Assembly: GCA_034231615.1 (NCBI GenBank)
Contig: CM067316.1
Coordinates: forward strand, 27,208,093-27,272,092
DNA: 64,000 bases
Reading direction: 5' to 3'
Source of the DNA: Meghimatium bilineatum
Taxonomy: Eukaryota > Mollusca > Gastropoda > Stylommatophora > Philomycidae
Made by a program: the position numbers and the translations under genes. Each line of letters begins with the position of its first letter. The first letter of the stretch is position 1. Shown one piece after another: positions 1 through 64,000 of the stretch. The notes beneath the pieces were generated by a model. It saw only the letters and a list, made by a program, of their open reading frames with translations, made no database searches and had not been told where the DNA came from.

Positions 1-56
1 ACGTGGATGAGCACCTTCCACTGATCGGCAGAGAGCAGTATATCACCATTGACACT
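1..56 (+). CDS. OTOF: Otoferlin-like exon, 3' part (linker before the WWSK segment)
   Basis: Only one frame is open; it reads VDEHLPLIGREQYITIDT and stops exactly before a GTAAGC donor at 57. The phase is 0, matching the next exon. The pattern of hydrophobic and acidic residues resembles the linker of vertebrate otoferlin just before its lysine run (recalled, not aligned by computer). The left edge is the window edge, so the true exon start is outside. The call is weaker than for the other exons because the segment is short and not strongly conserved. Confidence 0.55.
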
Positions 57-152
57 GTAAGCAGTTTCAAGTTTATATTAAGAAAATATAAAGTAGATAT
101 AGTGGTTTTTTTCAACAACTATTAATTCAACGTATTCAATGAGAGAAAAGAA

Positions 153-1140
153 CTATAATCCCCCAACAATCATCAATAACAAAAGTGGCAAACACTTAGT
201 GAACAGCATAAATAGGAACGCAAGATGGAAATAATTTTTCCAGGAATCATACAACCAAAGTATCACAACAGAATATAGACCCATCGAAAATCTATTTAAA
301 AAACCCACAGAAACCACAGAACCAGATAAACTAAATAAAAAAATAAGAAGTATTAAAACATAGCCCGAGTAATAAATCTTCTGGAATGTGGTGGCATATC
401 CATCGAAGCAATAAAAGCATATAGACACACATGGATTCAGTGGTTAGCTAGATTATTCAAAATAGCCTGGACAGATGACAAGGAGCAGACGGCAGACACA
501 AATCAGTAATTGTATCGTTGTGGAAACACAAAGAGAGAACGTGAATCATATAGAGTAATCTCATTAAATCATACAGGTAAAATCTACTCAAAAATAATAG
601 AACAGAGAATAAGATACGCTCCTACATTGTAGAACAATAGCTAAGTCTGGCTAAATTTTGCATCAGAAGAGGGCCAGCTGTACAAACACACTATTGACAC
701 TGAAACATCTAAGTGAAAAACAATCGAAAACAATCAAGATCTAAACACATTATTTGTAGACAAGGAAAATACATTCGACAGAGTAGATAGAAACATTCTC
801 TGGGAAATCATTGAATATTATAACATCACAGAACTGCTATTCGATAATATACGTTTACCAAAAAATGCTAAAGTTCACTAAGAACAGATGGAATGACTAT
901 ACCTTTCGAAACAAGATCTGGAGTAAGACAAGACTCTACATCAAAGCTCTATGGGACACTGTATGAACTACAAAAGACAGTGAGTTTTATTAAGGAGACA
1001 GAATTACAGATATAGACATGTTTCAAGTGAACGAAAGAAGAAGAACAAGACTCTATGCTTTCATCTCTTATTTTCAACATATACAGGGACAAGATAATAA
1101 ATGATACTCTTATTAACAAATAGAAAAACAATACAAATAA
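153..1140 (+). mobile_element. LINE D: degenerate reverse-transcriptase fragment
   Basis: Translated pieces give a non-LTR reverse transcriptase in order: an SPG-like segment, ESYRVISLNHTGKIYSKIIE, a TIDTETSK segment, LFVDKENTFDRVDRNILWEI (palm motif A), FETRSGVRQDS and LSSLIFNIYRDKIINDTLI. Several stops and frame changes interrupt it, so it is an old copy. It is itself interrupted by a 106-bp LINE A 3' fragment at 939-1044. The clade is uncertain, of RTE/Jockey-like type. The outer ends are approximate. Confidence 0.7.
939..1044 (+). mobile_element. LINE A 3'-end fragment nested in LINE D
   Basis: The insert encodes the extreme C-terminus of the LINE A ORF (ALWDTV.ELQKTVSFIKETELQI in a broken frame) and ends in GAACGAAAGAAGAAGA. 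An 11-bp target duplication, acaagactcta, flanks it at 928-938 and 1045-1055. Removing the insert restores the RT reading GVRQDSMLSSLIFNIY of the host LINE. It is a severely 5'-truncated retrotransposed copy, younger than LINE D. Confidence 0.8.
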
Positions 1141-1228
1141 ACAGGGTCGTAGATATGTTATCCTTAAGAGGTGTGTGGAGGGGGGCCTTAAATAAAAAGT
1201 CATTCGTGTGTTTTCGTGTCTCAGATTA

Positions 1229-1405
1229 ATTTTTGTATGCACAATAATTTGATGACATTTTTGTATGCACAATAATGTGATGACATTTTTGTATGCACAA
1301 TAATTTGATGACATTTTTGTATGCACAATAATTTGATGACATTTTTGTATGCACAATAATTTGATGACATTTTTGTATGCACAATAATTTGATGACATTT
1401 TTGTG
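1229..1405. repeat. 28-bp tandem repeat, about six copies
   Basis: The motif ttgtatgcacaataatttg recurs every 28 bp with only one substituted copy (gtg for ttg). Because 28 is not a multiple of three, it produces long spurious open frames on the minus strand (IKLLCIQKCHQIIVHTKMSS periods). It lies in the first intron. Positions 1406-1795 after it are AT-rich intron with no feature I can support. Confidence 0.9.
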
Positions 1406-1795
1406 AGAAAAGCTGTGGAGGTAACTTTTTGCCCGTATTTTGGCAAATTTTCTCAAATACTACAAGTAATGTTCCGATTCGCTAACGGGGGACTGGGGGG
1501 GAATTCCCAAACATCCCTTCCCCCTTATCGCCTGCAAATAAACCTGATGAGGAATTTAAATAATGAAATCTAAGAACAACTATCGTCGACCATCAAGGTC
1601 TAATATACGAAAATTAGGAATATTTGAAAACCATATTAATGCATTGCTATTAGCATGTAAAAAGTACAACATGGAAATTAACATACAAAAAAAAACATAA
1701 CTTATGAAAATTAGCACGTCTGTAACAACAATGAATATAACAACACATAGCATCAAGGTGAAACAAGTCAAATAATTAAAGATCTAGTCAGCATT

Positions 1796-1955
1796 TTTTA
1801 TGTTATCTTTTTTTATGGTTCAGTGTTGATCTATAACATATGTTATCTTTTTTATGGTTCAGTGTTCATCTATAACATATGTTATCTTTTTTATGGTTCA
1901 GTGTTAATCTATAACATATATTGTCTTTTTTATGGCTCAGTGTTCATCTATAAAA
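1796..1955 (+). repeat. 39-bp tandem repeat at the 3' splice site of exon 2, four copies
   Basis: Four units with the core atcttttttatggttcagtg run directly into the acceptor of the next exon. The last unit carries tatggctcagtgttcatc and continues into the AG used for splicing. Each unit therefore contains a T-rich tract followed by CAG, so the acceptor region itself has been duplicated. Homogeneity is high, suggesting recent expansion. Confidence 0.85.
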
Positions 1956-1961
1956 GAACAG

Positions 1962-2075
1962 AAAACATCCGATAACAAGAAAAAGAAGAAAGGCTCAGTG
2001 GACGATGAAGAACCCGACATGGATGCAATGGATTGGTGGAGTAAATACTTTGCATCTGTAGAGACAATGATACGG
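1962..2075 (+). CDS. OTOF: Otoferlin-like exon: lysine run and DWWSKYFAS segment
   Basis: This exon encodes 38 residues: KTSDNKKKKKGSVDDEEPDM followed by DAMDWWSKYFASVETMIR. The KKKKKG run, acidic patch and DWWSKYFAS are hallmarks of the otoferlin linker between C2D and C2E; the function of the segment is not established. The donor GTAAGG follows CGG at 2076. The acceptor is taken as AACAG at 1957-1961 because it gives phase 0 and matches the preceding exon; an AG at 1955-1956 would start five bases earlier and shift the phase. Confidence 0.9.
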
Positions 2076-2940
2076 GTAAGGGCATATTGATTACTTATGA
2101 CAAAGTGGACAGCTTATAGTGGCAATGTGAACTGCGTGCACACATCCAGGTTGTAGTGTCTACCTTTGTTATGCGCCCGCTCTATGTTGCCTAATAAATA
2201 ATTACCATTTTCATGAATGTATTACAATTAAAATGTATTCGTGTTACCTTTATGTCCAGTAGAGATCTATAAATAGTGAATATGTGTGTTAAGATTATTT
2301 CAATTACTGTGTTCATCGTATTACTGTAAATTGCATTCTTTAATGATAAAATAACTCTTAACTCTCACAAAGATCAAATGAACTTGCAGATTTAACAAAA
2401 CTACAATAACTGAAGAATTTTAATGGCTGGAGACGTGTACAATGTAAGATTACATGCAAACGTTTTAGCAAATACAAGCATGGATAAATAAATGTACAAC
2501 TGCAACAAAATTGTAATCCGACAGGCGAGAATGGGAAATAGTTATAAAGTTTTGCTAATTACACAGAAAAAAATAAAGTAAAACAAGCTCTCAATTAGTT
2601 CTCTTATATGATCGTGGGTAGTGCTGTTATTTATGCGTCGTGAGCGGTAGAATTGTTCTTGACTCGTCGTGTGCTATGCTATGTTCTTTTTTGAGACCTT
2701 TTGGTCGAAACATTAAGAGTTTATTCCCTGTAGTTATTAGCAAAATGTCATGACCATATTTCCAACTTTAGCTGAGCTTGTGTTTATATATAGGCATATA
2801 TAGTAAATAGGTGTTGATGTTACGTATCTTTGAGTGACGCATGATGTATCTACGTCTATTAATAAGCTTTTATTACAAGCCCACGTTAGCGTTAGTTATA
2901 TTAGCATCTTTCATTATTTTCATTATGGAATAACAGTGAA
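2076..2940. other. Intron without a recognised gene
   Basis: AT-rich intronic sequence. The only structured item seen is a possible degenerate hammerhead-like or Penelope-type terminal motif near 2688-2715 (gaccttttggtcgaaac), where gacc and ggtc can pair before GAAAC. The upstream CUGAUGA core is not intact, so this is weak. Confidence 0.5.
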
Positions 2941-3314
2941 CTTCAATGTTGTGATATCATGAGTTTTATAACTGATCTACAATCAGTTAGCAATCATAAG
3001 TTTCATGAATGATTATCAGTTGTTCAAACATGAGATATCATGAGTTTTACTACTGAATTAACATTAGTTCCACTGTTGAGTTATGTATTGTCAGAGCTCA
3101 ATTACTGAATTGTTAGTTTAATTACTGAATAACAAATCAATTCATTTGGAAAATATCATTAGATCCATAATTAGCTTTTATTGGTTCCATTAGGAAAATC
3201 TTAGAATATAATGAAATATCATTATTTTTCATTGGGAAATATTAGAGTCATAATGATATATCACTAGTTCTCTTAGTGACATATCATTCGAATCATTTAG
3301 TGCTAATCCGAAAT

Positions 3315-3990
3315 ATAGACCGATTTAATGGAAATAGCAAAGAAATAAAAGAAATACGACTATCTCCATCGATGATAAACACATTAAACAGGTAAATGAG
3401 TTCACTTACTTAGGAAGCATTATATCGAGTGAAGGGAAAACCAGTAAAGAGATACAAAATAGATGCAACAAAACACATCAGATGTTAGGACAGATGGCAC
3501 GTATTTTCAGGAACAAAAATGTAAACATAGACACTAAAGTTGCATTATACAAGATTATTATTATTCCATCACTATGCTACCAGTACCAAACCTAGACAAT
3601 GACAGCACAAGACTAAACAAAATAGTGACAGCAGAAATGACATTTTTCGAAGAATACTCGGAATGTCATTGAGAGATAAAATTAGAAACGATAACATCAG
3701 ACAGATAACTAAAACAATACCATTATTGGAACACATCAAACGACAACAGATCAAGTGGTTTTCACACGCTTCCAGACTATCAACAGATAGCATGCCACAA
3801 ATGGCCATTACACATAGATATAACGGTTATAAAGCCAGAGGCAGACCATGCAAAAGATGTATCACAGAAATCAAAGAAGCCGCAGGAACAATCTTACAAA
3901 CAGTACACAAGAAGGCCATCTCCAGAGAACTCTTCCACCCCTGACGCAAACAAGGACCACAGCGTATAGATAGATAGATAGATAGATAGA
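3315..3990 (+). mobile_element. LINE 3' fragment with (GATA)n tail
   Basis: The translation gives the C-terminal part of a non-LTR element: VNEFTYLGSIISSEGKTSKE, then MLGQMARIFRNKNVNIDTKV, IIIPSLCY, and in another frame IKRQQIKWFSHASRL and YKARGRPCKRCITEIKEAAG. The order YLGS, QIKWFGH-like and GRPRKRW-like is standard for RTE/Jockey-type C-termini. At least two frame changes are present. The copy ends in six GATA units at about 3966-3990, the presumed 3' tail. Confidence 0.7.
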
Positions 3991-4066
3991 TTAGTTCCAT
4001 TGGGGAAATATTAGATTCATAATGTTATTATTCGTTCCTTTAGGGAAATATCATTACATTAATAAT

Positions 4067-4286
4067 CTTCTTCTTCTTCTTTCGTTCACTTGAAACATGT
4101 CTATATCTGTAATTCTGTCTCCTTAATAAAACTCACTGTCTTTTGTAGTTCATACAGTGTCCCATAGAGCTTTGATTCCAGTGTTGTTTCCTCTGGCCAA
4201 TATGTCTGCCTCAGCGTTTCATGCTCAGAACACTCTTGAAGTATATGTTTGGCACTCTGTGCTGCCTGTCCACATGTACACATGGC
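4067..4286 (-). mobile_element. LINE A 3'-end fragment
   Basis: On the minus strand 60 residues are intact: MCTCGQAAQSAKHILQECSE through ETELQI, the cysteine/histidine C-terminal knuckle (CxCG...HILQEC) of the LINE A ORF. The 3' end has the GAACGAAAGAAGAAGAAG tail. The 11-bp duplication acattaataat at 4056-4066 and 4287-4297 flanks the 220-bp insert. It is closely similar to the fragment at 939-1044, so both come from one subfamily. Confidence 0.85.
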
Positions 4287-4439
4287 ACATTAATAATGAG
4301 TTAGTATTAGTTTTCTTATGGAAATATCATTAGAATTATAATGAGGTCATAGGGAAATATCATTTAATTCATAAAGTATTATTATTAGTTACATTAATGA
4401 CCGTGAAAAAGTTTTGAGAAGAGTGAGAAGAAGCAATAA

Positions 4440-4631
4440 TTAGTTCATGTAAACAGACTGAACAGATGTCTAAAGAACACATAATACATAACTTGGAGAC
4501 AATACATAACGTGGACACAATACAATAACTTCTACAGAACACAATAACTTGGACACAATACAATAACTTGGATACAATACACAACTTCGACACAATACAA
4601 TAAACTCGAGTATATACCACAATACAATAAT
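4440..4631. repeat. Short degenerate repeat (cacaatacaataacttgga type)
   Basis: Variants of acacaatacaataacttgga recur with irregular spacing of about 17-23 bp. The minus-strand open frames through it (CIVSKL/YCVQVI periods) are products of the repeat, not genes. Confidence 0.7.
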
Positions 4632-7600
4632 TTTAGGTTGACACAGAAAAGCTATGATGGATTCCAGGAAAACAAACATACTGTACCCATATGCTTTGAC
4701 TTGTAACAGGCTTATGATGGAGTATGGAGAAAGGACCTCTTGATGAAGATGTTTGTGGTGGGAGTTAGTGGAAAGCTATATAAATGGATAAAATACATCC
4801 TCATTGACAAAACAATCCAGACAAAGATAAATGATGCAATTTCGTCTAAAGAAGTTCTAGAGGAAGGCTTACCACAAAGTTCTGCTATAAGCTGCACCCT
4901 CTTCCTCATTTACATTAATGACCTTGTCAAACATATTAAAGCTGAAAAAGCTCTCTATGCTGATGACCTAACAATATGACAGAGCATGAGAATGTTGAAA
5001 GTGCAGCCAAAAGACTAAATGGAGATTTAAGAAGACTACAAGAGTACTGTCAAATATTGAAGCTGAAAATAAACTGTGAGAAAACTGTCTAAACCATCTT
5101 TACCAAAAGTCAAAAGCAGCCAAAGAAAATATCAGTCTATGGTTGGACACACAGCTCAGAAATTGCCAAGAGAAGAACATCTCACATATCTTGGAATCAC
5201 GCTTGATCGGCAGATCACCTCAAGAAGCAAGTAGAAAATATCAAAATTAAAGCACTTAACGATTACAAATACTGAAAAGACTCACAGGCACATCTTGGGG
5301 ATCAGTCAAGGATATCCTTAGAGCAGGGGTGGGCAAACTTTTTGTGCAGAGGGCCACATTGAAAATTGTAAAGCTATTGGAGGGCCACATATAATATTAT
5401 GTATATTTTTTTTTTAAATTCTCGGAAGTAGTCAATTAAATATTTTTATTGTAAAGAAATGTAGTTTTACATAATGTAGATAACTTCTGAAATAAATTAC
5501 ATTTCTAACATACTTACACTATAACAGTATATTTTCTAATATGGATAAAAGGTTTTGCTAATATTTTAACAATAGTTGAAAAATATTATATTGCATACAG
5601 TTACAATATGGGTTCATATCAAACGTTTTAATGAAGATTTTAAAAAAACACCATACACATACAGTCACAGCAGTTACAACTTTATTGATATTATTAATTT
5701 CTAATGAGATGTATGTAATTGCTTGTAAGATTTTATAATTCCTTTGAAATCTGGAACAAGTTTACTTGTAGAAATTTGCATGATTGCATTTAAGTTGCAA
5801 TCAGATAATAAAGACATATTATTAGATTTGTTGATTTTTAAGCAAGAAAATGCCCATTCACAAATTTATGTAGATCCAAATAATGACACAAATTTAGCTG
5901 CAAAGTTTTTAAGTTTGGGAATGATTGTTCAGGCAAAGAACCATAGAAATCCTACAAACATTAAGACTTAAATTTCTCCTTTAGGTAATGATTGGCTTGT
6001 AATTCAAGCAACTCTAACTGTATGTGCTCTGTGGCTTTATCAGCTTCTGCACTGAGAGGAGAACTGATAACATTGAAGTGCTGCTCCAAGTTCTTGAAAT
6101 CTTGAAATCTTCTTCCAAATTCTTCAACCAATACATCTAACAGAGCTTTGAATTTTTTACTCATTTCATCAGAAATAGTTTCTTGTTTCTTTAAAACATG
6201 TTTCTTTAAGAAATGTTTCTTTAAAACATGTTTTAACTTACTTGTCTGGAAAACAGTGAGAGTTTGGCTTGAAATGATTTTACATGAACATACATTTCAT
6301 GTGCAAACAAACTATTGTCCTGAAGTTTAACATTCAGTTCAATAAAGTCAAGCTTCCACTCTGCATCAACAATGTTAGCATTGAAGTCACATTCTATGCC
6401 CTTCATCTCTAGAAACATTACTATTTCTTCTTTAAGATCCCATACTCTACTTAAAACCTTTCCGAAACTCAACCATCGAACAGTACTGTTCAGGACATCA
6501 GAATGTTCAGTTTCTAGATCGTCTATTAATGCTCTGAACTGCCTGTGATTGAGTCCTCTTGATCTGATGAGGTTTTGACACTGACAACTGGGCCAATAAC
6601 ATGCTTAATTTTTAAAACAGATTTACAGTGACGATAGTTCGTTTATTTAAAAATGTGTTTGATGGCTGCAAAATATCCAATGGCGGCCGCATGCGGCCCG
6701 CGGGCCGTAGTTTGCCCACCCCTGCCTTAGAGGATTATATCTTGGTTACATACGTTCTGCTTTAGAATACAACAGTGCACTCCTCACAACATGTTCCAAG
6801 ACAAATGTAGAATCTCTAGACAGAGTGCAGAACAATGCCTTGCGCCTTATTAGTGGAGCAATGATCTACACCAACTGCTGCATGCGAAATACGTACAAAT
6901 GTAGAACCCTTTGAGATGCGGAGAGATATGTCTGTAATGGAAGCTTATGAAAGAAGAAAAATAATGAACAAAGACCACCCAAATAAACAACTTGTAGAAA
7001 ACTGGGAACCAAACCACAGATTAAAACAAAATTCAGTCCTTAGCCATGTCAATGAAATAAAAGACAGCTATCACTTCCCAGACGAGGGACACGAACTACA
7101 AAGAGTAGAAAAATATCTACCACCACACGCAAGTTTTAAATTACCGGAAATTAAGACACAATTAAGAGATAATGCAACGAAAAGTTCCGACTCAGTAAGT
7201 CTTATGAAAGTAACACAGAAAACATTAGTCACCTACCCAGAACAATGGATTCATGTCTGTACTGATGGGTCTGATTTTAAAGCCACCATCAAAGCAGGTT
7301 ATGGTGTCTATATAGAATATCCAGACAAAACACCTGATGAGTTGTTTGATGCCTGTGGGGAGATATGTTCTAACTATGAAACCGAAATAACAGCACTAGA
7401 AATTGCCTTGTACCACATGTAAACCATATTAGATACTTTTCCATTAAAAGTCCTAAACATTGGAATTTTTACGGATTCTATGTCTGCTCTTCAAGCACTA
7501 GAATGTTATGGACATTGTAATCCTGAGCTAGTTGAAATATATCACCATGAATCAGCTGGTTACATCTTATAAAGTCAACATTGTTATGTAGTGGATTCCT

Positions 7601-8108
7601 GGACACTCCAACACACCTGGCAATGACATGGTAGACAGACTAGCAAAGAAGGGAGCACAACAAGAACAACTGTATACACAAACAACCATGCACACAGTTA
7701 AAATTATGTTGAAATCTGTGAACAAAGAAAATTGGATAAACAGATGGGCCATGGGAAACACTGGGAGGGAAATCTATAAATATATGACCAGCCCAAATTC
7801 TAAAGACAATATCTACCTCCTGGGAAGGAAAGATCAGAGTATCATCTTCAGACTGCGCACACAACATGTACAGCTTAACAACCACCTGAACAGAATACAA
7901 CCACAATGAAACTGTTGACCACCACCTTTGTGAATGCCCAGCGCTGGATGACGTCAGGAAAATACTTCTCCCTGCAGGGCCAGATAAATGAAACACATTT
8001 TATGGAACTATACAACAGCTCACAAACACATGCATATATCACAAAATGGCATTGGGTCAAAGGGCATAAGCCCATGGACCAACCAACCAACCAACCAACC
8101 AACCAACC
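4632..8108 (+). mobile_element. LINE C, 5'-truncated, interrupted by a hAT element, (CCAA)n tail
   Basis: RT motifs read AYDGVWRKDLLMKMFVVGVS, LPQSSAISCTLFLIYINDL and ALYADDLTI (4740-4975), then LKRLTGTSWGSVKDIL, which stops at 5323. It resumes at 6733 with GLYLGYIRSALEYNSALLTT and NVESLDRVQNNALRLISGAM. A RNase H domain follows (CTDGSDFKATIKAGYGVYIE, ITALEIALYHM, FTDSMSALQALE). The end is an eightfold ACCA tail at about 8077-8108. This RT plus RNase H layout fits the I/Nimbus group. Several stops and frameshifts make it inactive. The 5' boundary falls near 4632. Confidence 0.85.
5324..6724 (-). mobile_element. hAT DNA transposon, internally deleted, inside LINE C
   Basis: Terminal inverted repeats of 16 bp (caggggtgggcaaact) and a perfect 8-bp target duplication ccttagag (5316-5323 and 6725-6732) define a 1401-bp hAT element. 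Minus-strand pieces are transposase C-terminal parts of the GTF2IRD2/ZBED-like Charlie type: SRVWDLKEEIVMFLEMKG, WKLDFIELNVKLQD, EFGRRFQDFKNLEQHFNVIS, and the dimerisation region FGSTYICEWAFSCLKINKSN near 5800-5890. The N-terminal zinc finger and catalytic start are missing. It splits an RT codon run, so it is younger than LINE C. Confidence 0.92.
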
Positions 8109-8255
8109 ACATCCATTCATTATCACATCCATTCATTACCACAACCATTCATTACCGCAACCATTCAGTGACACATCCATTCATTGCCATAACCATTCAT
8201 TGCCATAACAATTCATTGCCATAACCATTCATTACCATAACCATCCCTACTTCAA
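8109..8255. repeat. Minisatellite of about 15-17 bp (ccattcattaccataa)
   Basis: About nine imperfect units of the ccattcattaccacaa type follow directly after the (CCAA)n tail of LINE C. They probably grew from the LINE tail and its flank. Confidence 0.8.
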
Positions 8256-8350
8256 TATTCAATGTTTTCAGTTGATTCACAGCTTAGTCTTGGTAAATGA
8301 TTGTCCTCCTATCCCATGTTTAGCTAATTATTTCCCATTGTGTCGTGCAG

Positions 8351-8371
8351 GCTGATAGTGATGATGTGGAG
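8351..8371 (+). CDS. OTOF: Candidate 21-nt microexon, otoferlin-like linker
   Basis: The segment gctgatagtgatgatgtgg plus ag encodes ADSDDVE. It lies between an acceptor (cccattgtgtcgtgcag) and a donor (gtaata). It is phase 0 on both sides, matching the exons at 1962-2075 and 18385-18535. Acidic residues suit the linker. A segment this short can occur by chance, so the call rests on the coincidence of both splice sites, an open frame and matching phase. Confidence 0.5.
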
Positions 8372-8994
8372 GTAATATTATTTCTCAGCATCCCTTATTG
8401 ATTCATATTCATTTTGTTTATCTTTATATTTGCACGTTGCTCTTTTGTCAAAATTTCGCATGGCTGGACTTGCAATTGACCACAAAATCAGTTGAAATTT
8501 GAAAGCTGAAAATTGTGAGATGACATTTGACGTTAAACAAATACACGCAATTGACGTTTCTACGAAAGAGTGTTTATCAAGATAGGGAAAATATACATGC
8601 ATGGAAACAAACAAAACACCTGGAAGACATAGAGTTATGTATTGAAACTGACAGATATGTGAATAATAAAGTAGCCTAAAATCATATAATAGAAATATGT
8701 TACGCTACATGTGAAGAAAATGTTTGCTACTACTCTATGCAGATAATGAGATCGAAACGTCAAATCGGTGCATTTGTTCAGCGCAAAACGTTACTTAATC
8801 TTACTGTTTTCTTATATTATTTTTTTTTAAATATTTATTTACTTCTTTTTTTCTTATATTTATTTACTATATGGTACACATTTTTACTGCAATCTCCTGT
8901 TCATTACACTTTTTTACTCGTATTTCTGCTTTATAAAAAAGAACATACATATATAAAAAAACAGTATTTTTATGCCAACACTCTGCTATCAATG
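8372..8994. other. Intron without a recognised gene
   Basis: AT-rich intronic DNA with a T-rich stretch near 8815-8880. No conserved peptide, RNA or element end was recognised. Confidence 0.6.
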
Positions 8995-9345
8995 CTAGAC
9001 ATGAACGCTGACAGTAACCCAGAAAGAAAACTTACAACATGTGAGATGAAATGCTTGAGAAAAGCCGCAAGAGTGACTAAACTCGACAAAATGAGAAATT
9101 ATAAAATCAGAAGTATCGGTATAAAACCATGCACAGAATACAATGAGAAACAAGAAATAAAATGGTTTGGATACTTTATGAGAATGAACCATAACCAAAT
9201 ACCAACATGAACATATAACAAGATCCGGATACAATTCCAGAGGAAGACCTAGTACAAGATGGATAGAAAACATCAAGACAACACTAAACAAATACAGATT
9301 CAACCCAGCCAAATACAGATTTAACCTGGGGATAGACAATAAACA
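8995..9345 (+). mobile_element. LINE C-terminal fragment (RTE/Jockey-like)
   Basis: The open stretch reads RKLTTCEMKCLRKAARVTKL, KIRSIGIKPCTEYNEKQEIK and WFGYFMRMNHNQIPT. Then, in another frame, it gives SRGRPSTRWIENIKTTLNKY-like sequence. This is the usual non-LTR C-terminus (ECKCLRK, WFGH, GRPRTRWIENI). The end near 9345 is approximate and the copy is frameshifted. Confidence 0.65.
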
Positions 9346-9565
9346 ACATGCATTATTTTTTTCTGTTTATTTTTGACAAAATTCTAGCATTTTATTCATA
9401 CATTTTCATCTGCTATTTTTATATTTTACATGTTATCGGATAAGAAATAATGAATTTTATTGAAACAAAAATAGTTATTTTCTGCAATCTACCATGCTAT
9501 TTTCTTCCACTGCTTCATCATCATGTTCCATGCAGCGGATTAACCTGAGACTATAACTCATTAGA

Positions 9566-9690
9566 GCACATCATACAGGAGACCTTGCATAATTACTCCA
9601 TGTCTATATCAGCGAATGTCGCCCTATGTGCAATTTGAGCATTGCTGATGATATTGATCTTATAGCTGGGTCTAAACGCCTTATATTCTA
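9566..9690 (+). mobile_element. Short LINE reverse-transcriptase fragment
   Basis: The fragment reads EHIIQETLHNYSMSISANVA and, after a frame change, MCNLSIADDIDLIAGSKRL. ADDIDL is the RT catalytic box (motif C). Both flanks are unlike LINE sequence, so this is a remnant of about 125 bp. Confidence 0.55.
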
Positions 9691-10930
9691 CCTGGACATA
9701 TCTACATTCGAATTTTTGCCCTGTCTACTATACGTTGCCACTGACAACCCACTTCTTTACCTCCTTATTCGATTCACCATCTACACTCTCAATAGACAAC
9801 TGTATGACTTCATGTGTGTTCAACACAACCTTAACATTCTCCACCCTTCTATCCTGGCTGACACATCACCTCAGACCCATCCTAAGACTCAAATTGTCTG
9901 CATTTCACCTGACCTGGATATTTCTGACAATGAGATCTATCATAAACAATGGACTTAGAATACGTCTCCGTCCCGAATATGATCGCTACACTCCTATGCC
10001 AGATATGCATCAATTTCATCGCCCATGGCGGCTACTGTTGTTTTTCCAGGACAGTGAAATGTCTGAGCAATTCTCCGACACGGTTGATATATTCTCCCAC
10101 AAGTCTGCCTCCCGCAAGCATGACTACTGTACACAGGGACAGATTTAGACCTGATAAGGCCCTAAGCTATAGCTTGTGTAGTTCATACATAAATCCTGAT
10201 TTGAATATAGAACTGACTGATGCATGCTGGACCCTGGATTCGCCTCCATAACGACAATTTTCATCAAGCTGGCTTATAAGGCATTGGATGGGGGGGGGGG
10301 GGGTGGGGGGCGCTGTTATTGTCTGGCGATAGGACCTCTATCGGCAAAAAAGTTTGGGACAGAAGTCTAATCCTTTGTTATACAAGGTTATGTTATGAAA
10401 GAAAGAACCTATTGTATACCCCAACGGTACCACAGACGATAGAGCTAGATAGTACCTTGAAAAGCGCTATGTATTGAAGTTGTGGTACCCTAAATCCATT
10501 AGGTCATATAAAGATCATTCATTTATTTAGATATTTGTGGCGAGGCCTTTATTGTGTTATCGTTCAAGTTTGTCTTCGGACATACTTGTTTTATTTCGTT
10601 CTCATTCATCATATTTTTTAATGTGTGCCTCTTCGACAGTACTTGTGTATACGTGATGCATTGTTACCTTGACTGTCACTGCTGTTTAATGTCTGCCGTA
10701 TAGTGATTTCCTTTACTGTTTGTTCACTGTTTGTCTTGAATTTTCTTGAAAAAGACCTTAAGATTGGAACTGTCTTGTACCCTGTCATCTGTATTTCTTC
10801 AATCCCATACACTTGATTATTGATTAAAAACTGGCTTCGTGGCACGTGGGGCATTCCATTAAATGCTCCTTCCGTTCCAGCAGCCATTGTAGTGTATGTA
10901 GACTCAGAGTCCAGGTTAGGTGTTGATTGT
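9691..10930. other. Unassigned segment, probably old repeat
   Basis: From 9691 to about 10250 the base composition is more balanced than in neighbouring introns, and overlapping open frames of 100-137 codons occur in three frames. None resembles a protein family I know. A run of 13 G followed by TGGGGGG lies at about 10289-10309. At 10618-10887 a minus-strand frame (starting MAAGTEGAFNGMPHVPRSQF) is also unrecognised. Confidence 0.4.
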
Positions 10931-11029
10931 GTGATCTTCGGGACTTTTCAGATAATTTACATTTTATTCCCATATACTATAGTCTGATAGTCGATGTGAA
11001 GTTGATCGACCTTGTGTTTTACTTAATTA

Positions 11030-11215
11030 CTGTTGTTTTTAATGAGCACCTCTTTGATTACACCAGTGGTATCGCCATGGACACCAAGATTAGATCCAGG
11101 TATAACTGCATGTTTATGGGCATCGATGGTGGAATTGCCATCACGGACTTGTCCGAGTCTGATCTGTCATGCATAATACGTTACATGGACAATTTTCACC
11201 AGAGCAACAAGTTCA
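11030..11215 (+). mobile_element. Possible Penelope-like reverse-transcriptase fragment
   Basis: In one frame the window reads VFNEHLFDYTSGIAMDTKIR, CMFMGIDGG and CIIRYMDNF. This resembles the Penelope-type RT block (G.AMGTKMAPSYANLFMG followed by RYIDD) at matched spacing. The copy is short and diverged. A relationship to the palindromic unit 0.8 kb downstream is possible but not shown. Confidence 0.35.
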
Positions 11216-11356
11216 CATCCAGTGAGACTAGGACGAGGATCCCAGTCCGATTCTTTGAACATCTGTATATGGAAGGCTCGAGATGGCGATGACGACCACG
11301 TTAAGGTTTAATATAATTTGGAAAAGTAAAATCAGTATTACAGTTCAGAACAATCT

Positions 11357-11517
11357 TCTTCTTCTTCTTCATCGTTCAGTCTCAAACTCCCGCTGAAACT
11401 CTTGTAGTAGGACATTGGTCCTATTAGATTTCCAGTAGGATGTAGTCCAGAGAATGGAAATGCGTTGTGTCGCCGTTTTATTTGCACCAGTGGCCCGACA
11501 CATCCGTCTTCGGCGGA
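11357..11517 (-). mobile_element. SINE S2, inserted in LINE E
   Basis: Minus-strand SINE ending in GAAGAAGAAG, with a 10-bp target duplication agaacaatct at 11347-11356 and 11518-11527. Diagnostic blocks are ctccgctgaaactcttgtag-like, tccagcaggatgtagtccag-like and cccgacacatccgtcttc. S2 shares the 3' region with the longer SINE S1 but has a different middle (tttatttgcaccagtggccc). Confidence 0.8.
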
Positions 11518-12063
11518 AGAACAATCTAATCGGATCGATAGTCCTAAGTATACTTTTATACGTATGTGAAAATTGAACACTCAATGCAGATACGGAAAGA
11601 AGAATTCAGGTTTTTGAAAACAAATGCTACAGATGTTTGTTAAGAAAAGGATATATAGAACACAAGACACATAAATTTGTCGAGCAACAAATAAAAAAAC
11701 AACTTGCAGGTTATCAAGAACCACTTCTGTCAGTGGTGAAATGGCGTAAACTTGTTTGGTTTGGACATGAAACGAGACATGCTCACTTTCTAAAATTATT
11801 TTGGAAGGAACAGTCGAGGATTGAATGAGATGAGGGAGGGGGGACTACTGGATTGATAACATCAAGGAATGGTCTGGCCGTGATTTTTCTACACTCCTCC
11901 GAATGTCTGGGGATTTAAATCTTTGGAAGACTCTTTGTGCTGATGTTTCCAGTGTGACATCTCTACGATCCTGACTGGTTGTCAAGAAATACAAAAATAG
12001 GTAGGTGTGTTACCAAAATGAAACATAAAACAACTTAACAACGAGATGCAGAGACAGACGACG

Positions 12064-12087
12064 TTTCGACTATAAAGCCTTCATCAG
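12064..12087 (-). ncRNA. Hammerhead-ribozyme-like core, left arm
   Basis: Inverted copy of the core at 13130-13153: CTGATGA, a short helix II with GGCT pairing AGTC around TTAT, then GAAAC. An extra A sits between CTGATGA and helix II, and helix III would be very short, so self-cleavage cannot be judged by eye. Confidence 0.4.
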
Positions 12088-13129
12088 GACAAACAAATGA
12101 CCACAATAAAACAAGTCTTACATGGAGACAAATAGGGTTATAATGAGGACAATAGCAGATAGGTAATGAGGGAAGAAAAGATGTGGAAGCATGACAGGTG
12201 AGAAAAACGTATGGGGAGAAGTTAGTAGTAAGTAGGGAGGAGAAAGTAGACTGAAGAATGTGAGATGAACAAAGGAAAAGATATGGTAGCAAGTAAATTA
12301 CATTAAAATAAAATAAAAATACTCACCTCAAAAGTGGCAACAGAGAATGAATGCTACAGACAAGCAATCATGATGTAAGGGAAGAGCAAAATGAGATGGC
12401 ACGAGGGATCAGGTGGGAGAGAGAAAAGAGGCCAAAAACGGCAGGAACAGAAGAGAATGAGCAAACAGCAGGAAGAGAATATGAGCAGATAATTGTGATA
12501 TATGAGAATAAAGTAGTAGTAAAATAACTTAACTGATGCAGCGACTAGTCTATGGTCCTCCCATGTGAATGAGCACACGCATAATGGCAATAAAGTAAAG
12601 AATGGACAGTGAAATTCTTTACTTTATTGCCATTATGCGTGTGCTCATTCACATGGGAGGACCATAGACTAGTCGCTGCATCAGTTAAGTTATTTTACTA
12701 CTATTTTATTCTCATATATCACAATTATCTGCTCATATTTTCTTCCTGCTGTTTGCTCATTCTCTTCTGTTCCTGCCGTTTTTGGCCTCTTTTCTCTCTC
12801 CCACCTGATCCCTCGTGCCATCTCATTTTGCTCTTCCCTTACATCATGATTGCTTGTCTGTAGCATTCATTCTCTGTTGCCACTTTTGAGGTGAGTATTT
12901 TTATTTTATTTTAATGTAATTTACATGCTACCATATCTTTTCCTTTGTTCATCTCACATTCTTCAGTCTACTTTCTCCTCCCTACTTACTACTAACTTCT
13001 CCCCATACGTTTTTCTCACCTGTCATGCTTCCACATCTTTTCTTCCCTCATTACCTATCTGCTATTGTCCTCATTATAACCCTATTTGTCTCCATGTAGG
13101 ACTTGTTTTATTGTGGTCATTTGTTTGTC

Positions 13130-13153
13130 CTGATGAAGGCTTTATAGTCGAAA
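13130..13153 (+). ncRNA. Hammerhead-ribozyme-like core, right arm
   Basis: The order CTGATGA, GGCT-TTAT-AGTC, GAAACGTCG fits the conserved hammerhead core with a 4-bp helix II. Penelope-like elements are known to carry minimal type-I hammerheads with short helix III. The activity is inferred only; the extra A before helix II is a caveat. Confidence 0.45.
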
Positions 13154-13329
13154 CGTCGTCTGTCTCTGTATCTCGTTGTTAATTTGTTTTATGTTTCATT
13201 TTGGTAACACACCTACCTATTTTTGTATTTCTTGACATTTTGCCCTGTGTTACCCCAGCCACCTACTTCCTGTTTAGGGTTGTTACCCTACACTGGTTGA
13301 TTTATCCCTTGATCCTGACTGGTTATATG

Positions 13330-13363
<34 letters not shown>

Positions 13364-13365
13364 CA

Positions 13366-13880
13366 AATGACGTATTCTTTCCAGAATATTGTCTTCATCG
13401 TAGATATTATGAAAGCCCTCTGTCTCAGGCATGCGGGCCTGCATTGACTAGAGACATGTGCATACATTCTTCGTTGTCGCTGGTTCATCGTCGTCTTGGT
13501 CTTTTTCTTCTTCTCTATCCTGGTACTCTATCCTCAAAGATCAACATTGCCATGCCAACATGTCTCTTTAAATGTTCAAAAACTGTGGCTTCCTTGGTTT
13601 TTGCATTTAGAAGCCACGCTTCATATAAATTCAGTATTATTAAAACTTCTATGTTCTTATTGTTTTCTCTGTTCATGATATTCGTATGATATTTCTGTAG
13701 CACTTTATTTGAAATGAATTTATCCTTCTTATCTTAATATTGTCTTCTTTAAAATTCAGGCCTCGCAGTCGTATCTTGTCACTGGGAAAACACATGATCT
13801 TAAGAGGATTATTTTACTACTTAAGGTCATTATTACTACTTTGCCACAGCTTTCTCATCTGAAACATAATATTTTTTTTT
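13366..13880 (-). mobile_element. LINE F (RTE-like) C-terminal fragment
   Basis: On the minus strand pieces read VIILNLYEAWLLNAKTKEAT and VFEHLKRHVGMAMLIFEDRV, preceded by SCVFPVTRYDCE-like sequence. The same blocks occur in the copy at 30640-31200, where they are clearer (CVFPLATYVCENWTSNKTIS, MKCYKKILRISWTEKK). It is a diverged, multiply frameshifted copy with its 3' end near 13366. Confidence 0.65.
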
Positions 13881-14480
13881 AAACTCCAGAATTATACTCC
13901 TATTGCTGGCCACTTAAGTGACACATGCCACTTTTGCTTCTCAGATGACCAGATCCGACACACGCTTGAGAATTGTTATATATGTATTTATATCGATCTG
14001 GCAAGTTTGTGCTCTTTTAGGATAATTTTTCTATTTTTTTTTCATTTGACTGTGTTTTCTCTATTTTCTGCTCCTGTTGTTTCACATCTGACCTTCTAGT
14101 TTGTACTTGTCCGGGTAATATCTATAATTGCCATGTGAACCTGATAGTTAATAGTGCCATTCTATGACTGTTTAATGTTTTGTTGTGAATGTGTTCGTGA
14201 TAAAAGATTTTTGCTCGAAACGTCGATTTATGTGTGTGTTATCACGTATATTTCCGGGGATTAGGAAAACTTCATAATCCTATAGCAAGGTTCACATGTT
14301 AACTTGAATCACAGGTTAGAATTAACATACTTAAGTGACTCTCCGAACATGATCCGAAAAGATGAGGCTAGTAAATTGAGAATGCATAGATTAAGTTCCT
14401 CTGCGTAAAGTCGTATCCTTCTCACCATTGTGTCCAGCAATATCGCTGGTTCTCGTGGTAATTTTATTTATAATAGTTAG
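13881..14480. other. Unassigned intron, possible Penelope-type terminal remnant
   Basis: Nothing coding was recognised. At about 14195-14228 ttcgtgataaaagatttttg is followed by ctcgaaacgtcg, resembling a decayed hammerhead-type terminal motif like that in the palindrome upstream. The rest is AT-rich. Confidence 0.4.
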
Positions 14481-14490
14481 GTTTTAATAT

Positions 14491-14771
14491 CTTCTTCTTC
14501 TTCTGCGTTCGTTCTCAAATTCCTGCAGATTAGCAGGATGTAGTCCGGAGGACGGAATGCGTTGTGTCATGGTTTACAGCATTGCTGCGATATCTGTGCC
14601 TTTCGGCCTGACACATCCGACTTCAGCATGGCTTCGGGTCACTGACCCTATATGAGATGGGACGGCCAACTCCATCCCATAACCTCCTTAGTCGCCTTTA
14701 CGACATGCGTGGAAGGTAAACAGTGTTGCTATTCTTTGCTCCCCTTTCGGGCCCCGGCAACACAGGGGCGA
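14491..14771 (-). mobile_element. SINE S1, full-length copy (281 bp)
   Basis: This copy is flanked by the 10-bp target duplication gttttaatat (14481-14490 and 14772-14781). On its own strand it runs from ctcgcccctgtgttgccggg through aaggcgactaaggaggttat and gccgaaaggcacagatatcg to a GAACGAACGCAGAAGAAGAA tail. It is the best reference copy in the window. The head was not assigned to a tRNA or 5S class because no clear A and B boxes were seen. Confidence 0.88.
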
Positions 14772-14781
14772 GTTTTAATAT

Positions 14782-15870
14782 TATTTATAATATTTATAAT
14801 AGCAGATTGAAATTGACTAACATATTTTAAATAATATTTAGACTCTATTGTTTTGGGTAAATCTCTTGACTGTGGTGTCGACCAGAACAGTCCGTATCCC
14901 TCCTTCTACTTTGCGACTGCACAAGAGTTTTCATTTCTATTCGTATATGTTTGAGCATGAACTATTTTATTCTATTGTTTGTTCTTGCGTTTATTCACAA
15001 TGTAATGCAAGACGTTTAACTAGTGTTTGATCAATCGTCAATAGTTCTGATCAAACTTTACTGCTGACTCTATCAATTTTTACAACTGACTCACATACGC
15101 CTATTTTCTTGTATCTCAATTTTGTGTCATTTTCTTTTATTTTCTTTTTTTCTGACTGGCATATTTTAAAATATTTTTCAATAATGGTGCACCCATGTTT
15201 AAATATAATTTCTGTGTTTTGTTATAAATCACTAATCCTTTCCTTTATTCTGAAATCTAATTGACTTGTTTTGTTATAACTAACTAATTCTTGCATTTAT
15301 TCTGAAATATAAGTCAACGTGTTTTAGTCAACTATCTCAAGTCTCATATGTTATATTAATAATATTCTGTCTATAAACGCTACCTGTCTACGTTTTTGTT
15401 TTTTACTATAAAATTTACTGGCATATCCTATTCATAAAATAACTATTAACCCAGCAATGTGTTGAATGTACTAATTCTCTATTCAATATTTCTGTTCAGT
15501 AAGTCGATCATTAATTTCTAAACTATCCAGAAGCAGAACTTCCTGTAGGTGGAACTGGGTCTGATATATAATGTTCGGTCATAGTTTAGAACAAATCAGA
15601 AGGCTGCATCAGAACGAGACTCAAACTAGGATAGCGAAATTTAGCCATTCCATTGCCAAAATCAGACACCAATTGTACTAAGTCTTATGAACGCATTTTC
15701 CCCGTCACCAACATAGAAAATATACTTTCTTTGCTAAACAAAAACACGTAAATTATACAAATACATATATCTCGTAAGCAATAAAAAATAAAGAGGAACA
15801 GTCCACAAATGTGTCTACTTATTCTTAATTACGTGAAGTAAACAGCAATGTAAGGTTATAAGGCATTTTG
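14782..15870. other. Intron without a recognised gene
   Basis: AT-rich sequence (T-rich on this strand around 15100-15180) with no element ends, RNA genes or conserved peptides that I can support. Confidence 0.6.
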
Positions 15871-15879
15871 GACATTAAA

Positions 15880-16205
15880 TAAATCTGTAGAAAAAAGAAT
15901 CGCTTCTTTCGAAAGGAAATGCTACAGACGAATTTTACGTATATATACAAATCGTATATATACGTATATAGACAGTGAAAAATATAAATCAAGAAGTGTT
16001 AATTTTAATAAACATCGAAGATGGATGGCTCCTTAAGAACATCGTTTCAAGAAAGCTGAGTTTTTTTGGGTTATATAAAATGATATAACAGCATGGAAAG
16101 ATTAATAGCTGAAAGCAGAGTTAACGGCAACAGGTACGAGGGTGCCCAAGACGACGTTGGTGCAGTGATATATTTAATGTTTCAGATATTACTACATTAT
16201 AACCA
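15880..16205 (+). mobile_element. LINE F-like C-terminal fragment
   Basis: Translation gives TLNKSVEKRIASFERKCYRR, ILRIYTN, then diverged KKAEFFWVI and RVPKTTLVQ pieces. These match the order WTLNKSIEKRI, KCYRRILRIS, KLSYFGHI, GRPRRRW of RTE-like LINEs. Many frame breaks are present. Both ends are approximate. Confidence 0.55.
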
Positions 16206-17097
16206 TACATTTTGTATTTGACATTAAATGTATTTTCTGTTATGTATAGTTGCATAATATTTGCTTCTAAGTCTCAGTTTATGATCAATAATTGAAAAGA
16301 TTATTATCCTTATTTCGTTCTTTAATTGGTATGACATTAATAGCTTGTAATAATTTACTTTTATTTGGGAAATGTTTTTAATGCATGCAGTCAAGCGCAA
16401 CAAACTTGAACATAACAACATTGTTAATTATTTTACTGGGTTTGCCATCCTGTTGAGAGTAAAACCCATTCAACTATTGGGTTATATATAAGCATTCTGG
16501 GATATATACAGTGGGATCGCGAGAAAGAATACGGTGCACATGGACAGCATATCAGAACATAGATTTATTCAGCGTGTCTACAACACAGTGTGCTGAAGAT
16601 AACCTGCAGCTCATAACTCATGGTCATTGTAATGTTGGCAGTCGTGCTTACATTGGAGGGGATTCAAGGGACCCATATATTGTATAGAAATAACAACTAA
16701 CATAACGTAACAGGTATATTCACATGCTGGAGTAGGATGTGTTTGGCAGAAAATCACAATTCAGCTGTAAACCATGACACAATGAATTCCGTTGTACGGA
16801 CTACATTCTGTTAATCAGTAGGAGCTTTAGAAGAAATGCATTGTGTTCTCGTGAATACATAAACAGGGCAATCTAGAGGCGTCAATGAAAATGTTGTAGA
16901 TAAACATGACTTTAAATTCGTACATATGTTTTAGTATATGCTTCTACGAGTCATATTTGCCACTAATAGCCAAGATGATATTTAACACACAGGCAGGGGC
17001 CACAGTAACACAGATAGAAAGTGATATTAACAAGATATAAACATAATAATTATCGAAATCTGTATCCTATAATAAAAATCTAATGAATAGGTAAAAC
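16206..17097. other. Intron with a short SINE S1 fragment
   Basis: Positions 16758-16838 match the 3' half of SINE S1 in + orientation (gtaaaccatgacacaatg, gacaacattctgttaatcag-like). The rest is AT-rich intron with nothing recognised. Confidence 0.55.
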
Positions 17098-17372
17098 TAT
17101 TGACCCGGTTGTTGCAAGGCCCGAAATGGGAGCCAAGGAATAGTACAGCTACCTGCCAAGCATGTCGTAAAAGAGGACTAAGACGTTTTAGGATTAGATT
17201 TGGCTGTCTCATCCAATATAGTATTTTTTATTTATAGGTCATGCTGAAGTCGGATGTGTCAGGAGCAGATATTAAAGATAAGCTATATTTCGTGACACTG
17301 CGAACTTTTTCAACAGTACATTCTGTTAATATACAGAAGTTTGAGAACGAACCCAGAAGAAGAAATATAAAT
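17098..17372 (+). mobile_element. SINE S1 copy, diverged
   Basis: In order, the copy has caaggcccgaaatgggagcc, gcatgtcgtaaaagaggact, catgctgaagtcggatgtgt and a tail gagaacgaacccagaagaag. It matches the reference SINE at 14491-14771 with many substitutions and small indels. Confidence 0.75.
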
Positions 17373-17526
17373 TGTAACAAATATAAATAATATGAAAAAG
17401 TACGGTTTAGATGTTGTGGAAGAAGAGCCTTTATCAACAAACAAAACAACATATTTAAAAAATATACTTGTGAAACAAAGCAAAAAACAAAAACAATAAT
17501 AGATAATAGCAGAAGCACTAATATCT

Positions 17527-17640
17527 TATTCTTCGTTCGTTCTCAAACTCCGACTGGATTTCTCTTATAGCAGGACAATGGTTCTACTAGATTTCCAGCA
17601 GGATGTAGAGCAGAGAATAGAGAATGCTTTGTTAAGCTTT
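17527..17640 (-). mobile_element. SINE S2 3' fragment
   Basis: It contains cttcgttcgttctcaaactc, tagcaggacaatggttctac and tccagcaggatgtagagcag, the S2 3' half in minus orientation. The 5' part is lost. Confidence 0.7.
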
Positions 17641-17708
17641 TTTTACACTAATAACCTGGCTCATTCGAATTCATTGTAGGCTAATATCTACTAACCAAAA
17701 TGTTAGAA

Positions 17709-18031
17709 AATATCCGACAAACAGTCAAGTATCACGACGTTAGTGTACTAGTGACAAGTTTTGTAAAGTATCACGACGTTAGTGTACTAGTGACAAGTTT
17801 TGACAAGTATCACGACGTTAGTGTACTAGTGACAAGTTTTGACAAGTATCACGACGTTAGTGTACTAGTGACAAGTTTTGTAAAGTATCACGACGTTTTG
17901 TACTAGTGACAAGTTTTGACAAGTATCACGACGTTAGTGTACTAGTGACAAGTTTTGTAAAGTATCACGACGTTTTGTACTAGTGACAAGTTTTGACAAG
18001 TATCACGACGTTAGTGTACTAGTAACAAGTG
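17709..18031. repeat. 39-bp minisatellite, about eight copies
   Basis: The unit has the core aagtatcacgacgttagtgt followed by actagtgacaagttttg, with alternating gtaaag/gacaag junctions and two shortened units. It lies about 350 bp before the 151-nt exon. Since 39 is a multiple of three, it gives a spurious peptide repeat (KYHDVSVLVTSF). Confidence 0.92.
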
Positions 18032-18384
18032 TAACTTTGTTGTCATATCCTATCCGGGACGCTGAATATGATGTGATCAACAAAACATTGTTAGGAAATT
18101 ACAGGCAATATAAATGCGTCTAGCAGATTGTCATTACTTTCTGAATAGTGCGGATCTTAAATGGTTAAAGGATTAACTATAATGTAATTATAATGTAAAA
18201 TATATTAATTATGCCTTAATTATAATGTTTAAACATTCAATGTGATTATAGATAACGAGCTTGCTATGGCTTGTGACTCAGGTCTACACCAACATGAGTT
18301 TAGTTTACACGTGCAGTAACATGTGGGTGCTGTCTGTAATAGATTCTGGTTACTAGTTTCCAGTGACCTTTCTGTAATCAACAG

Positions 18385-18535
18385 GAACACGGTCACAAAG
18401 ATGATGTATTTAATGTGGAGTTACTTCAAGCAGAGAGCAAGGTCACTAACACTATCGGAAACGATGACCATGTGCCACATCAGAGATCTCTGACAGGAGG
18501 ATATGGAACAATACCCAATATGGATGTAAACGATG
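18385..18535 (+). CDS. OTOF: Otoferlin-like exon: variable linker
   Basis: After the acceptor tttctgtaatcaacag an open frame reads EHGHKDDVFNVELLQAESKV, TNTIGNDDHVPHQRSLTGGY and GTIPNMDVND, ending one base into a codon at a GTAAAT donor (18536). Start phase 0 and end phase 1 fit the neighbouring exons. The acidic, low-conservation content suits the region between WWSKYFAS and the second lysine-rich stretch. The call rests on splice sites, phase and composition rather than residue identity. Confidence 0.65.
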
Positions 18536-18576
18536 GTAAATATTCGTGTTCTTCTTCAGCGTATACACTCATATTT

Positions 18577-18827
18577 CTGTCTCAGATTCCTGTCTCAGAT
18601 TCCTGTCTCAGATTCCTGTCACAGATTCCTGTCTCAGATTCCTGTCTCAGATTCCTGTCACAGATTCCTGTCTCAGATTCCTGTCTCAGATTCCTGTCTC
18701 AGATTCCTGTCTCAGATTTCTGCTTCAGATTTCTGTCTCAGATTCCTGTCTCAGATTCCTGTCTCAGATTCCTGTCTCAGATTCCTCTCTCAGATTCATG
18801 TTTCAGATTCATGTCTCAGATTCATGT
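18577..18827 (+). repeat. 13-bp tandem repeat (cctgtctcagatt), about 19 copies
   Basis: Starting about 40 bp after the donor of the 151-nt exon, cctgtctcagatt repeats with a few variants. All three frames stay open and give the same peptide period (SDSCLRFLSQIPV), as expected for a 13-bp unit. Each unit has a short pyrimidine run followed by CAG and so resembles a 3' splice site. Confidence 0.92.
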
Positions 18828-19082
18828 GTGTATGTAGGATGTAATTAGGAGAACGGATGCACTGCTGTATGGTTATTTATAATTGATAGCACTGTCTGTG
18901 CCTTTCAGTCCGATATATCAGAATCTAGTATTTTGCACTTCTTGGGTCAAATTTGACTTTTACGATATATGGTAGCCAACCTCATGCCCAACCCTCCTTA
19001 ATCGTCTTTTAAATACGCATGACATATATCAAACATTGCTATCCTTTCGGGCGTCGAAAAAATCACAGATCTGTTCGCGTAC
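18828..19082 (-). mobile_element. SINE S1 copy, diverged, tail missing
   Basis: Blocks correspond to the S1 reference: ggatgtaattaggagaacgg, tgtctgtgcctttcagtccg, aaccctccttaatcgtcttt and ctatcctttcgggcgtcg. The 3' GAAGAA tail is replaced by the 13-bp array. Confidence 0.7.
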
Positions 19083-20545
19083 TGTAAACACCCATATATT
19101 TATATTTCTGCGCAAATTGAATAGGATTTTAACGGTAATATTTTAAAAAATAATGATTGAAAAATGATATGAAAAAAACTTGAACGAAGATATTGATATC
19201 AAAGTATCCATTTATGTACATTTTACTTAAAACTTAAAACATATATCGTAGTATGAATAGTTTTTGAGATATACACTTTTAAAATTGGAGGGTGGGGGGA
19301 TTTTTAGGTCAGGGATTTTTAGGAAATATATCAAAAATGTTCAGTGTGTTTGAGAAAAACAGTAAACAGTTCACATTATAACTGATGCTAAAAGACTGGT
19401 AAAGGCACAAATTAAGGTTACCGAGGCAACCCTAGAAGTCCGAAAAGCCAGGAGGATTTTGGGCGTAGATGAAGCAAACACATGTTGAAACTGATGGGTG
19501 TCCATACCTTGAAGGGGGTTTTTCAGTTTAGGAATTCTATTTTTCTTGCTTAAATTTGTTGTCATTATTTCTCAAAATTGTGATATAGTTGGCAATTTTA
19601 CGCTCACAATTTTTTCAAATATGAATCGATGTTGATGACATTGTGAAAGAATATTTCTTGTATCGCTCCTTATAGCATATACTAAGAACATTAATATCTA
19701 TGTGTGTTTACTATTTTTACAGCCGTTCAAATTTGGAAATTTTTATCCAAAAAATAGGTGAACTTTGAACCCACCTTTAAAAAAAAGTTTGAAAATAGAT
19801 TCTAATATCTTTATTTATTATACGACATATCTATTCTATCTGTATGTATGCATTTGTAAAACTTGTAACTCATTTCTATTCATCTTCCACCAACAAATTG
19901 CACAACTGATATTACGATTCTGAGCATGAAAATTGTAACATTTTTGTTCAAGACCATATAATTTCTATTTACTGTTATACAGAAAGAAACATTGTATTCA
20001 TTCAGATATCTACTGTGAAAGTTGCAGCCACGTAACTGCTACCGTTTTTGAAATATGAATTTTCTTGTTTCCCTACCGTCTCCTAGGTGTACCTCCCGCT
20101 TTAATATGAATTGATTTAACATGAAACATTAACACTACTCGATATATTCCCATCAGTCAACTTTTTAGTAGTCAATCTGGCTGTAAATACAACTTCTTAG
20201 GTAACATTTAGCATTCGACATGGGTGTAAATACAACTTTATAGAGAATAACATTTTAGTACGAAACATGGATAAATGCAACTTTAAAGAGAAGAACATTT
20301 TAATACTGAACATTTGAAAATGCAACTTTAAAGAGAAGAACATTTTAATACTGAACATGGTTAAATACAACTTTGTGGGAAGGACATGCTTTTAAGTTGT
20401 TAATTAAGTTGGAAACGGTATTCTTTTTACGCTGTGACAAAAATAAGTGTGGGGGGGGGGAGTTAGTGGTCTTGATATATCTATAAATAACATAATGTTT
20501 GTTGTGTTTCCAATGCAATAGTAATGCCACAAATAGTACAATATT
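19083..20545. other. Intron; 45-bp tandem repeat at about 20175-20385
   Basis: Most of the segment is AT-rich with no recognisable gene. From about 20175 the unit gcaactttaaagagaagaac plus attttaatactgaacat recurs about 4.5 times at 45-bp spacing. A G-run of ten lies at about 20451-20460. Confidence 0.65.
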
Positions 20546-21075
20546 GGGGTGCATAGGGAACGGATTGCTCTCGGCGGATCCAGAGTTAGCAGATAACCTA
20601 GATCCCAAATGTACCTCCTCGCGGTGCACCCTGGAAACAGAAATACAGCAGCTCGAGCTGGTTCTGGCCAAATCATTTGGGGATCTAGAATGTGGAGGTA
20701 GCAGATGGAAAGAGATTTGACTGCATAAGAGACAGACAATATCTCCGACACCACCAGAATCACCACATACAATGACACTGTCGACATACAGTGAAGCTAG
20801 TCAGTCCAGTCCGAACATTGGAGGGCAGCCAATGTAAAAGGCACGTGAAGGTAGATGCAAAGGTAGACAAGTAGATTTCATACTGAGTACAATGACCCAA
20901 TGAAAGGGCAGAACAGCGCCAGAGGGCAGCGCGAACCGAAAAATAGAATGTGAAATGTTCCTAGGAAAGGGGAACTGCAAGCTCCGTTAGCTCGAGACGA
21001 GCTTCTAGTTACCTGTGCTCCTTATAGGCAAAGACCCAGACCCAATCATGGGCGCTCCGAAAAGCAAGAAGACCT

Positions 21076-21400
21076 GACCCAACTCTAATGTCGAGCCTTC
21101 CTATACCGGAGACATGCTCTCGAAGAGAAAGGGTTCCGTACCCAATGGGCTCAGGCACAAAAGGGACAAAGAATTTAGCCCTGGCCCAACTCTACTGTCA
21201 AGCTTTCCTATACCGGAAATACACTTGCAGAGAGAAAGGGTTCCGTACCTGATGGGCTCAGGCACAAAAGGGACAACGATTCTAGCCCTGCCCAACTCTA
21301 CTGTCAGGTTTTCCTATACCAGAAATACACTTGCAGAGATAAAGGGTTCAGTACCTGATGGGCTCAGGTGCTATTGGGACAAAGTCGCTCAGCTCTAGAA
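21076..21400. repeat. 106-bp tandem repeat, three copies
   Basis: Units begin near 21080, 21186 and 21291 with cccaactctactgtcaagct and contain agaaagggttccgtacctga and gggctcaggcacaaaaggga. A fourth, diverged unit is visible beyond the LINE insertion at about 25172-25250 (ccaactcttctggcgagttc, gaaacggttcagtacccgat). This shows both flanks belong to one element. Confidence 0.85.
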
Positions 21401-21411
21401 CTCCTTGCTCT

Positions 21412-24400
21412 GCATTGTTATTATTCTGTAGTCTTGTATCCTGGTGTGGTCCTTCCCAGGTTTGGGTAGTGGAACTAAATAGCTGTGCAACCAGTCTTCT
21501 TTCACTGTGCCCTTTAGAAGGCTATGCGGTGTAGTGTGCCAGCAACGCCGCACACTTTGTCTCGTTCGTCTTCTGCCAGACGGTATCGTCGCTTTGGAAA
21601 TCGGCAATAGTCACGTGTCTTGTCAGACCATTCATGGACTTGTGTAACTGCCAGAACAATTTTAGTGACTTTTCGCGTGTGATCTCCTGGCTAAAATTCG
21701 TCCCACTTTGACGCCTTTGCTGACTTTGCAATATCTTTGAATGTTTGGAATAAGATATCTTTCTTCCGTTTCCATTGTGCGACCTCCATGGGCTGAGCCG
21801 CAACACGTTTCCTTGCCCTGTGCCATAGTGATACTGCTTTCCGTTTCTCGCTCCATGCCCTTTGAACCTCTTCGTTCCACTAGGAGGGGGTGGGGGCCTA
21901 TCCCACACCTGATTTCCCACTACTTGAGCCTTACGTTTGTCTTTTCGAATTCTGCTCACAACATCCACTCCTCTGCGATCATACTTAAAGGATCCTTTGG
22001 CCTTATCTGCTTACTTTTGTCATTTTTTTAAGAGAACAACACATGGGAGGAGGACACTGCCATGATGCCCCAGCAGGTCCCATTTGCAGATAGCCACAGA
22101 AGCTGATGACACCAATGCCAGGTCGATAGCGCTATCATCATCACCATCCCTGCTTGCCATCCTTGTTATACGGCCATCTTTAAGGCACAGTAGGTCCGTA
22201 TCTGTCAGGGCCTCCTCAAGTTCTCTTCCCTGTTTGTTCGAAGCACTATTGCCCCATGATGTACCTTTCGCATTGAAGTCACCACAGAAGAGGATCTGCT
22301 TTTCCTGTTCCATTATCTCCCCTAGGATCTTCCAAACCTGAAGATCAATGCTCGTGTTGCAGGCATACACATTTACAATCATGATTGGGTGCTGGACCCT
22401 CTGGGCCCTCACTGCCTGTAACTGGATATTGTCGCTATCCCACTTGGACATATCAACCTCGCATACACTAAAACCCTCGCGTACTAAGATTACCTGTCCA
22501 AGATGTCACCTGTTGTAGAAACACTGAAATACGGCTATCCTGATATTGCCACTTTCACCTAGCTGTGTTTCTTGCAATGCAATGACGCCAGCCTCATAAC
22601 ACATCTTTTCTAGCTCTGGTCTACGCTTGTGTACACTGGCCACATTCCAAAACAAAACACGCACGTTTTTAATTCATAGCCTAGCTGTTTTCGATCTCGT
22701 TCGTCTAGCACCCGCCCGGTGACTTTTCCTTTTTCAGCCACCTCGTTTAGGCCGCTTGATATTGGCCGCCATTTTTCAAACATTGTGACGGCGAATACAC
22801 TCACGAAGATTTCAGCTCAGATTCACGCACTCCGTTAGCACCGGCGAAGATCTTAATGAGTGGACCTCCTGGTGAGATAATAACAGCACATCACCACACA
22901 ATCTCCTAAATGAAAACAACGAATATATCCATTGTTCAAGTGAAACAACACAAAACACTTGTGTTGTTATCCACCATTTTGACCGGAGGTCCAATGCAGA
23001 ATACGATTGGCAAGCTTTTGGAAAAAATTGTGGCCTGGAAGGTATCGTGTTATCTTGAAAGAAATAAGTGCTTACCAACATTGTTAGGAGGATATCGACC
23101 AGGAAAGAAGACATGGCAGAATGCAGCCAAATTTGCGCAGGATGTTTTTGAGAGGTTCGATTCGCGCATGGAGACATGTGCGGTCGCAATAGACATTGAG
23201 GATGCGTACAATATGGTGTCCTTGGATATCTTGATGCACTAGCTGTTAAATCTTGCAGTTAATCATTTTGTCGTGCGTTGGGTTGGCGCCGCCCTGATGC
23301 ACAGGGTTGTAGTTCTTAAGTGTGGTAACTGGATATCTGCACCAACGGTTATTAGCCCTGGTCTGCCACAGGGATCGCCTCTATCTCCTGTACTTTTCAA
23401 TGTATACACAGTACATATCGCTGGCAATCAAATGACAGGTGTTGGCAGAACGATGTCATATGCCGATGATATATTGGTGTATAGACAGGGCAGAAATCGA
23501 GAATAGTGCGTCGTGGAACTACATAAGGAGCTGGACAGATGACAAATTGGTGTCGCGATACGGGAGCAGTGGTTAATCCGTCTAAGGCATTCGTGACGTG
23601 GTTTTCATTGAACAATCACATGGTAAAGACACCCATGCCACAAGTTTCGTTGTCCGGGAAAAGTTTAGAAAGAACTAGCACGATGAGATATCTGGGTGTG
23701 TTTTTTGACAGAAGTCTGTGTTTCATGGAACATGTTGACCACATTATCATAAGGGCAGACACACGCTTAGCAGCAATGACGGTTATGGCTGCTGCGCAGT
23801 GTGAGCAAAGATTGTTATTTCTTTTGTACCAGGATTTGGTTGTGGCTGTGGTGGCATATGCACTGGCAATTCTGACTCTTAGCCAAATTCAGATCGAAAG
23901 ACTGGATAGAGTCCAGCATGCAGCAATGCGTATCATTCTGGGATGCACAAGAGACACATCGACAAGAGCTATGCGATACCTACTTGACTGCCCAACAGCT
24001 GAGCATAGATTACAATATTGCCGTGCACGGGCGTACCTTCAAATACATGCAGATAAGGAACACCCGTTGCATTCCGAAATACTGAAAGTTAAAGGCAGCA
24101 GACTAAAGAGAGGAAGGTCGTGGATGGGACGTGCTGAGGATGTGATACATAGCGTGTGCAGATTACAGGATGTGGCAGCAGGTGCGGAATGTATAGGTCT
24201 ACCCACAGATTTGAAAACTTGTTTGAGAGTAGTAATATCACTTAGATGGGTATGCAGAGAATGGTGTCCCACAGCTGTGGAGAAAGATGTGCATGCTTAA
24301 ATCAGTGAGAATACCAAAGAGTGGGATGTGATTATATACACGGATGGATCTCTGATTAGGCCTGTTTGCAGTGCTTGGACCTTCACAGCTCAGTGCGCAG

Positions 24401-24983
24401 GTAAAACGATCAAGGAGGAGAGTGGTGCCTTTGCGGTCACTATGAGTAGTATGACCATGAAGACTATGGCGGTGACCAAGGCATTTGAGTGGCTACGCAC
24501 ACAGAAGGTAACGCAGGTCTGCATCTTGAGTGACTCTATGAGTATGATTAAGAATGTACACGTGGATCTCGTTCGCGAACAGTGGATTGATGCCTTGAGA
24601 AAGGCGAGCTTGAAAGTGGTTACATTTATTTCCGTGCCGGGACATGTGGGCGTTCGAGGTAATGAAAGAGCGGATCAACTGGCATCGTGCGCGAATGAGG
24701 CACAGGGCAATGGATCTCGCTGACGTTTTGAACTCCTTAAGAGATATAACACGCGAGAGTGAGACTAATGTGGATGATGATTCCTTTTCAATGGCTAGGA
24801 TTAAAGATCAGGGATTGAAATGCGGATTGTTGCTCGAGGTGAAAATTTTGGAGGGCGCAGAAGAATGATGGTCAACCAGCATAGGACCGGTACTGTCAGC
24901 AGATGTGTGATGGCGGATACACTCAAGTAGAGATCGGAACAACTATGGATGTGTCCAGTTTGCAGTGATGATGATCCGACGAA

Positions 24984-25032
<49 letters not shown>

Positions 25033-25037
25033 CACTC

Positions 25038-25083
<46 letters not shown>

Positions 25084-25084
25084 G
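21412..25084 (+). mobile_element. LINE B copy 1, near full length, twin-priming inversion
   Basis: The sense half (about 22991-25084) encodes RT (VAIDIEDAYNMVSLDI, ISPGLPQGSPLSPVLFNVYT, MSYADDILVYR) and RNase H (VIIYTDGSLIRPVCSAWTFT, ILSDSMSMIK, PGHVGVRGNERADQLA), then a TAAC tail. The 5' half (21412-22990) is inverted: on the minus strand it encodes the endonuclease (VIALQETQLG, ILFCGDFNAKGTSWGNSASN) and ends in LVPLPKPGKDHTRIQDYRII. The halves meet at the same element position (aatgcaga). Target duplication ccttgctct: 21403-21411 and 25085-25093. I/Nimbus-like; several stops and frameshifts. Confidence 0.9.
24987..25083 (+). repeat. (TAAC)n 3' tail of LINE B
   Basis: About 23 TAAC units with one CTCACTCAC interruption. 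The other LINE B copies end in two to three units of the same motif, so the tetranucleotide is the family's 3' terminal repeat, expanded here. Confidence 0.9.
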
Positions 25085-25683
25085 CCTTGCTCTCAAACGC
25101 GTGGTGTGAGACTCGAACTTGGGCGAGGGTTTCACGATGTCTGTGATCGACACCTCAGGTAAGAAGGCGAAAGAGCCAGGGTCCAACTCTTCTGGCGAGT
25201 TCTTCCTCATACGGAACCAGGCTCGCGGATGAGAAACGGTTCAGTACCCGATGGACACGCAGATCGCGTCCAAATGCATGAGATGGGTTCATGGACACAC
25301 CGTGCGAGAAAGACGTGCTCGACAAGCGTCTTGGCGAACTGGCACTACACACCGGCGTGCCCGGCGACAGATAGACTGTCACGGACTAGGGAAGCCTACC
25401 CGAATTAAAGGCATGACGAAAACGGATGTTCTGGACCTCGGACGTCCAGATCACAAGTGGCCAACCGAGGTGGAAATAACACAGTTCTACTGTGAAACTT
25501 GCAGCACAACGTACTTCACGCTTCCCGGTGGAAATCACACGATATATTCGTTGTGGTTATGAGAGCGAACGCAGAAGAAGAAGAAGAAGCACAATATTTG
25601 TTATGTTGCCAATACAAAAGTAGAGCCATATGAGACGTACTTGGTAGAAACAAGTTTATGTTATGAGTCTTTTATTTCTACAG

Positions 25684-25850
25684 AAATTGAAATAAAACAA
25701 GCAAAAAGATTTGAAAAAGAGTCCAGAAAAATGGCAGAAAAAGAGAAAACAATGAAGACAGGTGTCAAGGTTTCAGGACTGTCCAAGCAACTCTCACCAA
25801 AAACACAACGAAAGAAAGAAAAACTCCTCAGCAACACATCACAACTCAAG
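25684..25850 (+). CDS. OTOF: Otoferlin-like exon: second lysine-rich linker
   Basis: After tttatttctacag the exon completes a split codon and reads EIEIKQAKRFEKESRKMAEK, then EKTMKTGVKVSGLSKQLSPK and TQRKKEKLLSNTSQLK, ending at a GTAGGC donor. It enters in phase 1 and ends in phase 0. Vertebrate otoferlin has a comparable charged stretch (KGKEKARAAKEEKKKK) that ends in LK just before VYP, as here. The segment is probably a charged helix; its role is unknown. A long 18-bp array starts ten bases into the intron. Confidence 0.85.
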
Positions 25851-25860
25851 GTAGGCGGTC

Positions 25861-28800
25861 ACTAACTCATCACATCACACTAACTCATCACATCACACTA
25901 ACTCATCACATCACACTAACTCATCACATCACACTAACTCATCACATCACACTAACTCAACATATCACATCACACTAACTCATCACATCACACTAACTCA
26001 TCACATCACACTAACTCATCACATCACACTAACTCATCACATCACACTAACTCATCACATCACACTAACTCATCACATCACACTAACTCATCACATCACA
26101 CTAACTCATCACATCACACTAACTCATCACATCACACTAACTCATCACATCACACTAACTCATCACATCACACTAACTCAACATATCACATCACACTAAC
26201 TCATCACATCACACTAACTCATCACATCACACTAACTCATCACATCACACTAACTCATCACATCACACTAACTCATCACATCACACTAACTCATCACATC
26301 ACACTAACTCATCACATCACACTAACTCATCACATCACACTAACTCATCACATCACACTAACTCATCACATCACACTAACTCATCACATCACACTAACTC
26401 ATCACATCACACTAACTCATCACATCACACTAACTCATCACATCACACTAACTCATCACATCACACTAACTCATCACTTCACACTAACTCATCACATCAC
26501 ACTAACTCATCACATCACACTAACTCATCACATCACACTAACTCATCACATCACACTAACTCATCACATCACACTAACTCATCACATCACACTAACTCAT
26601 CACATCACACTAACTCATCACATCACACTAACTCATCACATCACACTAACTCATCACATCACACTAACTCATCACATCACACTAACTCATCACATCACAC
26701 TAACTCTTCACTTCACACTAACTCATCACATCACACTAACTCATCACATCACACTAACTCATCACATCACACTAACTCATCACATCACACTAACTCATCA
26801 CATCACACTAACTCATCACATCACACTAACTCATCACATCACACTAACTCATCACATCACACTAACTCATCACATCACACTAACTCATCACATCACACTA
26901 ACTCATCACATCACACTAACTCATCACTTCACACTAACTCAGCACATCACACTAACTCATCACATCACACTAACTCAACATATCACATCACACTAACTCA
27001 TCACATCACACTAACTCATCACATCACACTAACTCATCACATCACACTAACTCATCACATCACACTAACTCATCACATCACACTAACTCATCACATCACA
27101 CTAACTCATCACATCACACTAACTCATCACATCACACTAACTCATCACATCACACTAACTCAACATATCACATCACACTAACATATCACATCACACTAAC
27201 TCATCACATCACACTAACTCATCACATCACACTAACATATCACATCACACTAACATATCACATCACACTAACTCATCACATCACACTAACTCAACATATC
27301 ACATCACACTAACATATCACATCACACTAACTCATCACATCACACTAACATATCACATCACACTAACTCATCACATCACACTAACTCATCACATCACACT
27401 AACTCAACATATCACATCACACTAACATATCACATCACACTAACTCATCACATCACACTAACTCATCACATCACACTAACTCATCACATCACACTAACTC
27501 ATCACATCACACTAACTCATCACATCACACTAACTCATCACATCACACTAACTCATCACATCACACTAACTCAACATATCACATCACACTAACTCATCAC
27601 ATCACACTAACTCATCACATCACACTAACTCATCACATCACACTAACTCAACATATCACATCACACTAACTCAACATATCACATCACACTAACTCAACAT
27701 ATCACATCACACTAACTCAACATATCACATCACACTAACTCAACATATCACATCACACTAACTCAACATATCACATCACACTAACTCAACATATCACATC
27801 ACACTAACTCAACATATCACATCACACTAACTCAACATATCACATCACACTAACTCATCACATCACACTAACTCATCACATCACACTAACTCATCACATC
27901 ACACTAACTCATCACATCACACTAACTCATCACATCACACTAACTCAACATATCACATCACACTAACTCATCACATCACACTAACATATCACATCACACT
28001 AACTCATCACATCACACTAACTCATCACATCACACTAACTCATCACATCACACTAACTCATCACATCACACTAACTCATCACATCACACTAACTCATCAC
28101 ATCACACTAACTCATCACATCACACTAACCCATCACATCACACTAACTCATCACATCACACTAACTCATCACATCACACTAACTCATCACTTCACACTAA
28201 CTCATCACATCACACTAACTCATCACATCACACTAACTCAACATATCACATCACACTAACTCATCACATCACACTAACTCATCACATCACACTAACTCAT
28301 CACATCACACTAACTCATCACATCACACTAACTCAACATATCACATCACACTAACTCATCACATCACACTAACTCATCACATCACACTAACTCATCACAT
28401 CACACTAACTCAACATATCACACTAACTCATCACATCACACTAACTCATCACTTCACACTAACTCAACATATCACATCACACTAACTCATCACATCACAC
28501 TAACTCATCACATCACACTAACTCATCACATCACACTAACTCAACATATCACACTAACTCATCACATCACACTAACTCATCACATCACACCAACTCATCA
28601 CATCACACTAACTCATCACATCACACTAACTCATCACATCACACTAACTCATCACATCACACTAACTCATCACATCACACTAACTCATCACATCACACTA
28701 ACTCATCACATCACACTAACTCAACATATCACATCACACTAACTCAACATATCACATCACACTAACTCAACATATCACATCACACTAACTCAACATATCA

Positions 28801-30123
28801 CATCACACTAACTCAACATATCACATCACACTAACTCAACATATCACATCACACTAACTCAACATATCACATCACACTAACTCAACATATCACATCACAC
28901 TAACTCAACATATCACATCAGACTAACTCATCACATCACACTAACTCATCACATCACACTAACTCATCACATCACACTAACTCATCACATCACACTAACT
29001 CATCACATCACACTAACTCATCACATCACACTAACTCATCACATCACACTAACTCATCACATCACACTAACTCATCACATCACACTAACTCATCACATCA
29101 CACTAACTCAACACATCACACTAACTCATCACATCACACTAACTCATCACATCACACTAACTCATCACATCACACTAACTCATCACATCACACTAACTCA
29201 TCACATCACACTAACTCATCACATCACACTAACTCAACATATCACATCACACTAACTCAACATATCACATCACACTAACTCAACATATCACATCACACTA
29301 ACTCAACATATCACATCACACTAACTCAACATATCACATCACACTAACTCAACATATCACATCACACTAACTCAACATATCACATCACACTAACTCAACA
29401 TATCACATCACACTAACTCATCACATCACACTAACTCATCACATCACACTAACTCATCACATCACACTAACTCATCACATCACACTAACTCATCACATCA
29501 CACTAACTCATCACATCACACTAACATATCACATCACACTAACTCATCACATCACACTAACTCATCACATCACACTAACTCATCACATCACACTAACTCA
29601 TCACATCACACTAACTCATCACATCACACTAACTCATCACATCACACTAACTCATCACATCACACTAACTCATCACATCACACTAACTCATCACATCACA
29701 CTAACTCATCACATCACACTAACTCATCACATCACACTAACTCATCACATCACACTAACTCATCACATCACACTAACTCATCACATCACACTAACTCATC
29801 ACATCACACTAACTCATCACATCACACTAACTCATCACTTCACACTAACTCATCACATCACACTAACTCATCACATCACACTAACTCAACATATCACATC
29901 ACACTAACTCATCACATCACACTAACTCATCACATCACACTAACTCATCACATCACACTAACTCATCACATCACACTAACTCAACATATCACATCACACT
30001 AACTCATCACATCACACTAACTCATCACATCACACTAACTCATCACATCACACTAACTCAACATATCACATCACACTAACTCAACATATCACATCACACT
30101 AACTCAACATATCACATCACAAG
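25861..30123. repeat. 18-bp satellite-like array, 4.3 kb, roughly 230 units
   Basis: The basic unit actaactcatcacatcac repeats from ten bases after the donor. A 22-bp variant containing aactcaacatatcacatc is interspersed and forms homogeneous runs at about 27640-27840, 28720-28920 and 29225-29405, showing local expansion of sub-blocks. Rare one-base variants (cttcac, cagact) recur in several places. At the right end acatcacaaggtaaactgtc mirrors the exon end and donor at the left end. No frame is meaningful. Confidence 0.97.
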
Positions 30124-30640
30124 GTAAACTGTCAGTAACTCAAAACATTACAGCTCACGTTAACAGTCAGAAACTCAACGCACTACAACTTTAAAAAATT
30201 TGGAAAGGGATTGTTTGTTTGAAAAAACTTTAACCTTTTTATAAAGAAATGGCTTGTTTGAAAGAACTTTAACACTTTTTAGAAAGAAATGGCTTGTTTG
30301 AAAGAACTTTAAAACCTTTCTGCTGTTGAAAACATGCATTTTTATTTATAGCATACAAAAAGATACCTGTGTTAGAAAGAAGTGGCCTATCTGGGCCAAA
30401 ACTTGTATTGCCCCCTAAATTATTTCACAAACGTGACAAGAAACTGTATCACCAGGTCTCTATTCTGTTATGGACACATGTTAAATTCTCAAATCTAAAT
30501 ATTTGACGTAGTTATTTCCCCTTAATCATTATTTAACTTAGCAGTGTCCAGCCGGCCATCGCATTTGTCTCATTTTAACAAAATACTTGTCAACATTGAA
30601 ATGTTTACTGACAAGGGCCCTAATCTGTAGTATCTTGGTG
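30124..30640. other. Intron with a 45-bp repeat, about three copies
   Basis: At about 30205-30320 gaaatggcttgtttgaaaga plus actttaacactttttaga recurs about three times. The remainder shows no recognisable feature. Confidence 0.6.
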
Positions 30641-31200
30641 TTCTAAAAACGTATGTATTAAGTGACATATTCTTTCCAGAACGTTGTCTTCGTCGTGGAT
30701 ACTCTGAATGTCTCTCTGTTCTGGGCAAGCAGGCTAGCATTGGCCAGAGGCCTGTGCATACATTCTTCGATGTCGCTGGTCCATTGTCTTCTTGACTTCC
30801 TCTTCTTCTCTTGCCTGATATTCTGCCCTCTAAAATCACCCTTTCGATATGATCATGTCACTGTAAATGTCCAAAATACTGTAGCTTCCTTCTTATATTG
30901 TTATTAGAAGGCACCCTTCATTTAGTTTCAGTAATTTCAAAGCTTCAGTGTTACTCTTTTTCTCTGTCCATGATATTCGTAGGATCTTTTTATAGCACTT
31001 CATATCAAATGAATTTATTCTTTTGGATATTGTCTTATTTGAAGTCCAATTCTCGCATACATATGTTGCCAGGGGGAAAACACATGACCTCAAAAGGGTT
31101 ACATTAGTGTCGTTATTACTGCTTTGACATGGCTTTCTCAGTGTGTTAGAGTGTTGCAATTGCGAATTTTCTTTACGAATACAACCATACAAAATTGTAT
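30640..31200 (-). mobile_element. LINE F (RTE-like) C-terminal fragment
   Basis: Minus-strand frames read SSNNDTNVTLLRSCVFPLAT, YVCENWTSNKTISKRINSF, DMKCYKKILRISWTEKKSNT and EALKLLKLNEGCLL. Then, in a second frame, they give MILEGRISGKRRRGSQEDNG and ARDRE-like sequence. This is an RTE-type C-terminus (YGCESWTL, KCYRRILRISW, GKRRRGRQR). It is frameshifted at least once and 5'-truncated. It is clearer than the related copy at 13366-13880. Confidence 0.75.
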
Positions 31201-31389
31201 TGCCTCTTTTTTTTGAAGATATTTCATGAAATTCAATTTCAAAGTTACACCGTGAAAATTTATCCAGTATGTTTGCAGCGAAATCGTTAATAACTAGAAT
31301 GATGTAATATATATTGTATCACATTGCATAATATGATCATGAACACATTATCCATATTTGCTTGCATCATTGTTTAATGCAATGCAATA

Positions 31390-31870
31390 CTACTACCAGC
31401 CGGCAGCTGAGGTACGATGACGTCAGTAGTATACTATATAAAGCCCAGTCAGAAACATTGAGCATTATAATATTTCATACTTTGTGCGAGACAGTTTAAG
31501 CTACTGCTGCATAAAACTGTTATTATTTTATCCACTTACGTACAATACAGAACAGTCATTCCTAGACAGCGCGTTAATTTCGTGGACAATTTCTGTTATA
31601 TCTGTGGGGAAGCGACATTTGCCAAACAGAAGAAAAGTCTCAGTTCTCAAGTGAAGAAGGCATATTATTTTTACTTCGGCTGCAAGGTTGGTGACCAAGA
31701 CAAACTTTAGGAACCACACGTCTGCTATGCTACATGTACAACACAGATTTCACAGTAGTTGAATATCAAAAGACCATCAATGTCGTTTGCCGTCCCCACA
31801 GTGTGGAGAAAGCTAGGCAACTACATAACTGCTGACCTGCTTGGTTCCTTTTCCGGTGGAATATCGAAGC
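31390..31870 (+). pseudogene. Remnant of a repeat-encoded cysteine-rich protein with upstream TATA box
   Basis: From 31558 the + strand reads NFVDNFCYICGEATFAKQKK, SLSSQVKKAYYFYFGCKVGD, then after a stop PHVC and later MSFAVPTVWRKL. This resembles a multicopy invertebrate protein starting FCYVCG... and continuing KAYE.YFGCKVGDQDK.WAPH.CC, MPFAVPMVWREP, known to me only as an unnamed repeat-associated family with a likely zinc-binding CxxC region. A tatataaagc box at about 31433-31442 precedes it by 120 bp. It is broken by stops. The function is unknown. Confidence 0.45.
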
Positions 31871-32275
31871 AAAAGAAGTGAAAATGGTCAATGGATATAA
31901 GGGAAAATGGTCAATTACATGATGGTTGACCATTGTTGGACACTCCCCAAAGATACTTCCAAACAGCTGTGCAAGAGACAGGCGAAATAAATATAAGATG
32001 TAGTCTATTACTGATTTCTTACAGGTATTAACCGTTGCATTATTACTATTGACATGCATTTCGAAATGTAAACATTAATTATTGCAGATTACAAAAAACT
32101 AAAGGCAATTTTGATATATGACTGTCATATTCGTGATCAGCAGTTCAAAATTGATCAGAAATGGATAATATGACTTCAGTAACATCATTTTGGTAAACAT
32201 GTGTTCACCAATGAAATCAACAAGTGGATAATAAACAAAATTAACACCATGGTCATATAAATCTTATATTTACAG
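31871..32275. other. Intron without a recognised gene
   Basis: AT-rich intronic DNA leading to the acceptor of the VYPNELE exon; no element ends were recognised. Confidence 0.6.
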
Positions 32276-32410
32276 GTGTACCCTAATGAGCTGGAAAGTC
32301 AAGCACAGTTTGAGGGATTCAGGGACTGGTTGCATACGTTCGAACTCTATAGGGGCAAGAATATGGGAAACGATGAACCAGATGAGAACAGGATCGTTGG
32401 CAAGTTTAAG
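32276..32410 (+). CDS. OTOF: Otoferlin-like exon: VYPNELE / DWLHTF segment
   Basis: Forty-five residues: [45 protein letters not shown]. Vertebrate otoferlin has VYPKELE...FEDWLHTFNLLRGK...RIVGRFKGS at the same place, directly before C2E. The exon starts in phase 0 after tatatttacag. Its end is set at FK because the next exon begins GSMKIY and the human protein reads FKGS. That makes the donor AAG|GCAGGT, a GC-type 5' splice site. Using the GT two bases further on would break the frame. Confidence 0.93.
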
Positions 32411-32950
32411 GCAGGTTCTGATACCTTGGTTGATTGGACTCATTGTTTGTTTTCTGACATATTTTGTGTGTGACCCTTAACAATTATGGTTTGTGTGTAC
32501 TCTTGTTGTTTCTAAATTAAATTTGTACATGTGTTTCTCTAAAACTCCATACAGTCCAACTTCCAGACTATGCTTCGAAAGATTCAAAACTGCCAGTATC
32601 CGTAGGATTTTATGAAATCTATTTCACTCCTACTATGTATATATCTACTGTGCTAGAAATGAGGGCGCTTGCAGTAATGCGAATTCAGGACTGTATCCAC
32701 GGCACCCACGTGGAATATTTTGGACGTTATATCGTCGTGCAATCGGACTTTTTGTTTAATTGACCACAAGTGACAAACATGTATTCCACGAAATTACTGC
32801 AAGATTTTTATGTAATATGAGTTTCATACGTAATGAAGTGACATACATGTCACATCATCTGTGGGCAACCTATGTTAATATCAGGCCTGATTGATCATTT
32901 ATAGTGTGGTTTGTGGGTAAACAAATGTTTTCCAAATTACTTTTTTGTAA
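32411..32950. other. Start of a GC-AG intron; no recognised gene
   Basis: The intron begins GCAGGT and ends ttgatccag at 34529. Its first 540 bp are AT-rich with no feature I can support. Confidence 0.6.
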
Positions 32951-33364
32951 ATGTCTAGTCCAACATATATGCAGAAAACATCATGCGAAATGTACGAGAA
33001 GACTCACGTTAAGAACATTTTCGATCCCTTAATATCGGATGAACATGAAATCCCAGAAATTAAGTATGCAGATAACAACACACTAATATCAAACAGCCCC
33101 ACAGATTTAGAACAAATGATTATGTTAGTCAAACATCATAGCGAGGTACAAAATATTTCCTAAATTCAAAAAAAAAATAAAAAATAATGTATATCAGCAG
33201 AGATGAACTTAGTCACTGACAAAGAAAAATAATTACAAAATGTCAGCAACTTTGAATATCTAGGATCAACCATCAACACCACAGGAGAATGCTCTGCAGA
33301 GATCAGAAAGAGATTAGCAATGGCTCTAAAAAAACCATCACAAATGAAAAATCTATGAAATGGT
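32951..33364 (+). mobile_element. LINE fragment, RTE-like, RT palm region
   Basis: It reads EIPEIKYADNNTLISNSPTD and LEQMIMLVKHHSEV, then in other frames YISAEMNLV, NVSNFEYLGSTINTTGECSA and EIRKRLAMALKKPSQMKNL. The YADN box matches RT motif C and YLGS the following conserved block. It joins directly a different LINE (E) at about 33365. Frame changes are present. Confidence 0.7.
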
Positions 33365-34215
33365 TGCATGGAGACTAGGCGAGTCCTTCTAATCCACAGA
33401 AAGCTTGTCACTGGCGCACAATTCACTACGAGTACATGCATTCTTATTAATCTGAAATATGGCATGGAAATTAACTTTGATAAGAGCACATTAGCGGTGA
33501 CTAGTGAAACCAAGCACGATCCCACGAATATCAGATTAAACGATCACAAACTTGAAGAAGTTACCACTTTCAAATATCACGGGTCGCAAATTTGTGATGA
33601 GGGCAACTCGGAAAAGGAGACTAAGCTAAGACTCGGGGTGGTGATGGCTTCCATGGCAAGGTTGAATAGATCAATCTATACAGATCGCTGGAGCTAAGTA
33701 TACTTGTATACGGTTGTGAATGTTGGACACTCAATGCAGACACAGAAAGAAGGACTCAGACTTATGTAAACAAGTGCTACACACGGTTGTTAAGAATTGG
33801 TTATATGCACACACACGACATTTGTCATGTAGCAAATGAACAAACTTGCAGGTTATCAAAAGGCACTTTGTGGCAATGATGAAACTGTATAAAATTGCCT
33901 GGTTTGGACATGTAATGAGACACGACTGGCTTTCTAAATTTATTTTGCAAGGAACAGTCAAGGGTGGAAGGAGGATAGTAGAACAAAGAAAACCTGGAAT
34001 GTCAACATCAAGGAATGGTCTGGGTGTGATTTTTCTACAATCCTTAGAATGGCAGAGGAAAGAGTTATGTGGAGAGATTTATGTGCTGATGTATCGAGTG
34101 TGACACCCCTACGAGCCTGATGTATCCAGTGTGACACCCCTACGAACATGATGTATCCAGTGTGACACCCCTACGAGCCTGATGTATCCAGTGTGACACC
34201 CCTACGAGCCTGACG
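33365..34215 (+). mobile_element. LINE E (RTE-like) C-terminal copy with expanded 3' end
   Basis: Pieces read KYGMEINFDKSTLAVTSETK, VTTFKYHGSQICDEGNSEKE, VMASMARLNRSIY, KLYKIAWFGHVMRHDWLSKF and ILQGTVKGGRRI, then MSTSRNGLGVIFLQSLEWQR. The 3' end gtgtgacacccctacgagcc is repeated four times (34088-34212) at 31-bp spacing. The related copy at 11291 has the end once. It contains stops and frameshifts. Confidence 0.75.
34088..34212 (+). repeat. 31-bp tandem repeat within the LINE E 3' end, four copies
   Basis: The unit tgatgtatccagtgtgacac plus ccctacgagcc repeats four times; one copy has gaacatgatg. It codes for the last residues of the LINE E ORF, so the expansion happened inside the element. 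Confidence 0.9.
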
Positions 34216-34529
34216 AGTTATGGTATTATTTATTATAATGCTGTTGTTTTTTTACACATTTTTGATGAGTATGTGTACTGCGCCGAGGCATAGGTATGTG
34301 TCATCAGCAAATCATGGGAATCATCATCGTACCTTGCATTATCTGTTGGGGATTCATCATCGTACCCTGCGCAAGGAGCTCTGAGGGTCTTTCTAATATG
34401 CTATAATTAGTATTAACCAATGACCTATTTTTGCGGGAAGTAACACCCCTATAGAAGAGGTTAATAAATTTATGTGTGACTTACAAAACTAAAATAGTTC
34501 TTCTTAACTTCCTGTTATCATTGATCCAG

Positions 34530-34673
34530 GGATCAATGAAGATATACAGAATTCCTTTGCCTCCTGATATTGAAGACTGTACCATCACTGGAGGAGACCC
34601 AGCTTATGGACTTTTTCAAGGGCTACCTAGCAATGAACCAGTCAAGGTTCTAGTTCGTGTATATGTAGTCAGG
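34530..34673 (+). CDS. OTOF: Otoferlin-like exon: start of the C2E domain
   Basis: Forty-eight residues: GSMKIYRIPLPPDIEDCTIT, GGDPAYGLFQGLPSNEPVKV, LVRVYVVR. The last block is the first beta strand of the C2E domain, as in vertebrate otoferlin (YGMFQGIPSN...VLVRVYVVRATDLHPAD). The acceptor is ttgatccag; the donor is AGG|GTAAGA at 34674. Phase is 0 at both ends. The last 24 coding bases plus the donor form the unit of the tandem array that follows. Confidence 0.95.
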
Positions 34674-36088
34674 GTAAGACACTTGTCTAGTTCGTGTATA
34701 TGTAGTCAGGGTAAGACACTTGTCTAGTTCGTGTATATGTAGTCAGGGTAAAACACTTGTCTAGTTCGTGTATATGTAGTCAGGGTAAGACACTTGTCTA
34801 GTTCGTGTATATGTAGTCAGGGTAAGACACTTGTCTAGTTCGTGTATATGTAGTCAGGGTAAGACACTTGTCTAGTTCGTGTATATGTAGTCAGGGTAAG
34901 ACACTTGTCTAGTTCGTGTATATGTAGTCAGGGTAAGACACTTGTCTAGTTCGTGTATATGTAGTCAGGGTAAGACACTTGTTTAGTTCGTGTATATGTA
35001 GTCAGGGTAAGACACTTGTTTAGTTCGTGTATATGTAGTCAGGGTAAGACACTTGTTTAGTTCGTGTATATGTAGTCAGGGTAAGACACTTGTCTAGTTC
35101 GTGTATATGTAGTCAGGGTAAGACACTTGTTTAGTTCGTGTATATGTAGTCAGGGTAAGACACTTGTCTAGTTCGTGTATATGTAGTCAGGGTAAGACAC
35201 TTGTTTAGTTCGTGTATATGTAGTCAGGGTAAGACACTTGTTTAGTTCGTGTATATGTAGTCAGGGAAAGACACTTGTTTAGTTCGTGTATATGTAGTCA
35301 GGGTATGACACTTGTCTAGTTCGTGTATATGTAGTCAGGGTAAGACACTTGTCTAGTTCGTGTATATGTAGTCAGGGTAAGACACTTGTCTAGTTCGTGT
35401 ATATGTAGTCAGGGTATGACACTTGTCTAGTTCGTGTATATGTAGTCAGGGTAAGACACTTGTCTAGTTCGTGTATATGTAGTCAGGGTAAGACACTTGT
35501 CTAGTTCGTGTATATGTAGTCAGGGAAAGACACTTGTCTAGTTCGTGTATATGTAGTCAGGGTAAGACACTTGTTTAGTTCGTGTATATGTAGTCAGGGT
35601 AAGACACTTGTCTAGTTCGTGTATATGTAGTCAGGGAAAGACACTTGTTTAGTTCGTGTATATGTAGTCAGGGTAAGACACTTGTCTAGTTCGTGTATAT
35701 GTAGTCAGGGTAAGACACTTGTCTAGTTCGTGTATATGTAGTCAGGGTAAGACACTTGTCTAATTCGTGTATATGTAGTCAGGGTAAGACACTTGTCTAG
35801 TTCGTGTATATGTAGTCAGGGTAAGACACTTGTCTAGTTCGTGTATATGTAGTCAGGGTAAGACACTTGTCTAGTTCGTGTATATGTAGTCAGGGTAAGA
35901 CACTTGTCTAGTTCGTGTATATGTAGTCAGGGTAAGACACTTGTCTAGCTCGTGTATATGTAGTCAGGGTAAGACACTTGTCTAGTTCGTGTATATGTAG
36001 TCAGGGTAAGACACTTGTCTAGTTCGTGTATATGTAGTCAGGGTAAGACACTTGTCTAGTTCGTGTATATGTAGTCAGGGTAAGACAA
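34650..36088 (+). repeat. 37-bp array made of the exon end plus its 5' splice site, about 39 copies
   Basis: The first unit overlaps the end of the exon. Each unit contains tagttcgtgtatatgtagtc followed by agggtaagacacttgtc, so every copy holds the last 24 coding bases and the AGG|GTAAGA donor. Variants are few (cttgtt, gggaaag, gggtatg, taattcg, tagctcg) and some cluster, showing local copying. A few copies have a changed donor (GGAAAG, GGTATG). The unit is 37 bp, so use of a downstream copy by one unit would shift the frame. Confidence 0.97.
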
Positions 36089-36234
36089 TTGTTTATTACA
36101 TAACTTAGATGTCGCCGTTTGTGCCAGGCTTATATTCTGTGGTTAAGTTATTTGTCATGTCTCCACGAGATCACCTTGCACGTGACCATGACGTCTTTTT
36201 TATACGTGTATTTTATCTTATACTTCATACTTCA

Positions 36235-36505
36235 TCTGCATTCGTTCGCAAAGTCATGTATCAACATGCAAATCGGAGAATGCAATCCATTAGGTCATGG
36301 TTTACAGCTGTGCTGCGATATCTGCACCTTTCAATTTCACACATCCAACTTGAGCATGTCTTCTGTGTCACTTTGATCCTATACGGAAAGGGACTGCCAA
36401 TACCAACTGTTTAACTTCATTACCTCCTTAAGCGTCTCTTACAATCTGCATGGAATGTAAACAGTGTTATTATTTTTTGCGTCCCTCTCGGGCATCTCCA
36501 ACCGC
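36235..36505 (-). mobile_element. SINE S1 copy, diverged
   Basis: In minus orientation: tctgcattcgttcgcaaagt, ggtcatggtttacagctgtg, cctccttaagcgtctcttac and tgcgtccctctcgggc correspond to the reference S1 in order. The tail is degraded. Confidence 0.72.
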
Positions 36506-37074
36506 GGTCAACCATCAGTAGCTTCAAATCGATTCAAAATATATGATGCAGGTTTAACGAATAGTTTATTACAGGGAAGTAACCCAGATTGTTATGTTTA
36601 TTAATTGTATTATGTCCCTTAGACTATTCAAGTCGAATGTGCTCATGGTTACCTCCTGTATAGCGATGGAAAAAAGGATTGAACGGGGATATATATAAAA
36701 TTGGGCATGTTGTTTAGTAACATATTCACTATTATCAATTATTACATTTGGAAATGATAGAACAGAGAAATGTAACAATTATCCGCACGTATTGAAAGAA
36801 ATCCACCAACACATATACCTTATGAGTCTGTCAGTATGGCCGTGAAGTCCGAGGCAGAGGGTTAAGGGCAAACAACTATCTTATATATGTGATGTCCTTT
36901 ACATAACGTTGTATTCACTGCAACTCTGTAAGACACACCACTCTGTGCAGACTACACATCTTCTTCTAGTGTCACGTTCAGACGGTCTCTGAGATCCTGT
37001 ATCTTTTGGTCTGTCTAGTGTTCTCGTTCCTGGAAATTTTCTCTACATGGTTAAACATTTATAAAACATTATGT
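36506..37074. other. Intron without a recognised gene
   Basis: AT-rich sequence without recognisable elements or conserved peptides. Confidence 0.55.
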
Positions 37075-37125
37075 CAGGGGTCGGGAACCTATTGCTCAGA
37101 ACTATGGTAAGGGCCAGAGTTGTTC
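37075..37125 (+). mobile_element. Possible hAT terminal fragment
   Basis: caggggtcgggaacctattg is a typical Charlie-type hAT terminus, with gctcagaactatggtaaggg following. The partner end was not found downstream, so it would be a truncated remnant. Confidence 0.4.
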
Positions 37126-37197
37126 CCTGATGTCGACGTCTATTTCAGCAGCATTACACTCGAAACACCATCGAGTCAGATGGCTGATGGAACAGAG

Positions 37198-39218
37198 GGC
37201 GGAACACTTATAGGAATGCCCCACGTGCTGTGAGGTCAGTTTCTAATCAAGATGAGGGACAATCTGACAGCATGTCATGTGTTGTAGCAGCCGATACATA
37301 GAAGTTGAGAGACAGTCACCAGTGGCTCACTAGACAAACCAACTATACAACAGAAAACCTTGGTAGATGGCATGCCTTTATATTGAGGTTATCTTCTTAT
37401 AGAAGCTTCATGTCACGTCATCTATACAATCCCGTAGTCGTAACCTTCGATAACATTTACCATGTTCAGGAAACTATGGACAACTTGAACAACTTGGCCA
37501 AGTGGACAGACCAATGGGTCATGTCCATCAAGGCCCAAAAAACTACCTATGCCATCTTCAGCATGTCCACCAAACCACAGAAAATCCTATTAACCATAAA
37601 AGGCCAAGCATTGCCTAAAGAAGAGACACCCACATACCTTGGCGTAACTTGTGATCCAAGACTGACATGGAAACAGCACATAGACAAGTGCCAAACAAAA
37701 GGTACAATGAGGACAGCACTGCTTAAAAAATTGGCAGGAACAGATTGGGGTGCAAATTGGAAAATCCTAAGTAGAGCATACACAGCTTACGTAAGACCAG
37801 CCTAGTAATATGGAATGTCAGCTTGGGGGATTGCAGCCAAGAGTAACACTCAAAAGATCTCAAAGATACAAAACCCCCAATCTCAGAATTATAACAGGAG
37901 TTATGAATACTACCCCAATCACAGAAATGGAAGCATCCACAGGTTTGCCATCAATGGAAGAAAGAATAAATGGAAAAAAAACCTCACACAGTATGCAAAG
38001 TTCAAATGTTTGGAGAGTCATCGAATGAACCAACGACTAAGCAGACCTACAAAAGAGCGACTCAAAAGAGGTAGCTTTCTACACTCCGCTAAGCAGCTCC
38101 AGAAATCGCTCACAGATACAGACCTAAAAAAACCTAAAACCACTAAACACCTTTAGCACATATACAACCTGGGACAGGAACAACTTCCCAAATGTTATGG
38201 ACAATATACCAAACGTTATTTCAAAAACAGAAACTACTATACAAGTACTAAAAGAGACAACCAAGAATCACATACAGAAAGCATACCCAAAGGATATATG
38301 GACACATGTATATATAGATGGATCAGCGAAAGAGGCAGTATTAGATGGAGGATCAGGAATATATATATAGTAACACCAGATGGAAAAGAAATAGAGAAAT
38401 CCATACCCACAGGCAAACATTTCACAAATTTCAAAACAGAAATGGAAGCCATAATAGAGGCAGCCAAAATGCTCATGAATTGTTTGCCGAGTCATTGAAC
38501 TTAGGCCTGCTTACTACACCTCAGCAGTACCACCAAAGAAACAGTACTGCAGTGGATCTCATGGTCACTGTGGCATACCTGGAAATGAAAAAGCTGATCT
38601 CCTGGCAAGGAAAGGGGGATCACTGGAACAAATAGAAAGGGATACTACGTACTATGAATGTGAGACCATGTTAAAAGCAGAATTTAAGAAAAAGTGGAAG
38701 CAGATGCACCCAACTGCTAACCTAATGAACCCTACCATCAAATGTCACACAAGGAACAAATCATCATCTTCAGACTACGAACTGGTCACAACAGACTGAG
38801 AAGTCACATGTTCCGAAAGCTGAAGATTGGTGAGACAGACCTGTGCAACTGTGGACTGAGTCCAGAGACTGCAGAACACATTCTTCATGCCTGTCAACTC
38901 TACCAAGAAGAGAGGGAGAAAATATGTCCTACTGAGACGACACTACTTCCAGACTTGAGGGGTTCCATGGATGACCTGAAACGAATTACACAATTCATTG
39001 AAGCTATTGGTGCTGTAACCTGATATCTGACTGAAGAACGATGAAGAAGAAGAAGATATCATGTCGTTCCGGCGGACCGACGTTGTGCTTGAACTAGTTA
39101 CAGGCACGGCGTGGGTGGGCGGAACAACAAAGAATGCCCCCCGTTATGGGAATGCCCCACGTGCTGTGAGGTCAGTTTCTAATCAAGATGAGGGACAGTC
39201 TGACAGCATGTCACGTGT
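37198..39218. repeat. Direct repeats of about 75 bp flanking a LINE A copy
   Basis: Blocks at about 37198-37278 and 39115-39218 share gggcggaacac/aac, then ggaatgccccacgtgctgtg and aggtcagtttctaatcaaga, then tgagggacartctgacagca. The right copy has an additional gaatgcccccc-cgttatggg palindromic insertion. They are two copies of one repeat lying on both sides of the LINE A fragment; too long for a target duplication. Confidence 0.75.
37415..39058 (+). mobile_element. LINE A copy 2, 3' part with RNase H
   Basis: Open pieces read YHVQETMDNLNNLAKWTDQW, TKPQKILLTIKGQALPKEET, PTYLGVTCDPRLTWKQHIDK and LKKLAGTDWGANWKILSRAY. Then come diverged RNase H blocks (YIDGSAKEAVLDGGSG-like, ISWQGKGDHWNK) and the C-terminal knuckle TDLCNCGLSPETAEHILHAC. 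The tail is GAAGAAGAAGAAG. Relative to LINE A at 58700-62779 it is 5'-truncated before the RT thumb. A possible 7-bp duplication (tcatgtc) flanks it. Several frameshifts. Confidence 0.85.
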
Positions 39219-40320
39219 GAAAAGAGTGCTAAAATTTATAAGAAGGTGCAAGTGAAACTCGAAAACGATTGGAACAGCCAAATGGGATCTTCAATAAACA
39301 ATAGAAAGGATACCTATGTTGTGATCGGATCGTGGACTCGTTGCCACCCGATTACCTGAGCTTCGATCTCCTTTAATGTAATGATCATGATATAGCCAAT
39401 ATCAACTCACGTTCATGGTTGAAACACCGTGACTGCACAAAAAATGGTCACAGCCCAAAATAAAATTGAACTCTGCAACCGTCTTCATGCCAGCTGGTCT
39501 CATATTTTGTACGTGATTGAGATTCCTTTGCGATTATATATTCTTTGTCAGTATTAGTCTTTAGTGGTCCATAATATTTTCAACCTTTCTCTATACAACC
39601 ACACATTTTCACCTTTAGAGATCGTGCTGTTTGTATAGACATTGTCCATGGCTGGCTTTCATATTTTAGTATTCCTTTTATGTTGTACTGAAGACATTTC
39701 TTTCTAACTTCCAAAAACATTGTGTCAGGAAATGGAGACTCGTGATGATTGTTAGGGTGAACACGCTACTGCACATTCAATGATTGACTTCTACTATACT
39801 GTTAGGGTGAACACGCTACTGCACATTCAATGACTGACTTGTGCTGGATTTATACTTACGTTTATTTATTGTCACTAGTTACTGTTTTGAGACCTCGAAT
39901 AGAATAGGAACATTGTTACATGATGTGCATGTTGTAATATAATAGAATATTTCTTGAAAAGAAAGAACAGATATGATTATATGACCTTATCTAATCATAT
40001 AAAGAATCTTTTAATAGAAAACGATATGTGAGAATTCTTAAGACCTACATAAAATCGATACTAACTGATGGAATCGAATCATACAAATTAAAAAGAAATA
40101 AGCATGTAGAAATCGAGTATTCTTTGATTACCCAGGAGAAAGCGAGATAGTGTTGAAAAATTCAGTGTCTCTTAGTGGGTTTTCATTCAATAGTCAGCAA
40201 ACTTTCTGTGTCAGCTGTGATAGGATTGAGCATTTCTCGCGTAGAATCGGATAAATAGCGTTTCTCGTTTTTAGTAAATTTAGTTCCAAGTTCTAAGACT
40301 AATAGATCAAGTCAATAAAT
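39219..40320. other. Intron; 51-bp tandem duplication at about 39747-39842
   Basis: gttagggtgaacacgctact plus gcacattcaatgaytgactt occurs twice in tandem at 51-bp spacing. The remainder is AT-rich and unassigned. Confidence 0.6.
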
Positions 40321-40324
40321 CAAG

Positions 40325-41035
40325 TAATGAATATGGACTGGATATAAACATTCAAAAAACAAAAACCATGATAATCAGCAAAGACACAGAAGAACAGGAG
40401 GTAAACATAAATATACAGGGAGAGAAACTACAACAAGTAAAACAGTATCAATATCTTGGACACATAGTCACAAATGATGGCAGATGTGAAACAGAAGTTA
40501 AAAGGAGAATAGGAATAGCTAAAAGTACCTTCAATGACATGGGGAAATTATTAATATCTAAACAAATTACAAACAAGTTAAAAATGAGAGTTATAAAATG
40601 CTACATCTATTCCATATTAATGTATGGCTCAGAAACATGGACACTAAATAAACAATTAGAATACAAAATTGATGCCTTTGAGATGTGGGTATATAGAAGA
40701 ATAGGGAGAACATCATGGAAAGAGAAGAAAACAAATAAAGAGGTGCTAAAGATACTTAATATGAAGAAAGAACTACTAAGAGAAATAAAGATCGGGCAAA
40801 TAAAATACTTTGGACACATTAAAAGACATGACACCCTATTGAAGACCTTACTTGAGGGTAAAGTCAAAGGGAAGCGAGCAAGAGGTAGGCAGAGATACAA
40901 GTGGGAGAGTAACATTACACGATGGACAGGTTACAGACTAGCAGAGTGCACCACCAAGACAAGAGACAGGAGATGTTGGAGATACGTTGCAGCCAACCTT
41001 CGTTGCGGAGACGGCACTTGATGATGATGAGTTCC
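40325..41035 (+). mobile_element. RTE-like LINE, intact 217-codon C-terminal frame
   Basis: An uninterrupted frame (40368-41021) reads YQYLGHIVTNDGRCETEVKR, KMRVIKCYIYSILMYGSETW, DAFEMWVYRRIGRTSWKEKK, IKYFGHIKRHDTLLKTLLEG and KVKGKRARGRQRYKWESNIT. It ends RDRRCWRYVAANLRCGDGT, the standard RTE C-terminus. The 3' end is a short TGATGATGATGA tail, also RTE-like. The palm and endonuclease are missing, so this is a 5'-truncated but young copy. Confidence 0.85.
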
Positions 41036-41330
41036 AACCATGTTTTCTGTCCCGGGGAGCCAGGTCATATAATATTGTAAAATCAGCTTATCGGCCAGCA
41101 AAAACGTTAGATTGTTTTCTACTGTGTCCTAATATTATTATTATTATTTTCATAGGAGGAAAGAAGAAATGTACACACTAACAAATTTTCAAATTTGCCA
41201 AATACATTTTTAATAATAACCACAACAAAAACTGTTTGGTCAGTGACAATTGAATATAGCCATATATGTAAAATTTGGACGTGTAACGTTAACACTGAAA
41301 TCAATACATAACTACCCTAGCAGAAATTAT
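41036..41330. other. Intron without a recognised gene
   Basis: AT-rich, with a short TTA microsatellite at about 41134-41147; no element recognised. Confidence 0.55.
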
Positions 41331-41344
41331 ATGTGATTATTATA

Positions 41345-43108
41345 GTTAGTTAGTCGTCGGATCATCATCACTGCAAACTGGACACATCCATAGTTGCTCC
41401 GATCTCTCCTTGAGTGTATCCGCCATCACACTTCTGCTGACAGTACCGGTCCTATGCTGGTTGACCATCATTCTTCTGCGCCCTCCAAAATGTTCACATC
41501 TAGCAACACCGCATTTCAATCCCTGATCTTTAATCCTAGCCATTGAAAAGGAATCATCATCCACATTAGTCTCACTCTCGCGTGTTATATCTCTTAAGGA
41601 GTTCAAAACGTCAGCGCGATCCATTGCCCCATCGCCCTTTGCCACAATCGCACACGATGCCAGTTGATCCGCTCTTTCATTGCCTCGAACACCCACATGT
41701 CCCGGCACGAAAATAAATGTAACCGCTTTCAACCTCGCATTTTTCAAGGCCTCAATCCACTGTTCGCGAACGAGACCCACTTGTACCTTCTTAATCATAC
41801 TCATAGAGTCACTCAAGATGCAGACCTGCGTTACTTTCTGTGTGCGTAGCCACTCAAATGCCTTGGTCACCGCCATAGTCTCCATGGTCATACTACTCGT
41901 AGTGACCGCAAAGGCACCACTTTCCTCCTTGATCGTTTTACCTGCGCACTGAGCTGTAAAGGCCCAAGCACTGCGAACATGCCTAATTACAGATCCATCA
42001 GTGTATATAATCACATCCCCCTCTTTGGTATTCTCACTGATTAAAGCCTGCACTTCTTTCTCCACAGCTGTGGGACACCATTCTCTGCATTCCCTGCTAA
42101 GTGATATTACTACTCTCAAACAAGTTTCGAAATCTGTGGGTAGACCTATCCATTCCGCACCAGCTGCCACATCCTGTAATCGGCACACGCTTTGTATTAC
42201 ATCCTCAGCACGTCCCATCCACGACCTTCCTCTCTTGAGTCTGCTGCCTTTAACTTTCTGTATTTCGGAATGCAACGGGTGTTCCTTATCTGCATGTATT
42301 TGAAGGTACGCCCGTGCACGGCAATACTGTAATCTATGCTCAGTTGTTGGGCAGTCAAGTAGGTATCGCATAGCTCTTGTCGATGTGTCTCTTGTGCATC
42401 CCAGAATGATACGCATTGCTGCATTCTGGACTCTATCCAGTCTTTCGATCTGAGTTTGGCTAAGAGTCAGAATTGCCAGTGCATATTCCACCACAGCCAC
42501 AACCAAACCCTGGTACAAAAGAAATAACAATCTTTGCTCACACTGCGCAGCAGCCATAACCTTCATTGCTGCTAAGCCTTTGCCTGCCCTTATGATAATG
42601 TGGTCAACATGTTCCCTGAAACTCAACGCTTCTGTCAAAAAACACACCCAGATATCTCATTGTGCTAGTTCTTTCTAAACTTTTCCCGGACAACGAAACT
42701 TGTGGCATGGGTGTCTTTACCATGTGATTGTTCAAGGAAAACCACGTCACGAATGCCTTAGACGGATTAACCACTGCTCCCGTATCTCGACACCAATTTG
42801 TCAGTCTGTCCAGCTCCTTCTGTAGTTCCACGACGCACTCTTCTCGATTTCTGCCCTGTCTATACACCAGGATATCATCGGCATATGACATCGTTCTGCC
42901 AACACCTGTGATTTGATTGCCAGCGATATGTATTGTGTATACATTGAAAAGTACAGGAGATAGAGGCGATCCCTGTGGCAGGCCAGGGCTAATAACCGTT
43001 GGTGTAGATATGCAGTTACCACACTTAAGAACTACAACCCTGTGCATCAGGGCGGCGCCAACCCAACGCACGACAAAAGGATTAACTGCAAGATTTAACA
43101 GCTGGTGC
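41345..43108 (-). mobile_element. LINE B copy 2, 5'-truncated, young
   Basis: The minus strand has two long frames. The first runs from MHQLLNLAVNPFVVRWVGAA to YLGVFFDRS (RT: ISPGLPQGSPLSPVLFNVYT, MSYADDILVYR). The second has 433 codons: RT thumb (QIERLDRVQNAAMRIILGCT), RNase H (VIIYTDGSVIRHVRSAWAFT, ILSDSMSMIKK, VPGHVGVRGNERADQLASCA) and a C-terminal CPVC end. A single frameshift near 42605-42650 separates them. The 14-bp duplication atgtgattattata (41331-41344, 43109-43122) flanks the copy. The tail is two TAAC units. Confidence 0.93.
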
Positions 43109-43147
43109 ATGTGATTATTATATTTCTATTAAATGTACTTTACATGT

Positions 43148-44300
<1,153 letters not shown>

Positions 44301-44301
44301 T

Positions 44302-44817
44302 GGTAATGTGATATACCCCGAAGGAATATAAATAAGAGCTTTATAATAACAGAACATAGATCAATATTCACAGTTGAAATAGTAGCCATATTAAAAGCAC
44401 TAGAAATAATAACTGATAACCGGCTTCTTAAAAATGTAATAATCCTGAATCGAGTCATTATCATTAGTCCAGACTATACAAACTAAATATGGTAGCCAAA
44501 GACTAAGCATGGTGTAAACTTTATATCTTACAACAAACGTATATCACATTGTGTGCCGAAGTTTAATGTAGTGTGGGTTCCTGCACATATCAGTATATAT
44601 GTATTAGGAAATGAGGCAAGGAACAACGTATCAAAGAAAGGGCGTCAGCGCAGAATTGAGATCAATGTAGGACTTGGCAGGTCTGAAATCAGGAGCATAA
44701 TATAGGACCCAAAAAGGTATTGAGAAAAAAGTAAACTACTAAAGGAGTGCACAGAGAAATGGAACATCAGTGTAAAACAAACCTAGAATAAAGTCATTAC
44801 AGATTTTATTTAATCTC

Positions 44818-44895
<78 letters not shown>

Positions 44896-45107
44896 GAGAT
44901 TAAATAAAATCTCCAAATAAACCAACAAACTCTTATGTGAACACCTGAGGGTAAAAAAAAATGAGGAAGTCCTAAAGCAACTCTAAAAAACACCATGCTT
45001 ATAGAAGGGGGAATAATAGGCTGCACGACCATACAAGAACTAAAACCGCAACACATAGAGAATCAAAACCTCTGCCCCATGTACCGCCTGTGGCACGAAA
45101 GGAACAG
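44302..45107 (+). mobile_element. LINE G, degenerate RNase H fragment
   Basis: Pieces read EHRSIFTVEIVAILKALEII, FNVVWVPAHISIYVLGNEAR and NNVSKKGRQRRIEINVGL. Then, after a TA-rich palindrome, they give NEEVLKQL and APCTACGTKGT. Block order is that of the RNase H region of I/Jockey-type LINEs (ILKALEII, VWVPAHIGIYGNE.A). It is strongly decayed, with stops and frame changes. The right end abuts LINE B copy 3. Confidence 0.6.
44801..44912. repeat. 112-bp near-perfect palindrome with (TA)n core
   Basis: Arms agattttatttaatctcga (left) and its exact reverse complement (right) enclose about 36 TA units. The whole segment can fold on itself. It lies within LINE G, whose reading continues on the far side. 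Confidence 0.92.
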
Positions 45108-45110
45108 ACT

Positions 45111-45950
45111 AGTTAGTTAGTTAGTCGTCGGATCAACATCACTGCAAACTGGACACGTTCATAGTTGCTACGATCTCTCCCTGAATGTGTCCACCATTAC
45201 ACTACTGCTGACAGTACCGGTCCTCTGCTGGTTGACAATTCTTCTCCAAAATGTTCACTTTTAACAACTCCGCATTTAAAATACTGATCTTTATTTCTGG
45301 CCATTGAAAGGGAATCATCATCCACATTAGTCTCACTCTTGCGTGCTATATCTCTTATGGAGTTCAAAACGTTAGTTCGATCCATTTCCCAATCGCCTTG
45401 TGCCACAATAGCGCATGATCCCAGTTGATTTGCTATTTCATTGCCTTGAACACTCACATGTCCCGGCGCGAAAATAAATGTAACTACTTTCAGCCTCGCC
45501 TTTCTCAAGACCTCAATCCACTGTTCGCGAACGAGACCCACTTGTACCTTCCTAATCATACTCATAGAGTCACTCAAGATGCAGACCTGCGTTACCTTCT
45601 GTGTGCATACCCACTCAAATACCCTGATCACCGCCATAATCTTCATGGTCACACTACTCGTAGTCACAGCAAAGGTACCACTCTCCTCCCTGATCATTTT
45701 GCCTGCGCACATAGCTTTGAAGGCCTAGGCACTGCGAATATGTCTAATCACATATCCTTCAGTGCATATAATCACATCCTCTTCTTTAGAATTCTCACTG
45801 ACCAAAGCCTGCACATCTTTTTCCACAGCCGTGGATACTATTATCTACATTCCCTGCTAAGTGATATTACTACGTCAAACAAGTTTCGAAATCTGAGTAG
45901 ACATATCCATTCTGCTGCCACATTTTGCAGCATGCACACGCTTTGTAACT
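45111..45950 (-). mobile_element. LINE B copy 3, 3' fragment (RNase H)
   Basis: A 171-codon frame reads MIREESGTFAVTTSSVTMKI, ILSDSMSMIRKVQVGLVREQ, FAPGHVSVQGNEIANQLGSC and RDIARKSETNVDDDSLSMAR, parallel to the RNase H end of copies 1 and 2. The tail on the minus strand is three TAAC units. The 5' boundary is near 45950. It is more diverged than copy 2. No clear target duplication was found. Confidence 0.88.
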
Positions 45951-46640
45951 AACTGATATATTTATATATACTATATCCAGGTCTAGGAGTACCAATATAC
46001 CAGATTCAAATTCAGCCACGCACAGCTGAGAATTTGAACAGTTATGAACATAATGACAACATACTGAGCATAGTATATTGACTAGATATTTATGACAGCC
46101 AAAAACTTGATAACTTGATCCTACGTTTTACATACGATATTCCACTATTTTTAATATTGTGTGGATGTTGTCAGGGTCTGAAAGGGAACAAAAAATGGTA
46201 ACACATTTTAACTTCTATGCATGTCGCAAGGGGGGACCAGGGAGGTTATGGGGTGTACTTGGCTGTCTCCAGCTGTATAGTGTCAAAGGGACAGAAAAAC
46301 TATGCTGAAATCGGATGTATTATGCCGATTGAACAGATATTACAGAGAAAATAATCACCTGACATAAGATACAAAAATGATGAGTTAAAATGTATAATGA
46401 ACACACAATTGCTACAAATCTATTCAACTATAAAATTATATGTTCCATGTGTTTAAAAGATGGCGACTAGGTAATTGCAGTATTCTGTGTTGTACTTTCT
46501 TGTCACATTTCTCTAGTAATGTGTGTAGTCATTCTACTTGCTGGTGTAATTTTGTGTGAAAGATTATACGTTATTTGGACTACATCCTGTTGTTTTAAAA
46601 AAAAAATAATAGTTCGATAACAATCGCAGAATTAAAAAGA
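45951..46640. other. Intron with a SINE S1 fragment
   Basis: At about 46212-46352 (+) the blocks gcatgtcgcaaggggggacc, ggaggttatggggtgtactt and atgctgaaatcggatgtatt match the middle of S1. The rest is AT-rich and unassigned. Confidence 0.6.
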
Positions 46641-46644
46641 CTAA

Positions 46645-46945
46645 TTCTAGAAATTTCACCTGAGCTGTTCCTAGAATTTTTGTCGGAGCTGTTCCTAGAA
46701 TCTTTATCTGAGCTGTTCCTAGAATGTTTACCTGAGCTTTTCCTAGAATTTTAGCTGAGCTGTTAGTAGAATTTTTACCTGAGCTGTTCCTAGAATTTTT
46801 ACCTGAGCTGCACATACAATGTTCGTCTGAGCTGCCCCTACAATTATGGTTTGAAATGTTTCTAGAGTGTCAGCCTGAGTTGCTCATAGTAATTTTGTCT
46901 TGGCTATTCCTAGAGTTTCAGTCTAAGTATTTCCTAGAGTTTGTG
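46645..46945. repeat. Degenerate 23-27-bp tandem repeat, about 12 copies
   Basis: Variants of acctgagctgttcctagaat plus ttt recur, well conserved on the left and increasingly diverged to the right. The minus-strand open frame here (GKNSRNSS / ILGTAQ periods) comes from the repeat. Confidence 0.88.
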
Positions 46946-46977
46946 CACTGTAAAAATAGTGAAGAGGAATAAATACC

Positions 46978-47112
46978 ATTCGGCGCCGTAGCAGAGCTGA
47001 TAGTGAGCTGGTTTTGCAAACCCAAATCGTCGGACTAGGTGATTTGGTCCCCGACGATCCACAATGTACTAGTGATACTATTGAATGTATTCGTGGCACC
47101 TCAACTGTCAAC
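46978..47112 (+). mobile_element. Possible tRNA-derived SINE fragment
   Basis: cggcgccgtagcagagctga and later gtgatttggtccccgacgat have the spacing of tRNA A and B boxes, with a paired atcgtcgg/ccgacgat. It resembles the SINE head at 43515 only loosely. About 135 bp can be followed. Confidence 0.45.
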
Positions 47113-47252
47113 AGCATTTGAATAACCTCATGTACGTGTTCATTTTTTATATGGATTTTTTAAAATTATTAAATAACATTCGATTACCCAATTATAGAGA
47201 GACATTAATGCAGCAACACACCTGACGACTTTCTATGATAGATTACTTTCTC

Positions 47253-50200
47253 CATGTATTCTTCGCTTCCCGTTCTTAGTTCTCTTCAACTACTGCTTCA
47301 CGTTCTCATTTCTCTTCAACTACTGCTTCTCGTTCTCAGTTCTCTTCAACTACTGCTTCACGTTCTCAGTTCTCTTCAACTACTGCTTCACGTTCTCAGT
47401 TCTCTTCAACTACTGCTTCACGTTCTCAGTTCTCTTCAACTACTGCTTCTCGTTCCCAGCTCTTCAACTACTGCTTCTCGTTCTCTGTTCTTCAACTACT
47501 GCTTCTCGTTCTCATTTCTCTTCAACTACTGCTTCTCGTTCTCAGTTCTTCAACTACTGCTTCTCGTTCTCATTTCTCTTCAACTACTGCTTCTCGTTCT
47601 CAGTTCTTCAACTACTGCTTCTCGTTCTCATTTCTCTTCAACTACTGCTTCTTGTTCTTAGTTCTCTTCAACTACTTCTTCTCGTTCTTAGTTCTCTTCA
47701 ACTACTGATTCTCGTTATTAGTTCTCTTCAACTACTGCTTCTCGTTCTCAGTTCTTCAACTACTAATTCTCGTTATTAGTAATCTTCAACTAATGCTTCT
47801 CGTTCTTAGTTCTTCAAATACTGCTTCTCGTTCTCAGCTCTTCAACTACTGCTTCTCGTTCTCAGTTCTCTTCAACTACTGCTTCTCGTTCTCAGTTCTC
47901 TTCAACTACTGCTTCACGTTCTTAGTTCTCTTCAACTATTGCTTCTCGTTCTCAGCTCTTCAACTACTGCTTCTCGTTCTCAGTTCTTCAACTACTGCTT
48001 CTCGTTCTCAGCTCTTCAACTAATGCTTCTCGTTCTCAGCTCTTCAACTACTGCTTCTCGTTCTCAGCTCTTCAACTACTGCTTCTCGTTCTCAGCTCTT
48101 CAACTACTGCTTCTCGTTCTCAGCTCTTCATCTACTGCTTCTCGTTCTCAGTTCTCTTCAACTACTGCTTCTCGTTCTCAGTTCTCTTCAACTACTGCTT
48201 CACGTTCTTAGTTCTCTTCAACTATTGCTTCTCGTTCTCAGCTCTTCAACTACTGCTTCTCGTTCTCAGCTCTTCAACTACTGCTTCTCGTTCTCAGCTC
48301 TTCAACTAATGCTTCTCGTTCTTAGTTCTTCAACTACTGCTTCTCGTTCTCCGTTCTCTTTAACTACTGCTTCTCGTTCTCAGCTCTTCAACTACTGCTT
48401 CTCGTTCTCAGTTCTCTTCAACTACTGCTTCTCGTTCTCAGTTCTCTTCAACTACTGCTTCTCGTTCTCAGTTCTCTTCAACTACTGCTTCTCGTTCTCA
48501 GTTCTCTTCAACTACTGCTTCACGTTCTTAGTTCTCTTCAACTATTGCTTCTCGTTCTCAGCTCTTCAACTACTACTTCTCGTTCTCAGCTCTTCAACTA
48601 CTGCTTCTCGTTCTCAGCTCTTCATCTACTGCTTCTCGTTCTCAGCTCTTCAACTACTACTTCTCGTTCTCAGCTCTTCAACTACTGCTTCTCGTTCTCA
48701 GCTCTTCAACTACTGCTTCTCGTTCTCAGCTCTTCAACTACTGCTTCTCGTTCTCAGTTCTCTTCAACTACTGCTTCTCGTTCTCAGTTCTCTTCAACTA
48801 CTGCTTCACGTTCTTAGTTCTCTTCAACTATTGCTTCTCGTTCTCAGCTCTTCAACTACTACTTCTCGTTCTCAGCTCTTCAACTACTGCTTCTCGTTCT
48901 CAGCTCTTCATCTACTGCTTCTCGTTCTCAGCTCTTCAACTACTACTTCTCGTTCTCAGCTCTTCATCTACTGCTTCTCGTTCTCAGCTCTTCAACTACT
49001 GCTTCTCGTTCTCAGCTCTTCATCTACTGCTTCTCGTTCTCAGCTCTTCAACTAATGCTTCTCGTTCTTAGTTCTTCAACTACTGCTTCTCGTTCTCCGT
49101 TCTCTTTAACTACTGCTTCTCGTTCTCAGCTCTTCAACTACTGCTTCTCATTATTAGTTCCTCAACTACTGCTTCTCGTTATTAGTTCTTCAGCTACAGC
49201 TTCTCGTTATTAGTTCTCTTCAACTACTGCTTCTTCATTCTAAGCTCTTCAACAACTGCTTCTCATTCTCAGCTCTTCAACTACTGCTTCTCGTTCTCAG
49301 CTCTACAACTACTGCTTCTCGTTCTCAGTTCTTCAACTACTGCTTCACTTTCTTAGAACTCTTCAACTACTGCTTCTCGTTCTCAGCTCTACAACTACTG
49401 CTTCTCGTTCTCAGCTCTTCAACTACTGATTCTCGTTCTCAGTTCTTCAACTACTGCTTCTCGTTCTCATTTCTCTTCAACTACTGCTTCTCGTTCTCAG
49501 TGCTCTTCAACTACTGCTTCTCGTTCTCAGTTCTTCAACTACTGCTTCTCGTTCCCAGCTCTTCAACTACTGCTTCTCGTTCTCAGTTCTTCAACTACTG
49601 CTTCTCGTTCTCATTTCTCTTCAACTACTGCTTCTCGTTCTCAGTTCTTCAACTACTGCTTCTCGTTCTCATTTCTCTTCAACTACTGCTTCTCGTTCTC
49701 AGTACTTCAACTACTGCTTCTCGTTCTCAGTTCTTCAACTACTGCTTCTCGTTCTCAGTTCTTCAACTACTGCTTCTCGTTCTCAGTTCTTCAACTACTG
49801 CTTCTCGTTCTCAGTTCTTCAACTACTGCTTCTCGTTCTCATTTCTCTTCAACTACTGCTTCTCGTTCTCATTTCTCTTCAACTACTGCTTCTCGTTCTC
49901 AGTTCTTCAACTACTGCTTCTCGTTCTCAGTTCTTCAACTACTGCTTCTCGTTCTCATTTCTCTTCAACTACTGCTTCTCGTTCTCAGTTCTTCAACTAC
50001 TGCTTCTCGTTCTAATTTCTCTTCAACTACTGCTTCTCGTTCTCAGTTCTTCAACTACTGCTTCTCGTTCTCAGTTCTTCAACTACTGCTTCTCGTTCCC
50101 AGTTCTTCAACTACTGCTTCTTGTTCTTAGTTCTCTTCAACTACTTCTTCTCGTTCTTAGTTCTCTTCAACTACTGATTCTCGTTATTAGTTCTCTTCAA

Positions 50201-53200
50201 CTACTGCTTCTCGTTCTCAGTTCTTCAACTACTAATTCTCGTTATTAGTAATCTTCAACTAATGCTTCTCGTTCTTAGTTCTTCAAATACTGCTTCTCGT
50301 TCTCAGCTCTTCAACTACTGCTTCTCGTTCTCAGTTCTCTTCAACTACTGCTTCTCGTTCTCAGTTCTCTTCAACTACTGCTTCACGTTCTTAGTTCTCT
50401 TCAACTACTACTTCTCGTTCTCAGCTCTTCAACTACTACTTCTCGTTCTCAGCTCTTCAACTACTGCTTCTCGTTCTCAGCTCTTCATCTACTGCTTCTC
50501 GTTCTCAGCTCTTTAACTAATGCTTCTCGTTCTTAGTTCTTCAACTACTGCTTCTCGTTCTCCGTTCTCTTTAACTACTGCTTCTCGTTCTCAGCTCTTC
50601 AACTACTGCTTCTCGTTCTCAGCTCTTCATCTACTGCTTCTCGTTCTCAGCTCTTTAACTAATGCTTCTCGTTCTTAGTTCTTCAACTACTGCTTCTCGT
50701 TCTCCGTTCTCTTTAACTACTGCTTCTCGTTCTCAGCTCTTCAACTACTGCTTCTCATTATTAGTTCCTCAACTACTGCTTCTCGTTATTAGTTCTTCAG
50801 CTACTGCTTCTCGTTATTAGTTCTCTTCAACTACTGCTTCTTCATTCTCAGCTCTTCAACAACTGCTTCTCATTCTCAGTTCTTCAACTACTGCTTCACT
50901 TTCTTAGAACTCTTCAACTACTGCTTCTCATTCTCAGCTCTTCAACAACTGCTTCTCATTCTCAGTTCTTCAACTACTGCTTCACTTTCTTAGAACTCTT
51001 CAACTACTGCTTCTCGTACTCAGCTCTTCAACTACTGCTTCTCGTACTCAGCTCTTCAACTACTGCTTCTCGTTCTCAGTTCTCTTCATCTACTGCTTCT
51101 CGTACTCAGCTCTTCACCTACCGCTTCTCGTTCTCAGCTCTTCAACTACTGCTTCTCGTTCTCAGTTCTTCAACTACTGCTTCTCGTTATCAGCTCTTTA
51201 ACGACTGCTTCTCGTTCTTTGTTCTTCAAATACTGCTTCTCGTTCTCAGTTCTTCAACTACTTCTTCTCGTTCTCAGTTCTTCAACTACTGCTTCTCGTT
51301 CTTAGTTCTCTTCAACTACTGCTTTTCGTTCTCAGTTCTCTTCAACTGCTGCTTCTCGTTCTTAGTTCTCTTCAACTACAGCTTCTCGTTCTTAGTTCTC
51401 TTCAAGTACTGCTTCTCGTTCTTAGTTCTCTTCAACTACTGCTTCTTGTTCTTAGTTCTCTTCAACTACTGCTTCTCGTTCTCAGTTCTTCAACTACTGC
51501 TTCTCGTTCTCAGCTCTTCAACTAATGCTTCTCGTTCTTAGTTCTCTTCAACTACTGCTTCTCGTTCTTAGTTCTCTTAAACTACTGCTTCTCGTTATTA
51601 GTTCTCTTCAACTACTGCTTCTCATTCTCAGCTCTTCAACTACTGCTTCTCATTCTTCAACTACTGCTTCACGTTCTTAGTACTCTTCAACTACTGCTTC
51701 TCGTTCTCAGCTCTTCACCTACTGCTTCTCGTTCTCAGCTCTTGAACTACTGCTTCTCGTTCTCAGCTCTTCAACTACTGCTTCTCTTTCTCAGCTCTTC
51801 AACTACTGATTCTCGTTCTCAGTTCTTCAACTACTGCTTCTCGTACTCAGCTCTTCAACTACTGCTTCTCGTTCTCAGCTCTTCACCTACCGCTTCTCGT
51901 TCTCAGCTCTTCAACTACTGTTTCTCGTTCTTAGTTCTATTCAACTACTGCTTTTCGTTCTCAGTTCTCTTCAACTGCTGCTTCTCGTTCTTAGTTCTCT
52001 TCAACTACAGCTTCTCGTTCTTAGTTCTCTTCAAGTACTGCTTCTCGTTCTTAGTTCTCTTCAACTACTGCTTCTCGTTCTTAGTTCTCTTCAACTACTG
52101 CTTCTCGTTCTCAGTTCTTCAACTACTGCTTCTCGTTCTCAGCTCTTCAACTAATGCTTCTCGTTCTTAGTTCTCTTCAACTACTGCTTCTCGTTCTTAG
52201 TTCTCTTAAACTACTGCTTCTCGTTCTCATTTCTCTTCAACTACTGCTTCTCGTTCTCAGTTCTTCAACTACTGCTTCTCGTTCTCATTTCTCTTCAACT
52301 ACTGCTTCTCGTTCTCAGTTCTTCAACTACTGCTTCTCGTTCTCAGTTCTTCAACTACTGCTTCTCGTTCTCAGTTCTTCAACTACTGCTTCTCGTTCTC
52401 AGTTCTTCAACTACTGCTTCTCGTTCTCAGTTCTTCAACTACTGCTTCTCGTTCTCATTTCTCTTCAACTACTGCTTCTCGTTCTCAGTTCTTCAACTAC
52501 TGCTTCTCGTTCTCAGTTCTTCAACTACTGCTTCTCGTTCTCATTTCTCTTCAACTACTGCTTCTCGTTCTCAGTTCTTCAACTACTGCTTCTCGTTCTA
52601 ATTTCTCTTCAACTACTGCTTCTCGTTCTCAGTTCTTCAACTACTGCTTCTCGTTCTCAGTTCTTCAACTACTGCTTCTCGTTCCCAGTTCTTCAACTAC
52701 TGCTTCTTGTTCTTAGTTCTCTTCAACTACTTCTTCTCGTTCTTAGTTCTCTTCAACTACTGATTCTCGTTATTAGTTCTCTTCAACTACTGCTTCTCGT
52801 TCTCAGTTCTTCAACTACTAATTCTCGTTATTAGTAATCTTCAACTAATGCTTCTCGTTCTTAGTTCTTCAAATACTGCTTCTCGTTCTCAGCTCTTCAA
52901 CTACTGCTTCTCGTTCTCAGTTCTCTTCAACTACTGCTTCTCGTTCTCAGTTCTCTTCAACTACTGCTTCACGTTCTTAGTTCTCTTCAACTACTACTTC
53001 TCGTTCTCAGCTCTTCAACTACTACTTCTCGTTCTCAGCTCTTCAACTACTGCTTCTCGTTCTCAGCTCTTCATCTACTGCTTCTCGTTCTCAGCTCTTT
53101 AACTAATGCTTCTCGTTCTTAGTTCTTCAACTACTGCTTCTCGTTCTCCGTTCTCTTTAACTACTGCTTCTCGTTCTCAGCTCTTCAACTACTGCTTCTC

Positions 53201-54946
53201 GTTCTCAGCTCTTCATCTACTGCTTCTCGTTCTCAGCTCTTTAACTAATGCTTCTCGTTCTTAGTTCTTCAACTACTGCTTCTCGTTCTCCGTTCTCTTT
53301 AACTACTGCTTCTCGTTCTCAGCTCTTCAACTACTGCTTCTCATTATTAGTTCCTCAACTACTGCTTCTCGTTATTAGTTCTTCAGCTACTGCTTCTCGT
53401 TATTAGTTCTCTTCAACTACTGCTTCTTCATTCTCAGCTCTTCAACAACTGCTTCTCATTCTCAGTTCTTCAACTACTGCTTCACTTTCTTAGAACTCTT
53501 CAACTACTGCTTCTCATTCTCAGCTCTTCAACAACTGCTTCTCATTCTCAGTTCTTCAACTACTGCTTCACTTTCTTAGAACTCTTCAACTACTGCTTCT
53601 CGTACTCAGCTCTTCAACTACTGCTTCTCGTACTCAGCTCTTCAACTACTGCTTCTCGTTCTCAGTTCTCTTCATCTACTGCTTCTCGTACTCAGCTCTT
53701 CACCTACCGCTTCTCGTTCTCAGCTCTTCAACTACTGCTTCTCGTTCTCAGTTCTTCAACTACTGCTTCTCGTTATCAGCTCTTTAACGACTGCTTCTCG
53801 TTCTTTGTTCTTCAAATACTGCTTCTCGTTCTCAGTTCTTCAACTACTTCTTCTCGTTCTCAGTTCTTCAACTACTGCTTCTCGTTCTTAGTTCTCTTCA
53901 ACTACTGCTTTTCGTTCTCAGTTCTCTTCAACTGCTGCTTCTCGTTCTTAGTTCTCTTCAACTACAGCTTCTCGTTCTTAGTTCTCTTCAAGTACTGCTT
54001 CTCGTTCTTAGTTCTCTTCAACTACTGCTTCTTGTTCTTAGTTCTCTTCAACTACTGCTTCTCGTTCTCAGTTCTTCAACTACTGCTTCTCGTTCTCAGC
54101 TCTTCAACTAATGCTTCTCGTTCTTAGTTCTCTTCAACTACTGCTTCTCGTTCTTAGTTCTCTTAAACTACTGCTTCTCGTTATTAGTTCTCTTCAACTA
54201 CTGCTTCTCATTCTCAGCTCTTCAACTACTGCTTCTCATTCTTCAACTACTGCTTCACGTTCTTAGTACTCTTCAACTACTGCTTCTCGTTCTCAGCTCT
54301 TCACCTACTGCTTCTCGTTCTCAGCTCTTGAACTACTGCTTCTCGTTCTCAGCTCTTCAACTACTGCTTCTCTTTCTCAGCTCTTCAACTACTGATTCTC
54401 GTTCTCAGTTCTTCAACTACTGCTTCTCGTACTCAGCTCTTCAACTACTGCTTCTCGTTCTCAGCTCTTCACCTACCGCTTCTCGTTCTCAGCTCTTCAA
54501 CTACTGTTTCTCGTTCTTAGTTCTATTCAACTACTGCTTTTCGTTCTCAGTTCTCTTCAACTGCTGCTTCTCGTTCTTAGTTCTCTTCAACTACAGCTTC
54601 TCGTTCTTAGTTCTCTTCAAGTACTGCTTCTCGTTCTTAGTTCTCTTCAACTACTGCTTCTCGTTCTTAGTTCTCTTCAACTACTGCTTCTCGTTCTCAG
54701 TTCTTCAACTACTGCTTCTCGTTCTCAGCTCTTCAACTAATGCTTCTCGTTCTTAGTTCTCTTCAACTACTGCTTCTCGTTCTTAGTTCTCTTAAACTAC
54801 TGCTTCTCGTTCTCAGTTCTTCAACTACTGCTTCTCGTTCTCAGCTCTTCAACTACTGCTTCTCGTTCTCAGTTCTCTTTAACTACTACTTCTCGTTCTT
54901 AGTTCTCTTCAACTACTGCTTCTCGTTATCAGCTCTTCAACTACTG
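47253..54946 (+). repeat. 7.7-kb pyrimidine-rich array of 28/30-bp units, about 265 copies
   Basis: Two interleaved unit types, cttcaactactgcttctcgt plus tctcagtt (28 bp) and the same with an extra ct (30 bp), fill the segment. Variant blocks (attctcgttattag, gcttcactttcttagaac, gcttcttcattc) recur in the same order in places, revealing higher-order copies. Long + strand open frames (up to 276 codons, LLLVLSSSTTASRS periods) are products of the repeat. Most units contain a pyrimidine tract ending in CAG or TAG. Confidence 0.97.
49600..54805 (+). repeat. Higher-order tandem duplication of about 2,586 bp
   Basis: Blocks at 49600-52220 and 52220-54805 are near identical. Identical 84-codon frames start at 50262 and 52848, and identical 142-codon frames at 51742 and 54328, both with an offset of 2,586 bp. 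The order of rare variants is the same in both copies, so the duplication is recent. An assembly artefact cannot be excluded. Confidence 0.92.
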
Positions 54947-55660
54947 ATTTTAGAAATATCGGACATTTTCCTTGTCAAGCTTAACAATCATCATCGTTTT
55001 CAGCGGTTCAGCCCATCTTCCCCATATTTGCGGTCATGACGTTGCAAATTCGAAATCAGGCAGTGTACCGTCCAATTCCACTTTTTCTCTGTCCATGGGA
55101 ACGTTTCCTCCTAAAAAATTGTCACACAAAAGGCTGGTCAGACGTTGATTTGTGCTGCTATAAAGTTACATGCTAGAATCACTCTTGAATCAGTAATCAT
55201 CCGCTAAAGACGGATGTATTGGGCCATTGGAGCAAATAAAACGGCGACAGAACGCATTTACATTCTCTGGACTACATCGTGCTGGAAATCTCCATGGCCT
55301 GCTACAAGAAAGATCCAGTGGGAGTTTAAGAATGAACGCTGAAGAAGAAGAATCCGAAATTAGTACTTAAAGTAATTCTACATGCTAGAACCACTCGTGA
55401 ATCAGTAATCAGTACTTTCAGACTCTTGTTTTCGTCCTCTACTTGTGTGCTATGTTGTATTCCTGGCAAAGGCAGTTTTATCAAAAACTTCGCTATGTGT
55501 TTATTTTCTTTTATGCTCCAAGTCATTAGCAGAACTTCATTATCATGTGATTTAGATGTGTGCCTTTTGGAACATATTTTTCCTGTAGTTCTTTCTACCA
55601 ATTACATCAGAAAAAGATACCATGAACACAATATTTTCATTTTACTGTAGTAATTTTGAT
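54947..55660. other. Intron with a SINE S2 copy between duplicated flanks
   Basis: Positions about 55203-55352 (+) are SINE S2: agacggatgtattgggccat, gagcaaataaaacggcgaca, gaatgaacgctgaagaagaa. A block acatgctagaatcactcttg plus aatcagtaatca lies before it (about 55167) and again after it (about 55380), with two or three differences. This is longer than a usual target duplication. The rest is unassigned. Confidence 0.65.
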
Positions 55661-56372
55661 CAAGAACAGCACTATACACTAACACCATGCACACAGTTAA
55701 ACATCTTGAAATCGTTGAACAAAAAGACTTAGCTGAACAGATGGGCAATGGGAAACTCTGAGAGAGAAGTGTACAAAGCAGCCCAAAGACAAAGTTCTGA
55801 GAAGGAAAGACCATAGTACCGTATTCCGACTTTGCGCCCAACATGTACAGCTTAACAATCTGAACATAATACACAGACAACACTCTCCAGAGTACCAGCT
55901 ATGCACTCACCATTACGAAATTGTTGATCATCGCGTTTCTAAATGTTAAGCACTGGATAATATTATCAACAAGTTTCTCATTCCTATGTCAGATAAATGT
56001 AACTTCCTATATGGCACGAAACAACAACTCAGAAACGCATGAGTATACCATGAAAATGTATTGTGACAAAGGGCATGCATATACCATACAAATGTATTTT
56101 GACAAAGGGCATGCATATATCATACAAATGTATTGTGACAAAGGGCATGCATATATCATACAAATGTATTGTGACAAAAGACATGCATATACCATACAAA
56201 TGTATTGTGACAAAGGGCATGCATATATCATACAAATGTATTGTGACAAAGGGCATGTATATATCATACAAATGTATTGTGACAAAGGACATGCATATAC
56301 CATACAAATGTATTGTGACAAAGGGCATGAACCTATAAACCGCTGGATAACAACCAACCAACCAACCAAACG
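55660..56372 (+). mobile_element. LINE C 3' end, second copy, with (CCAA)n tail
   Basis: caccatgcacacagttaaa, ggaaagaccatagtaccgta, gcccaacatgtacagcttaa and ccaaccaaccaaccaaacga align in order with the LINE C end at 7690-8108. Most of the coding sense is lost. A 36-bp unit near its 3' end is amplified eightfold (56040-56335). Confidence 0.8.
56040..56335. repeat. 36-bp minisatellite in the LINE C tail, eight copies
   Basis: gacaaagggcatgcatatac plus catacaaatgtattgt recurs with exact 36-bp spacing (starts at 56065, 56101, 56137, 56173, 56209, 56245, 56281, 56317). The single-copy counterpart at about 8040-8070 in the other LINE C shows where it came from. Since 36 is divisible by three, open frames exist on both strands, none meaningful. 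Confidence 0.93.
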
Positions 56373-56439
56373 ACCAACTGATCAAGGAGTTTTTGTCTTC
56401 GGTGTTGAATGTACGGTATAGAGAGTTATATATAAAGAG

Positions 56440-56583
56440 TTATAGTGACCCAGAGGCCTTTGTGAAATCGGATGTTTTAGGCCGAGAGTCCCAGATATCG
56501 CAGCGAAGTTGTAAACTTTGACACCGTAATCCGTTCTCCTGCTAAACTGCAGAAATTTGAGAGCGAACGCAGACGAGGAAATC
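56440..56583 (+). mobile_element. SINE S1 3' half
   Basis: agtgacccagaggcctttgt, gccgagagtcccagatatcg, ccgttctcctgctaaactgc and gagagcgaacgcagacgagg follow the S1 reference order; the 5' half is missing. Confidence 0.75.
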
Positions 56584-57180
56584 TCTGGTGGGCTAGGTCA
56601 GCTGGCCAACACATCTACACAGGTACTGTATATCGCATCAAAAACCTAAATAAATGAGGGGGGGGGAAACACAATGGAAGCCTCGGAGTCAGCAAGACAA
56701 TTGTGTACGCTGTGAGATCAGGCAGGCAAGGCCCAGACTATTGTTAAAGTTATAGCTTCACGCTGCACAGCTTTTCAGGGGAAACCGTGTTTCAACAAAA
56801 ATAACCCTAGTCTCCGCCAATTGATCGTGTGGCAGGATATCAGTTACAGGGCCTGGTGTGATCAGGTTACTCTCAGCTGGCACCGTGGGCTGTTGTCCGT
56901 AGTTCAGACAGTCTTGTCACGCATGACTGGGTGTCCTAAAAATGGGTTAGTCTTTGAAATTCAAAAAGTACACACCTAGTTGTTAATTCTATTTCACACG
57001 CTCTATCCAATAGAAATGACTTTGTCTACGTGTATAGCTGAAAAAAAGGCATCATTGGTACATGAACAATACGATTATAGTCTGTGGCTTGTATTTTCTG
57101 GGGACATTAATCTCATGATTTTTTAAGAGTTTGCCTAGTTAAAAAGAAATTCTTAGTTGCCACATACAAATGCTGTGAAA
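56584..57180. other. Intron without a recognised gene
   Basis: Contains an 11-G run at about 56658-56666 and otherwise unassigned sequence; no conserved peptide or element end was recognised. Confidence 0.55.
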
Positions 57181-57530
57181 TCATTTCGTTCAGGGTTTGT
57201 TCTCAAATTTCTGCCAGCTAACGGGAGTAGTCCAGCTGTAGTCCAGATAAATGAATATGTTGTGCCTGCGATAGCTGCACCTTTCGTTATGACATACAAC
57301 TACAGTATGGTGTTTGGATATATGCAGCCTATTCGATGACACAGTTAACACCAAACACAGATGCTTCTTAGTCGCCTTGTACGACATGCATGGCACATCA
57401 GTATTAGTATTCTTTGCTCCCATTTTTGGTACCGTTGACACGGTCGTCCGTGCTGCGAAATTTTCAGTCTGGCACATTCGACTTCAACAAGACATTTTTT
57501 TGTCACTTTGATATCCTATACCGGTGTACC
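57181..57530 (-). mobile_element. SINE S1 copy plus a second partial copy
   Basis: tttctgccagctaacgggag, gatagctgcacctttcgtta, cttagtcgccttgtacgaca and ctttgctcccatttttggta give one diverged S1 up to about 57440. Then gtctggcacattcgacttca and cactttgatatcctatac give the middle of a second copy in the same orientation. Confidence 0.65.
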
Positions 57531-57856
57531 CCTATGCCATGTGGATTAGCATCAGCCTCACCTCTCTTAGTGGGATCTTGTGACATATATGGCGGAATAT
57601 AGTGTTGCAGCTCTGTGTTCCTATTTCGCGTCACACGGATTCAACTAGAGACAGTCTACAATTATAGCTTCTGACAATAGATGGCTCTTTTCCCATCGCA
57701 GGACAATGATCTGCTTCTGCGACTCTTGTTAAAGTTAATGATATGCGCCAATCTTGTAACTAGTGCACATTTATTATATTTCTTACATTCTGTGTGCCAG
57801 TTGGGTATAACTATTAAAAGAAACTAGCCACATTTACTTATGCGTTCCATCTATGT
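57531..57856. other. Intron without a recognised gene
   Basis: No element or conserved peptide was recognised between the SINE pair and the hAT terminus at 57857. Confidence 0.55.
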
Positions 57857-60800
57857 CAGTGGTTGTCAACCTGTGGGTCGCGACCCAATTGGGAGTCGAA
57901 CGGCCTTTTCACAGGGGTCGCCTAAGACCATCGGAAAACACATATTTCCGATGGTCTTAGGAACCAAGACATTTCTCCTCTATTCGTCTCCAGGTGAATC
58001 CGTCCACATGCAGATCTGCTATTTCACACTGAAGTGGGATGGTTGTCGAAATAAAAAGTTTTAAAACGTGTTTCTGAGCTTCGTGGTGAACGCAAAACGT
58101 TTTTTACTCAGAAAGCAAGACCTCAGTTCGAAATACGCTACATGGATAAAAGCAAACTGTAGAAAATAGCTTACTTGGTTGACATCTTTGCCATCTTGAG
58201 TGAATTAAATTTATCACTGCAATGACCAAATCCAACATGCCTCGATTTGTATGAAAAGATCCGATTATTCCAAATATGGGGGGGGGGGGGGGGGGGGAAA
58301 TGATGAAAATAAAATGTAAACGTTGCCAACCGTATCTGTTTTCTTTGAGAGATATGACAAAAGGATTATGTTGATAATTTCTGTGAAATAACACTTGCAC
58401 ATGTTTGCAGGCGAAATGTCTTCATACTTTCCAAATCTATCGGACACCCCGTTGCAGTTGACAGAAGCCCATTCACAGTCAACGTTGATGATGTTCCTGA
58501 GACAACACAAGGGGTGTTCATTAAACTTATTAACAGCGAGAATTTATTTTTCCGCAATGCTAGTTACAAAATTCTGATGTTTGCAGTCATATCCTGTTCT
58601 GTCTGAGACTGCGTGGCACCTACTTCTTCGATACACAACCACATATCTTTGTCAAGAAATGTTTTCCAGTTTGTTGGTTATCAAGTCTAAATATAGAAGT
58701 TCTTCTTCTTCTTTCGTTCGCTAATAATGTCTATATCTGCAGTGTTGTTTCTTGTATAAATTGGACAGTGTTTTCCATTTCTTGTTTTGTACCATAAAGT
58801 TTACCATTCATTGGTGTATCAGAAGGCCAGTATGTGCATCTTAATGTGTCATAGTTTGCACATTCTTGAAGGATATGTTCTGAAGTCTGGTTGACTTGTC
58901 CACAATTACACTTTGCTGTTGTGCCAATTTTAAATTATGTATACATATGGCTGTTTAGTCTAATGTGACCAGTTCTCAGTCGAAATATGATGACCTGTTC
59001 TTGTCTGTTAAGTAGGTGGTAGTCGTCCCGTGGAGGTAAGTTAGGCTTTCGTTGTGCCTTTATCATGGATTTCTTTTGGTGATAGCTGATTGGTACATCC
59101 GGTTGCTGCGTGTTAGCACCTACCTTGGCGAGTTGATCAGCTCTGTCATTTCCTGCTATTCCACAGTGTGATGGAATCCATTGCAGTATAACTCTACACC
59201 TATTTTGTACTATGGACAATACCTCTTTTAACTCTGGAAGTTTATTGGATTGTAATGCCTCTAGTACTGACCTTGCATCTGTAAGTATTACAATAGGGTG
59301 TGAGGTCCAATGTTAACAGTTTCTCTGCAGCTGTATAAATAGCTTTGACTTCAGAGTCATAGTTGTTGCAGTAATTCCCTGTTGGTATACAAGTGGTATC
59401 AGTGGTGCCATCTGGGTATTCTACATATACACCACTTCCTCCATTTTTTACTGCATTCTGTGCTGATCCATCTGTATATACTCTGGTCCATAGATCACTT
59501 GGGTAAACATCATCAAGGAAACTGAGAGCTGCTACTCTTTTCTGCAGATTATTCTGATGTTCATCCCCATGCACACCTGCTACTGTTGTTTGGATGATCA
59601 CTGGTAGGCATGTCCGTTTTTCCCATGGGGTGTGTTCTGGTTTAGATGTCAGTGGTATTGTTACCTCTGGCAGATCCGATACCTGTCTACGTAGACGCTT
59701 GGCCTGGTGTATGAAGCTGCTTCTTTTAAGCCGTCCTTGTGACAGATTCTGGAATCTTTCCTTCATTGGGTGACAATGGTGGGAAAGAAACTTTTCTCCA
59801 TGAATTATAATTTTAGTATCTCTACGCTCTTTCAATGACTGCATCCCTTCGATATTCTGGATTTCTATGATTGGTGTGGATCTCATTGCGCCTGTAATGA
59901 TTCTAAGTGCTTGGTTCTGTACTCTATCTAGGTTTTGTAGTGTAGTGTTTGATGATGAACTCCATGCTGTAGAACCATATTCCAAGTGTGGTCGAATGGC
60001 TTGTTGGTATACATTTTTTAGAATTCTTTCATTAGCTCCCCAAGTTGTCCCACTCAGTTTTCTTAGTATAGCTATCTTCCTTCTAGCCTTTGTTTCTGCT
60101 TTGCTGATATGATGTTTCCATGTCATTTTGGCATCAAATGTTACACCAAGATATGTGGGTTGGTCATCTACCTTTAAGATAGTTTTATTTACATAGATGT
60201 TTCCTGCTCTTTGTTTTGGTGAAAGTGTAAAAAGGGTTGTTGCTGACATCTCTATATTGATACTTACACACCATTTTTTCAGCCCAATTAGTCAAAATGT
60301 CCATGGCTCTCTGAAGCATTTTTGTGGCAACCATGGCGCTCTCATGTGTGCACCATAGAACCAAGTCATCTGCATATAGTGCTGCCTTAGTTCCACAGGG
60401 TATTTCTTCAATTAGATCATTGATAAATATGAGAAAAAGAGTGGGTGATAGAACTCCTCCTTGAGGCACTCCATGGCGTAGTAATACTTTCCTACTTTTT
60501 TTGCCATTTACTTGTACTCTGGCACTTCTATTGTGAAGAAAGGCTTTCGTCCATCTATACATATTTCCACATATCTTGTAGTTTCTCATTTTTTGAAGCA
60601 ATCCTTCTTTCCATACTTTATCAAAGTAAATCAATCCATGCCACTAACACTGATTTTTTGTCTTGGAAAGCATCCTCAATTTCCTGTGAGAGGTATGTGG
60701 TTTGATCCTCTGTGGAGTAGCATTGCCTGAAACCTGCCTGCTGTGGTGGAAGGAATTTTCTACTTTCCAGGTGAAATTTTAGTCTTAGGTTTATGATGCG

Positions 60801-63107
60801 CTCCATTGTTTTGCACAGGCAACTTGTAAGACTAATTGGTCTGTAGCTAGTTGGTGTTGTTCCATCTTTTCCAGGTTTAAGCAAAGGAACCATAATTGAT
60901 TCTCTCCAGATTTGTGGTATTTTCCCAGTAGTCCAGCTAATATTTAGGATGTCCAATAGTTTCCTTCTGGCTGTTGTTCCTAGATTCTTTATCATTTCAT
61001 TTGATATTTCATCAATACCTGGGGACTTATTTATCTTTAGTTTAGAGACTGCTAATTCCAATTCATAATATGTGAACAATGTATCCATAATTATATCTGC
61101 GCTGTTTTCATCACTGATTCTAGTCTGAGCATGTTCCAATTTACTTTTTTGGTCGCTCCTCACTGTATGCTGTTTCTCTGGACTAATTTCAATATTGCAG
61201 TCTTGAGCAAATATCCTAGCGAAATTATCTACTGCTTTCTTTCCTGTAATCATTTTGTCATTCTGTGCGAGTGTTATGTTTGTGCTTCTTCCTGTTCCCT
61301 CATCATTTAGTTGTTTGACCAGTTTCCACAGTTTTCTTCCATCCTTTTCAAAATTTAAGGATTCTGTTTTCTCTTTCCAGCTCTTTCTTCTAGCTTCTAA
61401 TTTGGCTCTTTGGAATTTAGCTTTTGCGTGCTGATATTTGTTGTGATGTTCCTGGCTTGGGTTATTTTCCACTTCCGTCCGTGCTTTTTCTAATTCCTCT
61501 TGCAGCAGTTCTAGTTGTTCACTCCAGTATGGCTTGTATTGTTTGCGTGCTCCTCTTGGTATTGCTTCCTTGGCAGCTTGATGAATACATTTATTGAACT
61601 CTTTGACTATGGCATTTATGTCTTTTCCTTCCATATCTATTTGTCCAGCTAAAACACTACTGCGGTGTTTACATATTCCCCAATTTGCTTTTTATAATTC
61701 CATCTTGGAAGGCTACATGCATTTCCTGTGAGTTCATTTTTAATACTAAGGAGGACTGGTCGATGGTCGCTACCTCCAAGTTGCTTCCCCACTATTCTAT
61801 TGATTTCCCAGTTTAGGTCTGCTGAGTACAATGCCAAGTCTGGCGTGGAAGTGGTTTGCCATGTTCTTGAGCAGTATGTTGGACGATCTTTTGGCTTATT
61901 AAGCAATAGAAGACATTTATCGTCTTGCCAGCTTTCAAGTTCTTCTCCTCTTTTATCCATGTGGTCATAACCCCAGCTTTGAGAGTGACTATTAAAATCT
62001 CCACATACTATCAGTCTTCCTCTGTACGGTATTGTGTCCAGGGAAAGGGACTGGTCATTTGGACAATAATAATTTAGTAGGTTGAAGTCTGTGTTCTTGG
62101 TCTTTAGTTGAAGGACCTGATATTCTGCTCCTTCCATGTATAGCTCAGTTTGATGTGCGCTGATATTATTTTTGACAGAGTTAGTATACCTCCTTTTCTT
62201 CTGTCTATTCGATCAGCTCTAAAGCACTGATAACCTGCAATTTTAAAGGCTACATCTTTGCTGAGGTGTGTCTCTTGTATGCAACAAATGCTGACCTGTT
62301 CCTTAAGAAGGGTATTTTCTAATTCTAATTTCTTGCTAAAGCCATCTTTTTTGTTATTTACACCCTCAGCATTCCAGTGCATTATTGTAAGTGGTGTCTC
62401 ATTGGTTGGTAATATTTGTTGGTCAGTGATATTACTCTTGTGCCTCCTGGCTCCACAAGGCAATCGAAGAGGACCTCCAGTCGTATGGGGTGGGCCCTTT
62501 CGAGGTATATGGCCCGGTGCTACTCCTGCCTGGTGAGTCGTCACAGGGTTAGCACCATAACGGGGTAATGCAGATATAGACATTCATGTGCGATAATGCA
62601 TGACATTCTGATTGTTGCGGTGCGCCTTCTGGCCAAATGTCGCTGACTTCAGCACCTTTACTTGCTAGGCAAGACTGTGGTCCTGCCCGAATGTGGGAGG
62701 GCCCGGCCAGTCTTAGTTTCCAGCTTCTGTTGGCTGGACTAAGCCCCATCTCCACGCCAAGGAGCTGGCCTCGATGGGGAAATACAGAAGTAAACTTGCA
62801 GTGGAAGATGATCTTCGATGTGCTCTTGCAGAGATTTCCCCAAGTATTTCTGATCTGGTGAGAAAGAAGCAATTTCAACCTTCGCACTGACGTTGGATTT
62901 TTACGCATACTGTTGCAAAATGTAAAAATGTAGTTTACTGTTGTTATACTAAGACTGTTACCTGCTACACCCTGCGATAAGACCACATTTCATTTATTTG
63001 TATTTAAAAATACATATTTCACAATAAGTAGAGAAATTATAGTTATGAAATAAGCCTGAAAAGAATTATATTGTTTGGGGTCAACACAACATGAGGAACT
63101 GTATCAA
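57857..63107 (+). mobile_element. URR1/Charlie-like hAT remnant, split by LINE A
   Basis: The terminus cagtggttgtcaacctgtgg and the internal palindrome cctaagaccatcggaaa (57921-57961) match a hAT family known from mammals (URR1-like), recalled. Transposase pieces follow: IAYLVDIFAILSELNLSLQ, MFAGEMSSYFPNLSDTPLQL, SPFTVNVDDVPETTQGVFIK, ETAWHLLLRYTTTYLCQEMF. They end in SSLLVIKSKYR, interrupted at 58699. Beyond the LINE the frame resumes at 62791 with KLAVEDDLRCALAEISPSIS, DLVRKKQFQPSH and a stop. The right inverted repeat is lost; frameshifts and stops are present. A run of about 21 G lies at 58279-58299. Confidence 0.85.
58700..62779 (-). mobile_element. LINE A copy 1, 4.08 kb, endonuclease-RT-RNase H
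   Basis: On the minus strand: endonuclease (TIMHWNAEGVNNKKDG, ICCIQETHLSKDVAFKIAGY, CGDFNSHSQSWG, GGSDHRPVLLSI); RT (NKSPGIDEISNEMIKNLG, VPLLKPGKDGTTPTSYRPIS, LRHGVPQGGVLSPTLFLIFI, YADD at 60376-60365); RNase H (VYTDGSAQNAVKNGGSGVYV near 59480, WIPSHCGIAGNDRADQLAK); a CxCG...HILQEC knuckle; and a GAACGAAAGAAGAAGAA tail. About five frame interruptions. An 11-bp duplication with one mismatch, aaatayagaag (58689-58699, 62780-62790), flanks it. No ORF1/gag is evident: truncated or lost. I/Nimbus-like. Confidence 0.93.
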
Positions 63108-63148
63108 ATTGTTAGAAGAAAATTTAAATCTTTTGGTTCACTTTGACC

Positions 63149-63262
63149 GTTACGGAATGGGACAGACAATTCCATCACATAACCTACTTAGTCGCCTCTT
63201 ACGACATGCATGGACGGTAAATAGTGCTGCCTTTCTTTGCTCCTCTTTCAGGCCTTTTTCAA
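63149..63262 (-). mobile_element. SINE S1 5' fragment
   Basis: aatgggacagacaattccat, aacctacttagtcgcctctt, acgacatgcatggacggtaa and tctttgctcctctttcaggc correspond to the S1 head region. It sits where the right end of the hAT remnant would be. Confidence 0.75.
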
Positions 63263-64000
63263 GATTTAAAAAAAAAGAAATCCAGTGAACAACTAAAAAA
63301 AATAACAATGTGAATTTGCTGAGAAATGACATTTACTGAGATCTCGTGTTGAGTGGAACACAACTATCAGACTCACTATGCTGGGACATGATACAACTAT
63401 CAGACTTACTATACTGGGACATGATAAACAGCGGGTAGGAACCACGCTAACGACGTCTTGATCACAAATGATCGCTTGAAACTACTGTTATCTGCTAATC
63501 AATATGACTCTGGGAAGGCGGTGTGCCGCTTTGTGATTGGAAATATGTACAAACGGGGAAACGCGAGTACAATATAGGCAATTCTCCATGCCTTTTCAAC
63601 CCTATATTTAATTATTTATGTATACATTATAAAACTGTACTTATATGACTTAGTAATGAAGTACATCAGTGATCAATTGTCTTCAATGATCCTTCATAAG
63701 ACTTAAATACGAAATAAGATGTAAAAAAATATTTATAGCGTTTTTATTGAAAAGTGCCGCATATGTTACTACAGTCAGTCAATGTTTGTGTGTATGAAAT
63801 GTTTTGTTACGCTGCACTAAAATGTTAAGAGCCTAAGGTCTCTTTGTATCATTTGTAAGGTTACCTTAGGAATGTTTACCTGACATTTGATCCCGTTCTT
63901 TCTATATCTCCACATTGTAACCAATGACCTGTAATAACCTTGCTCATAAATCTGTTGTCATGATACTGTGGGTGTTTCCAGGTGTCTTTTTGTCAAAGGT
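63263..64000. other. Intron or flank without a recognised gene
   Basis: A short tandem pair (caactatcagact-ac, about 63361-63420) is present. The rest is AT-rich. No exon continuing the C2E domain was recognised. Confidence 0.55.

Follow-up and report, generated by a model that had tools for sequence, protein, structure and literature searches.

The repeat unit of the minisatellite in the human IFI6 gene is 12 bp long, and Turri et al. reportedly described this minisatellite, with its multiple splice donor sites, in 1995. Published accounts of the gene, which is also named 6-16 or G1P3, state that the minisatellite supplies multiple splice donor sites (PMC4526556, PMC2572611) and that two downstream repeats are used as donors, leading to three mRNAs (PMC4526556). 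Internal tandem repeats have also been reported for human segmental duplications. They are minisatellites of about 30 bp, some of them located at exon-intron boundaries, they comprise approximately four units on average, and the report associates them with alternative splicing and also with putative new introns (PMC2812944). In amphioxus, minisatellite-like tandem duplications over exon-intron boundaries have been termed mirages. They were described for Adh3 and for the globins BflGb6 and BflGb9 (PMC3087553), and troponin C and PGBD5 have been added as further examples (PMC3902484). The units of the Adh3 mirages, a feature of amphioxus, are given as 10-72 bp long. According to the same report, the copy number of mirages is unstable, and the duplications were proposed to be a route to new introns, while the Adh3 data and RT-PCR on the globins suggest that regular splicing is left undisturbed (PMC3087553). 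Mirages may also vary in length between haplotypes or somatically. The arrays of the otoferlin gene analyzed here have the anatomy of mirages and are in this respect members of a class already published. Like the mirages described, they contain either 5′ or 3′ splice sites, and many but not all of the copies retain the AG or GT signals, as can be seen in arrays D and E. Array D, with 39 copies, is larger than the mirage of the globin BflGb6, for which one haplotype has 6 copies and the other 3, and the otoferlin gene carries four arrays at six of its exons. In the literature searched, mostly without subscription papers, mirages under that name were not found outside lancelets. Minisatellites in earthworm introns (PMC12783039) and work on U1 and SRSF1 (PMC8724738) were considered but not taken as precedents.

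The window, i.e. the whole stretch of 64,000 nucleotides that was analyzed, contains six exons (Table 1), which were mapped with an otoferlin probe, together with splice sites and phase. The basis for exon A2 is an open frame, splice sites and phase, with no homology support. Exons A, A2, B, C, D and E join to one open frame for a 286-residue peptide, which in a comparison with solved structures gave 211.8 bits for otoferlin, 105.4 bits for dysferlin and 101.6 bits for myoferlin. For this joining, position 43984 was used as the end of exon E, and position 43985 in the array-boundary tests described below. A partial C2 domain was detected by Pfam in the otoferlin exons (E 5.9e-08); exon D leads into the C2 domain that the original prediction called C2E. 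Judged by sequence similarity, the gene is otoferlin, as it resembles this ferlin more than the others. The introns inside the window have lengths of 16.3, 7.1, 6.4, 2.1 and 9.2 kb. Since a convincing match to the part of the probe beyond exon E was not found in the window, the intron following this exon is probably longer than 20 kb.

Table 1. Positions of the otoferlin exons and of the arrays at their splice sites within the window (a slash marks the exon-intron junction)
Feature	Position	Strand	Size	Remarks
Exon A (DWWSKYFAS region)	1941..2075	+	135 bp	otoferlin
Exon A2	18385..18535	+	151 bp	phase 0 in, 1 out, fits A and B
Exon B (linker)	25684..25850	+	167 bp	otoferlin; donor CTCAAG/GTAGGC
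Exon C	32276..32410	+	135 bp	otoferlin; apparent GC donor AAG/GCAGGT
Exon D	34530..34673	+	144 bp	otoferlin; phase 0 in and out
Exon E	43858..43985	+	128 bp	otoferlin; donor AA/GTAAGT
Array A	1799..1953	+	3.9 x 39 bp	repeat of 3′ splice site
Array B	25860..30116	+	233 x 18 bp, 4.2 kb	starts 9 bp past exon B donor
Array D	34649..36091	+	39 x 37 bp	first unit coincides with the end of exon D
Array E	43968..44302	+	about 13 x 25 bp	68-70% class by TRF, more diverged

Some further properties of the region were noticed. The apparent GC donor of exon C (32405-32416) is the sole non-GT donor among the six exons; the arrays closest to this exon are 1.7 and 2.0 kb distant. By eye, the acceptor of exon D was seen to lie within a short perfect inverted repeat (ATTGATCC-AG-GGATCAAT, 34520-34537) across the intron-exon junction. 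The minus strand of the intron between exons D and E contains an open frame of 436 residues (41346-42656) with an RNase H domain (E 4.6e-14), which is probably the remnant of a retroelement. A Pfam match to MG280 was below the threshold (16.6 bits, cut-off 27.4) and was taken as chance, two further open frames gave no Pfam family, and searches with Rfam and for tRNAs yielded 0 matches.

For the donor of exon D, an approximately 39-fold tandem array of 37 bp carrying the exon end and the donor had been predicted. This array is real. TRF reported it at 34649-36092 with a period of 37, 39.0 copies, 98% matches and 0% indels, and by direct parsing 39 anchors were obtained, whose spacing was exactly 37 bp in 38 of 38 cases. 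The predicted unit length was thereby recovered. Each unit corresponds to the last 25 bp of exon D followed by 12 bases of the intron, GTAAGACACTTG; the original division into 24 coding and 13 intronic bases describes this unit in a form rotated by one base. A 25-base core is matched 39 times in the window if up to 3 mismatches are allowed, compared to 0 matches in 100 shuffles. Ten distinct sequences occur among the units, the commonest of which accounts for 23 of the 39, and the mean pairwise difference is 2.2%. The donors had been described as nearly identical; 33 of the 39 are indeed the same as the true donor AGG/GTAAGA, but not all of them are intact, since GT is retained in 36 copies only. 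The deviant donors contain GA (3/39), GTATGA (2/39) or GTAAAA (1/39). The copy number of a tandem array is open to mis-assembly, and one of the amphioxus mirages was, according to its report, apparently aberrantly assembled in the draft (PMC3087553). Hence, the true array might be shorter and might have been inflated by the assembler. This explanation is hardly credible, as the ten unit types are interspersed along the array and an artefact at exon D would leave unexplained arrays E, A and B, which have the same anatomy but other degrees of divergence.

The original prediction was also correct in that an exon end was amplified together with its donor, but its picture of a single event in the gene was incomplete, since four of the six exons are affected. 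The boundaries concerned are the donors of exons B, D and E and the acceptor of exon A. In arrays D, E and A, the tandem unit overlaps the exon-intron boundary. Array E starts inside exon E, of which it covers the last 18 bp, and takes in the donor of this exon; among its nine anchored copies, with the true one counted, the motif GTAAGTA is kept in two. Array A is composed of units comprising a pyrimidine tract, TCAG and the first exon bases, and there are four copies including the true one, which was taken to be the last. The acceptor of exon A was placed by the pyrimidine tract within this last repeat unit, and this placement, made partly via a tract inside the repeat, counts against the explanation favored below. 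Alternative AG acceptors would shift the start of the exon by 16 or 21 bp downstream, where it would still lie at most 10 bp from the end of the array. Array B is organized differently, as it is flanked by the exon-intron boundary on one side and by a copy of it on the other. This copy, which comprises the end of exon B and the donor (CAAG/GTAAAC, GT at 30124), is situated just beyond the end of the array as determined by TRF. The exon B end, donor and intron start can be aligned with the far-end copy over 48 bp without gaps, and the donor region alone scored above 500 of 500 shuffles, although the shuffle control took 49 of the 55 bases used in the real comparison. The amplified 18-bp unit itself has no donor inside. 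These similarities show that arrays E, B and A each derive from their own neighboring splice site, namely donor E, donor B and acceptor A.

The association of arrays and boundaries was analyzed in two ways. Firstly, each of 23 arrays was scored against each of 12 boundaries, the boundary itself being masked by 25 bp on either side. Short-period arrays (3966-3991, 8078-8109, 13331-13361 and 44820-44893) were excluded, the array at 47265-54946 was entered with its first 1500 bp only, and array B was represented by 600 bases from its start and 700 from its end, after this end had been shifted from 30116 to 30160, the site of the boundary copy. Among the 276 comparisons, the four highest scores were obtained when arrays D, A, E and B were each paired with the boundary next to them (70, 61, 42 and 33), while the maxima of 100 shuffles each were 20, 26, 25 and 20, respectively, in tests made per pair and uncorrected for the 276 comparisons. 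The fifth pair, consisting of the array at 43186-43500 and the non-adjacent acceptor of exon C, reached a score of 32 (shuffle maximum 23). Thus, the score of array B is not decisive by itself, and the case for this array is carried by its adjacency and the 48-bp alignment, which point to an origin at donor B. Secondly, four of the 12 boundaries were found at a distance of at most 10 bp from an array, compared to 0.28 expected, and in random placements at least four such boundaries occurred in 4 of 20,000 trials. In this placement test, which was devised after the pattern had been seen, 27 TRF intervals were merged to 26 and the six exons were placed outside the arrays in such a way that the exon cores (30 bp trimmed per end) were kept off them.

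Two other tandem repeats of the window contain motifs resembling acceptors. At 18568-18827, 20 copies of the 13-bp sequence CTCAGATTCCTGT were found, whose consensus includes an acceptor-like TCAG. This array begins 32 bp past the donor of exon A2, does not include the donor and is not among the 14 best array-boundary pairs. The array at 47265-54946 is a very long 28-bp minisatellite of 267 copies, T- and C-rich on the plus strand, with an acceptor-like TTCTCAG in its consensus unit; an exon was not found nearby. The repeats at 43186-43500 and 43732-43787 apparently belong to a single 28-bp array, which is interrupted by about 230 bp and ends 70 bp before exon E.

It had been asked whether binding of U1 snRNP along array D matters. 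An array of donors at the start of a long intron could recruit many U1 snRNPs and in this way strengthen exon D or suppress premature polyadenylation (telescripting). For the donor common to most copies, a U1 pairing of -8.9 kcal/mol was predicted, and the arrays of the donor type are located at the start of the introns behind exons B (6.4 kb), D (9.2 kb) and E (probably more than 20 kb). However, the donors do not seem to be protected. By hand count, 3 of the 9 donor positions of the array D unit are variable, compared to 4 of the 28 positions elsewhere (Fisher p 0.33, low power), so that the donor positions are at least as variable as the others and no constraint indicating selection on the copied donors was visible. 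In addition, most copied donors have decayed in array E or dropped out in array B, and the extra sites therefore look dispensable. Exon A precedes an intron of 16.3 kb, yet the nearest array is at least 1.8 kb away from its donor. A functional platform for U1 is thus very unlikely, and the idea that U1 binding along the array matters found no support.

The use of any donor other than the first would have consequences for the reading frame. Donor 2 of array D adds 37 bases and leads to a stop in exon E, while for positions 3 to 39 a stop is encountered within the array, in the third unit, even if the number of added bases is divisible by three. The outcome was computed for 10 of the 39 positions and deduced for the others; positions 4 to 39 must stop as well because they include the stop-bearing prefix of position 3. 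Only position 1 leaves the frame open. The original expectation that most choices shift the frame was therefore correct but understated, since all 38 other positions, the in-frame ones among them, result in a premature stop. The three upstream acceptor copies of exon A are in frame with this exon, yet each of them meets a stop, so that in both arrays only the exon-adjacent copy yields the full frame. Like the IFI6 minisatellite, array D offers several 5′ splice sites after one exon. By contrast, its downstream donors would not give rise to additional translatable isoforms as reported for IFI6 (PMC4526556). One could imagine that donors 2 to 39 act as regulated poison donors, which direct the transcript into nonsense-mediated decay and thereby tune the output of otoferlin, all the more so as every alternative position leads to a premature stop and IFI6 demonstrates that repeat donors are usable. 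On the other hand, a stop is the ordinary result of adding non-coding sequence, and published data on exon definition predict the use of donor 1. We regard such a regulatory role as highly improbable.

As to the question of how the correct donor is chosen, a published default is available. In an exon-definition context, the upstream one of two identical 5′ splice sites was reported to be used exclusively in five minigenes, and in exons between long introns the sites nearest across the exon are favored (PMC9225289). The introns flanking exon D (2.1 and 9.2 kb) are far above the 250-nt limit of that study; hence, exon definition predicts donor 1 well. By contrast, the classical rule of Reed and Maniatis, as recounted in the same study, prefers the donor nearest across the intron and would predict donor 39. 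The minigenes contained two donors, not 39, and stronger ones (CAG/guaagu), and genome-wide the preference for the upstream donor in human is reported to be milder, with 60% over all comparable pairs (PMC9225289). In human DOK7, the intron-proximal donor was described as the preferred one, being the stronger there (PMC5585400). For 3′ splice sites, exon definition is stated to only weaken the upstream preference (PMC9225289), and the use of the last acceptor of exon A is therefore less firmly predicted. A selection of donor 1 by RNA structure was considered as well. One 171-nt stretch exceeded 200 of 200 shuffles in folding (z -3.44), and the predicted accessibility of donor 1 was the highest of all 39 donors at a window setting of 150/100. 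Its rank varied from 1 to 16 over ten settings, and with a shuffled left flank, 35 of 40 trials still gave an accessibility higher than the interior median. This candidate was rejected since the effect is not robust and in part an edge effect.

Taken together, it is very probable that array D is a mirage-type minisatellite, which is tolerated because the exon-adjacent copy is still used. A short tandem duplication over the boundary of exon D and its intron may have been amplified via slippage or unequal exchange. Exon D would be recognized through exon definition, its acceptor being paired with the nearest donor, and the remaining donors would end up inside the intron and be spliced away. The same process may have struck the donors of exons E and B and the acceptor of exon A, and the extra copies would then be largely neutral.

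The arrays of the gene form a series from D, which is little diverged, to E with decayed donors and B with a unit lacking a donor, and this series suggests a route by which such sites are lost. While the choice between identical sites was tested with two-site minigenes in the published study (PMC9225289), the otoferlin gene offers 39 donor positions, 33 of them identical, behind exon D and four acceptors in tandem ahead of exon A. As only the exon-adjacent copy is open in frame, the gene amounts to a strong natural test of the rule that proximity across the exon decides. Should the host not be a lancelet, mirages occur more widely than the literature searched indicates; introns as long as those of this gene would be uncommon in a lancelet, although this is a weak indication. 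The finding also makes a case for a genome-wide scan for repeats born at splice sites. Tentatively, and with considerable doubt, splice sites might be general birthplaces of minisatellites in this lineage, with exon boundaries being repeatedly duplicated throughout the genome, possibly beyond lancelets. If this were true, array D would be a 39-fold natural test of site choice across the exon, and the genome would steadily be furnished with surplus donors and acceptors, a potential source of new introns and of shifts in splice sites.
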